From assembly GCA_038851035.1 (NCBI GenBank), contig JAWCLH010000008.1, positions 1 through 64,000 on the forward strand: a stretch of DNA of 64,000 nt, in the 5' to 3' direction. This document shows positions 1-64,000 of this stretch, piece by piece. Each line of letters opens with the position of its first letter. Position 1 is the first letter of the stretch. The DNA comes from Thermoplasmata archaeon (GTDB taxonomy: Archaea > Thermoplasmatota > DTKX01 > VGTL01). The position numbers and the translations under genes are program-made. The notes below the pieces were generated by a model. It did no database searches. It saw only the letters and a list, made by a program, of their open reading frames with translations, and had not been told where the DNA came from.

Positions 1-180
1 AGGCCGCACTGGAGCCTCAGGCTCGAGGAGTGCGAGACGCCGTTCCAGGCGTTCATCAGGAAGATGTGGCCTGCAAAGAGAAGGGCGTTCATCAGGGAGA
101 ACATCAAGATGGTTGCCAGATATGCCCCTGCCTATCTATTGGAAGAGGGATTCACGGTAGAGAGGGGGTCCGGGACATGA
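1..180 (+). CDS. IS481-family transposase, C-terminal fragment (5' end outside window)
   Basis: Frame 1 is open from the window edge to a TGA at 178-180 and gives 59 residues. It begins RPHWSL, the typical YNxxRPHxSL end of the integrase-like (rve/DDE) catalytic domain of IS481 transposases, followed by a short basic tail. The catalytic DDE residues would lie left of the window. The frame is intact here, unlike the copy at 43856-44456, so this may be the end of a functional transposase, but the upstream part cannot be seen. Family assignment rests on the C-terminal motif plus the TDHGTQF motif of the related copy. Confidence 0.7.
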   Translation, partial: RPHWSLRLEECETPFQAFIRKMWPAKRRAFIRENIKMVARYAPAYLLEEGFTVERGSGT

Positions 181-219
181 ACTCAAATCAACGAGAGGAA
201 CTTAATTCAGGACTCCACA
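1..219 (+). mobile_element. End of an IS481-like insertion sequence (cut by window edge)
   Basis: The first 219 bases are the 3' part of an insertion sequence. Bases 63-219 match the reverse complement of 43817-43973 with a single difference (G at the gcgttc site against A in the other copy). Both copies stop matching at the same base, after a terminal ctccaca, which defines the element end at 219. That end is one arm of an imperfect 28-bp terminal inverted repeat, best seen in the second copy. The rest of the element lies left of the window. The two copies are in opposite orientation about 43.6 kb apart. Confidence 0.8.
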
Positions 220-361
220 ACCGGCAATTGCCGTCTCCTATGGGCACCTGCAAATTTTGGGCCATCCCCCATCAAATCAATATTCCCTTATTGCAGCCAC
301 GCTCCGCCAGTTTCCGCGCCCCCGCACCAGTCCGCCGCCCGGCCCACCTCGCCCCCCCGAT

Positions 362-1579
362 TCACGAGGAGAGCTCCCCCGCCACCCTCCCCAGAACCTC
401 GAGGAACGTCTTTACCTCCTCCTCGGTGTTGTAGAGGTAGAGCGACGCCCGGGCCGAGCCCTTTATCCCGCGCGCCGCGAACCAGGAGTGCACGCAGTGC
501 TGGCCGGAGCGAATCATTATGTTCGCGACCTCGTCCAGAATCATCGCGATGTCATGCGGCTCCATTCCTTCAATATTGAAGCTCGTGATTCCGCCCCGCA
601 GGGCCGGGTCGGCGGGGCCGAGAATTCTCGCCCCCGGGATTTCCTTCAGGCCCCTCGTGAGCATCGTGTTCAGCCTGACCTCGTGCTCGTGGACATTGCT
701 CCTTCCTATGTTCATCAGATATTCAGCCGCCGCCGCGGCCCCTATCACGCCGGCGTAGTCCTGGAGACCGGCCTCGAACTTCGCCGGTGGCTTCAGCATT
801 CTGTAGTCGTCGTAGGTGGTCCTCTCGACCGTGTCCCCGCCGACGATGAAGGGCCTGAGCGCGTCGAGGAGCTCGTATTTGCCGTAGAGCACTCCGGTCC
901 CCGTCGGGCCGAGCATCTTGTGGACCGAGAATGCATAGAAATCCACATTCAGCTTCCTCACGTCCACCTCGCGGTGCGGCGCGCTCTGGGCCCCATCGAG
1001 GAGCACGACCGCGCCGTGGTCGTGGGCTATTTTAATGACCTCCTCCGCGGGGATTGTGTAGCCGTCCAGGTTGGAGGTGTGGACCATCGCGACCAGCTTC
1101 ACCCTCCTGCTCATCAGCTTCTCGAAGGCCTCCAGGTCGAAGGTGCCGTCGTCCCTTGATTTGACGACGACATGCCTCACACCCTTCTCGTCGCGCAGCC
1201 TGAGCCACGGAACGAGATTTGAGTTGTGCTCCTTGTCCGTGGTGACGACGATGTCCCCCCTCTTCAGGTCGAAGGATCGCGAGACAAGGTTGAGCGCCTC
1301 GGTCGCATTGCGCGTGAAAACGATCTCCCTGTGCTCGTTGGCGTTGAGGAAGCGCCTCATCCTCTCCCGGCCCTCCTCGAACTTGACCGTGACCTCGGTC
1401 GCGAGCTTGTGCACCGACCGGCCCCCGCAGGCCGAGAGTCGGTTGTAGTAGTCGGTCATCGCCTCCACGACCTGACGGGGCTTCAGGGTCATGCAGGCGT
1501 TGTCTAGATAGATGATCGGCTTCCCGCCCACCTCCCTCTGGAGTACCGGGAAGTCGGAGCGAATTCTGGCGAGGTCCAT
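362..1579 (-). CDS. Class V aminotransferase, SufS/CsdA-like cysteine desulfurase
   Basis: The 405-residue product is a PLP-dependent fold-type I enzyme. Cysteine desulfurases take sulfur from L-cysteine as a persulfide for Fe-S clusters and thio-cofactors, releasing alanine. The N-terminus has the family pattern IYLDNACMTLKP, the PLP lysine lies in SVHKMLGPTG (K221), and the persulfide cysteine candidate is C362 in SGQHCVHSW. Length fits the SufS group. ATG at 1579 follows a TATA-like AATCAATAATAG near 1600-1612, so the transcript is probably leaderless or nearly so. The gene sits 56 bp downstream of the macroglobulin gene on the same strand, with no suf scaffold gene adjacent. A selenocysteine lyase or an isopenicillin-epimerase-like role cannot be excluded from sequence alone. 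Confidence 0.85.
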   Translation of the reverse strand: MDLARIRSDFPVLQREVGGKPIIYLDNACMTLKPRQVVEAMTDYYNRLSACGGRSVHKLATEVTVKFEEGRERMRRFLNANEHREIVFTRNATEALNLVSRSFDLKRGDIVVTTDKEHNSNLVPWLRLRDEKGVRHVVVKSRDDGTFDLEAFEKLMSRRVKLVAMVHTSNLDGYTIPAEEVIKIAHDHGAVVLLDGAQSAPHREVDVRKLNVDFYAFSVHKMLGPTGTGVLYGKYELLDALRPFIVGGDTVERTTYDDYRMLKPPAKFEAGLQDYAGVIGAAAAAEYLMNIGRSNVHEHEVRLNTMLTRGLKEIPGARILGPADPALRGGITSFNIEGMEPHDIAMILDEVANIMIRSGQHCVHSWFAARGIKGSARASLYLYNTEEEVKTFLEVLGRVAGELSS

Positions 1580-1635
1580 GGTGACCCGAGAGCGCTGGTC
1601 CCTATTATTGATTTCCTTCCTCGACCCAGCCCCGC

Positions 1636-4600
1636 TTAGCCGGTCGCCTCGAACCCCACCGCCCCCAACTCGACCATCAGCGTCGTGTTGTACATGTCCC
1701 AGGCCCTGACGTGCTGGAGCAGCGAGGTCGCGGGCCTCATCGCGGTCAGCGTGTAGTCGAGCTTCACCGGCCTCTCTCTCTCGACGCCGTCCAGGTAGAC
1801 CAGCGCCCTGTCCGCTCTCCTGAACTCATAGAAGCTTATTCTCCCTTCAGAGAGCAGCTCGCGGAAGTCGCTCTCGTCGAGCACGAAGCCCGTTGGCGCC
1901 CTGAGCTCGACCAGCACCATCCTGAGCATCCCGGCGGGGCCCCTGTATACGAGCTCCGCCTCCGCGACCACCACCTCGCCCAATGAGACCGTTGTGTTGT
2001 CGTAGCTGAGGCTCAGCTCCAGCTCCGGCGGCGGTAGGGGCATCGGCGCCGCCCACTCTATGTTCTGCTTCGTGTAGATGTGGTAGAACACACCTCCCTC
2101 GCCCGAGCTGCGGAGGCTGATGCTGACCTCCCTCGCCGCCACATTTCCCTCGCTGCTAAGGAACCAGGGCCTCAGGTCCATCATGTACGTCATGTCTTTG
2201 TTTTCATCATTGAAGCTTGCGCTCCCGACCAGCGTCCCGTTGGCCCTGACCTCGACCGTCATTGACTTCAAGGGCGTTATCTCGTCCAAGCTGTTCAGGG
2301 CTGTGAAGGCGACCGCGGTGTTGTGGGTTGAGCCCCAGTAGCCGCCAGCGCTCCTCTGGAGAACCAGGTACTTTGCCCCGGCCCTAACCAGCTCCGGCGA
2401 GCTCCCGGCCCTCGCGAGGGCCATCACCGCGTACCCCGTGGTCTCGACCGTGTTGTCGCTGCACCAGTACCAGCCCGGCTCCTTTTCCGCGTACTCCCAG
2501 TACCTCGCCCCCGAGGCCCCCTCCTTCACGGACGCGGCGAGCTTCTGGACGAGCGAGCTCCTGACGCTCCGGCTGCCCTCAGCCATCTCGAGCGCGTCGA
2601 GGCAAAGAGCGATGGTGAAGGACTCCGAGGCGCTCCCTATGTTCGCTTCGATGTATCTCACCGCTCTCTGGAGGGCGTCGCTCGAGCCGCTCAGGCCAGA
2701 GTAGGCCAGCGCGCGGGCGATGTAGGCGGTCGAGGCCAGCTTCTGGCTCTTCAGAGCGGAGTTCAGGGACCAGTGGCCGACGTCGGGTATCTCCCAGTGG
2801 CCGTCGGCGCCCTGCGCGGAGAGCAGGTAGGTCTGCAGGTCCGGGATTATGGAGGCATCGGCCAGGAAGCCGTTGTCCTGAAGGTCTTTGTACGCCTGCA
2901 GGGCCCAGGCGGTCAGCCATATATCGGGCGCCTCGCCCTGGTGCCACACGATCGCCCTTCCGTGCCCTCCCGTGTTCGAGCTCAGGTACTGGGCCTCGTG
3001 CTGGATGCCCATGTTGATAATGTCCCGGTAGCGCGTGACATTGGCCGGGTCGGGCCGGCCCTTCATGTAGTTCTCGTAGGCCACGATGTCCACCGAGAGG
3101 CGGGAGGTTGACTGCTCCCCGCAGCCCGAGACGATCTCGATGAACTGCTCCGCGCCGTCAAGGATGACCGACTCGACCCCGGCCTGTAATTTAACATAGG
3201 CCACCTCGCTTCCCGCGATTCTCCTCGGGTCGAGAGAGAAGGTCAAACGGGCGGTGTCGTCGTTCTCGAGAATTCCGTTCCTGATGTCCTCCACGAGCCT
3301 CCCGTCGGGCTCGACCGCGAGCTCCCTCACGACGATGTCCTGACGTCCGTCGGTGGTTCCGGTCACCCTGAGCCCGTGGACTCCGACCCTGAGCGCCTGG
3401 ATTGTGAAGGCGACCGAGGAGACGGAGTTCGCCCCCACGACCACCGTGGAGGTGGGGGAGCTGACCATCCTGTACCAGTCCGAGGGCGAGAGCTCGACGA
3501 GCACCGTTCTCTCCTTGGACTCGTAGTTGAAAACCAGCACTCTGAATGTGAACCTGTCGTTCCTCACGATGGAGGCCGGGAGGTCGGGGTCGACGAAGAA
3601 GGGCTGGAAGACCACCAGGCTCCCGTTTCCCACGCCGACCCGGCCGTCCACCGTCGAGCCCAGCGCCTCGACGCGCCAGGTCGTGATCGAGTCAGGGGCG
3701 TGGAGGACAAGCCGGGCACTTCCGTCCTCGCCCGTGACAACCAGCGGGTTCCAGTACCAGAGCTCCGGGAACCAGGTCCGGACTGTGACCTCTCTACCCG
3801 GGCCGATGACGCCCCGGGGCTGGTACCCCATGCCCGCGCTCCCGTTGCCGGCCGCCGATGCTTCCCCCTTAGCGGGCTGCGGAGGCGCACCGCCGGAGCG
3901 CTCGGCCTGTCCTCGGTACATGTCGCCGTAGTAGCTCTCAGAGCCCGCTCTCGTGTAGCCGGTGAAGCTGAGGGGCTGGCTGGTGTCGGAGAAGGCCGCG
4001 GGACCATGCTGGGGGAAGAAGTAGAGCGCAGCGGGTACGGCTGCCGCAAGTATGAGAAGGGAGGCGAGTAGCGCCAGCGCGATTTTTCTGAACCTGATCC
4101 CGAGCTGGATGACGCCGAAGTAGCCAGCGACACCGAGTGCTGCAACGCCGAGGAGCACGCCCCTCGACACCTCCGTGTCGCCCCCTGAGACTGCACTGCC
4201 GGCGGATCTCACTTCCGATGAATAGGTGAGGATACCTGCGTCCGGGCGGTAGTCGCTGTAGAAGTCGGAGCGGAAGAGAGGCACCACCATCTCCACGGCC
4301 CTCAATCCGCCCCACACATAGGAGTAGATGCTGTACTGCTCGAACCCGGGGTCCTTCTGAAGGTCCTGGCGAATTTCCGCGAAGGCGCTCTCCCCGCCCA
4401 TCGCGAGCAGGGCCTCGTCCACGATCGCGACTGCAAGGGCGGCGCTTGCGGGGTCCGTGCCGTTGAGCACATTGAACAGAAGCTCGACCTCCTCGCCGGG
4501 CCTGAGCTGCTGCTTCGATGGAGTGATGGTCACGTTGAGCTGGTTCGCTATCCCCACGCCGATCGCGGCGCGGTCGGTGGCGACGGTATATCTGCCCTCC

Positions 4601-6474
4601 AGCCTGTCTCCCGCCGGCCCTGACCCACCCCTGAAATAGTAGTAATAATAGTAGTCTTCGTATAAGCCGTAGTAATAGCTCTCGTACGACATGACAGAGA
4701 GCTTCCGCGCCTCAATTTCAATTGAGGGGACCATTTCCTCGGTCACCCTGAACGAGAGGTCACCCTTCCCCCCGACGAGCGCCACGCTCTTCTCAATGAC
4801 AGGCTCTCCTTCGACGAGAACACTGACGAAAGCCAGTCCGGCGACGCCGTAGAGGTCGTCCTGGGGGTCCGCGTAGACTGTGACGCGGGCGGTCTCTCCT
4901 GCATTGTAGAACCTCTTTTCAGGAACGACCTTGACTGCCGAGATGTCCCAGAAGGAGTAGCTGGTGGTCTCTGCTGCTGAGGGGTCGCCTGTCCAGACCT
5001 TTAGCTCCAGAGTTTGCTCTTTGTTATAAATAAAGGTCACGCGCGCAATGCCCCGCTGGTCCGTCACGACCTCGGGCAGGGGCCTCTTGGCGCTCCATTT
5101 CTTTAGGGAGGGGGCCACGTGTGCCCCCTGCACCGGTGCTCCAAGCGGGTCCCTGACGAGGACCTGCGCCGTGAAGGGCTGGCCTGGCGTGGCGGTCTCC
5201 AGAATCGCGGTGGCGTAAAAGGCCTCTGGGCTTAGGACGATTGTGGTGTTTTTGGCCTCAGTGTGTCCACCTGTGTCCGTGACCTCGGCCCTGATGTCGA
5301 GATTGTACTGCCTGTATTTGTCTATCCAGGAATAACCTGTATAAGATATAAATTCCCGTGCTGGGGGGAGGGTGAAGGCGCACCTCCCCTCCCTCACCTC
5401 GGCCGTGGCGTTGCCGATTATTCTGTCCACCGCTCCCGTCTCCGTCTCGTACCAGTACCACATATCGCTCGAGTAGAGGCGCGCGGTTATTCTTGCCGAA
5501 CCCTCCACCGGCTTTCCGAAGAAATAGCTCACGTATATCTCACCCGTCACAGGCCTGTCGAGGGTCAGAGGGCTGGAGACGTTCCTAAACTCTATCCCGA
5601 ACTTTGGCAGGACGTACCGCTCCACCGGCACACTTTTGACCGTAAGGGCGGAGGTTGTGCTGGCCGAGACCCTGTACTCGCCCAGAGGAAGGATATCCGA
5701 GAGGGGGTAATCTAGGAATGTGACACCAAATTTGTTCGGGACGAGCGTTGTCCTGAAGAGCTTGTTCCCGGAGGGGTCGGAGATTTCATAGGTCACATTT
5801 TCGGTGTTGGCCGCGCCGGGCCAGAAGGAGAGGGTGCGGAGGCGCATCGTCTGCCCGGGCTGGTAGCGGGGCTTGTCCATCGTCAGGTATAATTTCGGGG
5901 GAACCCGGTCTTGAACGGAGGGCCTCTCACCTCCCTCCGGCGCCTTCGATGCGAAGGCGCCCGGGTCGGCCGAGAAGGCACCCGAGTAGGATGGTTGGTT
6001 GTAGACCTCAAGCCTCCTCTGAATCGTCTCCCTGCCCGCCACAACCGTGAGGAGGACCCTTCCGTCATACTCCGGGGCCCTCTCCCGCGCCCCGGACCCA
6101 CCCGGCTGCTCCGGGACATAAAACCTCGCTTGGAGAACCCCAGCGTTGTCTGTTTTTCCATTGAAAAGCTCGAAGGTACCGCTGGAATTCGTGAGGTAGA
6201 CCCTGACTTCCTGCCCTGGAAGGGGGTCGTTGTTCCTGTCAGCGGTGACCACAAGGAGCTCGTTCCCGCCGCCGCCGAAGAGGTAGGCGTCCGTAAAGAC
6301 AAAGGCCCCCGTCGAGTAGGCGCCCGGCCGGAGGGTCCCGGAGTGGAGCGCCAGGACGGCCCCTCCGAAAACCGCTCCGAAGACCAATAGCCCACCAATC
6401 AGCAGCGCTCTGCCGGACCGTGACACTCTTTCTCTATCCCCGCTCACACCCATTCCTCCGGTCTTGCTGGCCAA
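1636..6474 (-). CDS. Giant alpha-2-macroglobulin-like protein with internal transmembrane hairpin
   Basis: The product of about 1612 residues has the alpha-2-macroglobulin plan: an N-terminal signal anchor (about 22-43), beta-rich MG domains, the thioester motif GCGEQ (1117-1121), a helical terpenoid-cyclase-like domain (about 1110-1400) and a receptor-binding-like end. Family members trap proteases through a thioester that reacts after bait cleavage. Two features are unusual. Residues 773-793 and 798-820 are two strong hydrophobic helices in mid-protein, upstream of the thioester region. Residues 597-614 hold 11 tyrosines, six in a row. There is no lipobox; the N-terminal helix would anchor it on the outer face. 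The first start is TTG 6474; ATG 6453 is also possible, and a TATA-like element at about 6488-6500 favours the later start. Family call is firm; protease-trapping function is inferred. Confidence 0.88.
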   Translation of the reverse strand: MASKTGGMGVSGDRERVSRSGRALLIGGLLVFGAVFGGAVLALHSGTLRPGAYSTGAFVFTDAYLFGGGGNELLVVTADRNNDPLPGQEVRVYLTNSSGTFELFNGKTDNAGVLQARFYVPEQPGGSGARERAPEYDGRVLLTVVAGRETIQRRLEVYNQPSYSGAFSADPGAFASKAPEGGERPSVQDRVPPKLYLTMDKPRYQPGQTMRLRTLSFWPGAANTENVTYEISDPSGNKLFRTTLVPNKFGVTFLDYPLSDILPLGEYRVSASTTSALTVKSVPVERYVLPKFGIEFRNVSSPLTLDRPVTGEIYVSYFFGKPVEGSARITARLYSSDMWYWYETETGAVDRIIGNATAEVREGRCAFTLPPAREFISYTGYSWIDKYRQYNLDIRAEVTDTGGHTEAKNTTIVLSPEAFYATAILETATPGQPFTAQVLVRDPLGAPVQGAHVAPSLKKWSAKRPLPEVVTDQRGIARVTFIYNKEQTLELKVWTGDPSAAETTSYSFWDISAVKVVPEKRFYNAGETARVTVYADPQDDLYGVAGLAFVSVLVEGEPVIEKSVALVGGKGDLSFRVTEEMVPSIEIEARKLSVMSYESYYYGLYEDYYYYYYFRGGSGPAGDRLEGRYTVATDRAAIGVGIANQLNVTITPSKQQLRPGEEVELLFNVLNGTDPASAALAVAIVDEALLAMGGESAFAEIRQDLQKDPGFEQYSIYSYVWGGLRAVEMVVPLFRSDFYSDYRPDAGILTYSSEVRSAGSAVSGGDTEVSRGVLLGVAALGVAGYFGVIQLGIRFRKIALALLASLLILAAAVPAALYFFPQHGPAAFSDTSQPLSFTGYTRAGSESYYGDMYRGQAERSGGAPPQPAKGEASAAGNGSAGMGYQPRGVIGPGREVTVRTWFPELWYWNPLVVTGEDGSARLVLHAPDSITTWRVEALGSTVDGRVGVGNGSLVVFQPFFVDPDLPASIVRNDRFTFRVLVFNYESKERTVLVELSPSDWYRMVSSPTSTVVVGANSVSSVAFTIQALRVGVHGLRVTGTTDGRQDIVVRELAVEPDGRLVEDIRNGILENDDTARLTFSLDPRRIAGSEVAYVKLQAGVESVILDGAEQFIEIVSGCGEQSTSRLSVDIVAYENYMKGRPDPANVTRYRDIINMGIQHEAQYLSSNTGGHGRAIVWHQGEAPDIWLTAWALQAYKDLQDNGFLADASIIPDLQTYLLSAQGADGHWEIPDVGHWSLNSALKSQKLASTAYIARALAYSGLSGSSDALQRAVRYIEANIGSASESFTIALCLDALEMAEGSRSVRSSLVQKLAASVKEGASGARYWEYAEKEPGWYWCSDNTVETTGYAVMALARAGSSPELVRAGAKYLVLQRSAGGYWGSTHNTAVAFTALNSLDEITPLKSMTVEVRANGTLVGSASFNDENKDMTYMMDLRPWFLSSEGNVAAREVSISLRSSGEGGVFYHIYTKQNIEWAAPMPLPPPELELSLSYDNTTVSLGEVVVAEAELVYRGPAGMLRMVLVELRAPTGFVLDESDFRELLSEGRISFYEFRRADRALVYLDGVERERPVKLDYTLTAMRPATSLLQHVRAWDMYNTTLMVELGAVGFEATG

Positions 6475-6569
6475 TCCTGTTGTTTGCTGTATATTAATTC
6501 ATCTATGAATTGTAGCTTATATGTAGCCATGTAGCGTCCGGAACTGCAAATGTCGGGGGGCCCCGGGTC

Positions 6570-7838
6570 TTAAGATGGCTCCGACCTCGCGAGCAGCTCC
6601 TGCAGCATTCGGTCGACGTCCTCCATACCAGCGGTGTTCCCGTCCCAGTTCCTGAGCCTATCGCCATGCCTCTCCATTACCTTGTTAAGAATTGCCCTGA
6701 CGTCCCTTCTCAACTCGGGGGCCTCATGGCCTGTAAAGACAAGGGCGATATACAGAGGGGGTGCGTGTTCAATAAGAATTCTGTGCTTCCCTAGACTTAT
6801 CGTGCGGACGTTGTCCCGGCCCTCGGATTTGAAGGTGTGGAGGATGAACTGCTGGACCGCTGTCAGCATTCCGCCCGCGAGGTCCTCGTCCATGGCGGCT
6901 TCCGCCCTGCTGGCTGATGAGACCCTGATGCCGTTGTAGTCCATCAGGAAGACCTGCTCCAGCCTGCACTCCTTCCACTTCAGATCGGGGGCCAGCCATT
7001 CTACGAACCTTGTTCCCGAGTCATATATCGGCCTGAAGAACCAGGTCGAGATGACGACGATGAAAAATGTGAGGAGGCGTGCCTCACGCGTGACTGCTAA
7101 ATTGAACATTACTGTGAGGACTGAAAGAATGGAATAGACCAAAGCCCCTAGTAACACGGAGGTGAGGAAAATCACGAGCCCGCTCCTTAGTATTATTTCC
7201 GTGTTCAGTATGTGGTATCGCAGCATCGCGTAGATTGCTATTCCCGATGAGAATGCCATGAAGTAGCCCGAGAGCCAAGTCACGTCCTGGCTGAGCAGAG
7301 GGGCGATGATTATGGAAAGGATGAGCCAGATAAAAGGAATCAGGAGAAAGACCACCATCAGCCCCTTCTGCGCTCTCGAGAGGGGGTTCCTTTCGAGCCT
7401 GAGGGTGTGAATCGAAAGGAACAGCACCGCGCCCAGCGCCCCTATCCAGAATATATAGAAGAGCCTGAAGACTGCGGGCTGGGCTAGTAGTAAAATCTGA
7501 ATGATCGCGGGGATATAGAGCATCGATGGGGGCCATACCCTATCCACAAGCCACCTCGCCCTGCCAATATAAAGGAGAAGGAAGTGAATCTGAAGGGGGA
7601 AGAGGGTGACAATGAAGAGGGAATTCATTAGTGTCCAGAATAAGCGTGTCTGGGCGTCGGCGGAGAGAGTTATCATCGCCCAGGTCAGGGTTGTGACGCC
7701 CGCGAAATAAACGTAAATGGCAAGAATTCTCATTACGCGTGTGTGGGGAGTGAACAGGAGGAGGAAGTAGAGCATGAGGAAGGTCAAGAGGGCTCCGGTG
7801 ATATTAGGTAGCGCCAGAGGCGTGAGCTCGTAGGCCAA
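6570..7838 (-). CDS. Polytopic membrane protein with C-terminal roadblock-like sensor domain
   Basis: The 422-residue protein has eight or nine hydrophobic helices in residues 9-265, resembling the 7TM sensor modules found in front of histidine kinases. The remainder, about 290-400, is soluble: it opens with EQVFLMDYNGIRVSS, resembling the start of Roadblock/LC7 (MglB-like) domains, and ends in a charged helix. No histidine-kinase, GGDEF or phosphatase motif is present. This suggests a membrane receptor that passes a signal through a small-GTPase-type platform domain, but that is inference. The start is TTG at 7838; the first helix begins a few residues later, so a much later start is unlikely. 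It lies 95 bp upstream of the macroglobulin gene on the same strand. I do not recognise an exact family. Confidence 0.55.
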   Translation of the reverse strand: MAYELTPLALPNITGALLTFLMLYFLLLFTPHTRVMRILAIYVYFAGVTTLTWAMITLSADAQTRLFWTLMNSLFIVTLFPLQIHFLLLYIGRARWLVDRVWPPSMLYIPAIIQILLLAQPAVFRLFYIFWIGALGAVLFLSIHTLRLERNPLSRAQKGLMVVFLLIPFIWLILSIIIAPLLSQDVTWLSGYFMAFSSGIAIYAMLRYHILNTEIILRSGLVIFLTSVLLGALVYSILSVLTVMFNLAVTREARLLTFFIVVISTWFFRPIYDSGTRFVEWLAPDLKWKECRLEQVFLMDYNGIRVSSASRAEAAMDEDLAGGMLTAVQQFILHTFKSEGRDNVRTISLGKHRILIEHAPPLYIALVFTGHEAPELRRDVRAILNKVMERHGDRLRNWDGNTAGMEDVDRMLQELLARSEPS

Positions 7839-7972
7839 GGAGGTCCCCCTAATCGATTATAAATGGACTTACGATAATGATAAGGATTGCTCCCGGGAGA
7901 AAGCAGGACTTTTCCCAGAAGATGGTCAAGAAGGAGAGACCCTAGGCGCGACCGGTTAGAGGGAACCGTGGC

Positions 7973-8464
7973 TTAAAGAATCACCAGCAGCACGAAGGTC
8001 ATCAGGAGCGCGGCCATCAGCACAAGGGCCAGGAGGAGCATCCAGCGCGCTATTCCTGGGTCAGAACCATAGACAATCGGAATTGGTCCTATAAGAACCA
8101 CCGCGCCCCCTCGTGTCCTCGCCCCTGCCGTTTCCAGCCGTGTGTCGGGCGAGCCACTGCCTGATTTCCTACTAGTATCTCCGCGCCAGAGCGCCCTCCA
8201 GACGTTACCCGCGTTGAGTGGAGCCTCATCCGGGGCCCCCTCCTCCCAGGCATCAGCCAAGCGCCGGAGAAATCCGGCGATGAGACACAGCCCCCCGGAG
8301 AAGAAGAGAAGAACCGCTAAAAAGGCAAGAGGGCCGGTGCCGTAGAAAAAGGGGATGAAGAGAGCGAGACCGGCTGCGCCCTCGCCCCTCAGCACGCTCA
8401 GTGCGAGGAGGGCGCCCCCGGCGGCGAAGAGGACGATCGAGACCCCAATGAGGCGCGGGCTCAT
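7973..8464 (-). CDS. DUF131 (TIGR00304-type) archaeal membrane protein
   Basis: The protein of about 163 residues has two N-terminal helices, a short loop with basic and polar residues, then the diagnostic GGAVVLIGPIPIVYGSD segment followed by a final hydrophobic helix. That block is the signature of the archaeal DUF131 family, whose function is unknown. ATG 8464 is chosen over an upstream in-frame ATG at 8536 because a TATA-like GGATATCA near 8490 places the transcription start at about 8464. The same region probably holds the divergent promoter of the methyltransferase gene on the other strand. Confidence 0.75.
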   Translation of the reverse strand: MSPRLIGVSIVLFAAGGALLALSVLRGEGAAGLALFIPFFYGTGPLAFLAVLLFFSGGLCLIAGFLRRLADAWEEGAPDEAPLNAGNVWRALWRGDTSRKSGSGSPDTRLETAGARTRGGAVVLIGPIPIVYGSDPGIARWMLLLALVLMAALLMTFVLLVIL

Positions 8465-8555
8465 ACGTCTCAAAATGCGGGCGGGGCCTGATATCCCTTT
8501 CGGATGGCGGGGAAACCCCAAATACAGGGATGGCATCTACCGCACAGGGTTGTTC

Positions 8556-9161
8556 ATGAAGCCGAGGCCGCGGAAGGGGGGTCCGGGCCCGTCCCTCAAA
8601 CTACCGGACTTGTACATCGAGAATCAAGAGCCATTCTCGGAGTGGCTCATGCTCGAGTACAGGCACTGCATCGAGAGCTGGGAAGGGTTGATTTTCACAA
8701 ATGTCCGTGATGAGAGGCTGATCGAGGCCCTCAGGCCCCTGAGCGTTGTTTATAAAGAAAGCGCGCGGGAGCTGGAGGGCTTCGACCCTAAGAGCACTCT
8801 TGTTCTCGACCCCGACGCAGAAAAGCCCCTCACCACCTCGGATGTCGACGCCTGCCGAGCGCTTGTCGTCGGCGGAATTCTGGGCAGCGAGGGCTTCACA
8901 GGAAAGACCAGGGAGCTTGTCACAAAAAAGCTGGAATGCCAGGCTCGGAATTTGGGTCCACGACAGCTATCCATTGACAGCGCTGTGGTGGTGGCAAGAC
9001 TCATCGCACTAGGTATGAGGCTCGAGGACATCGAACTGACCTCGGAGGTTGAGGTGAGGCACGACGTGGGTCACAGCACAGTCCTGCCTTACGCCTACCC
9101 GATTCTCAACGGAAAGGTGATATTCACCCCCGGCCTTGCGGAGTACCTGAGGAAGCACTGA
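8556..9161 (+). CDS. SFM1-like SPOUT methyltransferase (PF04252 type)
   Basis: The product of about 201 residues matches the family related to yeast Sfm1. Visible family patterns are IENQEPFSEWLMLEY near the N-terminus, LVLDPDAEKPLTTSD, the glycine-rich VVGGILGSEGFTGKTREL SAM-loop block, and the LGPRQLSIDSAVVVARLI block near the end. SPOUT enzymes carry a C-terminal trefoil knot that binds SAM. Sfm1 methylates an arginine of ribosomal protein Rps3; the archaeal target is not established, so RNA or ribosomal protein is an inference. ATG 8556 is chosen because upstream sequence is low-complexity and overlaps the divergent DUF131 gene; ATG 8475 is an alternative. Confidence 0.75.
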   Translation: MKPRPRKGGPGPSLKLPDLYIENQEPFSEWLMLEYRHCIESWEGLIFTNVRDERLIEALRPLSVVYKESARELEGFDPKSTLVLDPDAEKPLTTSDVDACRALVVGGILGSEGFTGKTRELVTKKLECQARNLGPRQLSIDSAVVVARLIALGMRLEDIELTSEVEVRHDVGHSTVLPYAYPILNGKVIFTPGLAEYLRKH

Positions 9162-9281
9162 TGCCCCGCGCGCTCTCAGGCGATTGCATTGTCCGGGCGA
9201 GCCCCACAGACCCCACGGTTGTGGGAGACGGGGACGCAAGGGACTTTGCCAGGGGGTAGAGCGATACAAGCTTGGGGAAAA

Positions 9282-10196
9282 ATGAAGGATGCCGGAACTC
9301 CGGGAGGCTCCACCGGAAAAACAGGCCTCGCAATACTGCCCGGAGCGGGGGGCCTCAACGGCCGGCTCGCGGTGCTCGTGGCGATCCTAGCCGTAGGGAC
9401 ATCGGCCATCATGATTCGCTACGCGCAAAGTGGCCCCCTGACGATCGCCTTCTACCGCCTTCTATTCACCACCTTGATACTGGTCCCGTGGGTGGCGCTC
9501 AGGGAGAGGGGCGCGATGGGGAGTCTTGACAGGGCGCGCGTCGCCAGGTTGGGTGTGGTAGGGCTTGTGCTGGCGGCCCATTTCTCCCTTTGGGTAACGT
9601 CGGTGAAGCTGACGACGGTGGCAAACAGTGTGGTTCTCGTGACCACACACCCGCTGATGGTCGCCGCAATATCGACGGTTTTTCTAAAAGAGAGGCCGGC
9701 CGGGCCGGCGCTCCTTGGAGGGCTGCTCGCCAGCGCGGGCGTGGTGATGATGTTCTCCGGGGACCTCGGCACCGGGGGTCTGCTGGGGGACGCACTCGCC
9801 CTTCTCGGGGCCGTGGCCGCCGGAACATACATAGTCGCGGGGAGGTCGGAGAGAAGGGCCTTGCCCACCGGGACCTACTGCATCGTCGTCTACGGCTTCA
9901 CCACGCTATTCCTGCTCCCGCTCGCCTTCTGCGAGACGCGCCTTCTCCCCACCGCGCAGACGGACTGGGTCTGGTTCGTGGCGATGGCCGCGGTGCCCGG
10001 AATTCTGGGCCACACGCTCTATAACTACGCGCTGGGGCATGTCCCGGCCTTCTTCGTTTCCACATCCCTTTTAGGCGAGCCCATAATCTCCTCCCTTCTC
10101 GCCGCGCTGCTCTTCACTGAGATTCCATCAAAGTGGACGCTTCTGGCGGCGCCGCTGGTATTCGCCGGGATAGTGATGGCTTCTTGGAGGCGATAG
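9282..10196 (+). CDS. EamA/DMT-family transporter
   Basis: The product of about 304 residues has ten hydrophobic segments in two similar halves, the architecture of the drug/metabolite transporter superfamily (two EamA repeats). Motifs include the first-repeat SAIMIRYAQSGPLTIAFYR start and the second-repeat VPGILGHTLYNYALGHVPA start, both typical of EamA proteins. The substrate cannot be told from sequence; relatives export amino acids, metabolites or drugs. ATG 9282 has a GGGGAAAA stretch just upstream; an earlier in-frame start at 9189 would add a 31-residue non-hydrophobic leader and is less likely. It converges with the minus-strand surface-protein gene with a 24-bp gap. Confidence 0.85.
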   Translation: MKDAGTPGGSTGKTGLAILPGAGGLNGRLAVLVAILAVGTSAIMIRYAQSGPLTIAFYRLLFTTLILVPWVALRERGAMGSLDRARVARLGVVGLVLAAHFSLWVTSVKLTTVANSVVLVTTHPLMVAAISTVFLKERPAGPALLGGLLASAGVVMMFSGDLGTGGLLGDALALLGAVAAGTYIVAGRSERRALPTGTYCIVVYGFTTLFLLPLAFCETRLLPTAQTDWVWFVAMAAVPGILGHTLYNYALGHVPAFFVSTSLLGEPIISSLLAALLFTEIPSKWTLLAAPLVFAGIVMASWRR

Positions 10197-10220
10197 AGCC
10201 GGGGCCGAATCGGAGTGTCT

Positions 10221-13200
10221 TCAGGGCCCGGCCGGCGGCGGGGAAGGCGGCGGGAGCTGTGGCCCTTGTGGAGCAGCCGGCGAAACCGGAGTTCCCTGAG
10301 CCGCCGGGAGAGCGGCGGGCGGGGGCGGGGCTGGCTCCGGAGGCGGAGGGGGCGGCGCGGGAGGGGCAGGGGGCTCCGCGGGCGGGGACGCCGGAGGGGG
10401 CGGTGGCGACGGAGGCGCGGCCGGTGGCGGGGCCGGCGGGGGTGGAGTAGCCGGCGGCGCAGGATATGGAGGCTGGGCCGCCGCTGGTTGCGCGGGCTGG
10501 GCTGGGGGCTTCCTCCTCATCATGGCTGCGCCCGCGCCCACAAGCACGAGAATCACCACGACCAGCACAATCAGCCAGAGTGGAATTCTTCCTCCGGCCG
10601 GGGCGGCCGCGGGCTTCTTCGGGACCGTGGCCGAGACCGGAGCTGTGGCGTTGCTGCCTCCGACGCTGTTGCGCGCTAGAACCGCATAGTAGTAGGTCTC
10701 GCCGGCTTTCACGTTTGCATCAATGTATGAGGTCACGTTCCCGAGCTCCGTCAGAAGCGTCATGTTGGCGGCGCTCGGGCCCCTGAGAACCACATAGGCG
10801 GTTATCGGACTGCCACCGTCCCTCGAGGGTGCGCTCCAGCTCAGGGTGATTCTGTCCTTTGAGGCGACGGCCCGGAGGTTCTCCGGAGTGTCTGGCGCGG
10901 TCGCAATCAGCTCTCCCTCGATTATCACGGTCGAGTTCATCAGGTTGAGCCAATTGCTCGGCCTGATGACCATCGTCTGGTAGGGGCCGATGGTTATGCC
11001 CTTGCGCGTCACATTTGGCAGGCCGGTCGGTCTGTAGCTCGAGTTCCAGGTCTCCTCCATTATCACATTCCCCTGGAACTCGACGTCGAAGCTGAAGCTG
11101 TGCGGGCCGTTGTTGAAGAAGACGAGCGAGTTCAGGTCCGGGGTTGTGTTGATGACCGCCTCAGAGTCGCTGAAGAGGTCTGCGTTCTGTATCTTATAGA
11201 CCCTCTCGCGAGGTCTGCGCTGCTCCGTCCCCATTTTTTTAACGAGCGTGGCGTTGTAGACCTTCTCGCTGTCCGTGGTTTTGTAGGAGAGGCGGCTCTG
11301 GAGCGGGTTGTCGCCATCGTAGCTCAGTCTGAGTGTGTCTCTGGTCCCGTTTTTAACGCCCGCTCCCTCCAGAGCGAAGCTCGAGTTCCCGTCCACGAGC
11401 TGTGCCCAATTGTAGGAGCCGTCACCGATGCCCTTGACGTGGGTGGTGTAGTTGCCCTGCGGGAGGTAGTAGCCCATTCCGCCGTACTCCCTCCCCTCCG
11501 AAAGAACAATGGGCGTGGCGTTGGGAATTCCTCCGGTCCACGTCCCGTTCTCCTCAATCGCGAGCCTGCGGCCCTCGCTGTCCTCGATGGTGGTTGTAGC
11601 GGAGCCGAATATCCAGTCCATTATGCCATCGACGGAGAGGGGCAGGGAGCGGTCGTCGTTGACCTTCCTGAAAGGTATGAAGACCATGCCCTGCGTACCG
11701 CCCCACCTGTCCCCGCCCGCCATGTAGAACTCCCAGGACCAGTAGGTGCCGGACTTGTTTATCTCGATATAGGGCGGGTAGTTGTCCGGGAAGCCCCAGT
11801 TCAGGACGGCGTCCACCGCCGTTTCTGGTTTGGAGAAGGCGGGCCTGTTGGAGTCGTAGACATAGATTCGCGTGTGCGTGGAGTCGACGTCCTCGACAAG
11901 GTATGGCACCATCGCGTGCCCTGAGGTGCCGTCCACTATGGACACGATGCCGTAGGTCCCGTCGGCTATCGAGTTCCTGATCATGTCGACGCACATCTTC
12001 ATCCCATCTGGCCCCCAGTTGCCGATGTGGTTCTCGATTATCCAGGCGAGCTGGGCGGAGGATATCTGGGAGCCGTGCATGAAGTCTATCCTCCGCTCCA
12101 CCTCGCCGCCGAGTGTTAGATTCGGGGTGTGGTAGACCCCCGGCTGGAGGTCGGTGGTGCGCACCACGCCGTTCTTGATTTGAAGCGCCGTGGCGCTGTA
12201 GCCGTAGCAGCGGCCGTTGCGCGCCAGGTACCAGTAGCCGACGCCGTAGACGATGGCTGCGAACGGGTCGGGGGCAATCGGCTGCTCGACCTCATAGCCC
12301 AGGCACTCCCAGCCGTCCCACGGGGTCCAGTAGGGGATGCCGATGCAGACCCAGATGTTGATGTAGACTTCGTCGGAGCCAAATGTGTCCTTGTAGTTGC
12401 CATCCTCCCAGAAGGCCCATGGGTAGGAGAGCTCGCCTTTGCCACTGTTGGGGAAGGAGAAGGCCCACTCGTAGCAGAACTCCGGAACAGGGTAGATATT
12501 GATGGCGCGCGCGTGGGTGTCCTCGCCGGCGTTCGTCTTTACCTTTACATGACCGGGTCTGTGAGGAATTCCCGCGTGGAGGGTGAAGTTGAAGGAGTGG
12601 TCCGGGTCGAGCTCCGTCGGCGTCGGTGCCGTCAGCACCGTGGCGGCCAGAACGTCATTGATGAAGACCTGCGCGCCCATCAGGTTAGACCCCTCGATGT
12701 GTATCTTCATTCCCGCCATCGCTCGGGGCGGGCTGAAGTTTGTGATTGTGGGTGGGAGTGGCGTGACCTTGATGGTGACCCGAGAGATGTTGTCGAAGGA
12801 CGGTGTCGTGGCCTCCTTGCCGTCCCAGACCTCGAGCTCGAATATGAAGTGGACGGTGTAGTCCCTTATGTTGGGTGTGAAGTAGGGTCTGGCTGTGTGG
12901 CTGTTGTGAAGAGTCACCGGGTACTCTTCCGGCTCCGTCTGCCTCCAAGTGTAGAACAGCGCGTCTCCGTCGGGGTCCCTGCTCCGGGAACCATCGAGGT
13001 GGACGGTGGTCCCCTCCACCACATCCTGATTGGGCCCGGCGTTGGCCACGGGGGCTCTGTTGAACGGTGTCTCCGTGTAAATGCAGAAGGGGTTGTTGCT
13101 CTGCGAGGACTTCTTCGTGTTGTCTGTTTTTATCAGCTCAACCTTGATTTTGGCCTGCTCCGTGTCTATGAGAGGGGCGGTCCAGGTTATTGAAGAGGCA

Positions 13201-14411
13201 GTGCTGGAGGCATTGAGAATGTTACTCCAGCTCGTGCCGTTGTTCTCGGAGAGGTATATCTTGAACTCCCTGACCTGGGAGCGGGGCCCGGTGGTGCTCC
13301 ACTTTATGGTGTACCTCTCCCCGCCCCCTATGATGAGGCCGCGCGGAACATAGGGGTTCGGGTCAATCAGTGAGACGGTCACGGTGTTCGGGTCCGATAT
13401 AATCGTGCAGGGGCCGTCGCTGATGTCGCTGGCGAAGACATAACCGTCCAGGTGGGAGTTCTCGAGCTTTATGAAGACGTTTTCCGAATTGATTGAGGTG
13501 GGAACGTTCCAGGTGTGGCTGAAGTCGTTATCGGTGGACGCAATCATGGTCCAGCTCGAGCCTCCGTTGATAGAGTAGTAGATGTTGATTCCGTATATAA
13601 CGTCGTGTGGGTCGTTCACGGTCACCCACGTGATCTCGAAGGGCTGGCCGCCGACCAGAACCTCCCCGCCGTTAGGCTTCTTCAGGATTATGATGGGGGA
13701 TTTGAGTGTTATTTCAGAGGTCGTGTTCTCGGCGAGCACGGTGGCGTGGCTCGAGAGGGCCTGGATTTTGTACTGGAGGGTCGCCTCCTCGTAGAAGGGG
13801 GGGGCGAGCCACACGCCCCCCTGCGTGGGCGGCATGCTGTTATAGAACCCGCCCATGTCTTGCCATGAGCCCCAGCTCCCGTTGTCCTTCACCCTCCACT
13901 GGAGCTTGAGCGCAGCCACATGGTCATCAGGGTCGTACATGTCCCATCTGAGTCTGAAATAGCTCCCCCCGCTCACCTCCGACGGCACCTCCGTGAACCG
14001 CAGGACGAGCTTGGGAATGATTGTGAAGTTCGCGTCGCTGACGTCCCTGGCCCAGACTTCGTACGGAGGCAGCATGCTGGAGACAAGGGTCGCCCGAATT
14101 CTTGCGGCGGTGGTGTTCAGGCTGAGCGGAATCGTCCAGTTGTAGCTCCCTTTGCTCGTCATGATGGTGGCTATGGAATATGGATAGGACTCGCCACCGT
14201 CCGTGGAGAGCTCTAGCTTAACGCCCCCCTCGGGCGTGGACGCTATCCACGATATCCGGAACCTATCTCCACCGTATAACCTCTCCCCGCCGTTGGGGTC
14301 CTTTACCTCGATCGTCTGGGGCTTCGCCGCGGGCGCGAGCGGCTGCGCGAGGGGCAAAAGAAAGAGCAGGGCAGTCGCTAGCGCAATCCACCTGCACTTA
14401 TTATATTTCAT
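10221..14411 (-). CDS. Large surface protein: Ig-like, TIG, papain-like and FN3 domains, proline-rich tail
   Basis: The product of about 1396 residues starts with a signal peptide (about 8-29) and several Ig-like repeats carrying the pattern PNGGE followed by W-rich strands. Next come an IPT/TIG-like domain (opening PPTITNFSPPRAMAGM), a central domain of about 400 residues, an FN3 domain (about 1200-1290), one transmembrane helix (IPLWLIVLVVVILVLVGAGA) and a tail of about 110 residues made mainly of proline and alanine. The central domain has the order C735 in NGRCYGYS, H832 in SGHAMV and D853/N855 in YDSNRP, which fits a papain-like (C1/C39-type) catalytic triad. It is thus probably a cell-anchored exported protein with a cysteine-peptidase or transglutaminase-like core. 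ATG 14411 follows a TATA-like GATATATATAC. Peptidase activity is an inference. Confidence 0.7.
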   Translation of the reverse strand: MKYNKCRWIALATALLFLLPLAQPLAPAAKPQTIEVKDPNGGERLYGGDRFRISWIASTPEGGVKLELSTDGGESYPYSIATIMTSKGSYNWTIPLSLNTTAARIRATLVSSMLPPYEVWARDVSDANFTIIPKLVLRFTEVPSEVSGGSYFRLRWDMYDPDDHVAALKLQWRVKDNGSWGSWQDMGGFYNSMPPTQGGVWLAPPFYEEATLQYKIQALSSHATVLAENTTSEITLKSPIIILKKPNGGEVLVGGQPFEITWVTVNDPHDVIYGINIYYSINGGSSWTMIASTDNDFSHTWNVPTSINSENVFIKLENSHLDGYVFASDISDGPCTIISDPNTVTVSLIDPNPYVPRGLIIGGGERYTIKWSTTGPRSQVREFKIYLSENNGTSWSNILNASSTASSITWTAPLIDTEQAKIKVELIKTDNTKKSSQSNNPFCIYTETPFNRAPVANAGPNQDVVEGTTVHLDGSRSRDPDGDALFYTWRQTEPEEYPVTLHNSHTARPYFTPNIRDYTVHFIFELEVWDGKEATTPSFDNISRVTIKVTPLPPTITNFSPPRAMAGMKIHIEGSNLMGAQVFINDVLAATVLTAPTPTELDPDHSFNFTLHAGIPHRPGHVKVKTNAGEDTHARAINIYPVPEFCYEWAFSFPNSGKGELSYPWAFWEDGNYKDTFGSDEVYINIWVCIGIPYWTPWDGWECLGYEVEQPIAPDPFAAIVYGVGYWYLARNGRCYGYSATALQIKNGVVRTTDLQPGVYHTPNLTLGGEVERRIDFMHGSQISSAQLAWIIENHIGNWGPDGMKMCVDMIRNSIADGTYGIVSIVDGTSGHAMVPYLVEDVDSTHTRIYVYDSNRPAFSKPETAVDAVLNWGFPDNYPPYIEINKSGTYWSWEFYMAGGDRWGGTQGMVFIPFRKVNDDRSLPLSVDGIMDWIFGSATTTIEDSEGRRLAIEENGTWTGGIPNATPIVLSEGREYGGMGYYLPQGNYTTHVKGIGDGSYNWAQLVDGNSSFALEGAGVKNGTRDTLRLSYDGDNPLQSRLSYKTTDSEKVYNATLVKKMGTEQRRPRERVYKIQNADLFSDSEAVINTTPDLNSLVFFNNGPHSFSFDVEFQGNVIMEETWNSSYRPTGLPNVTRKGITIGPYQTMVIRPSNWLNLMNSTVIIEGELIATAPDTPENLRAVASKDRITLSWSAPSRDGGSPITAYVVLRGPSAANMTLLTELGNVTSYIDANVKAGETYYYAVLARNSVGGSNATAPVSATVPKKPAAAPAGGRIPLWLIVLVVVILVLVGAGAAMMRRKPPAQPAQPAAAQPPYPAPPATPPPPAPPPAAPPSPPPPPASPPAEPPAPPAPPPPPPEPAPPPPAALPAAQGTPVSPAAPQGPQLPPPSPPPAGP

Positions 14412-14454
14412 CAATCAACACCTTCCATTGATACCAATAGTCAGGAGGGTATAA

Positions 14455-14470
14455 TGATATTTGTATATAT
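14455..14470 (-). promoter_or_regulatory. TATA-box promoter of the 1396-aa surface-protein gene
   Basis: The minus strand reads GATATATATAC here, a strong archaeal TATA element. Transcription would start about 25 bases downstream near 14438, leaving a leader of about 27 bases with GGAAGGTG before ATG 14411. Confidence 0.55.
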
Positions 14471-14540
14471 ATCATTGTCGGGGTTGTCGAAGCCCGTGAG
14501 AATGGGGCGGAAGACAATGCTCAGGGAGCGTGGGGGCGGG

Positions 14541-15068
14541 CTAGGCGAATGAATCTTTTGATATCGCGATGAGAATAAGAGCAATCAGCCCCAGTATCGA
14601 GGAGAGAAACAGAGGTCCTATGGATATCATACAGAATATTGCGCCCACGATTGCCACCGGAAAGGACTTCCTCTGGACGGCCATCGCGCCCCCAAGAAGG
14701 ATAAGGCAGCCAAAAACGATCTCAATGGCTGCGCAGACTAAGAGGAAAGCGCCCGCCTCGCCGATTATACTCATTACCGCGCCGCCCGCGAAACCGATGA
14801 GCGCTCCATTGATGAGGGCCAGAATGCCCCCGATAATCAGAAGCGCCCCACCCGCAACGGGGGCGCTTGACCGCTCCTTCGGTGCCTGATAGCCATATGG
14901 ATAGGGGGCGCCGTAGGGCGGGGGCGGCTGGTAGGCGGGGCCGGGACCATAGGCGGGCTGGGGAGGGGGCTGGTAGGGAGGCTGGGGCTGAGTGTACAGC
15001 ACCGCTCCGCAGAACGGGCAGCTGGGCCTCCCCTCTGATATCTCTGCTCTGCAAGCCGGGCACTGCGT
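14541..15068 (-). CDS. Zinc-ribbon, proline/tyrosine-rich, four-helix membrane protein (start codon unclear)
   Basis: The reading frame encodes a zinc ribbon (CPAC...CPFCG), a linker of about 30 residues rich in P, Y, Q and G, then four hydrophobic helices typical of small DUF4190/DUF4064-like membrane proteins. The first conventional start, GTG 15002, would discard the zinc ribbon. The in-frame sequence upstream stays open to 15095 with no ATG, GTG or TTG. A GGAGG at 15080-15076 is followed after 7 bases by an in-frame ACG (15068-15066), which fits the spacing of an initiation codon, and a TATA-like box lies near 15101-15112. So the gene either starts at a non-standard codon, carries an ATG-to-ACG change, or has an assembly error. 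Function unknown. Confidence 0.6.
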   Translation of the reverse strand, partial: TQCPACRAEISEGRPSCPFCGAVLYTQPQPPYQPPPQPAYGPGPAYQPPPPYGAPYPYGYQAPKERSSAPVAGGALLIIGGILALINGALIGFAGGAVMSIIGEAGAFLLVCAAIEIVFGCLILLGGAMAVQRKSFPVAIVGAIFCMISIGPLFLSSILGLIALILIAISKDSFA

Positions 15069-15099
15069 GAGAATTCCTCCGGAGCGGGATTGGCGTCAG

Positions 15100-15112
15100 C
15101 ATTTATATAACT
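15100..15112 (-). promoter_or_regulatory. TATA-box promoter of the zinc-ribbon membrane protein gene
   Basis: The minus strand reads AGTTATATAAAT. The expected transcription start is about 15080, directly at the GGAGG that precedes the ACG codon at 15068. This supports a coding start upstream of GTG 15002. Confidence 0.5.
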
Positions 15113-15168
15113 ATTGAAAATTCACTCATCCGCCCGAGAACACCCAACGAGGGCCCGCCGGGAGCTGT

Positions 15169-16071
15169 TCACCGGTAGAGCCCCTCCTTATCCGCCAGCT
15201 TCTCGAGGCGTCGAATTCTCTCCTGAATTGGGGGATGAGTGGAGAATATGTTGAGGAGGCTGCTACCCCTGAAAGGGTTCACGATGAAGAGCGAGGAGTG
15301 GGCAGGGCTGGCGTGGTCCGCTCTCATGGGCCTCTGGAGGTTGCTTGCCTCGAGCTTCTCCAGCGCGCGGGCTAGCGCAAGAGGTTTGCGTATCGTCAAG
15401 GCCCCCACCCTGTCGGCCTTGTACTCCCTGCTGCGCGATATCGCGAGCTGGACGAGCATTGCGGCAATGGGGGCGGTGATGGCGGCCACGAGCAGAACCG
15501 CGGGGTGAACGCGGCTCTCCCTCCTTCCAAATAGCGTCTGGTAGAGCACCATCCTCGCCGCAACTGAGATAATCGCCGCCGCGGTGGCCACCACGCTCAT
15601 TAGAAGAATGTCTCGGTCCTTCACATGGGCCATCTCGTGCGCCATGACGCCCTCGAGCTCCTCGTCGCTGAGCATGTCGAGAAGCCCCTCGGTCGCCGCC
15701 ACGACCGCGTGCTCAGGATCTCTGCCCGTGGCGAAGGCGTTGGGCGTGTAGGAGGGGATAATCGCCACGCGCGGCATCGGAAGCCCGGCCTCCTGTGATA
15801 CCCACCTTACGATGCGAACGAGCCGCGGAGCCTCGCTCTCGCTAACGATTCTGGCATTGTAGGCCGCCAGAACCATCCTATCCGAGAAGAAGTAGGTGAC
15901 CAGATTGAAGAGAACGAGGATAGGGACCATTATCATGAGAACCCAGTAATAGCCGCTGTCCGGCGGAATATAGCCCGTGTAGAGGAGGGCGTAGAAAATC
16001 GCATACGCTATCCCTATGAATACGAACCAGATGAGAGCGAAGACCAGGAATATCTTGATTCTCGGGCCCAT
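15169..16071 (-). CDS. htpX: HtpX-like M48 membrane metallopeptidase
   Basis: The 300-residue protein is a zinc endopeptidase of the inner (cytoplasmic) membrane that degrades misfolded membrane proteins. It has two N-terminal helices (about 6-30 and 40-62), the HEMAH zinc motif at 145-149, two further hydrophobic segments (about 157-178 and 190-210), and the third zinc ligand region SREYKADRVGA. The end has STHPPIQERIRRLEKL, typical of the family. Length and layout match archaeal HtpX. ATG 16071 lies just downstream of a TTTTTAAATA box, so the leader is minimal. It is single in its direction here; the zinc-ribbon membrane protein follows on the same strand with its own promoter. Confidence 0.92.
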   Translation of the reverse strand: MGPRIKIFLVFALIWFVFIGIAYAIFYALLYTGYIPPDSGYYWVLMIMVPILVLFNLVTYFFSDRMVLAAYNARIVSESEAPRLVRIVRWVSQEAGLPMPRVAIIPSYTPNAFATGRDPEHAVVAATEGLLDMLSDEELEGVMAHEMAHVKDRDILLMSVVATAAAIISVAARMVLYQTLFGRRESRVHPAVLLVAAITAPIAAMLVQLAISRSREYKADRVGALTIRKPLALARALEKLEASNLQRPMRADHASPAHSSLFIVNPFRGSSLLNIFSTHPPIQERIRRLEKLADKEGLYR

Positions 16072-16095
16072 CGCCCTTTCTATTGTGGCGCTCCT

Positions 16096-16107
16096 ATTTA
16101 AAAATTT
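16096..16107 (-). promoter_or_regulatory. TATA-box promoter of htpX
   Basis: The minus strand reads TTTTTAAATAGG about 30 bases upstream of the htpX ATG. The AT-rich block lies between htpX and the divergent cytidine deaminase gene and may serve both. Confidence 0.5.
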
Positions 16108-16144
16108 TGAGAAGAGGGGGCAAGGTTAATCGTGCCGCTCATTT

Positions 16145-16621
16145 ATGGCTGAGATAGGAGCTGTTGGCATGCGACTCTCTCTCGCGCGAGCAAGAAGAGC
16201 TGGAGGAGGTGCGGCTGGTCCAAAGGTGGAGCGGCAGAAGGAGTTGTTGAGGAGAGCGAGGGCCGCTTCGAGAAGGGCATACGCGCCCTACTCTCACGTC
16301 CGTGTGGGGGCCGCGGCCCTTGCCGCCTCAGGAAGGATGTTCACCGGCTGTAACGTGGAGAACGCCTCCTACGGCCTCACGGTCTGCGCCGAGCGCGTGG
16401 CGATTCAGAGCGCCATTTCTGCGGGCGAGAGGGAGATAGTGGCGCTCGCGGTCTCCTCTCCGGACATGAGGGGAATCAGTCCCTGCGGGGCTTGCAGGCA
16501 GGTGATGGCCGAGTTCGCCAGTAGGGAGGGGCTGGTGGTGGTCATGGAGGGGGAGAGGGACCCGAGGGCGGTGGTGCTGGAGAAGCTGATTCCGCAGGCG
16601 TTTAAGCTGTCGAGACGGTAG
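16145..16621 (+). CDS. cdd: Cytidine deaminase
   Basis: The 158-residue protein converts cytidine and deoxycytidine to uridine and deoxyuridine in pyrimidine salvage. It carries the full zinc and catalytic signature: GCNVENASYG, then TVCAERVAI (zinc Cys and catalytic Glu) and PCGACRQVM (two zinc Cys). The three-cysteine set marks the small homotetrameric type. The first 30 or so residues (rich in A, R and G) precede the usual start of the family, so the true start might be the internal ATG at 16169. The gene stands alone, divergent from htpX, with an AT-rich gene-poor stretch after it. Confidence 0.93.
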   Translation: MAEIGAVGMRLSLARARRAGGGAAGPKVERQKELLRRARAASRRAYAPYSHVRVGAAALAASGRMFTGCNVENASYGLTVCAERVAIQSAISAGEREIVALAVSSPDMRGISPCGACRQVMAEFASREGLVVVMEGERDPRAVVLEKLIPQAFKLSRR

Positions 16622-16641
16622 GGCTTCTGTTATTCAGTCGA

Positions 16642-16833
16642 TTATAATCTTAAAAGAATAAAATCCTTTACTGACGTGGACCCTTTAGTGAAGACGAGGG
16701 TCCTCCAGACAACATTGCTTGACACAATATAAAATTCAACGGCTCTAGCTGAAATCATTACCTGTTTGCCGCTCGTTACCTCAACGGTTACATTGGTATT
16801 TTTAAGATTTGATGTTCCTATATGAATGGTCAT
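16642..16833 (-). CDS. Doubtful small protein, 63 aa
   Basis: A 63-residue frame with alternating hydrophobic and polar residues reads like beta strands (VTVEVTSGKQVMISARAVEF). Its ATG lies inside the 9-bp inverted repeat at 16824-16847 and no ribosome-binding site is evident. It could be a small protein, the tail of a decayed surface protein, or chance. No family is recognised. Confidence 0.2.
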   Translation of the reverse strand: MTIHIGTSNLKNTNVTVEVTSGKQVMISARAVEFYIVSSNVVWRTLVFTKGSTSVKDFILLRL

Positions 16834-16847
16834 CTATTTGACCATTC
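16824..16847. repeat. Perfect 9-bp inverted repeat (stem-loop)
   Basis: GAATGGTCA at 16824-16832 and TGACCATTC at 16839-16847 are exact reverse complements around a 6-base loop. It lies about 200 bases downstream of cdd. It might be an operator-like palindrome or an RNA hairpin; it is not followed by a clear T-run on the plus strand. Confidence 0.6.
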
Positions 16848-17458
16848 AGCCATGTTTAATTATACAATTCGATGTTTATCCACCTCACTTTTATCTATTT
16901 TATCTCCCGGGCAAATATATCACCCGGCGGAGACTCTGGAGGGGTCGATACGATTGCCACCCGCGTCCTTCATTCCAAAGAATTCGCCGTCTGTTTCGTA
17001 ATTTATGCCCTTCTTTCCCGTCTTGTCCTCTCTCAGATAATAGAAATCCTCCGTTGGATTATATATTGTGAAACAGTCGCCATTTGGAGCCTTATTATCT
17101 CTCCCTTCATCAACCAACCACACGTCTCTGCTCTCCCACCATTTTCCCGCGGTGGGACCTCCGCATTATCCCTCAAACGAAGGGTATTTTGCCTGCGCTC
17201 CCCCCAGGCTTTGACCGGCAATTGGCCCCACAACCATCCTGCAGTCCACGAGCAAAAGCAGCACAGGCGCCGCCTGCCTCATTTTTATAGTCCCTTCCCC
17301 CCTCCCTCATCGCGGCTCCATAAATATTTTGCGTTTTGCGACCCCAAACCCCCCCAGGAAGCCTGCATCCAAAAGAATTGCAGGACTGATTTTGTAGCAC
17401 CCACGACAACAAAACACTTAAATTCCCCCTCCGCTCTGCGCCCGCTGAGGGCATAATA

Positions 17459-18613
17459 ATGAAGCGCTTCATAACGAGCGAGAGCGTGACCGAGGGGCAT
17501 CCGGATAAGATATGCGACCAGATATCCGATGCCGTACTGGACGCGATAATCAGAAAGGACCCCGATGCGCGGGTCGCCTGCGAGACAATGACCACGACAG
17601 GACTCGTCACCATCGTCGGCGAGATCACGACAAAGACCTACGTCGATTTCCAGAAGATAGTCAGGGACACAATCCGTGACATCGGCTACACGAAGTCTGA
17701 CTACGGCCTCTCTTGGGAGTACTGCTCTGTGCTGGTTTCAATACACGAGCAGAGCCACGACATCGCAATAGGAGTCGACGAGACAGCGGACCACGAACAG
17801 GGCGCCGGGGACCAGGGGATGATGTTCGGCTACGCCTGCACCGAGACCCCGGAGCTGATGCCTATGCCGATAATGGTCGCACACAGGCTTGCAAAAAGGC
17901 TCTCGGAGGTCAGAAAGCGAAAGGTCCTGCCCTACCTCAGGCCGGACGGGAAATCACAGGTCACCATTGAGTATGAGGACGGCATACCGAGGAGGGTGGA
18001 CGCGGTCGTGATCGCTGCCCAACACGACCCCGATATAGAGCTGAAGCAGATAAGGCAGGACATCATTGACGAGGTTATAAAGCCGGTCTGCGGAAAGATG
18101 ATGGACTCGGCCACGAAGATATTCGTGAACTCGACCGGCCGCTTCGTCATCGGTGGGCCGCAGGGGGATTCCGGGGTCACTGGAAGGAAAATCATGGTCG
18201 ACACATACGGCTCGGTGGGGAGGCACGGGGGAGGAGCCTTTTCGGGCAAGGACCCAAGCAAGGTCGATCGCTCCGCGGCCTACTACGCCCGCTACATGGC
18301 AAAGAACCTCGTGAAGGCCGGGCTGGCGGACAGGTGCGAAATTCAGCTCTCCTACACCATAGGCGTTCCCGAGCCCACCTCCATGTACGTCGAGACATTC
18401 GGCACCGGAAAGCTCCCTGAAGATAAGCTCATCGAGCTGCTCAAGAAGCACTTCAAGCCCTCGCCGAAAAACATGATCAAGGAGCTGGATCTCAAGCGCC
18501 CCATATTCAAGAAGACCGCGGCCTACGGCCATTTCGGCCGGGAGGACGACCCCGACTTCACTTGGGAGAGGACCGACAGGGCCGAGGCCCTGAGGAAAGA
18601 CGCAGGAATCTGA
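17459..18613 (+). CDS. metK: S-adenosylmethionine synthetase, bacterial/eukaryotic type
   Basis: The 384-residue enzyme makes SAM from methionine and ATP. It shows the canonical MAT signatures: [20 protein letters not shown] at the N-terminus (ATP and metal binding), [12 protein letters not shown] in the first third, and [16 protein letters not shown] (P-loop-like) in the C-terminal half. Length and three-domain order match bacterial MetK. Most archaea use the separate archaeal MAT family, which lacks these motifs, so this form is noteworthy here. ATG 17459 is directly after a GGGCATAATA leader, with a TATA-like CTTAAATT about 40 bases upstream. No neighbouring methionine-cycle gene is seen. 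Confidence 0.95.
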
Positions 18614-18727
18614 GGGTTGTCTGGGGGACCTTACCCCCCAAAGTGGAGGGGGTATTGGAGAGCCCCTCCGGGGCAGCGCAATTCAGCCGTTATTCAGGGA
18701 GGGCTCCGGGCTACCGTCCCCGGGAGG

Positions 18728-21700
18728 CTAGTCCTGGACGGGCTCCGCGACTGGGACGCTCTCGGTGGCTCCGGGTTCTTTTTTCCTCCCCCTCCTGAAA
18801 CGTGTGAGCAGAATTCCAGCGAGGGCAATGAAAATGAGTGTGAGTGCTCCCGCCCCTCCCACAATGATGACACTTATGGACGGCCCCGAAGGACTTGGGG
18901 CCGGAGCCGGTTCCCGCGCCTCGTGGACCTCCACCTCCACCGAGGCCTCAGCTCTCTCCCCGTCGTCGTCGGTCACTGTGACCCGCACCCTGTACTCCCC
19001 GGGCAGGTCGTAGGCGTGCGAGACGCTCGCTCCCTCTGCCCTCCGACCATCCCCGAAATCCCACTCGATTTTCAGGCGCGGCAGGTCCGAGGGTGTGTCG
19101 TTGGCATCAGCTGAGAAGTTCACTGCCTCGCCCACGCGCACCCTTGACGCTCCCGCGGAGGCGCTGACCACGGGCGCCGCGTTGCGCACGCTGACCGTCA
19201 GCTCCGTGGTGGCGCTCTCGCCGTCATCGTCGGTCACAGTCAGGACCACTTTGTACTTCTTCTTCTTGGCGAAGCTGTGCTCGACGGACTGGCCCTCAGC
19301 CGAGGAACCGTCGCCAAAGTCCCAGTGGTAGGTGAGCAAGGGGAGGTCGGAGGGTGTGTCAGTCACCCCCGTGGCCGTGAAGTTGACTGTCTCGTCCTCG
19401 AGCGGGTTCATTTTCGAGGCGCGGGCGGAGGCCGACGGGGGGATGTTGCGGACCTCCACGTCAACGCGTGTGGAGCTCTCCGCGCCGTCGTTGTCGCGCA
19501 CCGTGAGCTTCGCTCTGTAGAACCCGGAGGAAGTATAGCTGTGAGTCGCGTCCGGGCTTGCGGACCAGTCCGTCACATTCCCATCGTCGAAGTCCCATCT
19601 GTAGACAAGTGAGAGGGCATCGGTCGGAGTGTCGCTTCCCGAGCCCCGCAGCTCGATTTCCGCGTCCTCCTCGGCCACAACGCTCTCTGTAAGGACCCTG
19701 CACGATGGGGAAAGGTTGCGCACGGTGACATTGCAGACGGCAGATGCCATAGCCCCGTCCCCATCCTTCACCATGAAGGTTGCGGTGTAGGTCCCGCTGG
19801 TGGTGTAGACGTGGGTGGCGGAGCTCTCGGGACCCCACTCCGACGAGTTACCGTCTCCAAAGTCCCACATATAGAGAAGGCCCGACCGGTCGTTGGGGGT
19901 GTCCGTTCCGATTCCTTGAAAGGTTACGGGGGCGTCTTCCTCGGTCTCCACCCTCTCAATATCCACGGCCCCGCTCGGGGGAAGGTTGAGGACGGTAATG
20001 TTCAGCGCTGCGCTCGAGGAGGCGCCCTCCCCATCGACAACTGTGAGGCGCGCAGTGTAGACGCCGCTAGCGGTGTAGGTGTGGGTTACATTTGGGCTTA
20101 TAAGGGGCCCCATTTTCGGGCTGCCGTCGCCGAAGTCCCAGGTGAATCTCAATGAGGGTAGATCGGGCGGGGTATCGCTCGCCTTGCCCCTGAGCTCGAC
20201 CGGCTCGTCCTCTGCGCATGTGAGAGGCCCCTCGACCTCCACACTTGGGGGCAGATTAATAACGCGGACGGAGAGCTCGTCTTGGGCAATAGCCCCCTCC
20301 GGGTCCCGCACCTGGAGAATGGCCTGGTATGTGCCGCTCTGGTTGAAAGAGCGGAGGAAGATTGGGGAGCGGCTCCAGCCGCTCGAGAGACCGTCGCTGA
20401 AGGACCAGTTGTAGCTCAGGTTGAGCAAGTCGCCCGGTGTGTCTGAGCTTAGGCTCCCGTCGAACATGACCTGCTCGGTCTCATTTGCCACAATATCCGG
20501 GCCCGCGCGGGCGGTCGGGATGAGGTTCTGGGCGTGGAGCAAGAGGCTCTCCTGCTGCCCCAGCGAGCCCTGCGCGTCCATGACCCTCAAGGTCGGGTAG
20601 TGCCTCACCCCACGCTCGTAGATGTGCTTGACAGGAGCTCCGGAGCCGGTTACGATATCGAATACGCCGTCCCCCTCGAAGTCCCACATATAGGTGGAGG
20701 CACCTCCACTTGCGGTGCAGGTGAGTGTGACCTCCTCACCCGGAGCGGGGCTGAGAGTTGAGGCGGAAAGGGAGGTTATCCTGGGCCCCCCGGTGCTCTC
20801 CGTGATATTGACAGTCGTGTTGAGCCGGACCCCCTTCAGAACCTGGATGATGCCGCTCGGCCACCGGACCTCAACCGTCACTGTCCCGGAGTAGGAGCCG
20901 AAGCCGAAAATCTGGGTCAGGGAGTTCTGGTGGGCGTGGCCACCAGTCCCGCCCTCGACCTCTCGGGTCTGGGTGAGGATGCCATTAGAGACTATTACCC
21001 GCGCCCCTATGGCCGCGCGGTTGCTTACGGTGCCCGTCAGACGTACCTTCAGCCAGCTGTTCTCGGTGCCTAGGTTCTTGAAGAGGTGAAGTTCCCTGGG
21101 CCCTTGATAAGGATATGTCCCCTCGGTCACGTGGTCCGGTTGGCCGTCATTGTTGTAGTCCGCCCACGCACAACCGATACCCGCCCAGACCCGGATTCCC
21201 GCTTCGGCGCCGACATCGGTGAAGGTCCCGTTCCCGTTATTGTGCCAGAGGTGTGAGAAGGCCCAGGAGTGGTAGCCCTTGACCTCAGGGACATAGAGGT
21301 CGAGCCAGCCATCGAGGTCGAAGTCGCACCACGCACCTCCGAATGTGTCGTCGTCCCTCCACTGGCCTTCCTGAACCGCACCATTGGGAATCGTCGGAAT
21401 TCCGGCCCTCTCCCTGAAGTCCTCGAATCTGTAGGGGAACCCGAGGTTTCTCAGAAGCATCGGGTCATCGCATATCAGGGCCCTCTGTGTGGTTCCCATG
21501 TCCTTATGCGCCAGATTTCCCACCCAAAGGTCAAGGTCCCCATCGTTGTCGTAGTCGCCCCAGCAGGAGCCCGCGGTGTGGCCGTAGTAGGGCCCGGAGC
21601 CGTCAATGTAATAATCGGGGTCGCCGGAGGCGTTGGCCCAGGCCCCGAGGTCGGTGAAAGTACCGTCGTGGTTGTTGTGCCAGAGATAGTTGGGTGCGAG

Positions 21701-22408
21701 GAGGTAGTTGCCCGCGTATATGTCGGGCCAGCCGTCGTTGTTGTAGTCGGCGGCGCACACTCCCATTCCAGCATATGCGGGATTGAAGTCCTGAATGCCC
21801 GCGGCCCGCGTGACCTGTGAAAAGGTGCCGTCGCGATTGTTGTGCCAGAGCACGTCCTCGTACCAGACATTGTTCGCGTCCCGCCAATTCATGACATAAA
21901 TGTCCAGATAACCGTCTCGGTCGTAGTCGAGCCAGCAGCACGCAAGGGATGGCCTCATTCCGTCGTCCATTCCCCCGGCCTCGGCAGAGGCGTTGACGAA
22001 TCTATAATCCGGCGGACCGGCGTTTCTCCAGAGGGTGTCACGGTAGCTCTCGTTGTGGCCGACGCAGTAGAAGTCCAGGTATCCATCGTTGTTGTAGTCG
22101 CCCCAGACGGCATAACCATAGCTCCCGCTTATGCCGGCCTGAGATGTAACCTCGGTGAAGTCGTAGTCGGGGGGGCCGTTGTTCCGGAAGAGCTTCCAGC
22201 CCTTGACCAGCAGGTCCTCGTCGCCGTCATTATCATAGTCTCCCCAGGCATAAGAATCGCCCAGAACGCCTACGAGGCCCGCCGAGACGGTGGCATTGAC
22301 AAATACGGCGGGAGCGGCCTTTGTTTGAATTCCCTGCTCGTCGGCCGGCAGCGAGGTGACGGGAATGAGGAGGGCTATAGCGAGACACAGGACAGCTCTT
22401 CGCCTCAT
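18728..22408 (-). CDS. Exported FG-GAP/ASPIC protein with seven PKD domains
   Basis: The product of about 1226 residues has a signal peptide (MRRRAVLCLAIALLIPVTSL), then seven or eight FG-GAP/VCBS beta-propeller repeats with calcium-binding loops such as DYDNDGDED and DYNNDGYLD (about 35-430). An ASPIC/UnbV domain follows (about 455-525; RAAIGARVIV and VEVRWPSG). Seven PKD domains come next, each ending in a WDFGDG-like motif, then one transmembrane helix and a short basic cytoplasmic tail. It is a surface-anchored, probably calcium-stabilised protein for adhesion or ligand binding. ATG 22408 is chosen because a TATA-like AAGTTATCT at about 22446-22457 puts the transcript start near 22426. 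It is divergent to the PQQ-domain gene. Confidence 0.8.
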   Translation of the reverse strand: MRRRAVLCLAIALLIPVTSLPADEQGIQTKAAPAVFVNATVSAGLVGVLGDSYAWGDYDNDGDEDLLVKGWKLFRNNGPPDYDFTEVTSQAGISGSYGYAVWGDYNNDGYLDFYCVGHNESYRDTLWRNAGPPDYRFVNASAEAGGMDDGMRPSLACCWLDYDRDGYLDIYVMNWRDANNVWYEDVLWHNNRDGTFSQVTRAAGIQDFNPAYAGMGVCAADYNNDGWPDIYAGNYLLAPNYLWHNNHDGTFTDLGAWANASGDPDYYIDGSGPYYGHTAGSCWGDYDNDGDLDLWVGNLAHKDMGTTQRALICDDPMLLRNLGFPYRFEDFRERAGIPTIPNGAVQEGQWRDDDTFGGAWCDFDLDGWLDLYVPEVKGYHSWAFSHLWHNNGNGTFTDVGAEAGIRVWAGIGCAWADYNNDGQPDHVTEGTYPYQGPRELHLFKNLGTENSWLKVRLTGTVSNRAAIGARVIVSNGILTQTREVEGGTGGHAHQNSLTQIFGFGSYSGTVTVEVRWPSGIIQVLKGVRLNTTVNITESTGGPRITSLSASTLSPAPGEEVTLTCTASGGASTYMWDFEGDGVFDIVTGSGAPVKHIYERGVRHYPTLRVMDAQGSLGQQESLLLHAQNLIPTARAGPDIVANETEQVMFDGSLSSDTPGDLLNLSYNWSFSDGLSSGWSRSPIFLRSFNQSGTYQAILQVRDPEGAIAQDELSVRVINLPPSVEVEGPLTCAEDEPVELRGKASDTPPDLPSLRFTWDFGDGSPKMGPLISPNVTHTYTASGVYTARLTVVDGEGASSSAALNITVLNLPPSGAVDIERVETEEDAPVTFQGIGTDTPNDRSGLLYMWDFGDGNSSEWGPESSATHVYTTSGTYTATFMVKDGDGAMASAVCNVTVRNLSPSCRVLTESVVAEEDAEIELRGSGSDTPTDALSLVYRWDFDDGNVTDWSASPDATHSYTSSGFYRAKLTVRDNDGAESSTRVDVEVRNIPPSASARASKMNPLEDETVNFTATGVTDTPSDLPLLTYHWDFGDGSSAEGQSVEHSFAKKKKYKVVLTVTDDDGESATTELTVSVRNAAPVVSASAGASRVRVGEAVNFSADANDTPSDLPRLKIEWDFGDGRRAEGASVSHAYDLPGEYRVRVTVTDDDGERAEASVEVEVHEAREPAPAPSPSGPSISVIIVGGAGALTLIFIALAGILLTRFRRGRKKEPGATESVPVAEPVQD

Positions 22409-22445
22409 CTTCCACACCCGTTCTTCCCATGATTTTTCTGGCATA

Positions 22446-22457
22446 GATAACTTTTGG
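22446..22457 (-). promoter_or_regulatory. TATA-box promoter of the FG-GAP/PKD gene
   Basis: The minus strand reads AAAGTTATCTAT, about 40-48 bases upstream of ATG 22408. It argues against the earlier in-frame start at 22444. Confidence 0.45.
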
Positions 22458-22592
22458 TGCTGTCCCGAGACCTGCGCCGTGGTCGGGAGGGCTCCGCAAG
22501 AGGCCGGCAACGAGGGACAACGGGAAGCGCCGTGGGATTGGTTGGCGCGGGGTCAGAGACAGGGAAAATTGAACGGAACCAATCGAAAGAAA

Positions 22593-22604
22593 AAGATATT
22601 AAGG
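22593..22604 (+). promoter_or_regulatory. TATA-box promoter of the PQQ/DUF4430 gene
   Basis: AAGATATTAAGG lies centred about 26 bases before 22625, which predicts a leaderless or near-leaderless transcript starting at ATG 22626. Confidence 0.5.
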
Positions 22605-22625
22605 GGATTGTCGTTCGGGAGTTGG

Positions 22626-24344
22626 ATGAATCATCCAACCGCTTCCAGAATGTGTCGCCAGCGACCAGCCCGCCTGTCCGGAGTCCTTCTAGCGAGCTGC
22701 CTCCTTCTCCAGGGCTTTGCCCTCGGAGGAGCTTCAGGGGAAGGGGAAGACGTAAGCGTCCTTATTTTCTTCGATGACACAGACTATCACTGGGTCAGCC
22801 TCGATGTCCGTTCTGGCACAAGCGCCCTCTGCGCCACCCTATCCGCCTGCGGGAGACTCGGACTAAAGCTGAACTATTCAATGAGCCAGTATGGAGCCTT
22901 CGTCACGGGCATCGGTGGTCTTGAGGCGCCCCTTGACTTCTCTTGGTGGTGGTACCTCCTAATCTGGAATCGGAGCTCTGCGCGCTGGGAAGAGGCTCCC
23001 GCCGGTGCCGGTGAACTCCAGGTGTCGGGTGGAGATAGCCTCTGCTGGTGCCCGAGCTCGCTCGCGCCCCCTGTGCCCAACCCGCTGACTAAGTATCCCT
23101 GGCCCTGCTTCAGGGGCGATTCCCGTAACAGAGGAGTAACCTCGGTCCCCTCGCCCGATAGGGCAAATGTGCTCTGGTTCACAGACCTATCCAACGGGCC
23201 CATCGATACCACGCCCGCGGTGGCCGACGGCAGGGTGTTTGTTTCGACCGGCGGCATCTACAACTGGAGCACCATGGCATACGACGCCCCACCCCATCTC
23301 TACGCACTCGACGCCGCCACGGGGAGGGTTATCTGGTCTGTGGAGACGACGGCGGCAGGCTGGCAAGTATCCTCTCCGGCGGTGAGGGGGGGGAGGGTGT
23401 TCATTGGAACCACGGACGGGAAGGTGATGAGCTTCAGCTCCGGAACCGGCGAGAGGCTCTGGAGCTTCAAGACTGCACCAAGCGCAACGGGCATCACCTC
23501 CTCGCCTGTTGCCACTGGAGAAGCCCTATACGCTGCATCGGGCGACGGCAGGCTCTACGCACTCTCGCTCGACGGAGAGGAACTGTGGAGCTTCGAGCTT
23601 GGCGGCCCAGCCTATATGTGCACTCCCGCCCTTTCAGAGGATAGGATATTCGCAGGTTCTGACGCAGGTGTGGTCTGGTGCGTGGGCGTCAACGGGAGCC
23701 CCGTCTGGAACTTCACCGTGGAGGGGAAAATCAGGGCCTCGCCCGTGGTATCGGGAAAGCGGGTCTATATCGTATCTACTATCTATAGCGGCTGGGAGGC
23801 CACAGGCGGCCGGCTCTACTGCCTAGATGCGGCCAATGGTCGGAGCCTCTGGCCCTCGCCCCTCGAGCTCAACGCCTCCACGGCCACTCCCACTGTCGCT
23901 AGGGGGACAATCTATCTGGGGACAGCCTCGGGGGTTCTTGGGGTGGACGAGAGCGGTCGAATTCTCTGGGAGGTACCGTCCTCGGGCCCGGTTCAGGCCT
24001 CCCCCTCGACCGACGGGAGGATGGTATATTTTGCAGAGAACTGCAGGAACGGAACGCTGAGAGCGGTTAACTCGAGCACGGGCGCACCCGCGTGGAGCAT
24101 GATTCCAGAGCCCCACCAGTACCTCCTCTCCTCCCCCGCACTTTCAGACGGCCGCCTCTATTTTGGCTCCGACAATGGAAGGGTGTACTGCCTTGGACCC
24201 CTGGAGCAGCGCGCTGACCGGAACTCGGGAAAAGGAACCGGTCCGGGGATTTACCTCATCGTCCTCTTCATCGTCGCAACCGTCTCGCTGATTTTTATTA
24301 TCTCGCTTATGCTCTGGAAACAGAAGGGGAGGGGCGGGTGTTGA
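22626..24344 (+). CDS. Membrane-anchored PQQ-type beta-propeller with N-terminal DUF4430 domain
   Basis: The product of about 572 residues has a signal peptide (hydrophobic run GVLLASCLLLQGFALGG), then a DUF4430 domain (about 40-135; GAFVTGIGGLE, then WWWYLLIWN and GGDSLCWCP). A PQQ-type propeller follows with at least seven blades of the pattern VxxGxVYxGxxDGxxYALDxxTGxxxW, and finally a transmembrane helix (IYLIVLFIVATVSLIFII) with a short basic tail. Such propellers outside dehydrogenases usually act as scaffolds, so no enzymatic role is claimed. DUF4430 is related to the C-terminal domain of transcobalamin. Its stop overlaps the start of the next gene, which is a stand-alone DUF4430 protein, so the two are co-transcribed and probably work together outside the cell. 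Confidence 0.78.
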   Translation: MNHPTASRMCRQRPARLSGVLLASCLLLQGFALGGASGEGEDVSVLIFFDDTDYHWVSLDVRSGTSALCATLSACGRLGLKLNYSMSQYGAFVTGIGGLEAPLDFSWWWYLLIWNRSSARWEEAPAGAGELQVSGGDSLCWCPSSLAPPVPNPLTKYPWPCFRGDSRNRGVTSVPSPDRANVLWFTDLSNGPIDTTPAVADGRVFVSTGGIYNWSTMAYDAPPHLYALDAATGRVIWSVETTAAGWQVSSPAVRGGRVFIGTTDGKVMSFSSGTGERLWSFKTAPSATGITSSPVATGEALYAASGDGRLYALSLDGEELWSFELGGPAYMCTPALSEDRIFAGSDAGVVWCVGVNGSPVWNFTVEGKIRASPVVSGKRVYIVSTIYSGWEATGGRLYCLDAANGRSLWPSPLELNASTATPTVARGTIYLGTASGVLGVDESGRILWEVPSSGPVQASPSTDGRMVYFAENCRNGTLRAVNSSTGAPAWSMIPEPHQYLLSSPALSDGRLYFGSDNGRVYCLGPLEQRADRNSGKGTGPGIYLIVLFIVATVSLIFIISLMLWKQKGRGGC

Positions 24345-24832
24345 GGCGAGGCGCCGCCGCCCTCACAGCTGTCGTCGCTGCGTCGCTTGTCTCACTTGTC
24401 CTCCTCATCGAGCTCGGCCCGCGCTCAGAGACGGCTCCTAGGGGCCGCGCTGAGGCGACGCTCGTAATCGACTTCGGCGGCCAAACACCCTCCCACCCCA
24501 TGGGCCGCGCGAGCGTCGTGTGGTACCGAAATGGCAGCGTCGAGGCCACTCCAGGCCCCGCGGTCTGGACAATTCATCTGGAGCTGGAGGGCGCCACGGT
24601 CTATGACGCACTCGAGCACGCCTCCGGCGTCGCAGGCTTTACCCTCGAATCGGAGTGGTACCCGGGCCTGCGCTCGCACAGGGTGACCGGAATCGCGGGT
24701 GTCAGGGACGGCACGGATGGGCGATATTGGCAGTTCTGGGTTAACGGCGCCTATTCGAATTTAGGCGCGGACCTGACCCCGGTCTCAGATGGAGACCTGA
24801 TAACCTGGGCCTTCAGGACCCCGCTGCAGTGA
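24338..24832 (+). CDS. Exported DUF4430 (transcobalamin C-terminal-like) protein
   Basis: The 164-residue protein has an N-terminal hydrophobic segment (about 8-25) and then one DUF4430 domain. The clear marks are TVYDALEHASG, then YWQFWVNGAYSNLGAD and SDGDLITWAF at the end, which match the last strands of the family. GTG 24338 overlaps the stop of the upstream PQQ/DUF4430 gene by seven bases, a sign of translational coupling. The 3' end overlaps the convergent rpe gene by 20 bases. Role: extracytoplasmic ligand binding is plausible, but the ligand is unknown. Confidence 0.75.
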   Translation: MLRRGAAALTAVVAASLVSLVLLIELGPRSETAPRGRAEATLVIDFGGQTPSHPMGRASVVWYRNGSVEATPGPAVWTIHLELEGATVYDALEHASGVAGFTLESEWYPGLRSHRVTGIAGVRDGTDGRYWQFWVNGAYSNLGADLTPVSDGDLITWAFRTPLQ

Positions 24833-25481
24833 TGCTGTCCCTTATCGCCCTCAGGTTCTCGGATATCGTCCCCTTCCCTTTGAAAATCGCGTTGCCAGCT
24901 ACGAGAGCCCTCGCACCCGCTCTGACGACCGATGGCGCGTTATCGGGCCCGATGCCCCCGTCCACCTCTAGGACGATTTCCCTGCCGGCGAGCATCCTAG
25001 CAGCGGCCCTTATTTTCTCGAGCATCCCCGGTATGAACCTCTGGCCGCCGAACCCCGGGTTGACGGTCATTATGAGGAGGAGCTGGATGTCGTCGAGGAC
25101 GAACTCGACCACCGAGAGTGGGGTCGAGGGGTTCAAGGCCACGCCCGGCCTCATTCCTTTCTCTCGGATGTGTTGGAGGGTCCTGTGCAGGTGGGGATCC
25201 GCCTCGGCGTGCACGGTCAGGTAGACCGCGCCCGCCCTCGCGAAGGGCTCGATGTAGTCTGCGGGATTCTCGACCATTAGATGGACGTCGAGGGGGACGG
25301 CGACCTTACCCTTCAGGCACTCGACCACGGGGGGACCGATGGTGAGGTTGGGGACGAAGTGGCCGTCCATCACATCGATGTGTAGCCAATCCGCCCCCGC
25401 CCCGACCGCCTCCTCTATCTGCGGGAGGAGGCAGGAGAAGTCTGCCGACAGAATCGAAGGGGATATCAAGACTCGTTGCAT
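24813..25481 (-). CDS. rpe: Ribulose-phosphate 3-epimerase
   Basis: The 222-residue TIM-barrel enzyme interconverts ribulose 5-phosphate and xylulose 5-phosphate. Signatures are ISPSILSADF at the N-terminus, HIDVMDGHFVPN (catalytic Asp and metal His), MTVNPGFGGQRF (phosphate loop) and EVDGGI (second catalytic Asp). ATG 25481 gives the normal length; an in-frame extension upstream to 25823 is not conserved-looking and overlaps the next gene. A TATA-like GGGTAATAAG near 25505-25515 supports it. The divergent neighbour is a small transaldolase-family gene, so two pentose-phosphate-type enzymes lie back to back. Confidence 0.95.
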   Translation of the reverse strand: MQRVLISPSILSADFSCLLPQIEEAVGAGADWLHIDVMDGHFVPNLTIGPPVVECLKGKVAVPLDVHLMVENPADYIEPFARAGAVYLTVHAEADPHLHRTLQHIREKGMRPGVALNPSTPLSVVEFVLDDIQLLLIMTVNPGFGGQRFIPGMLEKIRAAARMLAGREIVLEVDGGIGPDNAPSVVRAGARALVAGNAIFKGKGTISENLRAIRDSITAAGS

Positions 25482-25592
25482 GCGGGGTGGAGGGGGTAGG
25501 TGGCTTATTACCCTTGCCGTCAAAAGCTTAATGAGGGGAGAGCGGGATTGAGGTCGGCGACGTAGAGGCAGAGCGAGAGGGAGGCAGGCGTG

Positions 25593-26240
25593 ATGAAGAT
25601 TTTCATAGATTCGGCTAACGTGGCCGAAATAAGGGAGGCGCAGAGCTGGGGGGTGCTCGACGGCGTCACAACCAACCCTAGCCTCATTGCGAAGGAGAAC
25701 AGGGAGCCGAGAGAGCTGATTCAGGAGATCTGCTCCATCGTAGACGGCCCCGTGAGTGTCGAGGCGACGTCGCTCAAGGCCGACGGTCTGATTCGGGAGG
25801 CCGGGGAGCTCGCGGCGATGCATAGGAACATAGTGGTCAAGATACCGATGACGACGGAGGGCCTCAGGGCGATTCGCGAGCTGTCAAAGAAGGGAATAAG
25901 GACCAACGCCACACTCATCTTCACTCCGGTCCAGGCGATGCTCGCGGCCAAGGCGGGGGCGAGCTTCGTCAGCCCCTTTATCGGCAGGCTGGATGACGTG
26001 GGTTCAGTCGGTATGGACGTCGTCAGGGACACCCTCCTAATATTCAGGAACTACAACCTCAGGAGCGAGGTCATCGTGGCGAGCGTCAGGAACCCGCTAC
26101 ACGTTCTCGACGCCGCCAGGCTCGGGGCGCATGTAGCGACCATTCCTTTCAAGGTCATGGAGCTCCTGACGAGGCACCCTCTGACCACCGCGGGAATCGA
26201 AAAATTCCTCGAGGATTGGCAGAGGGTCCCAAAAAAGTAG
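25593..26240 (+). CDS. tal: Small transaldolase / fructose-6-phosphate aldolase-type (TalC) enzyme
   Basis: The 215-residue protein is the short TalC/MipB type of class I aldolase. It has the N-terminal [10 protein letters not shown], the GVTTNPSLI motif, the Schiff-base lysine in [37 protein letters not shown] and the closing [15 protein letters not shown]. These enzymes transfer a dihydroxyacetone unit (transaldolase) or split fructose 6-phosphate; sequence alone does not separate the two activities. Start ATG 25593 follows GAGGGAGG; an immediately preceding GTG is an alternative. It is divergent from rpe and 12 bp upstream of a zinc-ribbon membrane protein gene, likely in one transcript. 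Confidence 0.93.
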
Positions 26241-26252
26241 CCGGGGGCAGGA

Positions 26253-27392
26253 ATGGAGAGCGGTGCGACTGGGAGCGGTGCCCGGAATCGAGGCAACGCC
26301 ACCTTTGCCTCAACCCCGACGATGGGCCCGGGAGAGGACGACGAGCTCCCTTCTGGGCCATCCTCCCCAGAGTCTCGCCAGCCCCTATCCCTTAGAATCG
26401 GATGGACCGGAGCGGCCCTGATTGCCGCCGGCCTCGCCCTAGCGCTGGCTATCATTATTTTTGAGGTCTGGAGATCCGGCGGGCCACCGGGGGCGTGGGC
26501 CCCGATACTCGCGGGAACCGTCGTCGGCGTGGGCCTGATGCTCATCGGTTTCCTCATCCACCTCCAGTCACTCATAACCACCTTCGAGCATCGCTCGAGT
26601 GCTCGCCACCGAGAGCTCGCGGAGAGCCACAGGGAGCTCGCGAGGAGGGTGGAGAGGCTCCACGCGATCCACGCTGCGCTGTCAACTCGAGACACCGGAG
26701 CGAACACTGCAGCGGTTCCTGAGGGTGGGGGGCCCGGCAGAGGGCCGGTCCGGGTCACCACGGCGGCGACCGCGGCCGTAAAAAGGGAGGGGATGGGGAA
26801 GGTGGGGCCCGGGAGGCCAAGACCGGCTGAAAAGTGCCCTGTGTGCTCACGCGAGTTGAAGGGGGGCCGGTGCGAGCGCTGCGACACCAGCGCGCAGATT
26901 CAGTCGGCCTATCTCGAGGTCAGCAAAGTTCAGAGCACGGGTGTGGCGGTGGAGGAATCGGCTAGCCTGCTCGCGAGCGCGCGCGAGTGCCTCGAGGCCG
27001 GTCAGTACGACGAGGCCCGGAAGTTCGTGGAGAGCGCCCTCCACTTTGCGAGAGTCTCCGCTGGAAGACACGACGAACTCAGCGCCCGCTTCAGGAAAGC
27101 GGAGGACGGGGTGCTCTCGCTCAGGGCCTCGGCGGGGACGGCTGACGAAATCACCGCCCTGAAGGGGTTGCTGGTGCAGGCGCGGGAGGAGATGAGCCGC
27201 GGGCTTTATGATGAGGCGGGGGAGACCCTCGACCGCGTCCTCAGGGCGGTCGAGGCGCTCGCGAAGCCCCAGCCGCGCGAGGCTGGAAAGCCCGAGAGGC
27301 CCTCGGCGGGTATCTCTAAGTGCCCGAAGTGCGGAAAGAGCGTGCTCACGGGGTGGCCGAAGTGCCCATACTGCCTCGCGCCTCTGAGCTGA
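26253..27392 (+). CDS. Two-helix membrane protein with coiled coil and two zinc ribbons
   Basis: The 379-residue protein has a polar N-terminus, two hydrophobic helices (about 53-72 and 83-104) and a coiled-coil-like charged segment (about 108-142). A zinc ribbon follows (CPVC...CERC, about 193-211), then a helical region with TPR-like character (YDEARKFVESALHFA, YDEAGETLDRVLRAVEAL) and a C-terminal zinc ribbon (CPKC...CPYC). The soluble part faces the cytoplasm if the helices form a hairpin. No catalytic motif is visible; a scaffold role is a guess. It follows the transaldolase gene by 12 bp. Confidence 0.6.
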   Translation: MESGATGSGARNRGNATFASTPTMGPGEDDELPSGPSSPESRQPLSLRIGWTGAALIAAGLALALAIIIFEVWRSGGPPGAWAPILAGTVVGVGLMLIGFLIHLQSLITTFEHRSSARHRELAESHRELARRVERLHAIHAALSTRDTGANTAAVPEGGGPGRGPVRVTTAATAAVKREGMGKVGPGRPRPAEKCPVCSRELKGGRCERCDTSAQIQSAYLEVSKVQSTGVAVEESASLLASARECLEAGQYDEARKFVESALHFARVSAGRHDELSARFRKAEDGVLSLRASAGTADEITALKGLLVQAREEMSRGLYDEAGETLDRVLRAVEALAKPQPREAGKPERPSAGISKCPKCGKSVLTGWPKCPYCLAPLS

Positions 27393-27501
27393 CACTTCAC
27401 CACCTGCCCGGAAGGAGTGCCCTACCTTCCCCGTTCATCCCGCCTTGAGATAGGCCGCCACTCTTCCTCAATGGCCTCGCCTGACTCTCCACGGCCGTTG
27501 C

Positions 27502-29193
27502 TCAGCCAGGGCCACTGACTGGAATTCGAAGCCCAGCCCTCCGCGCCGCCGCTCGCGCCCCTGCATAGCCCGCGTCGGCGTGCCTGAGGACGCCTATGCC
27601 GGGGTCAGTCGTGAACACCCTCTGAATTCTTTTCTCCGCCTCCTTCGTGCCGTCGGCCACAACGACCATTCCAGCGTGAATCGAGTAGCCCACTCCGACC
27701 CCGCCGCCGCTGTGGATGTGGACGGAGTCCGCGCCGGCGGCACAGTTGAGAAGGGCGTTCAGGAGAGGCCAGTCCGCCACGGCGTCGCTGCCGTCGAGCA
27801 TCCCCTCGGTCTCCCTGTTCGGAGAGGCCACGGAGCCGCAGTCGAGGTGGTCGCGGGTGATCGCAATCGGAGCCGAGAGCTCCTTTCTCCTAACCATCCT
27901 ATTTATAGCTTTAGCGAACTGGGCCCTCTCGCCGAGGCCCAGCCAGCAGACCCTCGCGGGAAGGCCCTCGAACGGAACGTACTTCTCGGCGAGCTGAATC
28001 CAATTGACGAGCGTCCTGTTCTTTGGGAAGAGCCGGAGCACGACCCTGTCCGTCTTGAGAATGTCCTCAGGGTCGCCGGAGAGCGCTATCCAGCGGAATG
28101 GCCCACGGCCCTCGCAGAACATCGGCCTTATGTAGGCGCTGACGAAACCCGGGTAGGAGAAGGCCTCCTTCACACCCGCCTGAAGCGCCTGCCCGCGCAG
28201 GTTGTTTCCGTAGTCGAAGACCACCGCCCCCCTCTTCTGGAACTCAAGAAGCGCCCTGACGTGCGCCGCCATCGATTCATAGGACCGCCGGAGGTACTCC
28301 GCGGGGTCGCTCCTCCTGAGCTCCGCCGCCTCTCCAACACTCAGCCCCGCAGGGACGTAGCCGTTGAGGGCATCGTGGGCGGATGTCTGGTCGGTCACGA
28401 GGTCCGGGACGACGCCCCTCCTCACGAGCTCTGGGTGGGTCTCGGCGCAGTTCCCGACAAGGCCTATTGACAGCGCCTCGCCCCTATTTTTTGCGTCGAG
28501 GGCAATTTCGAGCGCCTCGTCGAGCTCCCCGACCATTTTGTCACAGAATCCCCTCTCCACCCTCCTCTTTATCCTCTCCGGGTCCACCTCCACGATGAGC
28601 GCCACCCCACCGGCCATTTTTATCGCGAGCGGCTGGGCTCCGCCCATGCCCCCGAGACCCCCGCTGAGCACTAGCCTCCCCTTCAGGCTCCCGCCGAAGT
28701 GCTTTCGCGCGGCGGCGGCGAAGGTCTCATAGGTCCCCTGTATAATTCCCTGGGTTCCTATATAGCACCAAGAGCCCGCCGTCATCTGACCGAACATCAT
28801 TAGGCCCTTTTCCTCGAGCTCCCTGAAGTGCTCCCAGGTGGCCCAGCGTGGGACCAGGTTGGAGTTGGCGATGAGCACCCTCGGAGAATCCCGTGTGGTT
28901 CTGAAAACGCCCACCGGCTTCCCCGATTGAATGAGCAGCGTCTCGTCTCCCTCCAGCCTCCTCAGCTCCCTGACAATGGCGCGGAAGCAATCCCAATTCC
29001 GCGCCGCCCTTCCGGTCCCGCCGTAGACAATCAGCTCCTCGGGTCTCTCGGCATTCTCGAGATTGTTGTAGAGCATGCGCAGAATCGCCTCTTGGCGCCA
29101 GCCCCGACAGGAGATTCTGCTACCCCGGGGTGCCCTGAGGGGCATTTTCGGCGGTCTTCCCAGCTCCACCATTCCATCCACCCAGACCCCCAT
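27502..29193 (-). CDS. hutU: Urocanate hydratase
   Basis: The product of about 563 residues is the second enzyme of histidine degradation, turning urocanate into imidazolonepropionate with tightly bound NAD. Diagnostic blocks are [34 protein letters not shown] (NAD site), [36 protein letters not shown] and the catalytic-cysteine region [21 protein letters not shown] 29193 has GGTGAGG just upstream and gives the family's normal length; the frame continues further upstream but would overlap the divergent gene. No hutH, hutI or formiminoglutamate gene is in the window, so the pathway must be completed elsewhere. Confidence 0.95.
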
Positions 29194-29251
29194 TGCCTCA
29201 CCATCCAAAATCCTTTTCTCCACAGATGGTGGTGTTGATTGTGGTGGTCGA

Positions 29252-29539
29252 ATGATAGTGGCGGACGTCAGCGTTGTCCCTATAGGAGAGGGGACGAGCG
29301 TGAGCAGGTTCGTCAGGAAGGCCGTCGAGGCCCTCGAGTCCTCTGGTCTGAAGACGATGCGGGGCCCGATGTCCACGAGCGTGGAGGCCAGGGACATCGA
29401 CGAGCTCTTCGCGGCGGTGAAGGCGGCCCATCGAGCGGTCCTGGCCGAGGGAGCGAGGCGTGTGCTGACCACGATAAAAATCGACGAGAGGCTGGACAAG
29501 GAGCATACAATGAAGAGCAAGCTCGACGCAATAAAATAG
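29252..29539 (+). CDS. MTH1187/YkoF-type thiamine-binding-like protein (DUF77)
   Basis: The 95-residue protein has the ferredoxin-like fold signature of the DUF77/Thiamine_BP family: [19 protein letters not shown] at the N-terminus, the central [16 protein letters not shown] block and the closing [15 protein letters not shown]. Relatives bind thiamine or related ligands, or are of unknown role. ATG 29252 marks the point where family similarity begins. It is divergent from hutU and 10 bp upstream of a surface-protein gene, though no functional link is obvious. Confidence 0.85.
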
Positions 29540-29549
29540 GGGGTGGGGA

Positions 29550-31988
29550 ATGATGCGCTCCACAAAGTCCGCGCTCGGAATCGCTCTCGTGATTCTCACT
29601 ATGTTACCTCCCTTTCCCGGCACTTCCTACGCGTCACCGGACCTCGAAGGAGAGCACGGGGCCGGGGCGCCGGTCCACCGGAGCACCCCCGTTGAGGCGC
29701 CCGAGTGGGCGTCCGGGAGTTACTGGACCTACACCACTGACGAGGAGTTGCTCTACTGCGCCACACTGGAGAGCGCCACCCTTGTCGTCACCCACATCTC
29801 CGGCGCGCTGACGGAAACGCTCGCGGGCAAGGAGCTACTAGGCTCCACGTTCGTCTACAGACTCGAAGGAAGCCTCGCCCAGACCATCCGGGGGAATCTC
29901 ACGGTCTACATCGGCGGCTTCCCGGTAACGACGCCCGTTACCTGGCCGCTCGTCGGCAACACCACGGAGCTGCTCAGGGTCGCGGATCTGGCCACGCTCT
30001 ATACCTTCTCGCACCTTGTAGTGGACATGGGCACCCTCGGAAGCCTTCAGGTCGACACCTCTTCCTCCTTCTCCCCTCCGCTCGAGAGCTATAAATTCCC
30101 CCTCTCCCCCGGCCTCAGCTGGCGCCTCAGCTCGACCGTGAGCGCATGGACCCGGACCTCGGGAAGCATGGGGGCATTCGAGTACAACACCACCACCGTC
30201 ATAGAGGCCATGGCTACGGTGGCCGGCGAAGAAACGGTCCCGACCCCGGTAGGTGCGCTGCGCTGCCTCAACATCACCCACCGCGGGACCAGCACCACAC
30301 CTGGCGGGTCCCCGGAGCCCTACAACAGGACCATTCTTTATTCACCGGGGGCTGAGAAAGAGGCCATCAAGACCTCCGGGCTCGGCTGGGCCCCCGTCGC
30401 CCTCGCCCTCTCCGATTTCAAGGTCAATCACGCGCCGAGGGTAGTTTCGCCCCCAACCCCCGTCTCCTTCCCCGAGGACACCGTTGACACCTCCCTGAAT
30501 CTCTCGGGTATTTTCTCGGACCCGGACAATGGCGACGAGCTGAGGTTCAGCGCCTCCGGCCTGGCCAACATCAGCGCGCAGGTGGATGCCCGAACGGGAG
30601 CGGTGAGGCTTGTGCCCCCACAGAACTGGAGCGGCTCAGAAACCGCACGCTTCAGGGCACAGGACTCTCGTGGCGCCGCCTGCGAGACCTCCCTACAGAT
30701 CACAGTGACCCCCGTTAACGACCCGCCCTTTGTCTCAGCCCCGCTCGGCGCGGTCGTGATGGACGAGGATACCGTGGACGAGACGCTCAACCTCACCCCC
30801 CACTTCTCCGACCCGGACCTCCTCTACGGGGACGGGCTCAATTTCTCCTTCAGGAATAATGGAAGTGTGGCAGTTCAGGTCCATGCGAACGGCACCGTCC
30901 TCCTCTCCCCCCTGACGAACTGGAGCGGGTTCGTCAATATCACATTTGTGGCGACTGACCTCGAGGGCGAAAAGGCGGAGGGGATACTGGAGCTCGCCGT
31001 CCGCAACACCCCTGACGCTCCCGTCTGCACCTGCGCCACCCACCGCCTCGAGGTTCCTGAGGACGGAGCGCTCACCCTCAGCCTTCCGGAGCGCTTCTTC
31101 GACGCAGACCTTCCCTACGGGGATAGGTTGGTCTTCAGCGCCTCCTCAGCTCTGCCCGGGATGGTACTAGACATCGAGCCCGGGAGGTGGGAGCTCCGCG
31201 TCACCCCTCCATCCAACTTCAGCGGCTCTGCGCCCCTGCTCTTCCGCGCCACGGACTCCACAAATATGAGCGCAGAAGAGGAGGTGGAGCTCTCTGTTGT
31301 TCCTGTCAATGACCCGCCCGTAATTCTGGCAAGCTATCCCGTCGAGAGAAGCGTGTCGCTGCCCGAGAACTCCACTCTAGAATTCCACGCGGTCGCCATG
31401 GACGCTGACTCTCCCGCCCTCCAGTATCTTTGGTTCCTTGACGGCGCAGTTGTGGGCGAGGGGCCCTCGTTCAATCTCACGCCCACCTTCGACTCCGCTG
31501 GCGTCCACGACCTGCGCATAAGGGTCTCGGACGGCGAGCTGGAGGCTGAAGCGGATTGGAGAGTCACCGTCCTGAACGTAAACAGGCCACCCCAGAACGT
31601 CCGGGTTCTCTCACCCGCGGAGGGAGCCAGAATTCAGAAGGGGAGGAAGGTTGTTCTCAGGGCCTGCGCGACCGACCCGGACGGGGACGCGCTCACCTTT
31701 GTCTGGAAGGAAAGCGGGAGGGTGCTGGGAACGGGCGAGCTGCTGGAGCTGGGAGGATTCAAGGAGGGAAGGCACACGCTCACAGTCTTGGTCAGTGACG
31801 GAAACTCGACCGTGGATGCCTCGGTCTCGTTCGCGGTCGCACCTCCACCCTCTTCGAGCTCGCCGGCCCCGGGGGGCCCGATGCTCCTGCTCGCCGCGCT
31901 CGCGCTCCTGTATGCGAAGAGATTTTTTCTGGAGAGGGAGAGGCGAGAGATAGAAAAAATTAAATTCGATGTAACAGATGAGCGGTGA
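29550..31988 (+). CDS. Surface-anchored protein with cadherin-like (tandem-95) repeats
   Basis: The 812-residue protein has a signal peptide (about 6-28), a globular N-terminal domain of about 260 residues with many Asn-X-Ser/Thr sites, then three cadherin-like tandem-95-type repeats. Each repeat has an EDTVD- or EDGAL-type start, an FSDPD- or FDADL-type loop and a VNDPPF- or VNDPPV-type linker. Two PKD/Ig-like domains follow ([34 protein letters not shown]), then a hydrophobic C-terminal helix and a basic cytoplasmic tail. Such proteins serve in adhesion or the cell surface layer. No enzymatic motif is visible. It begins 10 bp after the DUF77 gene. Confidence 0.75.
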
Positions 31989-32229
31989 TGGGCAGGGCCC
32001 TCCCGGCGCCCCGTGCGCAAATCAATACGCGCGGCGGCTCAGACCGGAGGCCTAGAGTGCGGCACACTGATGCACGGCGGTGCGGCGGCAGGTGAAATCG
32101 GGCCATTGTATTTTGGGGGGAAAAGGTTGGTGCGGCCCATCGGCCCGGGGCCGGAGCGAGACTCTACAGGAGGGCTGGGACTGAGTCTGAACCACCAACC
32201 TACATCGCTGGCGGCGAGGGGGCGCGGGC
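31989..32229. other. Intergenic leader region with nested inverted repeats
   Basis: 240 bases without a gene separate the cadherin-like protein from the pseudo-AAA gene. The distal half holds a set of nested inverted repeats (listed separately) ending 28 bases before ATG 32230, with an AT-rich TTGTATTTT at about 32106-32114 upstream that might act as promoter. Confidence 0.5.
32124..32201 (+). ncRNA. Candidate structured RNA or leader (three-stem junction)
   Basis: AGGTTGGTG (32124-32132) pairs perfectly with CACCAACCT (32193-32201). Inside it CGGCCC (32133-32138) pairs with GGGCCG (32148-32153) and AGACTC (32159-32164) pairs with GAGTCT (32183-32188). This gives a closed 78-base three-way-junction fold. 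The length resembles a tRNA, but there is no T-loop consensus, no plausible anticodon arm and no CCA-side pattern, so it is not called a tRNA. It may be the 5' leader of the pseudo-AAA gene. In a GC-rich genome some pairing arises by chance. Confidence 0.3.
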
Positions 32230-34122
32230 ATGGAGGGGGAGAGGGATGAGGCGCGAGTTCTGAAAATAGCCCGCGCCCTTTCCTACATCAACTTCTCGTC
32301 TCTTGAGAGCTGGTACGGGCATCCCGGATTCATCAAGATATTCCAGGGACTCAAGGAGAGCGGTCCGGACCTCGGATGGGCGCTAGTGATTGGCGGAATG
32401 GAGAGGGCCCTCCTTGGCGACAGGAGCACCCCGCCCGAGATCTACTCCGGAATTCTAAAAGAGAACAGAGTGACGATTCTGCATCTCCTTGGGCTCTTTC
32501 CACAGCACCCGCCCATCAGGCTCCATGGAAGGGGCTTTAGAATACACGGCCTGAGTCCCTTTCATGCGGACATAGCGCCGCATCTCCAGAGGGTACTGGA
32601 GCGCTTCGGGAAAGGAGAGCTCGGACTCGAGGGCCTCGGGGAGGAGCTATACCGCCTCCACACGAGCGACATGAGGGACTCCTTGTACTACCACGCTCTT
32701 CTGGCCGCTCGCGCCGTGCGCCACCCCGTTTCTGCCCACCTGCTCTGGAAGGCGGTCACGCTCCTTCCAAGTGGCGGTCTAGGGGGTTCCGAGGTCGAGC
32801 GCTCGATTCAGAGGCTCGAGCTATGCCAGAAAGAGCAGCTTAGCCTGGCGCTGCTCAGGGACCCGAGGTCCGGGAGCGCCCGTCTGGAGAGGTACCTGCC
32901 GGCCTGTCCGGGCGACACCACAGCCATTCCCTCTGGGACAGTACAGCCGCCCGTCGTCGCGCTTTTCCCCGGCGCACCCCACCCCGCAGAGCCGACTCCA
33001 CATCCAGAAGACTACATGACGAAGGCGAGGCGCTTTCTAAAGGAGCGCGGGGTTCCGGAGTGGAGCCCCGGGTCACCAAGATTCCCTGGCCTCGAGGGCC
33101 TCTCCACCGCCTCGCTCGAACGCCTCCTAGCGCCCTTCCTTCTGAGGTGCTTCTCCCGTCCGGGAGAGCTAATCGACAATAGCGAGCTGATTCTGGCGGT
33201 GGGTCCTCCAGAGGTGGACAAACTGGCCCTGCTCCGCTCCATCGCGGGCGGGCTCGGCCTAATATTCAAGATGGTGCCCTGCCACCAGCTCTATTCGCGC
33301 TGGGCCGGAGAGACGGAGAGCAAAATCATCGCGGCTCTCTCTGCGGCCAGAGAGGAGGCGGAAAGGGGTGGGGCACCGGCAATGGTCGTATTCCCGAGCT
33401 CCGCCGACCTACGCGAGGGTCGGGGCTCGAAAGGGCTGCGTAGGAGCGAGACCCGTGAGTTGCCGCTCCCGTCAGCTTGTGGAGGGCTCGGAGGCGAGCC
33501 GGGTGCGCTCTATGAGGACCGCGGGGCCGGAGGCAGCCCGGACCAGGACGTAATTCTCGCCCTGGCCGCCCTCCTCACTGGCCCGAGAAAGCTCGAGGCC
33601 TTGGGCGCGAGCCGGCGCCCAGTTCTTCCTGTCGCCACCGCCCCCTCGGCGTCGGTATTGGACTCGGTGCTGAGGAGCAGGCTCACAGTCGTTCGCTTTG
33701 ACCCGCCGAGCGAGGAAGAGCTCGAGCGGCTGCTAATCCAGAACGTCGTCGGGAGATACCTCGTCTGCGATTTTGAGAGAGTGTCCTTCGCCTCGCTCGC
33801 GTCGGAGGCGCGGGGGCTCATGCCCGCTGACATCGCCGCTGCTGCCAGGGCGGCGAAGCTACGCGCACTACAGAGAAGGGCCCGAGAGCTCGGGACGAGC
33901 CTCTCCTCTGCGCCCCCCGGGCTCAGGGAGAGAATTCGCGACAGTTACATCATTCTTGAGGAGGACCTCAGGGCGGCGATTCGCGCGAGGAAAGGGGGCC
34001 CAGCGGGCGAGAGGGGTGGGCGCGCTCGCGAGCTCTCTTGCGAGCTCTCTTTAATCAATGGCCAGCCGAGACTTGGGCAGGCTCGCCTTTACAGATGGAG
34101 CGACGGGGAGGGGTCTCATTGA
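32230..34122 (+). CDS. Degenerate AAA-type protein lacking Walker A and B residues
   Basis: The 630-residue protein has an N-terminal helical region of about 290 residues, then a domain laid out like a classical AAA ATPase. Where GPPGTGKT is expected it has GPPEVDKL (325-332). The region-1 block YSRWAGETESKI is intact. Where FIDEID is expected it has FPSSAD (388-393), so both acidic residues are lost. The sensor-1 region reads LPVATAPSASVLDSVL and is followed by LTVVRFDPPSEEELERLL, matching the family's arginine-finger side. It is therefore probably a non-hydrolysing AAA fold. Next to it lie two zinc-ribbon genes on the same strand. The family inside AAA is unclear. Confidence 0.65.
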   Translation: MEGERDEARVLKIARALSYINFSSLESWYGHPGFIKIFQGLKESGPDLGWALVIGGMERALLGDRSTPPEIYSGILKENRVTILHLLGLFPQHPPIRLHGRGFRIHGLSPFHADIAPHLQRVLERFGKGELGLEGLGEELYRLHTSDMRDSLYYHALLAARAVRHPVSAHLLWKAVTLLPSGGLGGSEVERSIQRLELCQKEQLSLALLRDPRSGSARLERYLPACPGDTTAIPSGTVQPPVVALFPGAPHPAEPTPHPEDYMTKARRFLKERGVPEWSPGSPRFPGLEGLSTASLERLLAPFLLRCFSRPGELIDNSELILAVGPPEVDKLALLRSIAGGLGLIFKMVPCHQLYSRWAGETESKIIAALSAAREEAERGGAPAMVVFPSSADLREGRGSKGLRRSETRELPLPSACGGLGGEPGALYEDRGAGGSPDQDVILALAALLTGPRKLEALGASRRPVLPVATAPSASVLDSVLRSRLTVVRFDPPSEEELERLLIQNVVGRYLVCDFERVSFASLASEARGLMPADIAAAARAAKLRALQRRARELGTSLSSAPPGLRERIRDSYIILEEDLRAAIRARKGGPAGERGGRARELSCELSLINGQPRLGQARLYRWSDGEGSH

Positions 34123-34179
34123 ATTTCAGCCCCGAGCAACCCCGGAACCAGGAGGAGGGCCCGGGCGCGGGGAAGAGAG

Positions 34180-34482
34180 TTGAGACAGTTCGAAGGGGGT
34201 GAGGAGACGTTTGTCTGCGCGGGATGCGGGAGGGTCGAGAGGGAGATTGCCGCAACATGTCCGGAGTGCGGTTCCGTGATGAGGAGCGAGAGGGAGCTGG
34301 TGCATAGGTGGGTAGGAAGCCCCGGGCCAAATCAGGGCTTCATGCTGAACTGCAGAGAGAGGAGTCGGGTTGCATTCATGGACTACGAAATCGCCAACGA
34401 GCTGCCCTACTGCCCCTTCTGCAGAAAAGAAATCGAGTATAGGCCGCGTAATCTTCTAGGGAGCGAGGGCGCAGAGCTCTGA
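34180..34482 (+). CDS. Small zinc-ribbon protein
   Basis: The 100-residue protein carries CAGC...CPEC near the N-terminus and CPFCRKEIEYRP near the C-terminus, giving one complete zinc ribbon plus a further CxxC pair; a free cysteine (LNCRER) lies between. The start is TTG 34180, preceded by GGAAGAGAG; there is no ATG that would keep the first zinc ligands. It follows the pseudo-AAA gene by 57 bp and may be its partner. Function unknown. Confidence 0.6.
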   Translation: MRQFEGGEETFVCAGCGRVEREIAATCPECGSVMRSERELVHRWVGSPGPNQGFMLNCRERSRVAFMDYEIANELPYCPFCRKEIEYRPRNLLGSEGAEL

Positions 34483-34628
34483 GAGTTTTGTGGCGCGGGC
34501 CGCGGATGCGGCCTCAAGGAAGTCCCGCTCTTCTCCCGTCCAGCTCAGCAGCCTATTGCGTGTGGCGAGGTCTCTTTCCCCCGGATTTCTCTCGTAGTAG
34601 AGGAAATATAGGGGAGGGGCGTAAGAAA

Positions 34629-34639
34629 AGGATTATAGA
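34629..34639 (+). promoter_or_regulatory. TATA-box promoter of the proline/glutamate-rich zinc-ribbon gene
   Basis: GGATTATAGAG is centred about 26 bases before ATG 34660, predicting a leaderless transcript. Confidence 0.4.
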
Positions 34640-34659
34640 GGGGTAAAGCATATCTGCCT

Positions 34660-35550
34660 ATGCATCGACGCTGGAGGGAGAGGATGGTTAAAAGTAGGGC
34701 TAAATCCACATGGATTGTCATCCCGAGCTGCGCAGGCCTGTTCCTGTGGAAAAAAAAGAAGGCAGAGCCTTCCCCACCCTCCACGCCCACGCAGCCATCG
34801 CCACCACCGGGAGGCGGGGCTGGTGTCCCTCCCTCCCTCACGCCCGTAGCGCCGCCCCAGCCCGCCCCGCTCTCCGGCAGTATGGGAACGGAGTCGTATC
34901 CTAAGGCCAAGCCCGCACCACCGGAAAAGCTCAGAGAGTGGGCCGAATTCGAGAGAATTTATGGCCAGCCCCATCCCGAGGCCGGAGGCTGGGTCAACCC
35001 CCCGCCCGCCGGATGGGTCAGCGGTGGAAGGCCTAGGTGCCCCGTGGATGGCTTCAGCGTCTCCTACGAGGTCTTCAGCGGCCAGTACTTCTGCTCCCGG
35101 TGCAACAAGAGGTACACAAAGGAAGAGGTCGCTCCCAAGGGGCCCTCGCGCGAGTACGAGTATTTTGCAGTGAGCGCTTCCCGCGTGAGGTCGGAGGAGG
35201 AGGCAGGGGAGGCCTCGAGCCGCCCGGCCGGTGAATCGGCCCCACAGCCGCTCTGGCTGAGCGCTGGCGCGACGTTGGAATCCGGCGGAGAGGAGGCTTC
35301 ACCGGCGGAGACTGGGCCCTCTCCCGAAACTGCCGGAGCGCCCGAGCCGTCCCCTAGAGAAGAGATGGAGTCACCGGAGGGCACACCAGCCGCTCAGCCG
35401 GAACCGGTCACCGAAGCGGAGCCGGTCCCCCCCTCCGCAGAGCCCCTACCTGAGGCCGAACCAGCGGAGCTAGAGCCGGGCGCCGGAACTACCGAAGCCG
35501 CCCCCAGGGGAGAGACCCCAGAGAAGCCGAGAAAACCGGAGGGCGGCTGA
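34660..35550 (+). CDS. Zinc-ribbon protein with proline-rich and glutamate-rich disordered arms
   Basis: The 296-residue protein has a short N-terminal hydrophobic stretch (STWIVIPSCAGLFLW, about 16-30), possibly a membrane anchor, then a basic patch and a proline-rich linker. A folded core follows (about 85-155) with a zinc-ribbon pattern CPVDGFSVSYE...YFCSRCNKRY, having one Cys in the first knuckle and CxxC in the second. The final 130 residues are low-complexity E/P/A. The core begins EFERIYGQPHPEAGGW, which I do not recognise. ATG 34684 is an alternative start. It lies between another zinc-ribbon gene and the ribosomal S6e promoter. Confidence 0.55.
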   Translation: MHRRWRERMVKSRAKSTWIVIPSCAGLFLWKKKKAEPSPPSTPTQPSPPPGGGAGVPPSLTPVAPPQPAPLSGSMGTESYPKAKPAPPEKLREWAEFERIYGQPHPEAGGWVNPPPAGWVSGGRPRCPVDGFSVSYEVFSGQYFCSRCNKRYTKEEVAPKGPSREYEYFAVSASRVRSEEEAGEASSRPAGESAPQPLWLSAGATLESGGEEASPAETGPSPETAGAPEPSPREEMESPEGTPAAQPEPVTEAEPVPPSAEPLPEAEPAELEPGAGTTEAAPRGETPEKPRKPEGG

Positions 35551-35681
35551 GGGTCTAGGCGATGCCCAGCCCCTCCCCCTTTGATTTTTCCGTTTAGCTC
35601 TACGAATAGGCGTGGTGGCGCGGAGCGAGACCGCTACGCTGAATCTGATGCCTCTCGCGCACCGCCCTCGCCAGTCAGCAA

Positions 35682-35696
35682 AAATAATATATTCTA
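35682..35696 (+). promoter_or_regulatory. TATA-box promoter of the S6e operon
   Basis: AATAATATATTC is a strong archaeal TATA element. The predicted transcript starts near 35715 and leaves a short leader containing GAGGGATGAG directly before ATG 35732. Confidence 0.6.
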
Positions 35697-35731
35697 CCTG
35701 ACTGTATGGTGCCCTCCCTGAGAGGGATGAG

Positions 35732-36148
35732 ATGGTACAGTTCACGGCTGTGATATCCGACCCGAAGACGGGGAAGTCGTACCAGACAGTGGTCTCTGGA
35801 CACCACGCCAACTCCCTGATCGGAAAAAAAATAGGCGATGAGTTCGACGGAATCTTCGTGGGCCTCCCGGGCTACAAGCTCGTTGTCAGGGGCGGGAGCG
35901 ACAAGGACGGGTTCCCAATGAGGAAGGACCTTCCGGGACCAAGGAGGCGGGAGGTTCTGGTGAGCAGGAGCACCGGCTACAGGATGGGCGAGCCCGGCGT
36001 CCGCCGGAGAAGGCATTTTAGGGGAAACACAATCTCTCCCGAAATCGTGCAGATCAATCTGAGAATCTCTGCCCACGGCTCCAAGCCGATCGAGGATGCA
36101 CTGAAGGCGAAGGGAGATCAGGCCCAGCCCCAAGCGAAGAAGGCCTGA
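35732..36148 (+). CDS. rps6e: Ribosomal protein S6e
   Basis: The 138-residue product is the small archaeal form of eS6, a 30S subunit protein. It shows [17 protein letters not shown], the [10 protein letters not shown] block, [20 protein letters not shown] (the family signature) and [19 protein letters not shown], all typical of archaeal S6e. The C-terminus adds a short lysine/glutamine-rich tail. It heads a translation cluster with aIF2-gamma 17 bp downstream, an order conserved in many archaea. Confidence 0.97.
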
Positions 36149-36165
36149 GCAGAAGGGAGCGAAGG

Positions 36166-37395
36166 ATGAAGGTTCCGACTCAGCCTGTGGTCAACATCGG
36201 GATGGTCGGCCACGTCGACCATGGCAAGACCACCCTCACGAAGGCCCTCACGGGCGAGTGGACCGATAGGCACTCCGAGGAGATAAAGAGGGGCATAAGC
36301 ATCAAGCTCGGCTACGCCGACGCCGCCTTCTACAGATGCCCCAAGTGCGGCGAGCCGGAGTGCTTCTCGACCAAAGAGGAGTGCCCCGTTTGCAACTCGA
36401 AAACGGAGCTCCTGCGCTCCGTGTCCTTCGTCGACTCTCCCGGCCACGAGACCCTGATGGCGACAATGCTATCGGGCGCGGCCCTGATGAACGGCGCGCT
36501 CCTCCTGATAGCGGCCAACGAGCCCTGTCCACAGCCCCAGACCCGCGAGCACCTGATGGCGCTGGACATCGTGGGCATAAAGAACATTATCGTCGTGCAG
36601 AACAAGATAGACATCGTCAGCGAGGAACAGGCCGTACAGAACTATCGTGAGATTGAGGAGTTCTGCAAGGGAACGGTTGCGGAGGGCGCACCCATCGTGC
36701 CAGTCTCCGCACACCACGACGCAAACCTGGACATCTTGATTCAGGCGATAGAGAAAACCATACCGACTCCTAGGCTGGACCCCGATAAGCCCTCGAGAAT
36801 GTACATCGCGAGGTCGTTCGACGTCAACCTTCCCGGTACAAGGCCCAGGGAACTTAAAGGCGGAGTGGTGGGCGGGTCGATTATCCAAGGGACCCTGAGC
36901 GTCGGCGAGGAAGTAGAGATTCGGCCCGGCCTTAGGACGGCCGACAAGAAGCCGCACTGGGAGCCGATACGAACGAGGGTTGTCTCCCTCGTCTCAGGAG
37001 GAAGGGAGGTGAAGAGCGCCGCACCCGGCGGGCTTGTGGGGATAGGAACGGAGCTAGACCCCTTTTTCACGAAGTCCGACGCACTCGTGGGCAACATGCT
37101 CGGGGCGCCCGGGACCCTACCACCCGTCTGGGACACTCTGGTCCTTAAAACCCATCTTCTCGAGAGAATGGTCGGCACGCAGGAGGCGGCGGAGGTCAAG
37201 GAAATCAAGACCAAGGAGCCCCTGATGCTCAACGTGGGCGTGGCAACGACGGTCGGGGTGGTGACGGCCTGCCACGGCGACATCTGCACATTCTCCCTCA
37301 AGCTCCCTGTGTGCGCCGAGAAGGGCCAGAGGGTCGCGCTCAGCCGGAAGGTCGGGGGCAGGTGGCGGCTGATTGGATACGGGGAGATTCAGTAG
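36166..37395 (+). CDS. eif2g: Translation initiation factor aIF2 gamma subunit
   Basis: The 409-residue GTPase delivers initiator tRNA to the small ribosomal subunit. It has G1 GHVDHGKTT (15-23), a zinc knuckle [10 protein letters not shown]...CPVC, G3 VDSPGHE, G4 NKID and G5 VSAHH, followed by the two beta-barrel domains ending in [12 protein letters not shown]. Length is normal for archaea. ATG 36166 has GGGAG upstream. It sits in an S6e/aIF2-gamma/PIN order; the alpha and beta subunits are not in the window. Confidence 0.97.
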
Positions 37396-37465
37396 CGGGC
37401 CGGAGGGGGAGGGAGTGACCGGCGAGGGCGGCGGGGAGGAGCGAATTCAGAGGTGGAAGACAAAA

Positions 37466-37846
37466 ATGGTGAGGGAGGGGGGAGGGCCTCTCGTCGTGCT
37501 AGACGCCAACGCGCTCATGATGCCCTTCCAGTTTTCGATCAATCTTGACGCAGAGCTCCAGCGAGTCCTCCCGGGATGCAAGGCGGTCGTGCCCTCCTCG
37601 GTGGTCGAGGAGCTCCGCGCCCTCAGCGCCTCGAAAAAGCGTCCCGAGGCGAGGGCGGCGCTCGAACTCGCGAAGCGCTATAGAGTTGTAGAAGCGGAGG
37701 GCGGGGGGGACGAGGCTGTTCTGAGCGCGGCCCTCAGGATCGGCGCGGTGCTCCTGACCAACGACGCCTCGCTCAGAAAGAGGGCAAGGGGGGCCGGGCT
37801 GAGGGTGATGTACCTGCGGGGGAGGGGCCATCTCGAGATTCTGTGA
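37466..37846 (+). CDS. PIN-domain ribonuclease-like protein (Fcf1/VapC9-type)
   Basis: The product of about 126 residues is a PIN domain: LVVLDANALMMPFQ carries the first acidic residue, SSVVEELRAL the conserved Glu, and GAVLLTNDASLRKRA the last acidic pair; the end has LRVMYLRGRGHLEIL. This single-domain form often follows aIF2-gamma in archaea and resembles the Fcf1/Utp24 side of the superfamily, which suggests rRNA processing. That role is inferred. ATG 37466 is chosen because AGGTGG precedes it; an in-frame start at 37373 would overlap the aIF2-gamma end by 23 bases. Confidence 0.8.
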   Translation: MVREGGGPLVVLDANALMMPFQFSINLDAELQRVLPGCKAVVPSSVVEELRALSASKKRPEARAALELAKRYRVVEAEGGGDEAVLSAALRIGAVLLTNDASLRKRARGAGLRVMYLRGRGHLEIL

Positions 37847-37857
37847 GGGGCGACAGA

Positions 37858-37914
37858 TCACCGACGACGCCTCGTTTCTCCACCCTCCGGGGCCACATCG
37901 AGATCCTGTGAGTG
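37858..37914 (+). pseudogene. Duplicated and internally deleted tail of the PIN gene
   Basis: Just past the PIN stop codon the sequence repeats pieces of the gene's own 3' end. ACCGACGACGCCTCG mirrors ACCAACGACGCCTCG of the TNDAS motif. Then GGGGCCACATCGAGATCCTG mirrors the last codons including the stop, so the frame again ends RGHIEIL. The part between is missing. This is a decayed partial tandem duplication. Confidence 0.55.
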
Positions 37915-37995
37915 GTGACCGTCTGCCCGGACCGGCCGGGACAGCGCGGGCCCGGGCGGGATCGCAACGGGGCCCTCCGGTCGCGCGCCGGGCCC

Positions 37996-40791
37996 TCACT
38001 TCGGCGGCTTCAGAACCCCTCTCTTCTCTTTGAGCGCCGCCTGCGCGGCCGCGAGCCTGGCTATCGGCACGCGGTAGGGCGAGCAGCTCACGTAGTCCAG
38101 ATTGATGATGTGGCAGAACTCTATCGCCTGAGGCTCGCCCCCGTGCTCCCCGCAGATGCCGAGCTTCAGGTCCGGGCGGGTCTTCCTGCCCCACTCGACG
38201 GTGATCATCATTAGCCTCCCCACGCCCTTCACGTCCAGAATCTCGAAGGGGTTGTCCTGCAGAATTCTGCGCTCGTTGTAGAGCGGGAGGAATTTGTTCT
38301 CCGCGTCCTCGCGGGAGAAGCTGAAGGTCGCCTGAGTCAGGTCGTTCGTGCCGAACGAGAAGAACTCGGCCATCTCGGCGAGCCTCCCGGCCCTCATGCA
38401 CGCCCTCACCACCTCGATCATCGTCCCGAGCTTGTACGGGACAGTGACGCCGAGCCTCTCGGTGACCCTCTGCTCCACCTTCTTTATTATCCCCTGCACC
38501 CACTTCAGCTCCTGCGCGGTGCAGACCTGAGGGACCATTATCTCGACCCTCACGTCCACTTTGTCCTTGATGAGCTCCCCAGCGGCCTCGAGAATGGCCT
38601 GTATCTGCATTTCATAGATGTCGGGGTAGGTGATCCCGAGCCTGACGCCCCTGTGCCCGAGCATAGGGTTGACCTCCCTGAGCGCCCTGACCTTCCTCAA
38701 CGTCTCGAGCTTCTTCTCGATCGCCCTTTTGTCCAGCCCGAAGGACCTGAGCTTGGCCAGATTCTTCACCATCGTCCCGTCCATCGCCAGGACGCTCTCG
38801 AGCTGGGGGTCGAGCGCCCTGATTATGCCGGGCAGGTTGTTCAGGTCCTCGATGACCGACCTGAACTTCTCGATGTTCCTGATGTCGCACTGAATCTCCT
38901 CCTCTGACGGGAGGAACTCGTGGAGGGGCGGGTCCAAGAGGCGGACGGTGACGGGCAGGCCCTCCATCACCCTGAATATCGCCTTGAAATCCTGCTTCTG
39001 GAGGGGCAAGAGGCGCGCGAGCAGCGCCGCCCTCTCCTCTTTCTTTTCTGACAGAATGAGCTCTTGGAATATGGGGAGGCGGTCGGGCGCGTTGAACATC
39101 CTCTCCGTCCTGCAGAGACCGATGCCCTCCGCGCCGAACCTTCTGGCGGTCCGGGCGTCATGGGGAGTGTCGGCGTTGGCCAGAACCCTCAGCCTCCTAA
39201 ACTCGTCGGCCCAAGAGAGAACCAAATTGAACTCCTCCGACATTTCGGGCTCCCTCATCGGGACCTCCCCGAGCCACACCCTACCCGTTCCCCCGTCTAT
39301 AGTCAGGACGGTCCCCTCCTCAATCTTGTGGTCCTTTATGTAGGCGGACTTCTCCAGATGGTTGATTCTGATGTCCCCGCAGCCGGAGACACAGGGCTTG
39401 CCGATGCTTCGCGCCACGACCGCGGCGTGGCTGGTCTTTCCGCCCACCGCTGTAAGAATTCCCTGGGCGTGGAAGAAGCCGTGGACGTCCTCGGGCTTGG
39501 TCTGCTCCCTGAGGAGAATAACCTTCTTCCCGGCCTTACCCTCCCTCTCCGCGTCGTCCGCGGTGAAGACCACCCTCCCAGAGGCGGCACCGGGCGACGC
39601 CCCGATTCCGGTCGCTATGGGCGGCTCGCTGAACTTCGGATCAATCTGCCTGTACATCAGCTGCACGAGCTGGGCGGGCTGGAGCCTGAGAATCGCCTCC
39701 TCCTTCGTGAGCACACCGTCCCTGACCATGTCCACGGAGGTCCGGACCGCGGCGGCGGCGTTCATCTTGGCGTTGCGGGTCTGGAGCATCCAGAGCTTTC
39801 CCTCCTCCACCGTGAACTCGATGTCCTGGACCTCCTTGAAGTGCTTCTCCAGAGTCTCCCTGACCTTCAGGAGCTGCTCGTAGACCTCGGGCATTTGGTG
39901 CTTCAGCTCCGCAATCGGCCTAGGGGTTCGAATTCCAGCGACGATGTCCTCGCCCTGGGCGGACATCAGGTAGTCGCCGAAGAAGACGTTCTCGCCCGTC
40001 CCTGGGTCCCGGGTGAAGGCGACGCCCGTGGCGGATCGCGGGCCCAGGTTGCCGAAGACCATCGCCTGAACATTGGCGGCGGTCCCGTTGGCCATTTCAA
40101 GGGTTATCTTGAACTCCCTCCTATAGTCCACGCACCTCTTCCCGTTCCATGAGGCAAAGACCGCCCTTATCGCCAGCGCGAGCTGCTCATAGGGGTCGGA
40201 GGGTATCGGGCGGCCGTAGTTCCCCCTCACAATCAGCTTGTAGACGTTCACCAGCTCCCTCAGGTCCTCGGTGGTGAGGTCGGTGTCGTACTTTGCCTTT
40301 CTGTCCTTCTTCATCGTCTCCATGGCGCGGTGGAACTGATCCGCGTCTATGCCCAGCGCGATGGAGCCGAAGAGCGATATGAAGCGCCTGTAGGAGTCCC
40401 AGGCGAATCTCTCGTTCCCGCTCTTTTTAGCCAGGCCGACGACGGTCTCGTCGTTGAGGCCCAGGTTGAGAATCGTGTCCATCATTCCCGGCATCGATAT
40501 CGCGGCCCCGCTCCTGACGGACACGAGGAGCGGGTTGGCTGGGTCGCCGAAGCGCTTGCCCATCTCCCTCTCCACCGAGGCCATCGCGGTCCTGACCTGG
40601 CCCATCAGCTCCTCCGGGAACCTCTCTCCATTGTCGAAGTACTCGACGCAGGCCTGCGTGGTGATGACGAAGCCCGGCGGGACAGGGAGGCCTAGCCTAG
40701 TCATCGCACAGAGGCCCGCGCCCTTTCCGCCGAGGAGCTTCTTGTTCTCCGGGTCGCCCTCGGAGAAAAGGTACACGTACTTGTTCTCCAT
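37996..40791 (-). CDS. ppdK: Pyruvate phosphate dikinase
   Basis: The product of about 931 residues interconverts pyruvate, ATP and phosphate with PEP, AMP and pyrophosphate. The nucleotide domain starts VYLFSEGDPENKKLLGGKGAGL. The swivelling phosphohistidine lies in GGKTSHAAVVARS (H455). The PEP domain has GAEGIGLCRTERMF, MLGHRGVRLGITYP and the catalytic cysteine C880 in GICGEHGGEP. Length is slightly above the bacterial norm. ATG 40791 is where the family begins; the upstream frame extension would run into the divergent gene. In archaea the enzyme can work in glycolysis or gluconeogenesis; the pyrophosphate it makes or uses links it to the membrane pyrophosphatase at 46839. Confidence 0.96.
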   Translation of the reverse strand: MENKYVYLFSEGDPENKKLLGGKGAGLCAMTRLGLPVPPGFVITTQACVEYFDNGERFPEELMGQVRTAMASVEREMGKRFGDPANPLLVSVRSGAAISMPGMMDTILNLGLNDETVVGLAKKSGNERFAWDSYRRFISLFGSIALGIDADQFHRAMETMKKDRKAKYDTDLTTEDLRELVNVYKLIVRGNYGRPIPSDPYEQLALAIRAVFASWNGKRCVDYRREFKITLEMANGTAANVQAMVFGNLGPRSATGVAFTRDPGTGENVFFGDYLMSAQGEDIVAGIRTPRPIAELKHQMPEVYEQLLKVRETLEKHFKEVQDIEFTVEEGKLWMLQTRNAKMNAAAAVRTSVDMVRDGVLTKEEAILRLQPAQLVQLMYRQIDPKFSEPPIATGIGASPGAASGRVVFTADDAEREGKAGKKVILLREQTKPEDVHGFFHAQGILTAVGGKTSHAAVVARSIGKPCVSGCGDIRINHLEKSAYIKDHKIEEGTVLTIDGGTGRVWLGEVPMREPEMSEEFNLVLSWADEFRRLRVLANADTPHDARTARRFGAEGIGLCRTERMFNAPDRLPIFQELILSEKKEERAALLARLLPLQKQDFKAIFRVMEGLPVTVRLLDPPLHEFLPSEEEIQCDIRNIEKFRSVIEDLNNLPGIIRALDPQLESVLAMDGTMVKNLAKLRSFGLDKRAIEKKLETLRKVRALREVNPMLGHRGVRLGITYPDIYEMQIQAILEAAGELIKDKVDVRVEIMVPQVCTAQELKWVQGIIKKVEQRVTERLGVTVPYKLGTMIEVVRACMRAGRLAEMAEFFSFGTNDLTQATFSFSREDAENKFLPLYNERRILQDNPFEILDVKGVGRLMMITVEWGRKTRPDLKLGICGEHGGEPQAIEFCHIINLDYVSCSPYRVPIARLAAAQAALKEKRGVLKPPK

Positions 40792-40826
40792 CTCACTCCC
40801 CCTCCCGGCCCATGAGCCTGCCCTGT

Positions 40827-40838
40827 AATTTACTTTTC
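40827..40838 (-). promoter_or_regulatory. Probable promoter of ppdK
   Basis: The minus strand reads AAGTAAATTACA here, placing the transcript start near 40805 and a leader of about 15 bases before ATG 40791. Confidence 0.4.
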
Positions 40839-40938
40839 GTAACGGCGATGGGGCTTCCGCGCCCAGCGAATTCCACCGCCCGGAGCGCCTCCGGCTCATT
40901 CGAGTGCCGGGCCCCCACATTCACTCCCCTCCCCCCAT

Positions 40939-40951
40939 CGGTGATATTAAC
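40939..40951 (+). promoter_or_regulatory. Probable promoter of the PolB-like gene
   Basis: GGTGATATTAACC is the only AT-rich TATA-like element upstream of the polymerase frame. It predicts a transcript start near 40970, so translation should start later than that and the ATG at 40812 is unlikely to be used. Confidence 0.4.
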
Positions 40952-41057
40952 CCCGCGGGCTGGAGGGGAGAGACGGCGGGGGGCGCGGCCGTTCCTCCGG
41001 CGAGGGAGGGAGGGGTGGAGCCTGACGGCGGAGGTAGCTCCTGGGAAGCGCCCGGCG

Positions 41058-43718
41058 GTGCCTGCCGGTGAGGGAGCGGAGCCCGCGCGAGGCGAGGGCT
41101 CCTTCGTCCTCGACGCCTTCCCCGACCACCGGACCGGCAGGATGGTGGTCTGGCTCGCCGGGCCGGGGGGGGCTAGGAGGCTCGCCTTCCGCTACCTTCC
41201 CGATTTCTATATCCACGGCCCACCCTCGGAGCTCGAGAGAGCGAGGTGGCGCTTTCTGGACGCGGGCCTCTACGACTGCGAGCTGACCAGCCGCCGGATA
41301 GGAATCGGGAGCGAGAGGCTGCACAAGGTGCTCCGGGTGGTCCCCCGGGTGCTTGGCCTGCACATGCGCGCCGCCCGCGCCGCGGACTTCTTCGGCGGCT
41401 ACGGCCGCCTCCGCTTCTACAATCTGGACGTGGAGCTGGGCCAGCGCTTTCTTCTCGAACAGGGCCTCTTCCCGATGGCTAGGGTGAGGTACCTTGGAGG
41501 CTGGGAGCTGCTGGACAACAGGCTGTCGGTGCACTACCCGCTCCCGCCCCTGCGCGTTGCATGGCTCCGGGTCCGGGTGAGGAAGAGCGGCCTCCTGCCC
41601 TCCTTCAGCGACCCGCTGGAGGCAGTGGAGCTCGGCGGGGAGAGAATCTCGGGGGGCGAGGAGGGGGCTCTGAGGGAGCTGGCAGCGCTCGTCCGCAGGC
41701 TGGACCCGGACGTTATTCTCACCGACGGCGGCGACTCCTTCGACATCCCCTACCTCTACCACCGCGCCCGCCTCGCCGGTCTGGAGGGCTTCCAGCTCGG
41801 GCGCGAGCCCGGGCCCCGCCGACCGGAGAGGGGGGAGAAGAGCTACTTCACCTACGGCCGAATTCTGCACAGGCCAGCCTCCTACCACCTGCGCGGCCGG
41901 CTCCACATCGACCGGCGCTCGTCGTTTCTATATCAGGAGGGCGGGCTCGAGGGCGTCGTGGAGCTCTCGAGGCTCTCGGGCATCCCCCTCCAGAGGATGG
42001 CCCGCTCCTCGCCGGGGACCGCCATAAGCGCGATGGAGGTCAACCTAGTGCTCTCCGAGGGAGGGCTGGTGGCGTGGAAGAAGAACCTCCCGGAGGACTT
42101 CAAGAGCATGAGGACCCTCCTCTCGGCGGACAGGGGCGGCTTCATATTCGAGCCCGCGGTCGGCCTGCACGGGAGGGTTCTGGAGGTTGACTTCGCCTCG
42201 ATGTACCCGCACATAATGGTCCTGCACAACATAAGCCCCGAGACCGTCAACTGCCCCTGCTGCCGGCCGCAATGGGGTGGAGATGGGGAGGAGAGGGGTG
42301 GAGGGGACCGGCCCGGCGCCGGGGGCGATGAGCCACGCCGGGGGGCCGGGGGCGCGTGGTCCGGAGGGAGCGGGAGAAGCGAGCCACCCCCGGAGGCCGG
42401 GGCCGGGAGTGCCGGAGGGAGAGAAGGGGGAGGAGCGCGGACCGGGGCCCGCGCTCCGGGTGGGCGGGATGAGCTCCGCCAGAGGGCCGGGACCGGAGGC
42501 CCCGGAGGAGCCGGGGGGAGAGGACCTCCATCCGGGAACGCGGCTTCTGACGCGCGCATGGATGCTGGAGAACCGGGCTCGCGAAGGCGCTCGGGCGGGT
42601 CATCGCGGCCTCCTGACGCGCGTGTGGATACCGGAGGGCGGGGGCCCCACGCCTCCGGACGCGCCGGGGGGTGCGGCGGCCTCCCCGTTCCCGGGCTGGG
42701 CTACTGGACGTGCGCTAGGAGGAGGGGCATCATACCCAGAATTCTCGAGCCGCTGGTCAGGCGGAGGCTGGAGCTGAAGGCGCTGAGGAGGAGGCCGGGC
42801 GACAGGTGGGACAGGAGGGCGAGGTGCCTCAAGCCCCTGCTCGTGACGTGCTTCGGCTACACGGGCTACCGCAACGCCCCCTTCGGGAGAATCGAGTGCC
42901 ACGAGGCGATCAACGCCCACGGCCGGGAGATTCTGCTCGAGAGCGCCAGAATCGCGGAGAGGAGGGGCTTCGAGGTCCTGCACGGCATAGTGGACGCGCT
43001 CTGGCTGAGGGGGCCCCTGGAGGAGAGGGCTGGTCTTATTGAAGAGATATCCCGGGCCTCGGGAATTCCCCTCTCGGAAGAAGGCGTGTACAGGTGGCTG
43101 GTCTTCCTGCCCTCCAAGGGGACCGGGGCCGGGGCCCTGAACCGCTACTACGGTCTGTTCGAGAGCGGGGAGCTGAAGCTGCGCGGCGTCGCGGCGCGCA
43201 GGCACGACAGCCCGTCGCTGGTCCGCGCCCTCCAGGCGGGGATGCTGGAGGCCCTGGCAAAGGGTGAGGACGCGGCCGGCTTCATGCGGCGAATTCCGGA
43301 TGCGCTGGATGTCGTGAGGGAGTTTGCGCGGAGGGTTCTGGACGGCGGCTGCGCGCTCGAGGAGCTCGTGCTGACCAGAAGGGTCTCGAGGGCCCTCGAG
43401 GATTATGTCCAGTTCAACGAGACACGCGCCGCGCTCGCCGCGCTGAGGAGAGCGGGCGTCAGCGTCCCGCCGGGGGAGGCTGTGAGGTACGTTCTGGTGG
43501 ACGGGGGCGGGGGGAGGGGAGAAGCCGTGCCCGTGGAGACCCTGCGCGGGACGGAGAGCTACCACAGGGGGGACTACCTCCGCCTCCTCCTCAGGGCCGC
43601 CGAGGAGCTTCTCCTGCCCTTCGGGTATGATGAGGAGAGGCTGGACAGAATTCTTAGTGGGCGCGACACCGTCCAGACGGCGCTGGGGGCGGGCGCGGGG
43701 CCGGGGCCGGTTTGTTGA
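41058..43718 (+). CDS. Inactivated family-B DNA polymerase with low-complexity insertion
   Basis: The product of about 886 residues follows the PolB plan. Exo II is recognisable (SFDIPYL, D229) but exo I shows no DIE. Motif A is intact (VDFASMYPHIM, D378), motif B is present (K592, then FGYTGYRNAPFGR). Motif C reads HGIVDA (642-647) instead of YGDTDS, so the first catalytic Asp is gone. This matches the archaeal PolB2-like group of inactivated polymerases. Between CPCC (C399-C402) and YWTC (C552) about 140 residues of G, R, P and A interrupt a cysteine-bearing loop. The first plausible start downstream of the predicted transcript start is GTG 41058; the frame is open from 40812. Probably a structural or accessory replication or repair factor. 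Confidence 0.75.
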   Translation: MPAGEGAEPARGEGSFVLDAFPDHRTGRMVVWLAGPGGARRLAFRYLPDFYIHGPPSELERARWRFLDAGLYDCELTSRRIGIGSERLHKVLRVVPRVLGLHMRAARAADFFGGYGRLRFYNLDVELGQRFLLEQGLFPMARVRYLGGWELLDNRLSVHYPLPPLRVAWLRVRVRKSGLLPSFSDPLEAVELGGERISGGEEGALRELAALVRRLDPDVILTDGGDSFDIPYLYHRARLAGLEGFQLGREPGPRRPERGEKSYFTYGRILHRPASYHLRGRLHIDRRSSFLYQEGGLEGVVELSRLSGIPLQRMARSSPGTAISAMEVNLVLSEGGLVAWKKNLPEDFKSMRTLLSADRGGFIFEPAVGLHGRVLEVDFASMYPHIMVLHNISPETVNCPCCRPQWGGDGEERGGGDRPGAGGDEPRRGAGGAWSGGSGRSEPPPEAGAGSAGGREGGGARTGARAPGGRDELRQRAGTGGPGGAGGRGPPSGNAASDARMDAGEPGSRRRSGGSSRPPDARVDTGGRGPHASGRAGGCGGLPVPGLGYWTCARRRGIIPRILEPLVRRRLELKALRRRPGDRWDRRARCLKPLLVTCFGYTGYRNAPFGRIECHEAINAHGREILLESARIAERRGFEVLHGIVDALWLRGPLEERAGLIEEISRASGIPLSEEGVYRWLVFLPSKGTGAGALNRYYGLFESGELKLRGVAARRHDSPSLVRALQAGMLEALAKGEDAAGFMRRIPDALDVVREFARRVLDGGCALEELVLTRRVSRALEDYVQFNETRAALAALRRAGVSVPPGEAVRYVLVDGGGGRGEAVPVETLRGTESYHRGDYLRLLLRAAEELLLPFGYDEERLDRILSGRDTVQTALGAGAGPGPVC
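42270..42700 (+). repeat. GC-rich imperfect repeats encoding the PolB insertion
   Basis: This segment is extremely G-rich and contains imperfect direct repeats. For example, TGACGCGCG plus TGGAT/TGGATA and GGAG blocks recur at about 42548-42572 and 42613-42637, and GAGCCAC...GGAGGGAG units recur at about 42331-42415. In protein it gives SDARMDAG and PDARVDTG. The pattern suggests growth by slippage. Confidence 0.5.
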
Positions 43719-43816
43719 GGGGAGAGGGCCTCGGCCGGGGGGCCGCGGGCGGATGCCATCCCGGGCCCGTTATCAAGTATCATGAGGCAACGGCGGAGGC
43801 CGGTCGGTTTTCCGCA

Positions 43817-44501
43817 TGTGGAGTCCTGAATTAAGTTCCTCTCGTTGATTTGAGTTCATGTCCCGGACCCCCTCTCTACCGTGAATCCCTCTTCCAATAG
43901 ATAGGCAGGGGCATATCTGGCAACCATCTTGATGTTCTCCCTGATGAATGCCCTTCTCTTTGCAGGCCACATCGCACTCCTTGCGCTTCTTGCTCCAGTG
44001 CTGCCTTCTGTAGTTATAGCAGCTTAATGCCCTCTCAAGCCCTTCGAAATGCCGGATGAGCTTCATAATAGCTCCCGCCGCCTTCTCCACTTTCCTGTTG
44101 GATTGAGAATGGGAATTGTGTTCCATGGTCGGTCAGGAGCTGCCTGGGCTTGCCATAAGACGCCACAGCCTTTTTGAGGGCTCTTAGACTATTCTGAGCG
44201 GTGGCATTTTTATATCTCTTGCCCTCATTACATATTCCCTCTCTTCATCGGTGATTAACTTAGGGGATGCCCCGGGCTTTTTAGGATATGGATATTCGCC
44301 CCTCTCCCTATACCGCGGTAGAGCTCCCATACCCACCGTTCCGATATCTTCTGTATCCTTGCAAGTTGAGATGCAGAGGCCTCACCCTTTTCCATCTCCC
44401 TGATGAGCCATCTGAGCTTTCTCCTTGTGAGCTTCCGTATGTATTGATATGGTTTTAGGGCTCTTATATTTGCCGAGAGGAAGTTATTTCGGGATTCGAC
44501 A
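43817..44501 (-). mobile_element. Decayed IS481-like element with 28-bp terminal inverted repeats
   Basis: Both ends are preserved: 43817-43844 reads TGTGGAGTCCTGAATTAAGT and onward, and the reverse complement of 44474-44501 reads TGTCGAATCCCGAAATAACT and onward. The two 28-mers agree at 23 positions. The element is 685 bp, well short of a complete IS481 member (roughly 1 kb or more), so it has internal deletions. Its right-hand 157 bases are nearly identical to the element end at 63-219. No clear target-site duplication was found. Confidence 0.8.
43856..44456 (-). pseudogene. Broken IS481-family transposase
   Basis: Read on the minus strand, pieces of the protein appear in different frames: an N-terminal helix-turn-helix part (LTRRKLRWLIREMEKGEA), a linker (KPGASPKLITDEEREYV), the second catalytic block (SYGKPRQLLTDHGTQF), then HFEGLERALSCYNYRRQHWS, and finally the same tail as the copy at the left edge. 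The first catalytic Asp region and the Glu region are missing. A 29-base deletion after GAGTGCGA breaks the frame before the tail. The gene cannot make an active transposase. Confidence 0.75.
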
Positions 44502-44533
44502 GCCGGCCCCTGGCATGGACCCCCCCAAAACTG

Positions 44534-44541
44534 TTAAATAA
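44534..44541 (+). promoter_or_regulatory. TATA-box promoter of the KaiC-like gene
   Basis: TTAAATAA lies just outside the IS end. The predicted transcript start is near 44562, which favours ATG 44588 over ATG 44543 as the translation start. Confidence 0.5.
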
Positions 44542-44587
44542 GATGCAGGTCGTTGACTCATCCCGGCTCCCTCAGGGGGTGGTGGTG

Positions 44588-45313
44588 ATGGAAGATAGCA
44601 GTGGTCGTGTCCGGACGTTCGTCAGAGGGCTCGATGAGCAGATGGAGGGTGGAATTCCACGGGGGCACGTCGTCCTGGTCTGCGGCACGCCGGGAACAAT
44701 GAAGTCCTCCCTGAGCTGGAGCATCCTCTGGCGCAACGCGCGAGAAGCTGGGAGCCGGAGCATCTACCTATCTCTCGAGCAGAGCGAGCGCTCTCTGAGG
44801 GCCCAAATGGAACGAATGGGGATGGGTCTGGCGGGGCTCGAGGAGAGGATGAGCGTCATAGACTTGGGTACCATTCGGGCAGAGATGGCCAAGGCGGGGA
44901 TTGAGTCCGATAGAGAGAACTGGGCCAGAGTCGTCAAGGGACTTGTCCAAGAGGCGAAGGAGAGGGGAGGTCTGGACCTTCTGGTCCTTGACTCACTCGA
45001 CGCCTACGAGCTGCTGTTCGAGCGCTCCATATCCCGCAACGAGATGTTCACCTTCTTCGAGTCACTGAGGCAGCTGGACTGCACGGTTTTCCTGATTTCG
45101 GAGATGTCTCCCGACTCGAGCAGGTACAGTAAGTTCGACGAGGGTTTTCTGGCCGACGGCATCATCCACCTTAAGCTGGCAGAAGTGAGCGACATAGACG
45201 TCCAAAGGAGAATTCGGGTCGTGAAGATGAGGGGCACGAAGCATGCCCCCGGCTACTTCACCCTTCTCGTGGAGGGCGGGGAGTTCGCGGTCACGAAGGC
45301 GATTCTGAAGTAG
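44588..45313 (+). CDS. KaiC-like RecA-superfamily ATPase
   Basis: The product of about 241 residues has the single-domain archaeal KaiC layout: the opening VRTFVRGLDEQMEGGIPRGH, Walker A GTPGTMKSS (Met where Gly is usual, Lys kept), a YLSLEQSE strand after it, and Walker B LLVLDSLDAYELL. Such proteins bind ATP and often act in signalling or motility regulation. ATG 44588 is preceded by GGTGGTGGTG and lies downstream of the predicted transcript start; ATG 44543 is in frame upstream. It stands next to two DNA-binding regulator genes, which hints at a regulatory module. Confidence 0.75.
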   Translation: MEDSSGRVRTFVRGLDEQMEGGIPRGHVVLVCGTPGTMKSSLSWSILWRNAREAGSRSIYLSLEQSERSLRAQMERMGMGLAGLEERMSVIDLGTIRAEMAKAGIESDRENWARVVKGLVQEAKERGGLDLLVLDSLDAYELLFERSISRNEMFTFFESLRQLDCTVFLISEMSPDSSRYSKFDEGFLADGIIHLKLAEVSDIDVQRRIRVVKMRGTKHAPGYFTLLVEGGEFAVTKAILK

Positions 45314-45452
45314 CCCCGCTCCTCGCGCCGCGCGGGCCCCGAGCGCTCTCAATGAACCGGCGGTATGGCAACGCTCTCGATAGCAAACAGCCCGGAGGAG
45401 TTCGGAACCGAGCCTGGCGCCCAGTTCGCATATACACGTGGTTGCGCAGAAA

Positions 45453-45463
45453 AAACATAATAA
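45453..45463 (+). promoter_or_regulatory. TATA-box promoter of the double-HTH regulator
   Basis: AAACATAATAA within a longer A-rich run. The 13-base AAAAAACATAATA also occurs at 51050-51062 upstream of another small gene. The predicted transcript start is near 45482, leaving a leader of about 24 bases. Confidence 0.5.
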
Positions 45464-45505
45464 CCTGCAGCGACATGCTGCATCGGACCCGCGGGGAGCA
45501 CTGGA

Positions 45506-46495
45506 ATGACCTTTGAGATAATCCTTGACTCCAGGCCCACCGGAGCGGAGGAGCCGGAGCTTGAGCGTGTCGCTCTTCGATTTCTCCGGCTCATCGGCTA
45601 CCTCCCGCCCGGCTACGACACTCGCACCGGGGCGTCCGATGCGCTCGAGAGTATCCCCTACAGGCTCTTTGTGGATTGTTTCCTAGGAAACCCAGAAAAG
45701 GCCTGGAGCGTCGGAGAGCTCGCGCGCGCCCTTGGGACCTCAATCCCAACCGTCTACCGCCATCTCGACAAGCTCGCCGCCCTCGACCTCTTGGGGCAAG
45801 GCAGCCTAGAGGGCGACCTCTCCCGGAAGGGCTACTTCCTTCGCTACCACGACCTCAGGCGAGCCTGGAGGTTCACCGAGGTGAATGTGGAGCTCTCGAT
45901 GGCATCTTACCGCAGAGTGGTGGACATTATTCAGGCCTCGGTCGGGACGGAGAGGAAGAGGGACGAGGCCGAGCCCTCCCGGAATTCGGTCTCGGCGGGG
46001 GCAGAGAGGGAGTTCCGCATCAGGGTCGTCAACCACCGCTTCAACTTCAGCGATAGGTGGGACAAGCTTGCGGTCGAACTCCTCACCGCGGCGGACTATC
46101 TCTCGGATATAGGGCCAATGGACCTGAAGAGGGCGAAGCGCAGCATACCCTTCCGCCTCCTTGTGGAGTGTCTTCTTAAGCGGCCGGAGGCGGGCTGGAC
46201 AATTGACGAGCTCTCCACCACGCTCGAGACCACGAAACCCACGGTCTACCGTTACCTCCGCAGGCTCGGCCAGCTCGGGGTACTCGAGCGGAGCCTCCCC
46301 GGGGAGAGCACGCCGGAGGACGCTGGAGCGGCGCTCCAGAAGAGGCGCTTCAGAATTCGAAGGGGTAACCTCTCTAAGGCGTGGAACGTGACGGAGTGGT
46401 ACGCGAAATCGGTGATGAAGAGCTATCGGAGAACGGTGGAGCGCATAGCCGAGCTTGCTGAGGAGGGGAGGGAGAAGAGGAGCAGCTCTCAGTGA
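45506..46495 (+). CDS. Transcriptional regulator with two duplicated winged-helix domains
   Basis: The 329-residue protein is an internal duplication. Both halves carry a SIPYRLFVDCFL/SIPFRLLVECLL segment, then WSVGELARALGTSIPTVYRHLDKLAALDL or WTIDELSTTLETTKPTVYRYLRRLGQLGV (winged-helix recognition), then LRRAWRFTEVNVELSMASYRR or LSKAWNVTEWYAKSVMKSYRR. The two wings could bind a palindrome as a monomer or tandem sites as a dimer. Its target is unknown. ATG 45506 follows GGGGAGCACTGG. Three or so bases after its stop another HTH frame begins, so they likely share a transcript. Confidence 0.75.
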   Translation: MTFEIILDSRPTGAEEPELERVALRFLRLIGYLPPGYDTRTGASDALESIPYRLFVDCFLGNPEKAWSVGELARALGTSIPTVYRHLDKLAALDLLGQGSLEGDLSRKGYFLRYHDLRRAWRFTEVNVELSMASYRRVVDIIQASVGTERKRDEAEPSRNSVSAGAEREFRIRVVNHRFNFSDRWDKLAVELLTAADYLSDIGPMDLKRAKRSIPFRLLVECLLKRPEAGWTIDELSTTLETTKPTVYRYLRRLGQLGVLERSLPGESTPEDAGAALQKRRFRIRRGNLSKAWNVTEWYAKSVMKSYRRTVERIAELAEEGREKRSSSQ

Positions 46496-46525
46496 GAGGT
46501 GGAGCGGGGAATCGGTGGGCCGGAA

Positions 46526-46813
46526 ATGACGTCAGTTCTAAGGGGGAGCCTGGAGGAGAGAATTCTCGAGCTTGCTCTGCAGCGCTACCCAGCCACGGCC
46601 GCGGCGCTGGCGCGAGAGCTCGGTCTGTCGGAGCGGAGGCTGATGATGGAGCTCAGGAGAATGGCCTCGAGGGGCCTCGTCGAGCTGGACATTCTCCCAG
46701 ACGAGGTCTTCGTGAGGCCGCTCGCGCTTCTGGGGAAGCGAAAGGGGTCGGAATGCAAGGATAAAAAGGGGAGGGGTGTCGGGAAGGGGGCGCCGCCGCC
46801 GGGATACGCCTGA
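46526..46813 (+). CDS. Small winged-helix/HTH protein
   Basis: The product of about 95 residues has one helix-turn-helix: RILELALQRYPATAAALARELGLSERRLMMELRRMASRGLVEL, as in MarR/ArsR-type domains, followed by a basic G/K tail of low complexity. ATG 46526 is chosen; GTG 46499 is in frame nine codons earlier. It follows the double-HTH gene and probably forms an operon with it. The 3' end converges with the pyrophosphatase gene at 46839. Confidence 0.6.
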   Translation: MTSVLRGSLEERILELALQRYPATAAALARELGLSERRLMMELRRMASRGLVELDILPDEVFVRPLALLGKRKGSECKDKKGRGVGKGAPPPGYA

Positions 46814-46838
46814 GGCCGCCACGTGCCCTCGCATTGGT

Positions 46839-49448
46839 CTATAGCGTTCCAACGAAGAGCGGCGCGAGCACCAGCGTGATGGTGCTCAAGAGCTTTATGA
46901 GAACGTGTAGCGAGGGGCCGGCGGTATCCTTGAACGGGTCCCCGACCGTGTCACCGACGACCGCTGCTTTGTGCATCTCGCTGGTCTTCCCAAATATTAT
47001 CGCGTCGTCCTCTGACTCCTCAGCCCTCTTGACGAGGTCGTTGTATATCTCGGGGGCACGCTCCCTCACGCCCTTTAGTATGTCCTTGTTCTCGCGCAGG
47101 TCCTTCGCCCGAATTTTCCCGAACTCCTCAACGAACTTCTTAGCGTTGTCCCAGGCCCCGCCTCCGTTGTTGAGCACCATGGCGAGTATGAACCCCACGA
47201 TTGTGCCGACCATCAGGGTGGCCCCGAGCGCCTCCGCCCTGAGGAAGAAGCCCACCAGAACCGGAACAATAACCGCGAGCAAGCCCGGCACTATCATCTC
47301 TTTGAGCGCGCTCTTGGTCACGATACTGACCGCCCTCCCGTAATCCGGCTTTTCTTCATAGGTCATTATTCCCGGCTTCTCCCGGAACTGTCTCCTGACC
47401 TCCACGATCACCGATGAGGCGGCCTTGCCCACGGCCCGGATGGCATAGGCGCTGAACACGAAGATCAGCATCGCACCCATCATTCCACCGATAAAGACCT
47501 CCACCTTGTCTAGGGCGATGTGCGTGAGGTGGGAGGCCTCAAGGTAGGCCGAGAAGAGCAAGAAGGCCGCTAGGGCGGCGGAGCCGACCGCGTAGCCTTT
47601 AGTCAGTGCCTTGGTAGTGTTGCCCACTGCGTCGAGCCTGTCTATCTTCCTCCGCACCTCCTCGGGCTGGCGTGACATTTCGGCGATGCCGCCTGCGTTG
47701 TCGGCTATTGGGCCGAAGGTGTCCATGGCTAGTATATAGGCACAGACGGAGAGCATGCCCATCGTGGCTATCGCTGTTCCATAGAAGCCGCCGGCTAATG
47801 GGTTGATGCTAAGGTCTCCCGCGCCCCACTCACCGAATTTGAAGGCCGTGAAGAGGGCTATCGAAACCACTACGACGGGAATTCCGGTGCACTCCATCCC
47901 GACGGAGAAGCCCGAGAGGATTGTTGTGGCGGGGCCAGTTCTCGATGCCTTGGCAATTTCCTGGACCGGTCTGTATTTTGATTCAGTATAGTATTGGGTT
48001 ATATACACAAACGCCCACGATGTCAGGATGCCCGTTAGACCGGCCGCGAAGTACCAGTTGGAGTGGAGCATCTGGGAGCAAGCGATGTAAAATCCTGCTA
48101 TTGCCAGAATCGTTGTGACGATGTAACCCCGGTTGAGCGCAACGACGGGGTCCCCATCCTCCCTTGTGCTCACGATAAAAACGCCGATGATTGTGCCTAT
48201 AAGACCGAAAGCGCGCGCGACGAGCGGAAACATGATGCCGTTGATGCCTAGAATCGGATAGAGGGCGATACCGAGCACCATGGCCCCGATGTTCTCCGCC
48301 GCCGTTGACTCAAATAGGTCGGCCCCCCTGCCCGCGCAGTCGCCGACGTTGTCCCCGACCAGGTCCGCGATGACCGCGGCATTGCGCGGATCGTCCTCTG
48401 GGATACCTTTCTCTACCTTGCCCACGAGGTCGGCTCCGACGTCCGCCGCTTTTGTGTAGATGCCACCGCCGAGCTGGGCAAAGAGAGCGACGAAGGAAGC
48501 TCCGAAGCCGAAGCCAACGATGAGCAGGGGCGTGAGCCTCGGGTCCTGGCCGATGCCGTATAAATAATAAATTCCCGCGACGCCAATCAGGCTCATTGCC
48601 ACGACCGCAAAGCCCGATACCGCCCCTCCCCTGAGCGCAATCTGGAGGGCCCGGTTCAGACTGCTTCTCGCGGCGCTTGCCGCTCTGATGTTGGAGCGAA
48701 TCGAGACGAACATCCCAATGTAGCCCGCGATCGAGGAGCAAAGGGCGCCGAGCACGAACGCCCCCGCGGTCTTTCCGCCCTCCATCCAATTCCCGGAGCC
48801 CAGGCCGATGGCGAGCGCGAGGATTACTGCTACTATCCCCGCAATCATCCAGATGGTAGAGTACTGGGTCTTGAGAAAGGCCTCCGCGCCCTCCTTTATA
48901 GCGTCCGAGACTGCCCTCATCTCCTTGCTGCCCGTGTCCTGCTTTAGCACCCAAATAGTCAGGAAGCCGGCGAAGAGGAGTCCCGCGAAGCCGCCTAGCG
49001 GAACGACGAGAATACAGCTCGAGGCAGCCGGCGGCACCGAGACCTCGACATCACGCGTAGCGCTGTCGGTTATGTCGCCTGTGACATTGACGGCAATCCT
49101 GTGAGTTCCTTCCGTGGCCTTCCATTTGACCGTGAAGTCATTTTTGCTTTTCCCCGGAATCGTTTTCCCCGTGAGGTTTCCACCCTCGACAGGACTGCCA
49201 TCGATTGTGATATGAACGTTCACCGTGGCGGCATCGGGGAGTGTGTTGTGGATGATTGCGTGAATCTCCACGTCGTCCCCCGAGACCGGGTTCTCCACTA
49301 TAATTACTCCACCCGGGGTCCTCACCTTGAGCTGAAGCTCGACATAGGAGCTCCCGACCGGTTCGGCTCCAAAAGATGATGAGGCACCGGTGCACACAAG
49401 AACCAAGACCGCCAGAATCAGAATTCCCGCGCTCTCTCTCCACCTCAT
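46839..49448 (-). CDS. hppA: Membrane ion-pumping pyrophosphatase with N-terminal CARDB-like domain
   Basis: The product of about 869 residues couples pyrophosphate hydrolysis to ion export. It has a signal peptide (about 7-28), an added Ig-like CARDB-type domain (about 32-135), then the usual 16-helix pyrophosphatase core. Core signatures are DVGADLVGKVEKGIPEDDPRN, GDNVGDCAGRGADLFES and DTFGPIADNAGGIAEM near the substrate site, and GGAWDNAKKFVE near the end. GNTTKA (K613) is the potassium-independent type. The extracytoplasmic extension is not part of ordinary family members. ATG 49448 starts the signal peptide; an upstream frame extension exists. Proton versus sodium specificity is not decided here. 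Confidence 0.92.
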   Translation of the reverse strand: MRWRESAGILILAVLVLVCTGASSSFGAEPVGSSYVELQLKVRTPGGVIIVENPVSGDDVEIHAIIHNTLPDAATVNVHITIDGSPVEGGNLTGKTIPGKSKNDFTVKWKATEGTHRIAVNVTGDITDSATRDVEVSVPPAASSCILVVPLGGFAGLLFAGFLTIWVLKQDTGSKEMRAVSDAIKEGAEAFLKTQYSTIWMIAGIVAVILALAIGLGSGNWMEGGKTAGAFVLGALCSSIAGYIGMFVSIRSNIRAASAARSSLNRALQIALRGGAVSGFAVVAMSLIGVAGIYYLYGIGQDPRLTPLLIVGFGFGASFVALFAQLGGGIYTKAADVGADLVGKVEKGIPEDDPRNAAVIADLVGDNVGDCAGRGADLFESTAAENIGAMVLGIALYPILGINGIMFPLVARAFGLIGTIIGVFIVSTREDGDPVVALNRGYIVTTILAIAGFYIACSQMLHSNWYFAAGLTGILTSWAFVYITQYYTESKYRPVQEIAKASRTGPATTILSGFSVGMECTGIPVVVVSIALFTAFKFGEWGAGDLSINPLAGGFYGTAIATMGMLSVCAYILAMDTFGPIADNAGGIAEMSRQPEEVRRKIDRLDAVGNTTKALTKGYAVGSAALAAFLLFSAYLEASHLTHIALDKVEVFIGGMMGAMLIFVFSAYAIRAVGKAASSVIVEVRRQFREKPGIMTYEEKPDYGRAVSIVTKSALKEMIVPGLLAVIVPVLVGFFLRAEALGATLMVGTIVGFILAMVLNNGGGAWDNAKKFVEEFGKIRAKDLRENKDILKGVRERAPEIYNDLVKRAEESEDDAIIFGKTSEMHKAAVVGDTVGDPFKDTAGPSLHVLIKLLSTITLVLAPLFVGTL

Positions 49449-49530
49449 CCGTTTCGTGCGAATCCCCCTTTCTGGCGGGGGCATGAACAATCCCATAAAT
49501 AAGAATTGCGAGACAACGCGCTCCGGCACC

Positions 49531-50733
49531 TCAGCCCGTGCCCTTCTCTCTCAAGAGCGGCTGAAGAGCCGGGTGGACCATGAAGGTCTCCCCCTTCCCG
49601 AAATACTCGATTACTGCGCCTAGGTCCAGAAGCGAATCAAGCACAGCGTCCACGGGCGAGCCCTTTTCGAGATTTACCCGTGCGAGCCTCTGCCACTCCT
49701 CCGGGCTCAGGAGCCGCCTCATCTCCCGCCTGTAGTCCTCGAGCACCCGCTCCACGACGCTCGCAGTGATGCGGCTCCTGCCCTGTATTGACGCCCTGAG
49801 ACATGATGCCGCTGTGAACCTAAGAAGCTCCCCCGGGCTGCCGCCGGAGTTGAGCAGCAGGAGGTCGAGGGCGGGTAGCTCGAACAGCTCCTCGCCAGCA
49901 CGCTTGTCGACGATATCCCTGAGCTCCAGCGCGGACCCCTCCCTGAGCGCGAGCGCTCCTGGTGCGAGCTCGGCCGGGGCCTGAACCGATATCATGTCGT
50001 AGGCCTGCCTGAGTTTCCTGTAATCCTGCGAGTGAAGTGTCGCAAAGGGGATAGTGGAGATGGCCTTTATGCCGAGCCTGATGAGGCCGGATTCCAGCAG
50101 GAACTGAACTGCCGCTCCCTTTTCCATATTGTCGATTCCATCGAGAATCAGGAGGGGTTCTTTGCCATTGCGGGTCCCCGCATCTTTGACCATCTCCGTG
50201 AGCCTGCCTGCGAGCTCATCCCTGCCGCCCTCGAGTGCGCCTACGAGTTCGGTCCTCGTCTCCTTGTTTCTCGCCCTCTCCATGGCCCTACCCAGCATAT
50301 CCGCGGCCCCCTTCAGATCAGTCCTCTCTTCCAGTGGGCCCCGGATCGTTTCCCTGAGCCACCTCGTGAAGCCCCGGACAGACGCCTCGGACGGCGGGGC
50401 ACCGCTCTCGGCGAGGCGCTCGCAAATCCCTCGGGCTAGTAGAAGCATAATCTCTTGTGGAGATGGCTGGGGGCTGGGGGGTGATATCCTGATATAAAGA
50501 GGGGTCATCGAGGGGCCAGTGTCGTGAACCACCCTCATCAGTTCCACTGTCTTACCCGCGCCCCTCTGGCCCGCGAGCAAGGCCTTCACGGGCCTTTTGT
50601 CCATCAGCATCCTTTGGATGAGCTCTAGCGACGCCCCGTTCTCTCTGGCGATGTAGTACTTCAGAAAAGCCTCCTTGTTGCTTAGATCCTCACCGCATGC
50701 CTGATAGGCCTCCTGAAGCGTACGTGCGGCCAT
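49531..50733 (-). CDS. STAND-like P-loop ATPase
   Basis: The 400-residue soluble protein has Walker A GQRGAGKT (about 55-62), Walker B LLILDGIDNM (about 190-200) and a following sensor-type stretch, then helical and winged-helix-like segments to the end, an organisation seen in archaeal STAND/ORC-like ATPases. No toxin, DNA-binding or repeat domain is recognised. Its role is unknown. It lies 82 bp upstream of hppA on the same strand; a shared transcript is possible. ATG 50733; a weak TATA-like CCTTTATCTG on the minus strand lies near 50780. Confidence 0.6.
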   Translation of the reverse strand: MAARTLQEAYQACGEDLSNKEAFLKYYIARENGASLELIQRMLMDKRPVKALLAGQRGAGKTVELMRVVHDTGPSMTPLYIRISPPSPQPSPQEIMLLLARGICERLAESGAPPSEASVRGFTRWLRETIRGPLEERTDLKGAADMLGRAMERARNKETRTELVGALEGGRDELAGRLTEMVKDAGTRNGKEPLLILDGIDNMEKGAAVQFLLESGLIRLGIKAISTIPFATLHSQDYRKLRQAYDMISVQAPAELAPGALALREGSALELRDIVDKRAGEELFELPALDLLLLNSGGSPGELLRFTAASCLRASIQGRSRITASVVERVLEDYRREMRRLLSPEEWQRLARVNLEKGSPVDAVLDSLLDLGAVIEYFGKGETFMVHPALQPLLREKGTG

Positions 50734-51083
50734 TTCTCATTCTCCCGGGCGAATGGAAGGCTTTCGGCTCAGATAAAGGTTGCGCGTACTGCGTTCCATT
50801 GAAAACCCACTGGAAAAATGTACAAAAAGGGCAGCCTGCGTGACCTGTAAGGGAGGGCGGTCTTGAGGTTGAAGAAGCCCCGGGTCCGGTAAAGTCTCTC
50901 CGTGAGCTCGACAGTGCTGTTTCAAATGGCGGCGTGACTTATCACATCTAGCCACAAAAGGCCAGCTGAATGGCTTCTATTGGCCGAGGGAAAGCCCCCC
51001 TGCGAGCAGCATTCTGGAGAACGGAGCCCGGAAACAGCCACGGCAGAGAAAAAAACATAATATCTCGAGCGAATAACTGTCTC
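50734..51083. other. Intergenic region with divergent promoters
   Basis: 350 bases without a supported gene. The right end holds the TATA-like AAAACATAATAT (51054-51063) for the small gene at 51084. The left end has CCTTTATCTG on the minus strand for the ATPase gene. Short frames in between show no codon or motif support. Confidence 0.5.
51050..51063 (+). promoter_or_regulatory. TATA-box promoter of the 93-aa gene
   Basis: AAAAAACATAATAT puts the transcript start at about 51084, the ATG itself, so the mRNA is probably leaderless. The element shares 13 bases with the one at 45451-45463. Confidence 0.5.
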
Positions 51084-51365
51084 ATGTTCCAGAAGGCCAC
51101 CGTGGTGATGATAGATAGGGCTAGAAAGATACCGACAGAATTCCAAGGGCTAATTCACCTTCGCTCCGGCATGGAGCACAGGGAGCATGGGGAGGAGGAG
51201 CTGGTGGCGATTCTCCACATCGGCAGGGAGAACTGTTATTATGCCATCTTCCTCGACGAGCAAACCGACCTCAGGGTGATCGAACTGAAGCTGAGCAGAA
51301 TTCACGCCAGACTCACCAAGGAGGCGAGAAGAAAGCTCGAAAGCGCTTTGATGAGTCTCACCTAG
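51084..51365 (+). CDS. Small conserved-looking protein of unknown function
   Basis: The product of about 93 residues is charged, with alternating strands and helices (VAILHIGRENCYYAIFLDE, then a helical ARLTKEARRKLESAL end). ATG 51084 coincides with the predicted transcript start of its promoter; an upstream in-frame ATG at 50970 lies before the TATA box and is rejected. No family is recognised. A small binding domain is a guess. Confidence 0.5.
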   Translation: MFQKATVVMIDRARKIPTEFQGLIHLRSGMEHREHGEEELVAILHIGRENCYYAIFLDEQTDLRVIELKLSRIHARLTKEARRKLESALMSLT

Positions 51366-51438
51366 TTCTTTCCCGAGCATGCAATTCCCCACCAAAGGAA
51401 TGCAAGGCGCAAATTCCGCGCTACTGGGGTAGAGAGAA

Positions 51439-52050
51439 TCACTTCAGCGTTTTTTTCGCATCCACCACCTCGGCGTCGTAGACCTCCTCCACTTCGACAA
51501 CCTCGTGGCCGTAGAGCTCCTCATGCTTTCTCAGGAGCCAATCCCGGAATCGCTCTATTCTGTGGGCGTTCCTCCGCCATTCGTCGTCAAGGCTCTTGAA
51601 CATACCCATTGCCGTCAGTTTGTATGTGAGCTGTAGCATATGCCCAAAGAATATTTCCTTGACCAGTTTCCTGTCTACTTTGTCTAACGGGCCGCCGGAG
51701 TCGATGTAGGCTCTTCCGATGCTGGTATAAATCTCTTTCATGTCCATCTCATATACCAGCCACTCCTTCTCCACGAACTGAATTCCAGTGAAAATCCTCC
51801 GGAACTCATCTTTGATTTCCTTTTTTTCCAGGAGCTGCACGAACTCCTCCACAACCAGAGGAATCACCCTCTCTCCGATGTCGACGCCCTCCAGCTTCTT
51901 CAGGAGAAGCTTGCCAAGAATCTCATGCGTGGTTTCCTCAATGGGTTTGTAATACAACTTGGTGAGCGTGGCCCCGGTTTCTCTTGCGATAAAATCCATG
52001 GCGTCTTTAATTCTCTTCTCCAACTTGATTGCAAAGAGTTTCGCTTCCAT
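51439..52050 (-). CDS. Alpha-helical protein of unknown function
   Basis: The 203-residue protein is highly charged and predicted mostly helical, with no signal peptide, membrane helix or cysteine motif. The start MEAKLFAIKLEKRIKDAMDF and the acidic end (HEVVEVEEVYDAEVVDAKK) are its main features. ATG 52050. The region upstream to the giant gene at 52202 is very AT-rich with runs of T, probably promoter for both directions. I do not recognise it. Confidence 0.5.
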   Translation of the reverse strand: MEAKLFAIKLEKRIKDAMDFIARETGATLTKLYYKPIEETTHEILGKLLLKKLEGVDIGERVIPLVVEEFVQLLEKKEIKDEFRRIFTGIQFVEKEWLVYEMDMKEIYTSIGRAYIDSGGPLDKVDRKLVKEIFFGHMLQLTYKLTAMGMFKSLDDEWRRNAHRIERFRDWLLRKHEELYGHEVVEVEEVYDAEVVDAKKTLK

Positions 52051-52156
52051 CCTTTAATAAATTCAGCTCCATCTATAAAAGGTTGTTGTCGACCCGTTTT
52101 ACAATCGTTTTATCCAAAAGCCTTTTTATGAATTTTTAGTAAAATTAGAATTCCGG

Positions 52157-52166
52157 AAGATTTAAA
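52157..52166 (+). promoter_or_regulatory. TATA-box promoter of the giant NEW3-repeat gene
   Basis: GATTTAAATG is centred about 26 bases before 52187, leaving about 15 bases of leader before ATG 52202. This favours 52202 over the ATG at 52166. Confidence 0.5.
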
Positions 52167-52201
52167 TGGGAGGCCTGGGGTTCTCATCCCGAGGGTTCGG
52201 T

Positions 52202-55200
52202 ATGAAGCCCAGAATTTCGAAGCGGAGCGCGGCCCTTGCGGCCCTTCTGATGATTGCGAGCGTGCTCGTAGTTCCGACGACAGTCTCAGCAGGACCAGTG
52301 GTCGCTATGTCTGTGGCGAACGAGAGCACCCAGACGACCACTCCTGGCGGCTCCGTCACCTACAACATCAGCATCTCAAACACTGGAGATGCGACCGCTC
52401 TCGTCAACCTCTCAACTTCCGGCACACCCACGACCTGGAGTTCCCAGCTCTCCTCGAGCCAGGTCTCGGTGTCCGTGGGAAACACTGTCACGGTATATCT
52501 GACCGTTGGCGTCTGTGCCACCGCTGTCGCCGACAATGTAGGTGTCTCAATCGTAGTGATAGGAAAATACGACTCAGGTGGAATGGAGCAGACCAAACAG
52601 GTCTCTACGACCACAAAGGTCTCCCAGATCTACAACTTCGGCATGTCCATTGACGGCGCTTTCAACAAGGACATAGCCCCGGGGAGTTCAGGGACCTTCA
52701 CTCTAAACGTATCGCAAGTGGCCCAGGGCAACGGCCTGAACTACATCAACCTTACGCCGGTCGGGGAGCAGCCCGATGGCCTCACGATATCCTATAGCGC
52801 CAACCCCGCCACCCTCCAGCCATTTTCCTTCAGCACCGTCATAGTAACGGTCTATGTGCCCCCAGGGACCGAGGCCAAGCAGTTCCCCTACACGATCACC
52901 GGCAACTCACAAGGCGGGGGCGCGGCCAAGACGGCGAGTATTATTGTTAATGTAACACAGGTTTGGGGCGTCTCCCTCTCCGCTACCGACCCTGTCAGAT
53001 ACCTCAGTCCCGATTCAATGACCACTTTCACCATCAACGTTAACAACACGGGGAACAAGGCCGATACCTTCGACATCGCGTCCGTAGAGTTCCTTTCCCC
53101 GGCACCGGGGTGGACCGAGACCCACACCAGCTCCGTCGGGCCGATCAGCCCGAAGTCAGTCGCCCAGGCCACGGTGCAGGTCTACGCCCCGGCCAACGCC
53201 TCCTATCCGACTAGTATGCAGCTCCGGGTGAACTTCGTCTCCGAAACCAACGCCAGCGTCACACGGAACATCACCCTGACCGCCGTGGTCAACAAGGTGA
53301 ACAGCACATACGTTTCCGCCACGCCATTCATTAATACCTCCGACCCTGGTGGAACGACCGGCTTTACTATAGAGGTCAAGAACTCGGGGAACGGGCAGTC
53401 CACCATCGACCTTACCCTCCCGTCCTTTCCGGCCTACCTGACACCATCCCTCGAGCGGTCGTCCATGGAACTCGGGGCCGGAGCCAGCGCAAAGGTAAAT
53501 ATGACCGTATCGGTCAGCAAGAACGCGCCGGTGGGAGACAGCAATATTGTGGTCAGGGCAACGGTGCGGGACACTGTGGTCAGCTCCAACTACACGATCA
53601 TCGTCAGGGTCAATCAGGTCTACAATCTCTCAGTGTTTCCGTCCGGGAGCTACTCCCAGCACATCTCCCCAGACTCAAAGGCGACCTATGGGGTCATGGT
53701 GAAGAACACGGGCAATGGCAACGACACGATTACAATGTCCGTCGGGACCGTCCCCTCGGGCTTAACTGTCTACTTCGATAAATACAGCCTCTCCCTGGGA
53801 CCCGACGAGACCTCCGTAATCAACGCCACGGTTGAGGTGGCGAGGGACACCCCCGCGGCCACCCATAACATCGAGCTCAAGGGTACATCCTCCTCCGGAA
53901 AGACCGCCAACACCACAATCATCGCGATAATAGACCAACACTACGAAGTGTCAATCACCACCACATCCGCCTACAACACCACGAAACCGGGCAGCTCCGC
54001 CAACTACACTGTCGCCATCAGGAACCTGGGCTCCGGCAATGACACCTTCTCGATAACAGCCGGGGGGGACAGCCCCTCCTGGGTCTCGTTCAGCAACTCT
54101 AGCCTTCCCCTCAGCCCGGGCGAAGGAAGTAATGTCACGGTCACAGTGGCCGTGCCTGCAAACGCGAAAAAGATGAATGTGACCACGACAGTGACGGCGA
54201 CCTCGACCTCAAAGTCCTCCGTTAACGCCTCCGTGAGTCTCGTGACCATTATCGACCAGACCTACGGGGTTCAGATGTGGATCTCGCCATCGAGCATGGA
54301 CATCAGGCCGGGCGAAAGTGGAAAATACACCGTGATCATCAAGAACTCCGGCAACGCAAAGGACACATTCTTCGTAAACATGAGCCAGAATCCGAATAAC
54401 TGGGCTTCCCTTGACATCTCCTCGCCCTTCCTCACCCTGAGCAGCGACGAGTATTACAGCCTCAATCTGACCGTGAGCGTCCCCGTGGACGCCGCTGTGA
54501 CTACCGTGAAGAGCGAGGTCATGGCGACCTCACAGGGCGACACATCTGTGTACACAAAGGCGGGCGCAACTACCAGCGTCACCGCGATATACAACTTCGA
54601 GCTAATAGTGAACAACGCCAACGCGAGCGGAGAGCCAACCGACACTGTCACGTTCGACGTGAGAATCAAGAACACTGGCAACACCCCAGACAACTACACC
54701 CTTGACCTCACGGGCGAGAAGCGCTCTTGGGCTAGCCTCGCGAGTCCCTCAATCCGTCTCGACACGGGGGAGAGCCGGACGGTTCTCATCAACGTCACGA
54801 TACCCGACAATGAGAAACCAGCCAATCACACGATATCGCTCAAGGTGACTTCTCTGGGGAATACGTCAAAGAGCCAGTCAGTTTCATTGACAGTCCAGGT
54901 TCTCCCTAAGCATGACCTGGAGCTGAGCAGCGGGGATTTCCAGACAAGAAAGACGGGAGATCCGGGGATGAAAGTTGTATTCAAAATCAATGTCACCAAT
55001 AAAGGCCCCGACCCCGATACCGTCGACCTCACCTTATCCGGCGCTAGGGTAGACTGGGCTTCCCTCTCGCAGGACTCTGTTGTCTTGGGCTCTGGGGCTT
55101 CGATAATGGTGAACCTAACGGTCTCGATTCCCAGCAACGCCCTGCCTGAGAATGTGCTCTTCACCGTTTCAGGGAAGCTCAAGTCCACGGCTAACCGAAC

Positions 55201-58200
55201 CAAGAGCCTCGAGCTCACCGTCTCTGTGGGGCAGATATATAAAATCGAGCTCTCAAGCCTTCTTTCCGAGAATGAGACCACTCCCGGCGGGAGCGTGAAC
55301 TACAATGTGAAAATCAAGAACCAGGGCACGGGAAACGACACCGTCCAGCTCACCGCCCTTAACTACAGCACTTGGGTTTCATTCAGCAAGTCCAGTGTCA
55401 CCCTCGGGCCCGAGAGCTCGGAGGAGGTCACCGTAACCGTGACCGTACCTTCCAAGCCCCTCCCTGCGATGGGAGACTACAACATAACCATTGAGGGTAA
55501 GTCTGTCGGGAACGACTCTGTCAGGTCGAGCCTAAGGCTTGTTCTGACGATCAAACAACTCTATGGCGTGGCGATATCCAGCAATGTGAGCGTCAGCTAT
55601 GTCGACCCGGGCGCAAGCACTTCTTACGAGCTGACTATAAAGAACGAAGGCAACGGAAGGGACAGCTTCAGCTTGACAAAGTCAGGCGAGCATACTGACT
55701 GGGTGACCTTTTCTTCCTCCTCCATCACCCTCGCTGGGGGGGCATCGTCTTCAGTCATTATGACCGTCGCCGTCCCGAGCAACGCCATCGCCCAGTCGTT
55801 CAACATTACCGTGAATGTAAAGTCGCAGGGAAACCTAGCTGTGCAGCAGAACATAACCGTGATGACCACCATAAACCTTCTTTACGGTCTGGAGCTGACC
55901 GCCTCCGATACCTACAAGGAGCTGACCAGCGTGGCCTCGGCCTACTTTAACATGACCATCAGGAACACGGGCAACAGCATAGACACATTCGACTTCGAAG
56001 CTATTGGGGCGCGCCTTGACTGGGTCTCTTTCAACACCTCTTCGGTCATTCTAGGCCCAGGAAACTCCACCATTGTGAAGGTGACCGTGACCCCGCCTTG
56101 GGCCACCCCCTATGACAAGCTCTCCGGAACATACACAAATGTGATTAAGGTCACATCGAGGGGGTACAGCTTCGCCACCGCCAATGTAACACTGACGACA
56201 AAAATAGACATAAGGTATGGTCTAGAAACAACTTGGGATGCAATCCAGAAGACGACGGGACCTGGGGGACGAGTAACATTCAACGTGACAATTAAAAATA
56301 CAGGGAATAACCAGGATACCTTCAGCCTCAGCGCCCTGACCTTCACCACTTGGGTAACCTTTGATAACGACAACATAAGCATCATTCCCGCGAGCCTCTC
56401 TACTGTGATGATGACGGTGAACGTTCCTGCGGGTCAGGCTAACCAAGACTACATCATCACGGTCGAGGTAAAGTCGCGAGGCAACGACACCCTGAAGAGG
56501 AGCCAGGACATCAAGGTCACCGTCAGCGAAAGGTTCGGTGTTGGCCTGAGCAGCGAGGACACCTCGAAGGACTGCGGGCAAGGCGATTCCGTGGTTTACA
56601 CGATAAGGGTCAAGAACACCGGGAACGTCCTGGAGGATATTGACCTGAAGGTCGTGGAGGGCAACTACAAAGAGTGGGCCCAGCTCAGCGTCTTCTCCGT
56701 CCAGCTCCGGGAGAGCGAGGACCGCGAGGTTGCGGTGACGGTCCGAGTGCCCTCGGGACAAGCGGCCGGAGCATATGATGTAACAATAAAGGCAGAGGTT
56801 CGAGGCCACACCGATTTCTCTGCTCAGATTGTTCTCTCCACGAGCGTTTTCTATGGCGTGGAGCTGACAACCAAGGAGGCGAAGAAGAAGGGCAAGGCCA
56901 ACGAAATCGTGACCTTCAATGTGACGGTGAAGAACAGGGGCTCCGGCAACGACACCTTCGACCTCTCCATCCTCGATCCCTACTCCTCTTGGCTCGTCGG
57001 CTTTGACTATGATCTGTTCGAGCTGGGGAAGGATAAGAGCAGACTTGTCCAGGTGAGCATCAGGATAGACAAGGACGCCCTGATGCAAGACTACATAATT
57101 TCCCTCAAGGCGATGTCCGACGGGGACATCACAAAGACGGCGGTGCTTACATTGACCATAACCGTCGAGCGCACACCGGCCCTAAAGCTCGAATCGGCCG
57201 ACACGGAGGAGACTGTGAGGCCCGGCCAGAGCGTGGCCTACACCTTCAGGCTGACCAATGACGGTAACGGTCAAGATACCTTCAAGCTCAAGGTCCAAGA
57301 GGGCGACTACATTACCTGGGCCTCGGTCAGCAAGGAGACAACAATTCTTGCGGTGGACCAGTACGAGGAGCTCACCTTCACAGTATCAGTGCCGGGCGAC
57401 GCGCCGGCCGGTCTCTACAACCACACGCTGAAGGTGTGGTCGGCGGACAACGAGAATGTTTTCCTAACCCTCACCTTCAGAACAAAGGTCGACGCAGTAT
57501 ATAATTTCCAACTGAGCGCGGAGGAGCCCTTGCTGGAAGGCAAGCCGGGCGAAGAACTCGTCTACACCGTGAAGGTGGAGAACATCGGCAACGCTCCTGA
57601 CACGTACGACATTCAGGTCAAGGACCTGCCTTCGGGCTGGGGGTCTACACTGAGCAGCTCAAGCGTTACACTGAACTCCAAAAGCAAGCTCACCCTTACT
57701 TTCGTGGTCTGGATAACCACCAATTATGAGAAAGCCCGGGCCAACAGCTACTACTTCTCTCTGAGGTTCATCTCGAGAGGCAACGACACTGTGGAGAAGA
57801 CCCTCGCTCTGACGGCGGTTGTACAGCAGGTCTATGGCATCGAACTCACCCTAGACCCCGGCAGCACAGAAAAGACCATAGACCCCTACGGGGACGACCA
57901 GGACTTCACGATTATCGTCAAGAACACCGGGAACGGCGAGGACACCGTAACGTTCAAAGTAACGAGATACCCAGCCCGCTGGAGCTCGAGCTACTTCACC
58001 TTCAGCCCCACCGCAATCACCGTTCAGCCCGGCAATACGACCACGAGGCAGGTCTCGGTCCGCCTGTCTGCCAGCAGCATCGAGACAGACAGGGGCAGCT
58101 ACGACTTCGATGTGGCAGCAATATCCAAGGACGGAACCCAGTCCCTGGCGGTCAGGGTGCCAGTAAAAGTGATTAAGGGAGCAGTCCGCAGCCTAACTCC

Positions 58201-58879
58201 AGAGGACATCAAGCTCAGCAAGAGCAGACTGGGTAAGGGGGAGCTCCTCACAGTGACGGTGACAATCACCAACGCGGGCGACGCGGACATGAGGGGCGTG
58301 ACAGTCACCCTGTATGCCAATGGAAACACTGTAGCGAGCAAGCCGATAACCTCGACCATTAAAAAGGACAGGAGCGCACAGGTCGTGCTCGAGTGGACGC
58401 CCGAGAGCGCGGATGAATACACTCTCAAGATAGCAGCCAAGTACGGCATCGACGACCCGGTCGAGCTCACCCTGAGCCAGAAGATTGTGGTGACGGAGGC
58501 AGGCGCGGGTATGGACATCGGCTCCATATTCCCTTGGCTGCTCATCGGTTTCCTGATAGCTGTCATAGTGGTCGTCGCGGCCGTTTTCTCAAGGCGGAGG
58601 GCGGCCCCCGCACCCCCGGCAGGTCTCAGGCCACCCCTGACCGAGCCCGGTGAGGAGGGAGCGGAGGAAGAGGGCGGTGAGGAAGAAGGTTTGGGCGAGG
58701 AGGGGCTGGGCGAGGAGGAGGAGAAGATGGAGGAAGAGCCCGTGCCGCCCCCTGAGGCCCCGCCCAAAATCATGCGCATCAAATGCCCCAAGTGCACCGG
58801 GACCAAGGAAATCACCGACCAGACCAGACCTCTCGAGGTCACCTGCGATACCTGCGGCGCGAGGCTGAGGATAAAGTAG
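52202..58879 (+). CDS. Giant surface protein: about 18 NEW3-like repeats, CARDB domain, cytoplasmic zinc ribbon
   Basis: The product of about 2225 residues has a signal peptide (MKPRISKRSAALAALLMIAS and on), then about 18 tandem Ig-like units of 85-120 residues. Each opens with a YGVxL-type strand and carries a PGxSxxYxVxVKNTGNGxDTF-type core and a VTVxVP strand, as in NEW3/CARDB domains; a final CARDB-like domain begins LTPEDIKLSKS. A transmembrane helix lies at about 2111-2131, then an acidic low-complexity tail and a zinc ribbon with C2195, C2198, C2215 and C2218. It is probably a long stalk anchored in the membrane with a small cytoplasmic zinc domain. Many N-X-S/T sites suggest glycosylation. 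ATG 52166 is an alternative start. Confidence 0.85.
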   Translation: MKPRISKRSAALAALLMIASVLVVPTTVSAGPVVAMSVANESTQTTTPGGSVTYNISISNTGDATALVNLSTSGTPTTWSSQLSSSQVSVSVGNTVTVYLTVGVCATAVADNVGVSIVVIGKYDSGGMEQTKQVSTTTKVSQIYNFGMSIDGAFNKDIAPGSSGTFTLNVSQVAQGNGLNYINLTPVGEQPDGLTISYSANPATLQPFSFSTVIVTVYVPPGTEAKQFPYTITGNSQGGGAAKTASIIVNVTQVWGVSLSATDPVRYLSPDSMTTFTINVNNTGNKADTFDIASVEFLSPAPGWTETHTSSVGPISPKSVAQATVQVYAPANASYPTSMQLRVNFVSETNASVTRNITLTAVVNKVNSTYVSATPFINTSDPGGTTGFTIEVKNSGNGQSTIDLTLPSFPAYLTPSLERSSMELGAGASAKVNMTVSVSKNAPVGDSNIVVRATVRDTVVSSNYTIIVRVNQVYNLSVFPSGSYSQHISPDSKATYGVMVKNTGNGNDTITMSVGTVPSGLTVYFDKYSLSLGPDETSVINATVEVARDTPAATHNIELKGTSSSGKTANTTIIAIIDQHYEVSITTTSAYNTTKPGSSANYTVAIRNLGSGNDTFSITAGGDSPSWVSFSNSSLPLSPGEGSNVTVTVAVPANAKKMNVTTTVTATSTSKSSVNASVSLVTIIDQTYGVQMWISPSSMDIRPGESGKYTVIIKNSGNAKDTFFVNMSQNPNNWASLDISSPFLTLSSDEYYSLNLTVSVPVDAAVTTVKSEVMATSQGDTSVYTKAGATTSVTAIYNFELIVNNANASGEPTDTVTFDVRIKNTGNTPDNYTLDLTGEKRSWASLASPSIRLDTGESRTVLINVTIPDNEKPANHTISLKVTSLGNTSKSQSVSLTVQVLPKHDLELSSGDFQTRKTGDPGMKVVFKINVTNKGPDPDTVDLTLSGARVDWASLSQDSVVLGSGASIMVNLTVSIPSNALPENVLFTVSGKLKSTANRTKSLELTVSVGQIYKIELSSLLSENETTPGGSVNYNVKIKNQGTGNDTVQLTALNYSTWVSFSKSSVTLGPESSEEVTVTVTVPSKPLPAMGDYNITIEGKSVGNDSVRSSLRLVLTIKQLYGVAISSNVSVSYVDPGASTSYELTIKNEGNGRDSFSLTKSGEHTDWVTFSSSSITLAGGASSSVIMTVAVPSNAIAQSFNITVNVKSQGNLAVQQNITVMTTINLLYGLELTASDTYKELTSVASAYFNMTIRNTGNSIDTFDFEAIGARLDWVSFNTSSVILGPGNSTIVKVTVTPPWATPYDKLSGTYTNVIKVTSRGYSFATANVTLTTKIDIRYGLETTWDAIQKTTGPGGRVTFNVTIKNTGNNQDTFSLSALTFTTWVTFDNDNISIIPASLSTVMMTVNVPAGQANQDYIITVEVKSRGNDTLKRSQDIKVTVSERFGVGLSSEDTSKDCGQGDSVVYTIRVKNTGNVLEDIDLKVVEGNYKEWAQLSVFSVQLRESEDREVAVTVRVPSGQAAGAYDVTIKAEVRGHTDFSAQIVLSTSVFYGVELTTKEAKKKGKANEIVTFNVTVKNRGSGNDTFDLSILDPYSSWLVGFDYDLFELGKDKSRLVQVSIRIDKDALMQDYIISLKAMSDGDITKTAVLTLTITVERTPALKLESADTEETVRPGQSVAYTFRLTNDGNGQDTFKLKVQEGDYITWASVSKETTILAVDQYEELTFTVSVPGDAPAGLYNHTLKVWSADNENVFLTLTFRTKVDAVYNFQLSAEEPLLEGKPGEELVYTVKVENIGNAPDTYDIQVKDLPSGWGSTLSSSSVTLNSKSKLTLTFVVWITTNYEKARANSYYFSLRFISRGNDTVEKTLALTAVVQQVYGIELTLDPGSTEKTIDPYGDDQDFTIIVKNTGNGEDTVTFKVTRYPARWSSSYFTFSPTAITVQPGNTTTRQVSVRLSASSIETDRGSYDFDVAAISKDGTQSLAVRVPVKVIKGAVRSLTPEDIKLSKSRLGKGELLTVTVTITNAGDADMRGVTVTLYANGNTVASKPITSTIKKDRSAQVVLEWTPESADEYTLKIAAKYGIDDPVELTLSQKIVVTEAGAGMDIGSIFPWLLIGFLIAVIVVVAAVFSRRRAAPAPPAGLRPPLTEPGEEGAEEEGGEEEGLGEEGLGEEEEKMEEEPVPPPEAPPKIMRIKCPKCTGTKEITDQTRPLEVTCDTCGARLRIK

Positions 58880-58973
58880 AGGGGTCGAGGGCAGGCGATA
58901 TGGAGGGCTAAGCCCTCCCCCCACCCAAACCTTATCTCTTCCAACGAGAATTCAGCCCTCGGAGGGGGAGGGG

Positions 58974-60914
58974 TTGGACTATCAAATCCTGGCGGAGGCC
59001 TACTCGAAAATAGAGGCGACCACCAAAAGACTGGACATGACTGCCCTTCTCGTGGAACTGTTCCGGGCATCCCCGCCAGAGGTGCTACGGAAGGTGGTGT
59101 ACCTCACACAGGGCAAGCTCTACCCGGACTTTATTGGCGTGGAGCTCGGCGTTGCGGACAAGCTTGCAATCAAGGCCCTCGCCTTCGTCACAGGTCTTAC
59201 CGAGGACGAAATCACCGCCCGGTGGATGAGGGAGGGGGACTTGGGACTAGTGGCGGAAGGCACCATTGGGGCAAAGAAGCAGCGGACTCTTTTCTCTCAA
59301 CCCCTGACGGTCGAGAGAGTCTATGCCTCATTTGAGGCGATTGCAAGAGCGACTGGCCCCGGGGCACAGGAGCTCAAAGTGAAATTGATGGGCGACATCC
59401 TCCACGACGCCTCTCCACTAGAGGCCAAGTTCATCGTGAGAACGCTGGTCGGCAAGTTGCGCCTGGGTGTGGCGGACATGACCATTCTCGACGCCCTATC
59501 GCAGGCCTTTGCCCCCGTGGAGGGCGCGGAGCCGCCTACCGCGGGTGGGGCTCCCGAGCCGACTGCCGTAAAAGTCTCGACAGGGGCCTCGCAGAATTCC
59601 GGGCACGGCACCGACGAAGGTGTGGGCCTCGAAGCTGGGGAGGGGACGGAGGGCACGATGGGTGAGGAGGCCGAGGTTGCGGCCCGAAGGAAGGTCAACA
59701 GGGCGATGGTGGAGCATGCCTACAACCTCTGCTCTGACCTCGGAGAGGTCGCCGAGAGGCTGGCGGCGAGGGGGCTGGAGGGGCTGAGGGAGATAAGGCT
59801 TGAGGTCGGGAGGCCGGTCAGGCCAATGCTGGCTGAAAGGCTCTCATCGCTTCAAGAGACACTTGAGAAGCTTGGTGGAAAGGCGAGCCTAGAGTACAAG
59901 TACGATGGGATGAGAATTCAGGCTCATATCAAAATAGGAAGGGATGTGAGGCTATTCTCGCGCCAGCTGGAGAACGTGACTGGGCAGTTTCCGGATGTCA
60001 CGGCGGCCATACTTGAAGCCTTCAATAGCCGCGATTTTGAGGAGGCAATCGTGGATGGGGAATGCGTGCCGGTGAATATAGAGACAGGCGAGATGCTCCC
60101 CTTTCAAGAGGTCTCGCACCGGCGCGGGCGGAAGTATGGGCTAGAGTCCGCGGTCGAGGAATATCCTGTAGTGTACATCCTCTTCGACTGCCTGCAGTGC
60201 GACGGCATAGAGCTTATATCGCTCCCCTATCCGGAGAGGCGTAAAAAGCTCCAAAGCATCTTCCGCACTACAGAGAGGGTTCGCATCTCAGAAGCCCTGC
60301 TCACCTCCGACCTCGGCGCCGCCGAGGCATTCTTCCAAGGGGCAATAGAGAGCGGGTGCGAGGGAATCATAGCAAAATCGGTAAGGGAGGACTCCACTTA
60401 TCGCGCGGGGGCCAGAGGGTGGCAGTGGATAAAGTACAAGAGGGACTACAAGGCAGAGATGGAGGACACCGTTGACCTCGTTCCCGTTGGCGCATTTGCG
60501 GGCCATGGGAAGCGCAGGGGCAGGTACGGCGCCCTCCTCATGGCTGCATACAATCGGGACCTAGACCGTTTTGAGACCGTCTGCAAACTCGGCACCGGCT
60601 TCTCCGACGAGTTCCTCGAGGAGATGACCCGGACACTAGGCGCGCTCAGATGCCCCAATAAGCACCCTAGGGTCGAGTCCACGATGAAGGCCGACTACTG
60701 GCTTGTCCCCTCCGTGGTCTACGAGGTTCTGGGTGCGGAAATCACCCTAAGCCCCGTCCACACCGCCGGTTTAGACAAAATTCGCAAAGGGGCGGGCTTG
60801 GCCATACGATTTCCGCGGCTGAAGCAGCCTCGTCCCGACAAGGGGCCGGAGGACGCGACGACCGTGCAGGAGCTCATCGAGATGTACGAGAGGCAGCTGA
60901 AGAGGCTGGAGTGA
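58974..60914 (+). CDS. lig: ATP-dependent DNA ligase
   Basis: The 646-residue enzyme seals nicks using ATP. It has an N-terminal DNA-binding domain (MDYQILAEAYSKIEATTKRLDM), then motif I with the adenylated lysine K309 in EYKYDGMRIQ, motif III (IVDGECVPVN), motif IV (EGIIAKSV) and motif V (WIKYKRDY), followed by an OB-fold. The start is TTG 58974, preceded by GGAGGGGGAGGGG; the family begins at this residue, so it is preferred over a later ATG. A loop of about 60 residues rich in G, E, T and P (about 182-242) precedes the adenylation domain and looks like a lineage-specific insertion. It converges with the ABCE1 gene. Confidence 0.95.
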   Translation: MDYQILAEAYSKIEATTKRLDMTALLVELFRASPPEVLRKVVYLTQGKLYPDFIGVELGVADKLAIKALAFVTGLTEDEITARWMREGDLGLVAEGTIGAKKQRTLFSQPLTVERVYASFEAIARATGPGAQELKVKLMGDILHDASPLEAKFIVRTLVGKLRLGVADMTILDALSQAFAPVEGAEPPTAGGAPEPTAVKVSTGASQNSGHGTDEGVGLEAGEGTEGTMGEEAEVAARRKVNRAMVEHAYNLCSDLGEVAERLAARGLEGLREIRLEVGRPVRPMLAERLSSLQETLEKLGGKASLEYKYDGMRIQAHIKIGRDVRLFSRQLENVTGQFPDVTAAILEAFNSRDFEEAIVDGECVPVNIETGEMLPFQEVSHRRGRKYGLESAVEEYPVVYILFDCLQCDGIELISLPYPERRKKLQSIFRTTERVRISEALLTSDLGAAEAFFQGAIESGCEGIIAKSVREDSTYRAGARGWQWIKYKRDYKAEMEDTVDLVPVGAFAGHGKRRGRYGALLMAAYNRDLDRFETVCKLGTGFSDEFLEEMTRTLGALRCPNKHPRVESTMKADYWLVPSVVYEVLGAEITLSPVHTAGLDKIRKGAGLAIRFPRLKQPRPDKGPEDATTVQELIEMYERQLKRLE

Positions 60915-60946
60915 GCAGAGGACCGCTCACTGAGCCACCCCTTCAG

Positions 60947-62725
60947 CTACTCCTGATAATAGTATTCTCCCCTCTCCTTCTGCTCCCTGTCGAGACGCGA
61001 ATCGGGTTTGTTGATTCTGGGACGCTTCGTCTCGGCGTCCCTGCGGAAGGTGATTCCAACGCTCTTTAAAAAGCGGTTCATCCCAGTGCGCATGTCAAAT
61101 GGGCCCGCGCCGCGCCCCTCCACGCCGGGAATGCCCTCAAAGACCATTATCGAGTCGCTTACTAGGTCGAGGAAGTATATGTCGTGGTCCACGATGAATG
61201 CGGACTTCCCCGACTTCTCCATCACGCGCCTTATCGCACTCGCGACCTCCATGCGCTGGTTTGAGTCGAGATAGGCCGAGGGCTCGTCAATGAGGAAGAG
61301 TTCTGCGTCCCTCGCCCCCAGACAACTCCCTATCGCGACCCTCTGGAGCTCGCCCCCCGAGAGTTCTTGGATCTGCTTTTCCCAGATAGAGCGAAGGCCG
61401 AGGGGTTCAATGACCTCAGTTTTGAAGAAGAGATCCTCGGCGGTCTCATGGAGGGCAAAGCACAAGTACTCCCCCACCGTGCCCTCGAACTCGATTCTGA
61501 CGTACTGCGGTTTGTAGCTAACCCTGCGTTTTAGCTCGACCGACCCTTCCGTTGGGCTGAGCTCTCCCGCAAGCATTCTCACGAATGTGGTCTTTCCCGT
61601 GGCGTTGGGACCAACGACACCGACGACCTCCCCCTCCCGAATTCTGCCGGGTTCCGTCCTCAAAGAGAAGCCGTCGTATTTTTTGTACAGGGCGGGGAAC
61701 TCGAGAATTACCTTGCCTCCCCACCCACCCCGCGGCGCCTTTGCCTCGAACCGAATCGGCCTCTCTCTGAACCTGATGTTCTCCTCTCTCATGTAGCCAT
61801 CGAGATAGGTGTTGATGCCGCTGCGAACAGAGCGCGGCTGGCCGACGACTCCGTAGGCCCCCTCGCTCCCGTACATGAGATATACGCTGTCGGCGAGGAA
61901 ATCGAGCGCCGCGAGGTCGTGCTCGACCACGACCACGCGCTTTGATGATGCGAGGGATCTGATTATGCGAGCGACCCTCAACCTCTGATGGATATCTAGA
62001 TAGGATGAGGGCTCGTCGAAGAAATAGACATCCGCGGGTTTCAGAATTGTCGCGGCAATTGCGACCCTCTGGAGCTCTCCCCCCGAGAGTTCGCTAAGTC
62101 GGCGGTCAAGACAGCTCTCCAACTCAAGCCCACTCGCCAGATTCTTGAGTTTTCCCTCCGGGTCAACGCGGGTGAGCAGCTCCCCGACTTTACCACTCTC
62201 CACCCGGGGCAGTTTGTCTACATACTGAGGCTTGAGTGAAGTGATGAGCTTTTTCTCTTTTATTTTAATGAAGTAGTCCTTGAGTTCCGTCCCCGAGAAC
62301 CTCTCAATAACCGCGTCCCACCCCGGAGGGTTCCGGAAATCCCCTAGATTCGGCACGAGCTGGCCGCTGAGGATGCTGAGGATGGTGGTCTTTCCTATAC
62401 CATTGGGCCCGAGAAGGCCGATGGTCTCCCCCGCTCTCGGGGTGGGGAGCTTAAAGAGGCGGAAAGAGTTCTCACCGTACTGGTGTATGAGTTCCCGCTT
62501 CAGTTCCGACGGAAGGCCGATTATTTTAATTGCTTCAAATGGGCATTTGTGAACGCAGATTCCACACCCTACGCAAAGCTCTTCGGAGATTGATGGCTTT
62601 CCCTTTTCGTCCGGGACAACGACCTTCTCGCCGCTCCGGACACGGGGGCAGAACCTTACGCACTCGTAATTGCATTTCTTGGGTTGGCATCGGTCCCGAA
62701 GGACAACTGCTATCCTCAGCGCCAT
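60947..62725 (-). CDS. rli1: ABCE1/Rli1 ribosome-recycling ATPase
   Basis: The 592-residue protein splits ribosomes after termination. The N-terminus carries two [4Fe-4S] clusters, with cysteine sets CQPKKCNYECVRFCP and CVGCGICVHKCP. Two ABC cassettes follow: Walker A GPNGIGKTT and GPNATGKTT, signatures LSGGELQRVAI twice, and Walker B VYFFDEPSSYLD and LFLIDEPSAYLD. Length is typical. Its ATG is directly behind the stop of the upstream Nfu-like gene (1 bp apart), and that gene's last codons provide the GGAG ribosome-binding site. Confidence 0.97.
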   Translation of the reverse strand: MALRIAVVLRDRCQPKKCNYECVRFCPRVRSGEKVVVPDEKGKPSISEELCVGCGICVHKCPFEAIKIIGLPSELKRELIHQYGENSFRLFKLPTPRAGETIGLLGPNGIGKTTILSILSGQLVPNLGDFRNPPGWDAVIERFSGTELKDYFIKIKEKKLITSLKPQYVDKLPRVESGKVGELLTRVDPEGKLKNLASGLELESCLDRRLSELSGGELQRVAIAATILKPADVYFFDEPSSYLDIHQRLRVARIIRSLASSKRVVVVEHDLAALDFLADSVYLMYGSEGAYGVVGQPRSVRSGINTYLDGYMREENIRFRERPIRFEAKAPRGGWGGKVILEFPALYKKYDGFSLRTEPGRIREGEVVGVVGPNATGKTTFVRMLAGELSPTEGSVELKRRVSYKPQYVRIEFEGTVGEYLCFALHETAEDLFFKTEVIEPLGLRSIWEKQIQELSGGELQRVAIGSCLGARDAELFLIDEPSAYLDSNQRMEVASAIRRVMEKSGKSAFIVDHDIYFLDLVSDSIMVFEGIPGVEGRGAGPFDMRTGMNRFLKSVGITFRRDAETKRPRINKPDSRLDREQKERGEYYYQE

Positions 62726-62726
62726 C

Positions 62727-62978
62727 TTACTCCATCACGGGCACTACCCTCTTGACCCCAGAGACCTCGCTTTTGAGGAGCCTCTCTACGAACATCGTGA
62801 GCGTCATCTGGGACATCGGGCAGCCGGCGCAGGCACCCTGCAACCTCACCCTGACCTCACCGCTCACCTCGTCCACGGAAACGATCTCGATGCCGCCTCC
62901 ATCCCGTTCCAGACCCGGGCGCACCTTCGTCTCAATCACCTTTTCAACTCTTGCCCGCAACCCCTGCTGCTCGGCCAT
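62727..62978 (-). CDS. Nfu/NifU C-terminal-type iron-sulfur carrier protein
   Basis: The 83-residue protein is the stand-alone NifU-like domain that carries a [4Fe-4S] cluster across a dimer. It shows VRPGLERDGGGIEIVSVD and the cluster motif GACAGCPMSQMT (CxxC at 49-52), as in Nfu-type scaffolds. Because it is transcribed just before the gene for ABCE1, which needs two [4Fe-4S] clusters, a role in maturing that protein is plausible. GGAGAGGTGAGG precedes ATG 62978. Confidence 0.92.
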   Translation of the reverse strand: MAEQQGLRARVEKVIETKVRPGLERDGGGIEIVSVDEVSGEVRVRLQGACAGCPMSQMTLTMFVERLLKSEVSGVKRVVPVME

Positions 62979-63013
62979 TCCTCACCTCTCCTGCGGTGGT
63001 GGATGGGCGGGGC

Positions 63014-63024
63014 ATTTAAATAAT
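63014..63024 (-). promoter_or_regulatory. TATA-box promoter of the Nfu-ABCE1 operon
   Basis: The minus strand reads ATTATTTAAAT, placing the transcript start near 62993 with a short leader before ATG 62978. Confidence 0.6.
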
Positions 63025-63067
63025 TTTTGATTCCACCCCACAACAGAGAGTGCTGCATTGGGGACAG

Positions 63068-63077
63068 CTATTTAACC
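63068..63077 (+). promoter_or_regulatory. TATA-box promoter of the right-edge PQQ gene
   Basis: CTATTTAACC lies about 35-42 bases before ATG 63110, with AAAGGTGTGAGC as the likely ribosome-binding region. Confidence 0.5.
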
Positions 63078-63109
63078 AGCAAGCTCTATTTTGCTAAAGG
63101 TGTGAGCTG

Positions 63110-64000
63110 ATGAGTGGAAACACGATGAGGACAATCCTCGCCCTTCCGGTTTCGATAATGTTCATTATCCCGGGAGCAGCGCTTCTACTTCCATTCCCGG
63201 AGAGCGAGCAAGGTACCAGCCGAGGGGCCGAGGACTGGCTCCAGTTCCAGTACGACATAAGCAGAACAGGGGCCTCGCCCTCCTCTCCCCCTCTCGTGAA
63301 TACGACGATATGGGCCTTCCAGACAGAGGGCCCGGTCCGCTCGTCGCCGGTGGTTGTGGGAGACGCCGTTTACATTGGTAGCGAGGACGGTTGCCTCTAC
63401 GCGCTGAACAGGTCTACGGGCGCCCTCCTGTGGAAAGCTCGCACCGGAGGACCAATTCTATCATCCCCCGCGGTCGCCTCTGGGAATATATACGTCGGCT
63501 CGGACGACGGGGGTCTCCACGCGTTCAACCTCACCACAGGCACCCAGCTATTCAACTGGTCTGCGGGCTCGCCAATTCGGTGCCCGGTCCTCGCCTTTTC
63601 CGACAGAATCGTTTTCGGGGCAGAGAATGGGAATGTGACATCATTGGACCTCACTGGGGGTCACCTCTGGACGCAGAACTCGGAGGCCCCCGTGAGAGCC
63701 GCACCGGCTTCGGATGGAATTCGTGTTTTCGTGGCTTCGGGCAGCCGTCTCAGAGCTTTTCTTTTCACCAATGGCAACAGCGTGTGGCCAGTGCCCTTCT
63801 CAATCGGCCACAACCTATCCGGACTGTGCGTGGGCGGGGGAAGGGTCTACGTAGGCACAGGCAATGGCTCGATTTATGCCCTGAACCCCTCAAGCGCCGG
63901 TCCATTATGGAGCCTCCAGCTTGACGGAGATGTGACCGCCACACCGGCCTACGCCAACGGCTCCATTTTCATCGGGACCGGGAACGGGACACTGTACAGG
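63110..64000 (+). CDS. Exported PQQ-type beta-propeller protein (3' end outside window)
   Basis: 297 codons are visible and the frame runs off the window. The protein has a signal peptide (about 6-28), then a short linker starting WLQFQYDISRTGASPS, common in front of these propellers, and at least six blades with the pattern VVxGxxYxGSxxGxxYALNxxTGxxxW. Potential N-glycosylation sites are numerous. It resembles the propeller at 22626-24344 but lacks the DUF4430 domain in the visible part. It is probably a surface scaffold or binding protein; no dehydrogenase residues are claimed. ATG 63110 begins the signal peptide. Confidence 0.8.
   Translation, partial: MSGNTMRTILALPVSIMFIIPGAALLLPFPESEQGTSRGAEDWLQFQYDISRTGASPSSPPLVNTTIWAFQTEGPVRSSPVVVGDAVYIGSEDGCLYALNRSTGALLWKARTGGPILSSPAVASGNIYVGSDDGGLHAFNLTTGTQLFNWSAGSPIRCPVLAFSDRIVFGAENGNVTSLDLTGGHLWTQNSEAPVRAAPASDGIRVFVASGSRLRAFLFTNGNSVWPVPFSIGHNLSGLCVGGGRVYVGTGNGSIYALNPSSAGPLWSLQLDGDVTATPAYANGSIFIGTGNGTLYR

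Follow-up and report, generated by a model that had tools for sequence, protein, structure and literature searches.

A candidate cell-surface alpha-2-macroglobulin of animal type with a probable transmembrane hairpin in its bait insert in archaea of the Thermoplasmatota

Introduction

Animal alpha-2-macroglobulins (A2M) are secreted proteins with a soluble bait, while CD109, also a macroglobulin of animal type, is anchored by a C-terminal GPI. The LNK and the bait region together make up a single uninterrupted insert of the MG6 domain, and in complement proteins the anaphylatoxin domain replaces the bait (PMC9156758). The end of the bait plugs the channel between MG2 and MG3 and retracts upon cleavage, the roles of R732 and F735 having been tested by mutation, and the conformational switch of the family is supposed to have arisen in an early animal (PMC9352918). 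In E. coli, YfhM (ECAM) is a membrane-anchored thioester protease trap for which untethering of the bait was reported as the key to activation (PMC4498604). CxEQ macroglobulins have also been described in archaea, with signal peptides, varied domain architectures and, in some cases, neighbouring transcription regulators; the words hairpin, bait and Thermoplasm- are absent from the main text of that account (PMC8416519). A literature search, mostly of non-subscription papers, yielded no description of a transmembrane hairpin in any macroglobulin, and the accessible parts of PMC9793634, PMC13337447 and PMC12485934 held nothing bearing on archaeal macroglobulins of this kind. Here we describe a macroglobulin gene on a 64,000-nucleotide stretch of Thermoplasmata archaeon DNA (the whole stretch is called the window below) together with its relatives in the phylum.

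Domain architecture of the macroglobulin

The gene and its domains were located as follows.

1636..6474, minus strand: alpha-2-macroglobulin gene, a single open reading frame that starts at TTG and encodes 1612 aa
6352..6408, minus strand: N-terminal hydrophobic segment at residues 23-41 with a Kyte-Doolittle mean of 2.37, either a signal anchor or a signal peptide
4966..5895, minus strand: MG2-MG3-MG4, residues 194-503 (Pfam)
4399..4935, minus strand: A2M_BRD, i.e. MG5 and the first half of MG6, residues 514-692 (Pfam)
3490..3759, minus strand: A2M domain (MG7 region), residues 906-995 (Pfam)
2293..3162, minus strand: thioester domain (TED), residues 1105-1394 (Pfam, E 1e-24)
3112-3126, minus strand: GCGEQ thioester motif, residues 1117-1121, inside the TED
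1723..1923, minus strand: A2M_recep, the receptor-binding or C-terminal MG domain, residues 1518-1584 (Pfam)

The order of MG domains, A2M domain, TED and receptor-binding domain is that of the alpha-2-macroglobulin superfamily, with the Pfam matches above their cut-offs (within the first block, MG2 at 194-274, MG3 at 286-343 and MG4/Big_1 at ~430-503). The preliminary description of this DNA had named a macroglobulin bearing GCGEQ and a cyclase-like domain. The first part was confirmed by these domains and by the position of the motif, which is invariant in 9/9 aligned hairpin proteins (see below), as expected for the CxEQ superfamily, and the window protein presumably forms the thioester. 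A cyclase signal was also seen, but it amounted to a weak resemblance of the TED (E 0.085 for SQHop_cyclase_N and E 1e-5, far under the cut-off, for hopene cyclase). Neither an anaphylatoxin nor a C345C Pfam match appeared at E 0.1 in the 1612-aa protein, which sets it apart from the complement C3 type.

Relatives within the phylum

The phylum sample comprised 389 genomes, of which 17 contained PF00207, and profile A1, built from nine hairpin proteins, matched in 27 genomes at E 0.001, many weakly. A GCGEQ-type protein was found in 13 genomes, namely G000 (the source of the window), G005, G006, G020, G021, G027, G035, G075, G079, G230, G255, G292 and G355. Nine of the proteins were full-length (the window protein, L027-L033 and L035), and two partial ones, L036 (G035) and L070 (G027), still covered the insert discussed below. 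In G020 (C61/C62) and G075 (C41) the contigs begin at the TED, with an assembly break just 5' of the GCGEQ codons, so that the mid-gene part of the macroglobulin is missing in both; no further sequence of the hairpin region was obtained from the family of G020 (2/8 genomes) and the order of G006 (3/3). The closest named relative was L021, from the MAG of Euryarchaeota archaeon M_DeepCast_200m, with 52% identity over the best segment. A search of the genome contigs with the window protein as single query gave 2 loci. A viral origin was considered and rejected, viral contigs giving no relative. Matches turned up in 11 plasmid records, all of them distant and bacterial.

A conserved hydrophobic hairpin

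Two hydrophobic helices at 773-820 had been proposed in mid-chain. Hydropathy and conservation both bear this out, and the elements are as follows.

4102..4158, minus strand: first predicted transmembrane helix of the hairpin, at residues 773-791 (hydropathy, shallow models)
4084..4101, minus strand: hairpin loop GIRFRK, residues 792-797, predicted cytoplasmic (basic in 10/11 proteins)
4027..4083, minus strand: second predicted transmembrane helix of the hairpin, at residues 798-816 (hydropathy, shallow models)

The mean Kyte-Doolittle values over 19 residues were 2.02 for 773-791 and 2.53 for 798-816, while the highest 19-residue mean elsewhere in the chain, apart from the 23-41 segment, was 1.59. 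When the protein sequence was shuffled, the maximum hydropathy peak had a median of 1.87 and a 99th percentile of 2.62; a single peak can therefore be reached by composition alone, and the relatives were used to make the case. The pair as a whole exceeds chance because it is conserved in all eleven GCGEQ-type proteins covering the insert (the window protein being one of the 11), which represent nine families within the phylum; mean hydropathy spanned 1.81-2.79 in helix 1 and 1.87-2.53 in helix 2. The net charge from mid-helix to mid-helix was +2 to +4 in 10/11, with L029 at 0; over the 30 residues past helix 2 it was neutral or negative in 11/11. An N-terminal hydrophobic segment was present in 10/10 proteins with a covered N-terminus, and no C-terminal hydrophobic peak was seen in the 9 full-length hairpin proteins.

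Among the nine aligned proteins, the helices were nearly constant in length and kept their hydrophobicity, while their mean pairwise identity was 18% and 21%, compared to 52% for the A2M domain and 46% for the TED. Fixed length and hydrophobicity combined with a drifting sequence fit a topological element or membrane anchor rather than a binding surface. Two AlphaFold models had low mean pLDDT, 37.3 and 40.7, because their alignments had two rows. They drew two free helices at low confidence, 767-794 and ~796-822 (798-819 in the first model), outside any soluble domain, with block means of the hairpin helices of ~48-65 pLDDT and disorder after them, so the structure prediction that had been suggested as a check agreed with the proposal within the limits of such alignments. 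Overall, the hairpin is very probably transmembrane.

Bait insert and trigger motifs

The nine-protein profile matched human A2M (6tav) at E 2e-118 with 399.7 bits, the top score among solved structures, and was aligned up to residue 609 and then again from 715. The alignments of A2ML1 and CD109 broke alike, and C3 and TEP1 were also matched. Since the gap at 609-715 of human A2M holds the hairpin, the hairpin lies in the bait/anaphylatoxin insert of MG6. The helices had been said to interrupt the chain upstream of the thioester half; they do so in mid-chain, but they do not simply lie between two halves, as they belong to the bait insert and sit beside the trigger segment. The following elements were assigned in and around the insert.

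4309..4398, minus strand: segment following MG6a, residues 693-722, probably the LNK helix (near-constant length of 24-31, 30% mean identity)
3781..4026, minus strand: presumed bait segment rich in Gly, Ser and Pro, residues 817-898 (composition)
3766..3780, minus strand: plug RTWFP, residues 899-903, counterpart of A2M R732-P736 (profile alignment)
5605..5616, minus strand: channel motif YVLP, residues 287-290, counterpart of A2ML1 Tyr214-Pro217

The LNK segment was in part helical in a shallow AlphaFold model. Past helix 2, ten sequences showed a disordered-looking stretch of 58-120 residues, 53-68% of which are G, S, P, N, D, E, Q or T, and this stretch is likely the bait. In L028 (4972-9843, G079) the presumed bait carries an acidic stretch rich in Asp and Asn, which resembles calcium-binding repeats of the thrombospondin type. 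The presumed bait is followed in the hairpin proteins by the motif R.(Y/F/W)FPE(T/L)W, in which R899 and F902 of the window protein align with A2M R732 and F735. Tyr214-Pro217 of A2ML1 is a conserved motif of the MG2-MG3 channel (PMC9156758). The plug (R..FP) and the channel motif (YVLP) were both present in 9/9 hairpin proteins, as in an animal-type trigger. A soluble, unanchored bait in the MG6 insert, the other mark of the animal type, was not found, the hydrophobic hairpin occupying that place in 11/11.

Paralogues, bacterial relatives and clade

Fifteen macroglobulins served as controls, six archaeal paralogues and nine bacterial proteins, and the hairpin was found in none of them (0/6 and 0/9). 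The search for the helix pair among homologues, proposed beforehand, thus returned it from every homologue of the same clade that covers the region, and only paralogues and bacterial relatives lacked it. The arrangement had also been called unfamiliar from classical family members, in agreement with these controls and with the literature. The archaeal paralogues were frames of 1915-2541 aa and one partial frame of 1099 aa with GCTEQ or a similar motif; three of them share a genome with a hairpin protein (G000, G005, G079), and the place of the bait was a soluble stretch that by eye appeared rich in Gly, Gln, Ser or Asp. Eight bacterial proteins taken from named records, including E. coli YfhM, had no hydrophobic peak past residue 152. 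Single peaks of 1.71-1.74 in L022 (Stahlbacteria), L037 and L042 were considered and rejected as MG6 strands rather than hairpins. The genome of the window encodes a second macroglobulin on contig C39 (L039, 5544-12956), with 2471 aa, GCNEQ, N- and C-terminal hydrophobic segments and no hairpin, and it is resembled by the paralogues in G005 and G079.

In a tree of 17 rows, computed from the C-terminal part with the hairpin excluded, the ten hairpin rows fell on one side of a 100/100 branch; the outgroup branch is long, the root was placed by midpoint only, and the row L034 was scored as hairpin via L070 from a different contig of the same genome. The hairpin proteins are one clade. The strict plug and YVLP motifs together were found in 0/15 controls, and a loose form of the plug occurred in 5/6 archaeal paralogues. 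The profile scored 43.9 bits for YfhM, at most 245 for the eight bacterial proteins and 254-388 for the archaeal paralogues, compared to 399.7 for human A2M, so that a close relation to the ECAM type does not hold. The loose plugs and the paralogue at 388 bits suggest that the hairpin clade does not have this trigger logic entirely to itself. Layout, trigger motifs and similarity together make the clade one of animal type.

Compared to the described systems, the archaeal proteins thus share with human A2M and A2ML1 the order of MG2-MG4, BRD, A2M, TED and RBD, the GCGEQ motif, the R..FP plug and YVLP, but differ in the probable transmembrane hairpin of the bait insert and in the N-terminal hydrophobic segment. 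CD109 is likewise among the top-scoring solved relatives, whereas the archaeal proteins carry one anchor at the N-terminus and another within the bait insert instead of a C-terminal one. With complement C3, C4 and C5 they have in common a helical module at the bait position of the MG6 insert, which in complement is a soluble anaphylatoxin domain that is cut off and here a membrane hairpin. E. coli YfhM is anchored at the N-terminus only and has neither hairpin nor plug and YVLP, whereas trapping, reported for YfhM, is presumed for the archaeal protein.

Proposed mechanism

Our main reading, to which we assign a probability of roughly 60% from the sequence comparisons, is that the protein is a cell-surface alpha-2-macroglobulin of animal type whose bait is pinned in the membrane. 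The N-terminal part would be extracellular and anchored by its N-terminal helix. The chain would leave MG6 through the LNK helix, cross the membrane as a two-helix hairpin with the short basic loop in the cytoplasm, and re-emerge as the flexible bait of 58-120 residues, the R..FP plug of which would thread the MG2-MG3 channel. A foreign protease attacking the envelope would cleave the bait between helix 2 and the plug, upon which the plug would retract, the channel collapse and the thioester domain swing out to form a covalent bond with the protease. Because the N-terminal half would be held by up to three helices (N-terminal and hairpin), the captured protease would stay at the surface. Fixing the bait in the membrane would take to its extreme the bait tether reported for E. 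coli. That the helices span the membrane and that the window protein traps proteases is what we infer from these features, and a role in shielding the cell against proteases, as suggested in the preliminary description, is plausible by analogy.

If so, the hairpin is a testable means of retaining the sprung trap on the cell, and the protein is a concrete candidate for extracellular defence of archaea against proteases. A membrane anchor in the place where complement has its anaphylatoxin domain is also a natural experiment on the cargo of the bait insert. Given trigger motifs of animal type in archaea and scores closer to human A2M than those of all eight bacterial proteins, the conformational switch may be older than an early animal or may have moved between domains.

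Alternative explanations

An alternative explanation, which we regard as unlikely, is that the protein is a protease sensor, in which cleavage of the bait would be relayed via the hairpin to a membrane-embedded winged-helix (wHTH) regulator, or to the 7TM neighbour in the window, and the cell would respond. A gene for a wHTH part followed by ~10 membrane spans directly follows the macroglobulin gene on its strand at 5/10 loci (L027, L030, L031, L034 and L035), its open frame beginning 4-102 bases past the end of the macroglobulin frame. The full-length profile of this wHTH-TM protein also matched in G000, G005 and G079, where the gene lies away from the macroglobulin, and in ten comparison genomes without a GCGEQ macroglobulin it found at most the wHTH part, which by itself is common in these genomes. 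A profile of the TM half matched in 10/389 genomes. Eight of these matches had E 3e-73 or lower and are clear, and the remaining two are marginal at E 3e-4 and 6e-4; all eight clear ones fell within the 13 macroglobulin genomes, and the other five of the 13 had no match to this profile. As the eight are all rows of the profile, their scores are inflated; they still reached E 1.8e-9 to 4e-25 when left out one at a time, so divergent members would be detected. Hypergeometric probabilities of co-occurrence were 1e-13, and 6e-6 for the three non-adjacent cases, values that ignore relatedness and selection and are overstated, since five of the eight were chosen for adjacency and G000 and G005 belong to one family. 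The low sequence conservation of the hairpin helices also speaks against a specific helix-helix contact. The co-occurrence nevertheless hints at a role beyond trapping, and a sensing role is possible.

6570..7838, minus strand: upstream neighbour, encoding a 7TM protein (HisKA_7TM-like) that ends in a soluble domain, and perhaps sharing an operon with the macroglobulin

In the sister genome G005, an orthologue of this protein with 50% identity is likewise encoded immediately upstream of the macroglobulin, and in G021 the macroglobulin contig also carries the best match to the 7TM protein. This neighbourhood is at most suggestive of signalling.

We consider it equally improbable that the protein is a surface protein like complement or CD109, which would adhere, tag or bind by way of its thioester or its surface instead of trapping proteases, with the hairpin as a mere anchor. 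CD109 and C3 are indeed among the closest solved relatives, and roles in conflict or recognition have been proposed for archaeal A2M homologues (PMC8416519). However, the hairpin is followed in every complete relative by the long flexible stretch and the plug, which suggests a cleavable bait. At the TED position that we aligned by eye and take to be the acceptor-controlling residue, Asn was found as in A2M in 7/9 hairpin proteins, with His in one only and Pro in one; we assume that Asn there goes with amine targets.

Still less likely is a membrane alarm, in which cleaving the pinned bait would both trap the protease and switch the co-occurring membrane wHTH regulator through the hairpin. Finally, a buried or amphipathic helix pair within a soluble domain, which would match the position of the helical anaphylatoxin domain and the shuffle range of a single hydrophobic peak, is very improbable given the two 19-residue hydrophobic cores and the neutral or acidic charge past helix 2 in 11/11 proteins, the basic loop in 10/11, and the two long free helices of the shallow models.

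Tyrosine tract and neighbouring genes

The protein also contains a lineage-specific loop, located as follows.

4600..4704, minus strand: lineage-specific loop insertion, residues 591-625 (alignment of relatives)
4633-4686, minus strand: tyrosine tract, residues 597-614

The tract was confirmed as first described: tyrosine fills 11 of its 18 positions, with TAC and TAT codons intermixed, and it belongs to the window protein only. The insertion lies near the last MG5 strands in the alignment to A2M and is common to the window and its sister genome only, with 35 residues in the window protein and 26, without a tyrosine run, in the nearest relative; the other 7/9 aligned proteins have 2 residues at the site. 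The tract looks incidental and outside the conserved design.

The C-terminal domain of the 7TM protein (~290-415) had 12 matches in the genome of the window and up to 25 in a relative, which suggests an expanded family of signalling domains. A beta-propeller protein (PF09826) is encoded beside the macroglobulin in L028 and, in L074, beside the wHTH-TM gene; it was rejected as a partner because it occurs in 202/389 genomes and hence is not specific. In the genome of the window, a Ras-family small GTPase (L073 8050-8673, G000:C5; PF00071, E 7e-38) adjoins the wHTH-TM gene, and in G021 the gene adjoining the macroglobulin (L030 292-3126) contains an intein with LAGLIDADG domains. The window itself also encodes, at 10221-14414, a surface protein of 1397 aa with PKD and fn3 domains, in which a hydrophobic segment is followed by a long C-terminal tail rich in proline and alanine.

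Follow-up and report, generated by a model that had tools for sequence, protein, structure and literature searches.

We identified a lineage-restricted protein family in which a single CDC48/katanin-like AAA domain shows conserved loss of its nucleotide-handling motifs, lies behind an orphan N-terminal domain, and has a small zinc protein as its constant gene neighbor. While nucleotide-dead AAA domains are an already known kind, this combination is new. The gene pair occurs in two genera of one archaeal family, and our limited, non-exhaustive search of the literature and of family libraries returned no description of it, in agreement with a preliminary description of the DNA, whose author knew of no described system with such a pair. 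As judged from its sequence, the protein, hereafter called pseudo-AAA, most likely serves as a structural or regulatory subunit and not as an engine.

The locus and its counterpart in a second genus

The window, i.e., the whole 64,000-nucleotide stretch of DNA that was analyzed, is contig 8 of an archaeal genome of 2.69 Mb that is 99% complete. The genes of concern are as follows.

29550-31988: large PKD/cadherin-domain surface protein, upstream of the pseudo-AAA gene
32230..34122, plus strand: pseudo-AAA protein, 630 aa, ATG start (Pfam AAA match; ortholog L055:10001-11731)
34180..34482, plus strand: small double zinc-site protein, 100 aa, TTG start (60% identical ortholog L055:11768-12085)
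34660..35550, plus strand: zinc-ribbon protein gene, next downstream of the zinc protein and tied to the pair by position only

Downstream of the last of these lie genes for ribosomal protein S6e and eIF2-gamma (both identities assigned from sequence) and for a PIN protein. The single whole-protein ortholog of pseudo-AAA was found in genome G001 ('Euryarchaeota archaeon isolate M_DeepCast_200m_m1_298', contig VGTL01000003), which belongs to the same family and another genus; this 576-aa protein (L055:10001-11731) is 48% identical to the window copy (49% within the N-terminal domain) and is encoded at the equivalent place, beside the equivalent zinc protein.

A divergent AAA domain behind an orphan N-terminal domain

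Pseudo-AAA comprises one AAA domain of the classic clade with its lid, placed C-terminal to an orphan helical domain of ~220 aa. Its domains and motifs are listed below, all on the plus strand.

32230..32895: orphan N-terminal domain, ~residues 1-222, predicted to be all-helical with low confidence
33010..34020: AAA large domain and helical lid, residues 261-597 (PF00004, AlphaFold2, Foldseek)
33202..33225: degenerate Walker A GPPEVDKL (was GPPGTGKT), residues 325-332; GPPSADVP in the ortholog
33295..33312: pore-loop-1 motif SRWAGE, residues 356-361; identical in the ortholog except at one flanking position
33391..33408: degenerate Walker B FPSSAD, residues 388-393; FSDG in the ortholog
33673..33681: conserved arginines of R482-S-R484, where katanin has its Arg-finger cluster (LRSRL/LRERL vs. 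katanin LRRRL)

On sequence grounds, the AAA kinship of the 32230-34122 open reading frame is real though weak. The Pfam AAA family (PF00004) matched residues 321-383 of the window copy with 25.4 bits, above the cut-off of 21.2, and the G001 ortholog with 17.3 bits, below it. A profile built from the two sequences matched AFG2B, p97, and CDC48 in the PDB with E-values of about 5e-9 to 2e-6, as well as katanin in the lid half. Further, an AlphaFold2 model of residues 261-597 (pLDDT 79.4, pTM 0.68) showed a complete AAA core and lid, and its best Foldseek match was p97 N-D1 (E=5.7e-10, TM about 0.5). The 20-row alignment behind this model consisted of the query and 19 relatives, intact CDC48 domains among them, and the model is therefore biased to that fold and is supportive rather than independent. 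A full-length model from the two-sequence alignment was poor (pLDDT 41), and its Foldseek matches are to be read as a hint only. The AAA reading of the preliminary description is supported by the Pfam match, the PDB profile matches, and the fold model. The whole protein scored 21 bits against the CDC48 family TIGR01243, for which the cut-off is 802.65, and with its single AAA domain it falls outside this family. The N-terminal domain matched neither Pfam families nor, in a profile search, PDB chains up to E=10. The only match to a defense system was IetA (E=0.017), which lay over the AAA stretch, and such a reading was rejected.

Loss of the nucleotide-handling residues

Both nucleotide-handling motifs had been described as lost in the window copy (GPPEVDKL and FPSSAD), which our alignments confirmed, and the sensor-1 Asn is gone as well, being replaced by Pro in the window copy and by His in the ortholog. 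To place these losses, 18 intact AAA domains drawn from the same and related genomes were aligned with both pseudo-AAA proteins; all 18 keep the Walker-A G-G-K-T residues, the Walker-B D-E pair, and the sensor-1 Asn. Neither pseudo-AAA copy carries the GxxGxGK[TS] Walker A and hhhhDE Walker B of a classic AAA ATPase. The ortholog may keep one Walker-B acidic residue, depending on the alignment register.

An active but divergent ATPase, with compensating residues elsewhere in place of the lost ones, is improbable. The Walker-A Lys is indeed present as Lys331 in the window copy, but the ortholog has Val at this position, and both copies lack the Walker-A Gly and Thr, the Walker-B D-E pair, and the sensor-1 Asn.

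Conservation of the loss

The preliminary description had named close homologs with intact Walker motifs as the finding that would make this a case of local decay. No whole-protein ortholog with intact motifs was found among 60 relatives, in five genomes of the class, or in a pattern scan of 84,980 species, in which two short conserved peptides were required and G001 was the sole match; nor did the N-terminal domain, which is present in 2 of the 293 genomes of the phylum, lead to an intact ortholog in any of them. A single-sequence scan for orthologs gave no match, and viral contigs gave none. Since the G001 ortholog shares the motif losses, these are not a local decay.

A 585-aa frame in genome G002 was rejected as an ortholog, because it has intact motifs and a different N-terminal part. 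In the window genome itself, the PF00004 matches that we read among a total of 13 lack this N-terminal domain and were typed by sequence as CDC48, PAN, and RFC-, Orc1/Cdc6-, MCM-, and Lon-like proteins.

Comparison of the window genome with G001 gave dN/dS values of ~0.38 for pseudo-AAA and ~0.20 for the zinc protein; S6e and eIF2-gamma yielded 0.10-0.15, and the surface protein 0.51. These Nei-Gojobori values come from two genomes with synonymous sites near saturation and are approximate. They indicate that the genes of both pseudo-AAA and the zinc protein are under purifying selection. Within pseudo-AAA, constraint is strongest in the N-terminal domain and the lid half and weakest in the linker, the C-terminal tail, and the Walker-B/insert stretch. 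A CDC48-like gene degenerating toward a pseudogene would account for the narrow distribution and for the faster evolution of pseudo-AAA relative to the neighboring S6e and eIF2-gamma genes. However, two genera whose synonymous divergence is near saturation both have an open frame, with a dN/dS of about 0.38, the N-terminal domain is 49% identical between the copies, the losses are shared, and the neighbor is conserved, all of which makes such degeneration very improbable.

Retained residues and the possible role of pseudo-AAA

The pore-loop column of intact relatives mostly reads K-[WYF]-x-G, and the Trp-x-Gly of pseudo-AAA falls in this column; the second pore-loop residue is Ala, neither aromatic nor large aliphatic. 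In the C-terminal half, a profile comparison with katanin matched Arg482 to the RRR finger cluster, at its first Arg, in a weak alignment (E=0.008), whereas a CDC48-centered alignment chose another register, with Arg489 on the second finger and Ser/Glu on the first. No more than one of the two canonical Arg-finger positions of the second region of homology is matched, in an uncertain register. Arg482, Arg484, and Arg489 are identical in both orthologs, which is weak evidence, as single-residue conservation here rests on two sequences at 48% identity. Pseudo-AAA may accordingly have kept an Arg finger.

Our preferred reading, which we hold tentatively, is that pseudo-AAA serves as a nucleotide-free AAA subunit, conserved as such, and associates either with further copies of itself or with an intact CDC48 or PAN ring, in the manner of LAP1 and LULL1. 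These two proteins have AAA+ domains without nucleotide motifs and, in a mixed ring proposed to include Torsin, supply the latter with an Arg finger (PMC4358337). By analogy, (i) the dead AAA domain would pack side by side with other AAA domains, which may be further copies of itself, forming a ring, or those of an intact CDC48-type or PAN ATPase from the same cell; (ii) the N-terminal domain, perhaps together with the zinc protein, would bind a client or target; (iii) the retained Arg482 could complete the active site of a neighboring subunit in trans; and (iv) the pore Trp could be a point of contact with the substrate. Pseudo-AAA would then act as an adaptor and a possible activator, not as a motor, as LAP1 and LULL1 do with Torsin. 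The window genome encodes intact candidate partners, namely two 740-aa CDC48-like proteins and one 415-aa PAN; no CDC48 or PAN gene lies near the pseudo-AAA locus, and the partner ATPase is for this reason a candidate only. The earlier suggestion of a non-hydrolyzing subunit, with a partner or a structural role, therefore holds as to the motif loss, which is conserved in another genus, while the partner itself is a proposal.

Nearly as likely is a plain scaffold, in which the AAA fold is no more than a binding platform, made up of the N-terminal domain, the dead AAA domain, and perhaps the zinc protein, with neither ring formation nor activation. The disappearance of all ATP-handling residues suits this reading, as do the variability of the Walker B segment, where one of the copies has a long insert, the Ala at the second pore-loop residue, and the lack of an adjacent gene for a partner ATPase. 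On the other hand, the pore-loop Trp-x-Gly, the Arg cluster, and the full lid have all been retained, although a mere scaffold would have no need of them.

The zinc protein as a possible cofactor

Comparison of the zinc protein with its G001 ortholog showed conserved sites at C13xxC16, C27xxC30, C58, and C78xxC81, as well as at His42, which gives seven Cys in 100 aa, arranged as a C4 knuckle plus C58/C78/C81. The full-length protein is limited to the two pseudo-AAA genomes among the 293 of the phylum; matches in other genomes were rejected as generic C4 knuckles. With TackOD1 (PF18551) and with double zinc ribbons (DZR), it has CXXC-type zinc sites in common. However, its match to TackOD1 (E=1.6e-4, 21.7 bits) lies under the curated cut-off of 32, and it has fewer Cys than TackOD1, in which 11 Cys form five CXXC and one HXXC motif spread across about 200 aa (PMC5847659).

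The zinc protein is perhaps a cofactor of pseudo-AAA. The two genes lie on the same strand, 57 bp apart in the window genome and 36 bp apart in G001, and both genomes conserve an order with pseudo-AAA first, the zinc protein second, and the next zinc gene third; of the earlier proposal that the two proteins are paired, it is this adjacency that stands, and a functional complex is conjecture. No such pair precedes the S6e-eIF2-gamma cluster in six of six other genomes, two of which offer little upstream sequence. It may also be, with a likelihood somewhat short of even, that the zinc protein is a mere neighbor by inherited gene order and that pseudo-AAA is a real conserved subunit by itself, which is compatible with the other explanations weighed above. 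Indeed, the two genomes share gene order over ~15 kb, unrelated genes included, and partnership and neighborhood are for this reason inseparable here. The short same-strand spacing argues against mere neighborhood, as does the fact that the two full-length proteins are found in the same 2 of 293 genomes and in no others of these.

Relation to known AAA systems

Pseudo-AAA shares with CDC48/p97, AFG2, and katanin/VPS4 the AAA large domain and lid and the pore-loop Trp-x-Gly, in line with the profile and fold matches, and differs from them in that it lacks an intact Walker A, Walker B, and sensor-1 and carries just one AAA domain, preceded by an unrelated orphan N-terminal domain. It resembles LAP1 and LULL1 in having an AAA+ fold without nucleotide motifs and an Arg at a putative Arg-finger position. 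Whereas LAP1 is a membrane protein of eukaryotes that is linked to Torsin, pseudo-AAA is archaeal and belongs to the classic AAA clade, and the ATPases named above are candidate clients only; calling it LAP1-like is hence a claim about how it might work, not about membership. A more far-reaching version, in which pseudo-AAA would be a prokaryotic counterpart of Torsin/LAP1, with a new client-binding N-terminal domain and a zinc cofactor, and would join CDC48 or PAN in a mixed ring so as to activate it and aim it at a lineage-specific target, appears unlikely.

If the subunit reading is true, regulatory pseudo-subunits of AAA rings have arisen in archaea as the Torsin activators have in eukaryotes, and pseudo-AAA would offer a simple system in which to study the control of a ring motor by a dead subunit. 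Even without it, pseudo-AAA represents an unrecognized protein family, with an orphan N-terminal domain, in a poorly sampled archaeal class.

Additional observations

Two intact AAA proteins were encountered in related genomes. In one of them (L019:610-2355, G002:C57; 581 aa), a coiled coil and a long middle region accompany a single intact AAA domain; this protein recalls the ARC/Mpa- or PAN-type proteasomal ATPases and would be unusual for an archaeon if its middle region contains two OB domains. The other (L022:1264-2487, G001:C4) is a 408-aa single-domain protein for which the AAA matches in the window genome include no evident counterpart.

At the locus itself, the 34660-35550 product has 296 aa, whereas its G001 ortholog (L055:12128-13768) has 546 aa, with a signal-like N-terminus and CarboxypepD_reg repeats, an exported part that is missing from the window genome. 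A Thiamine_BP (PF01910) protein at 29075-29539 is encoded beside a urocanase-like gene, in divergent orientation to it, and is conserved in G001. Finally, the class shows a great expansion of PKD/cadherin-like surface proteins, with 109 matching stretches in G001, 55 in G002, and 65 in G003.
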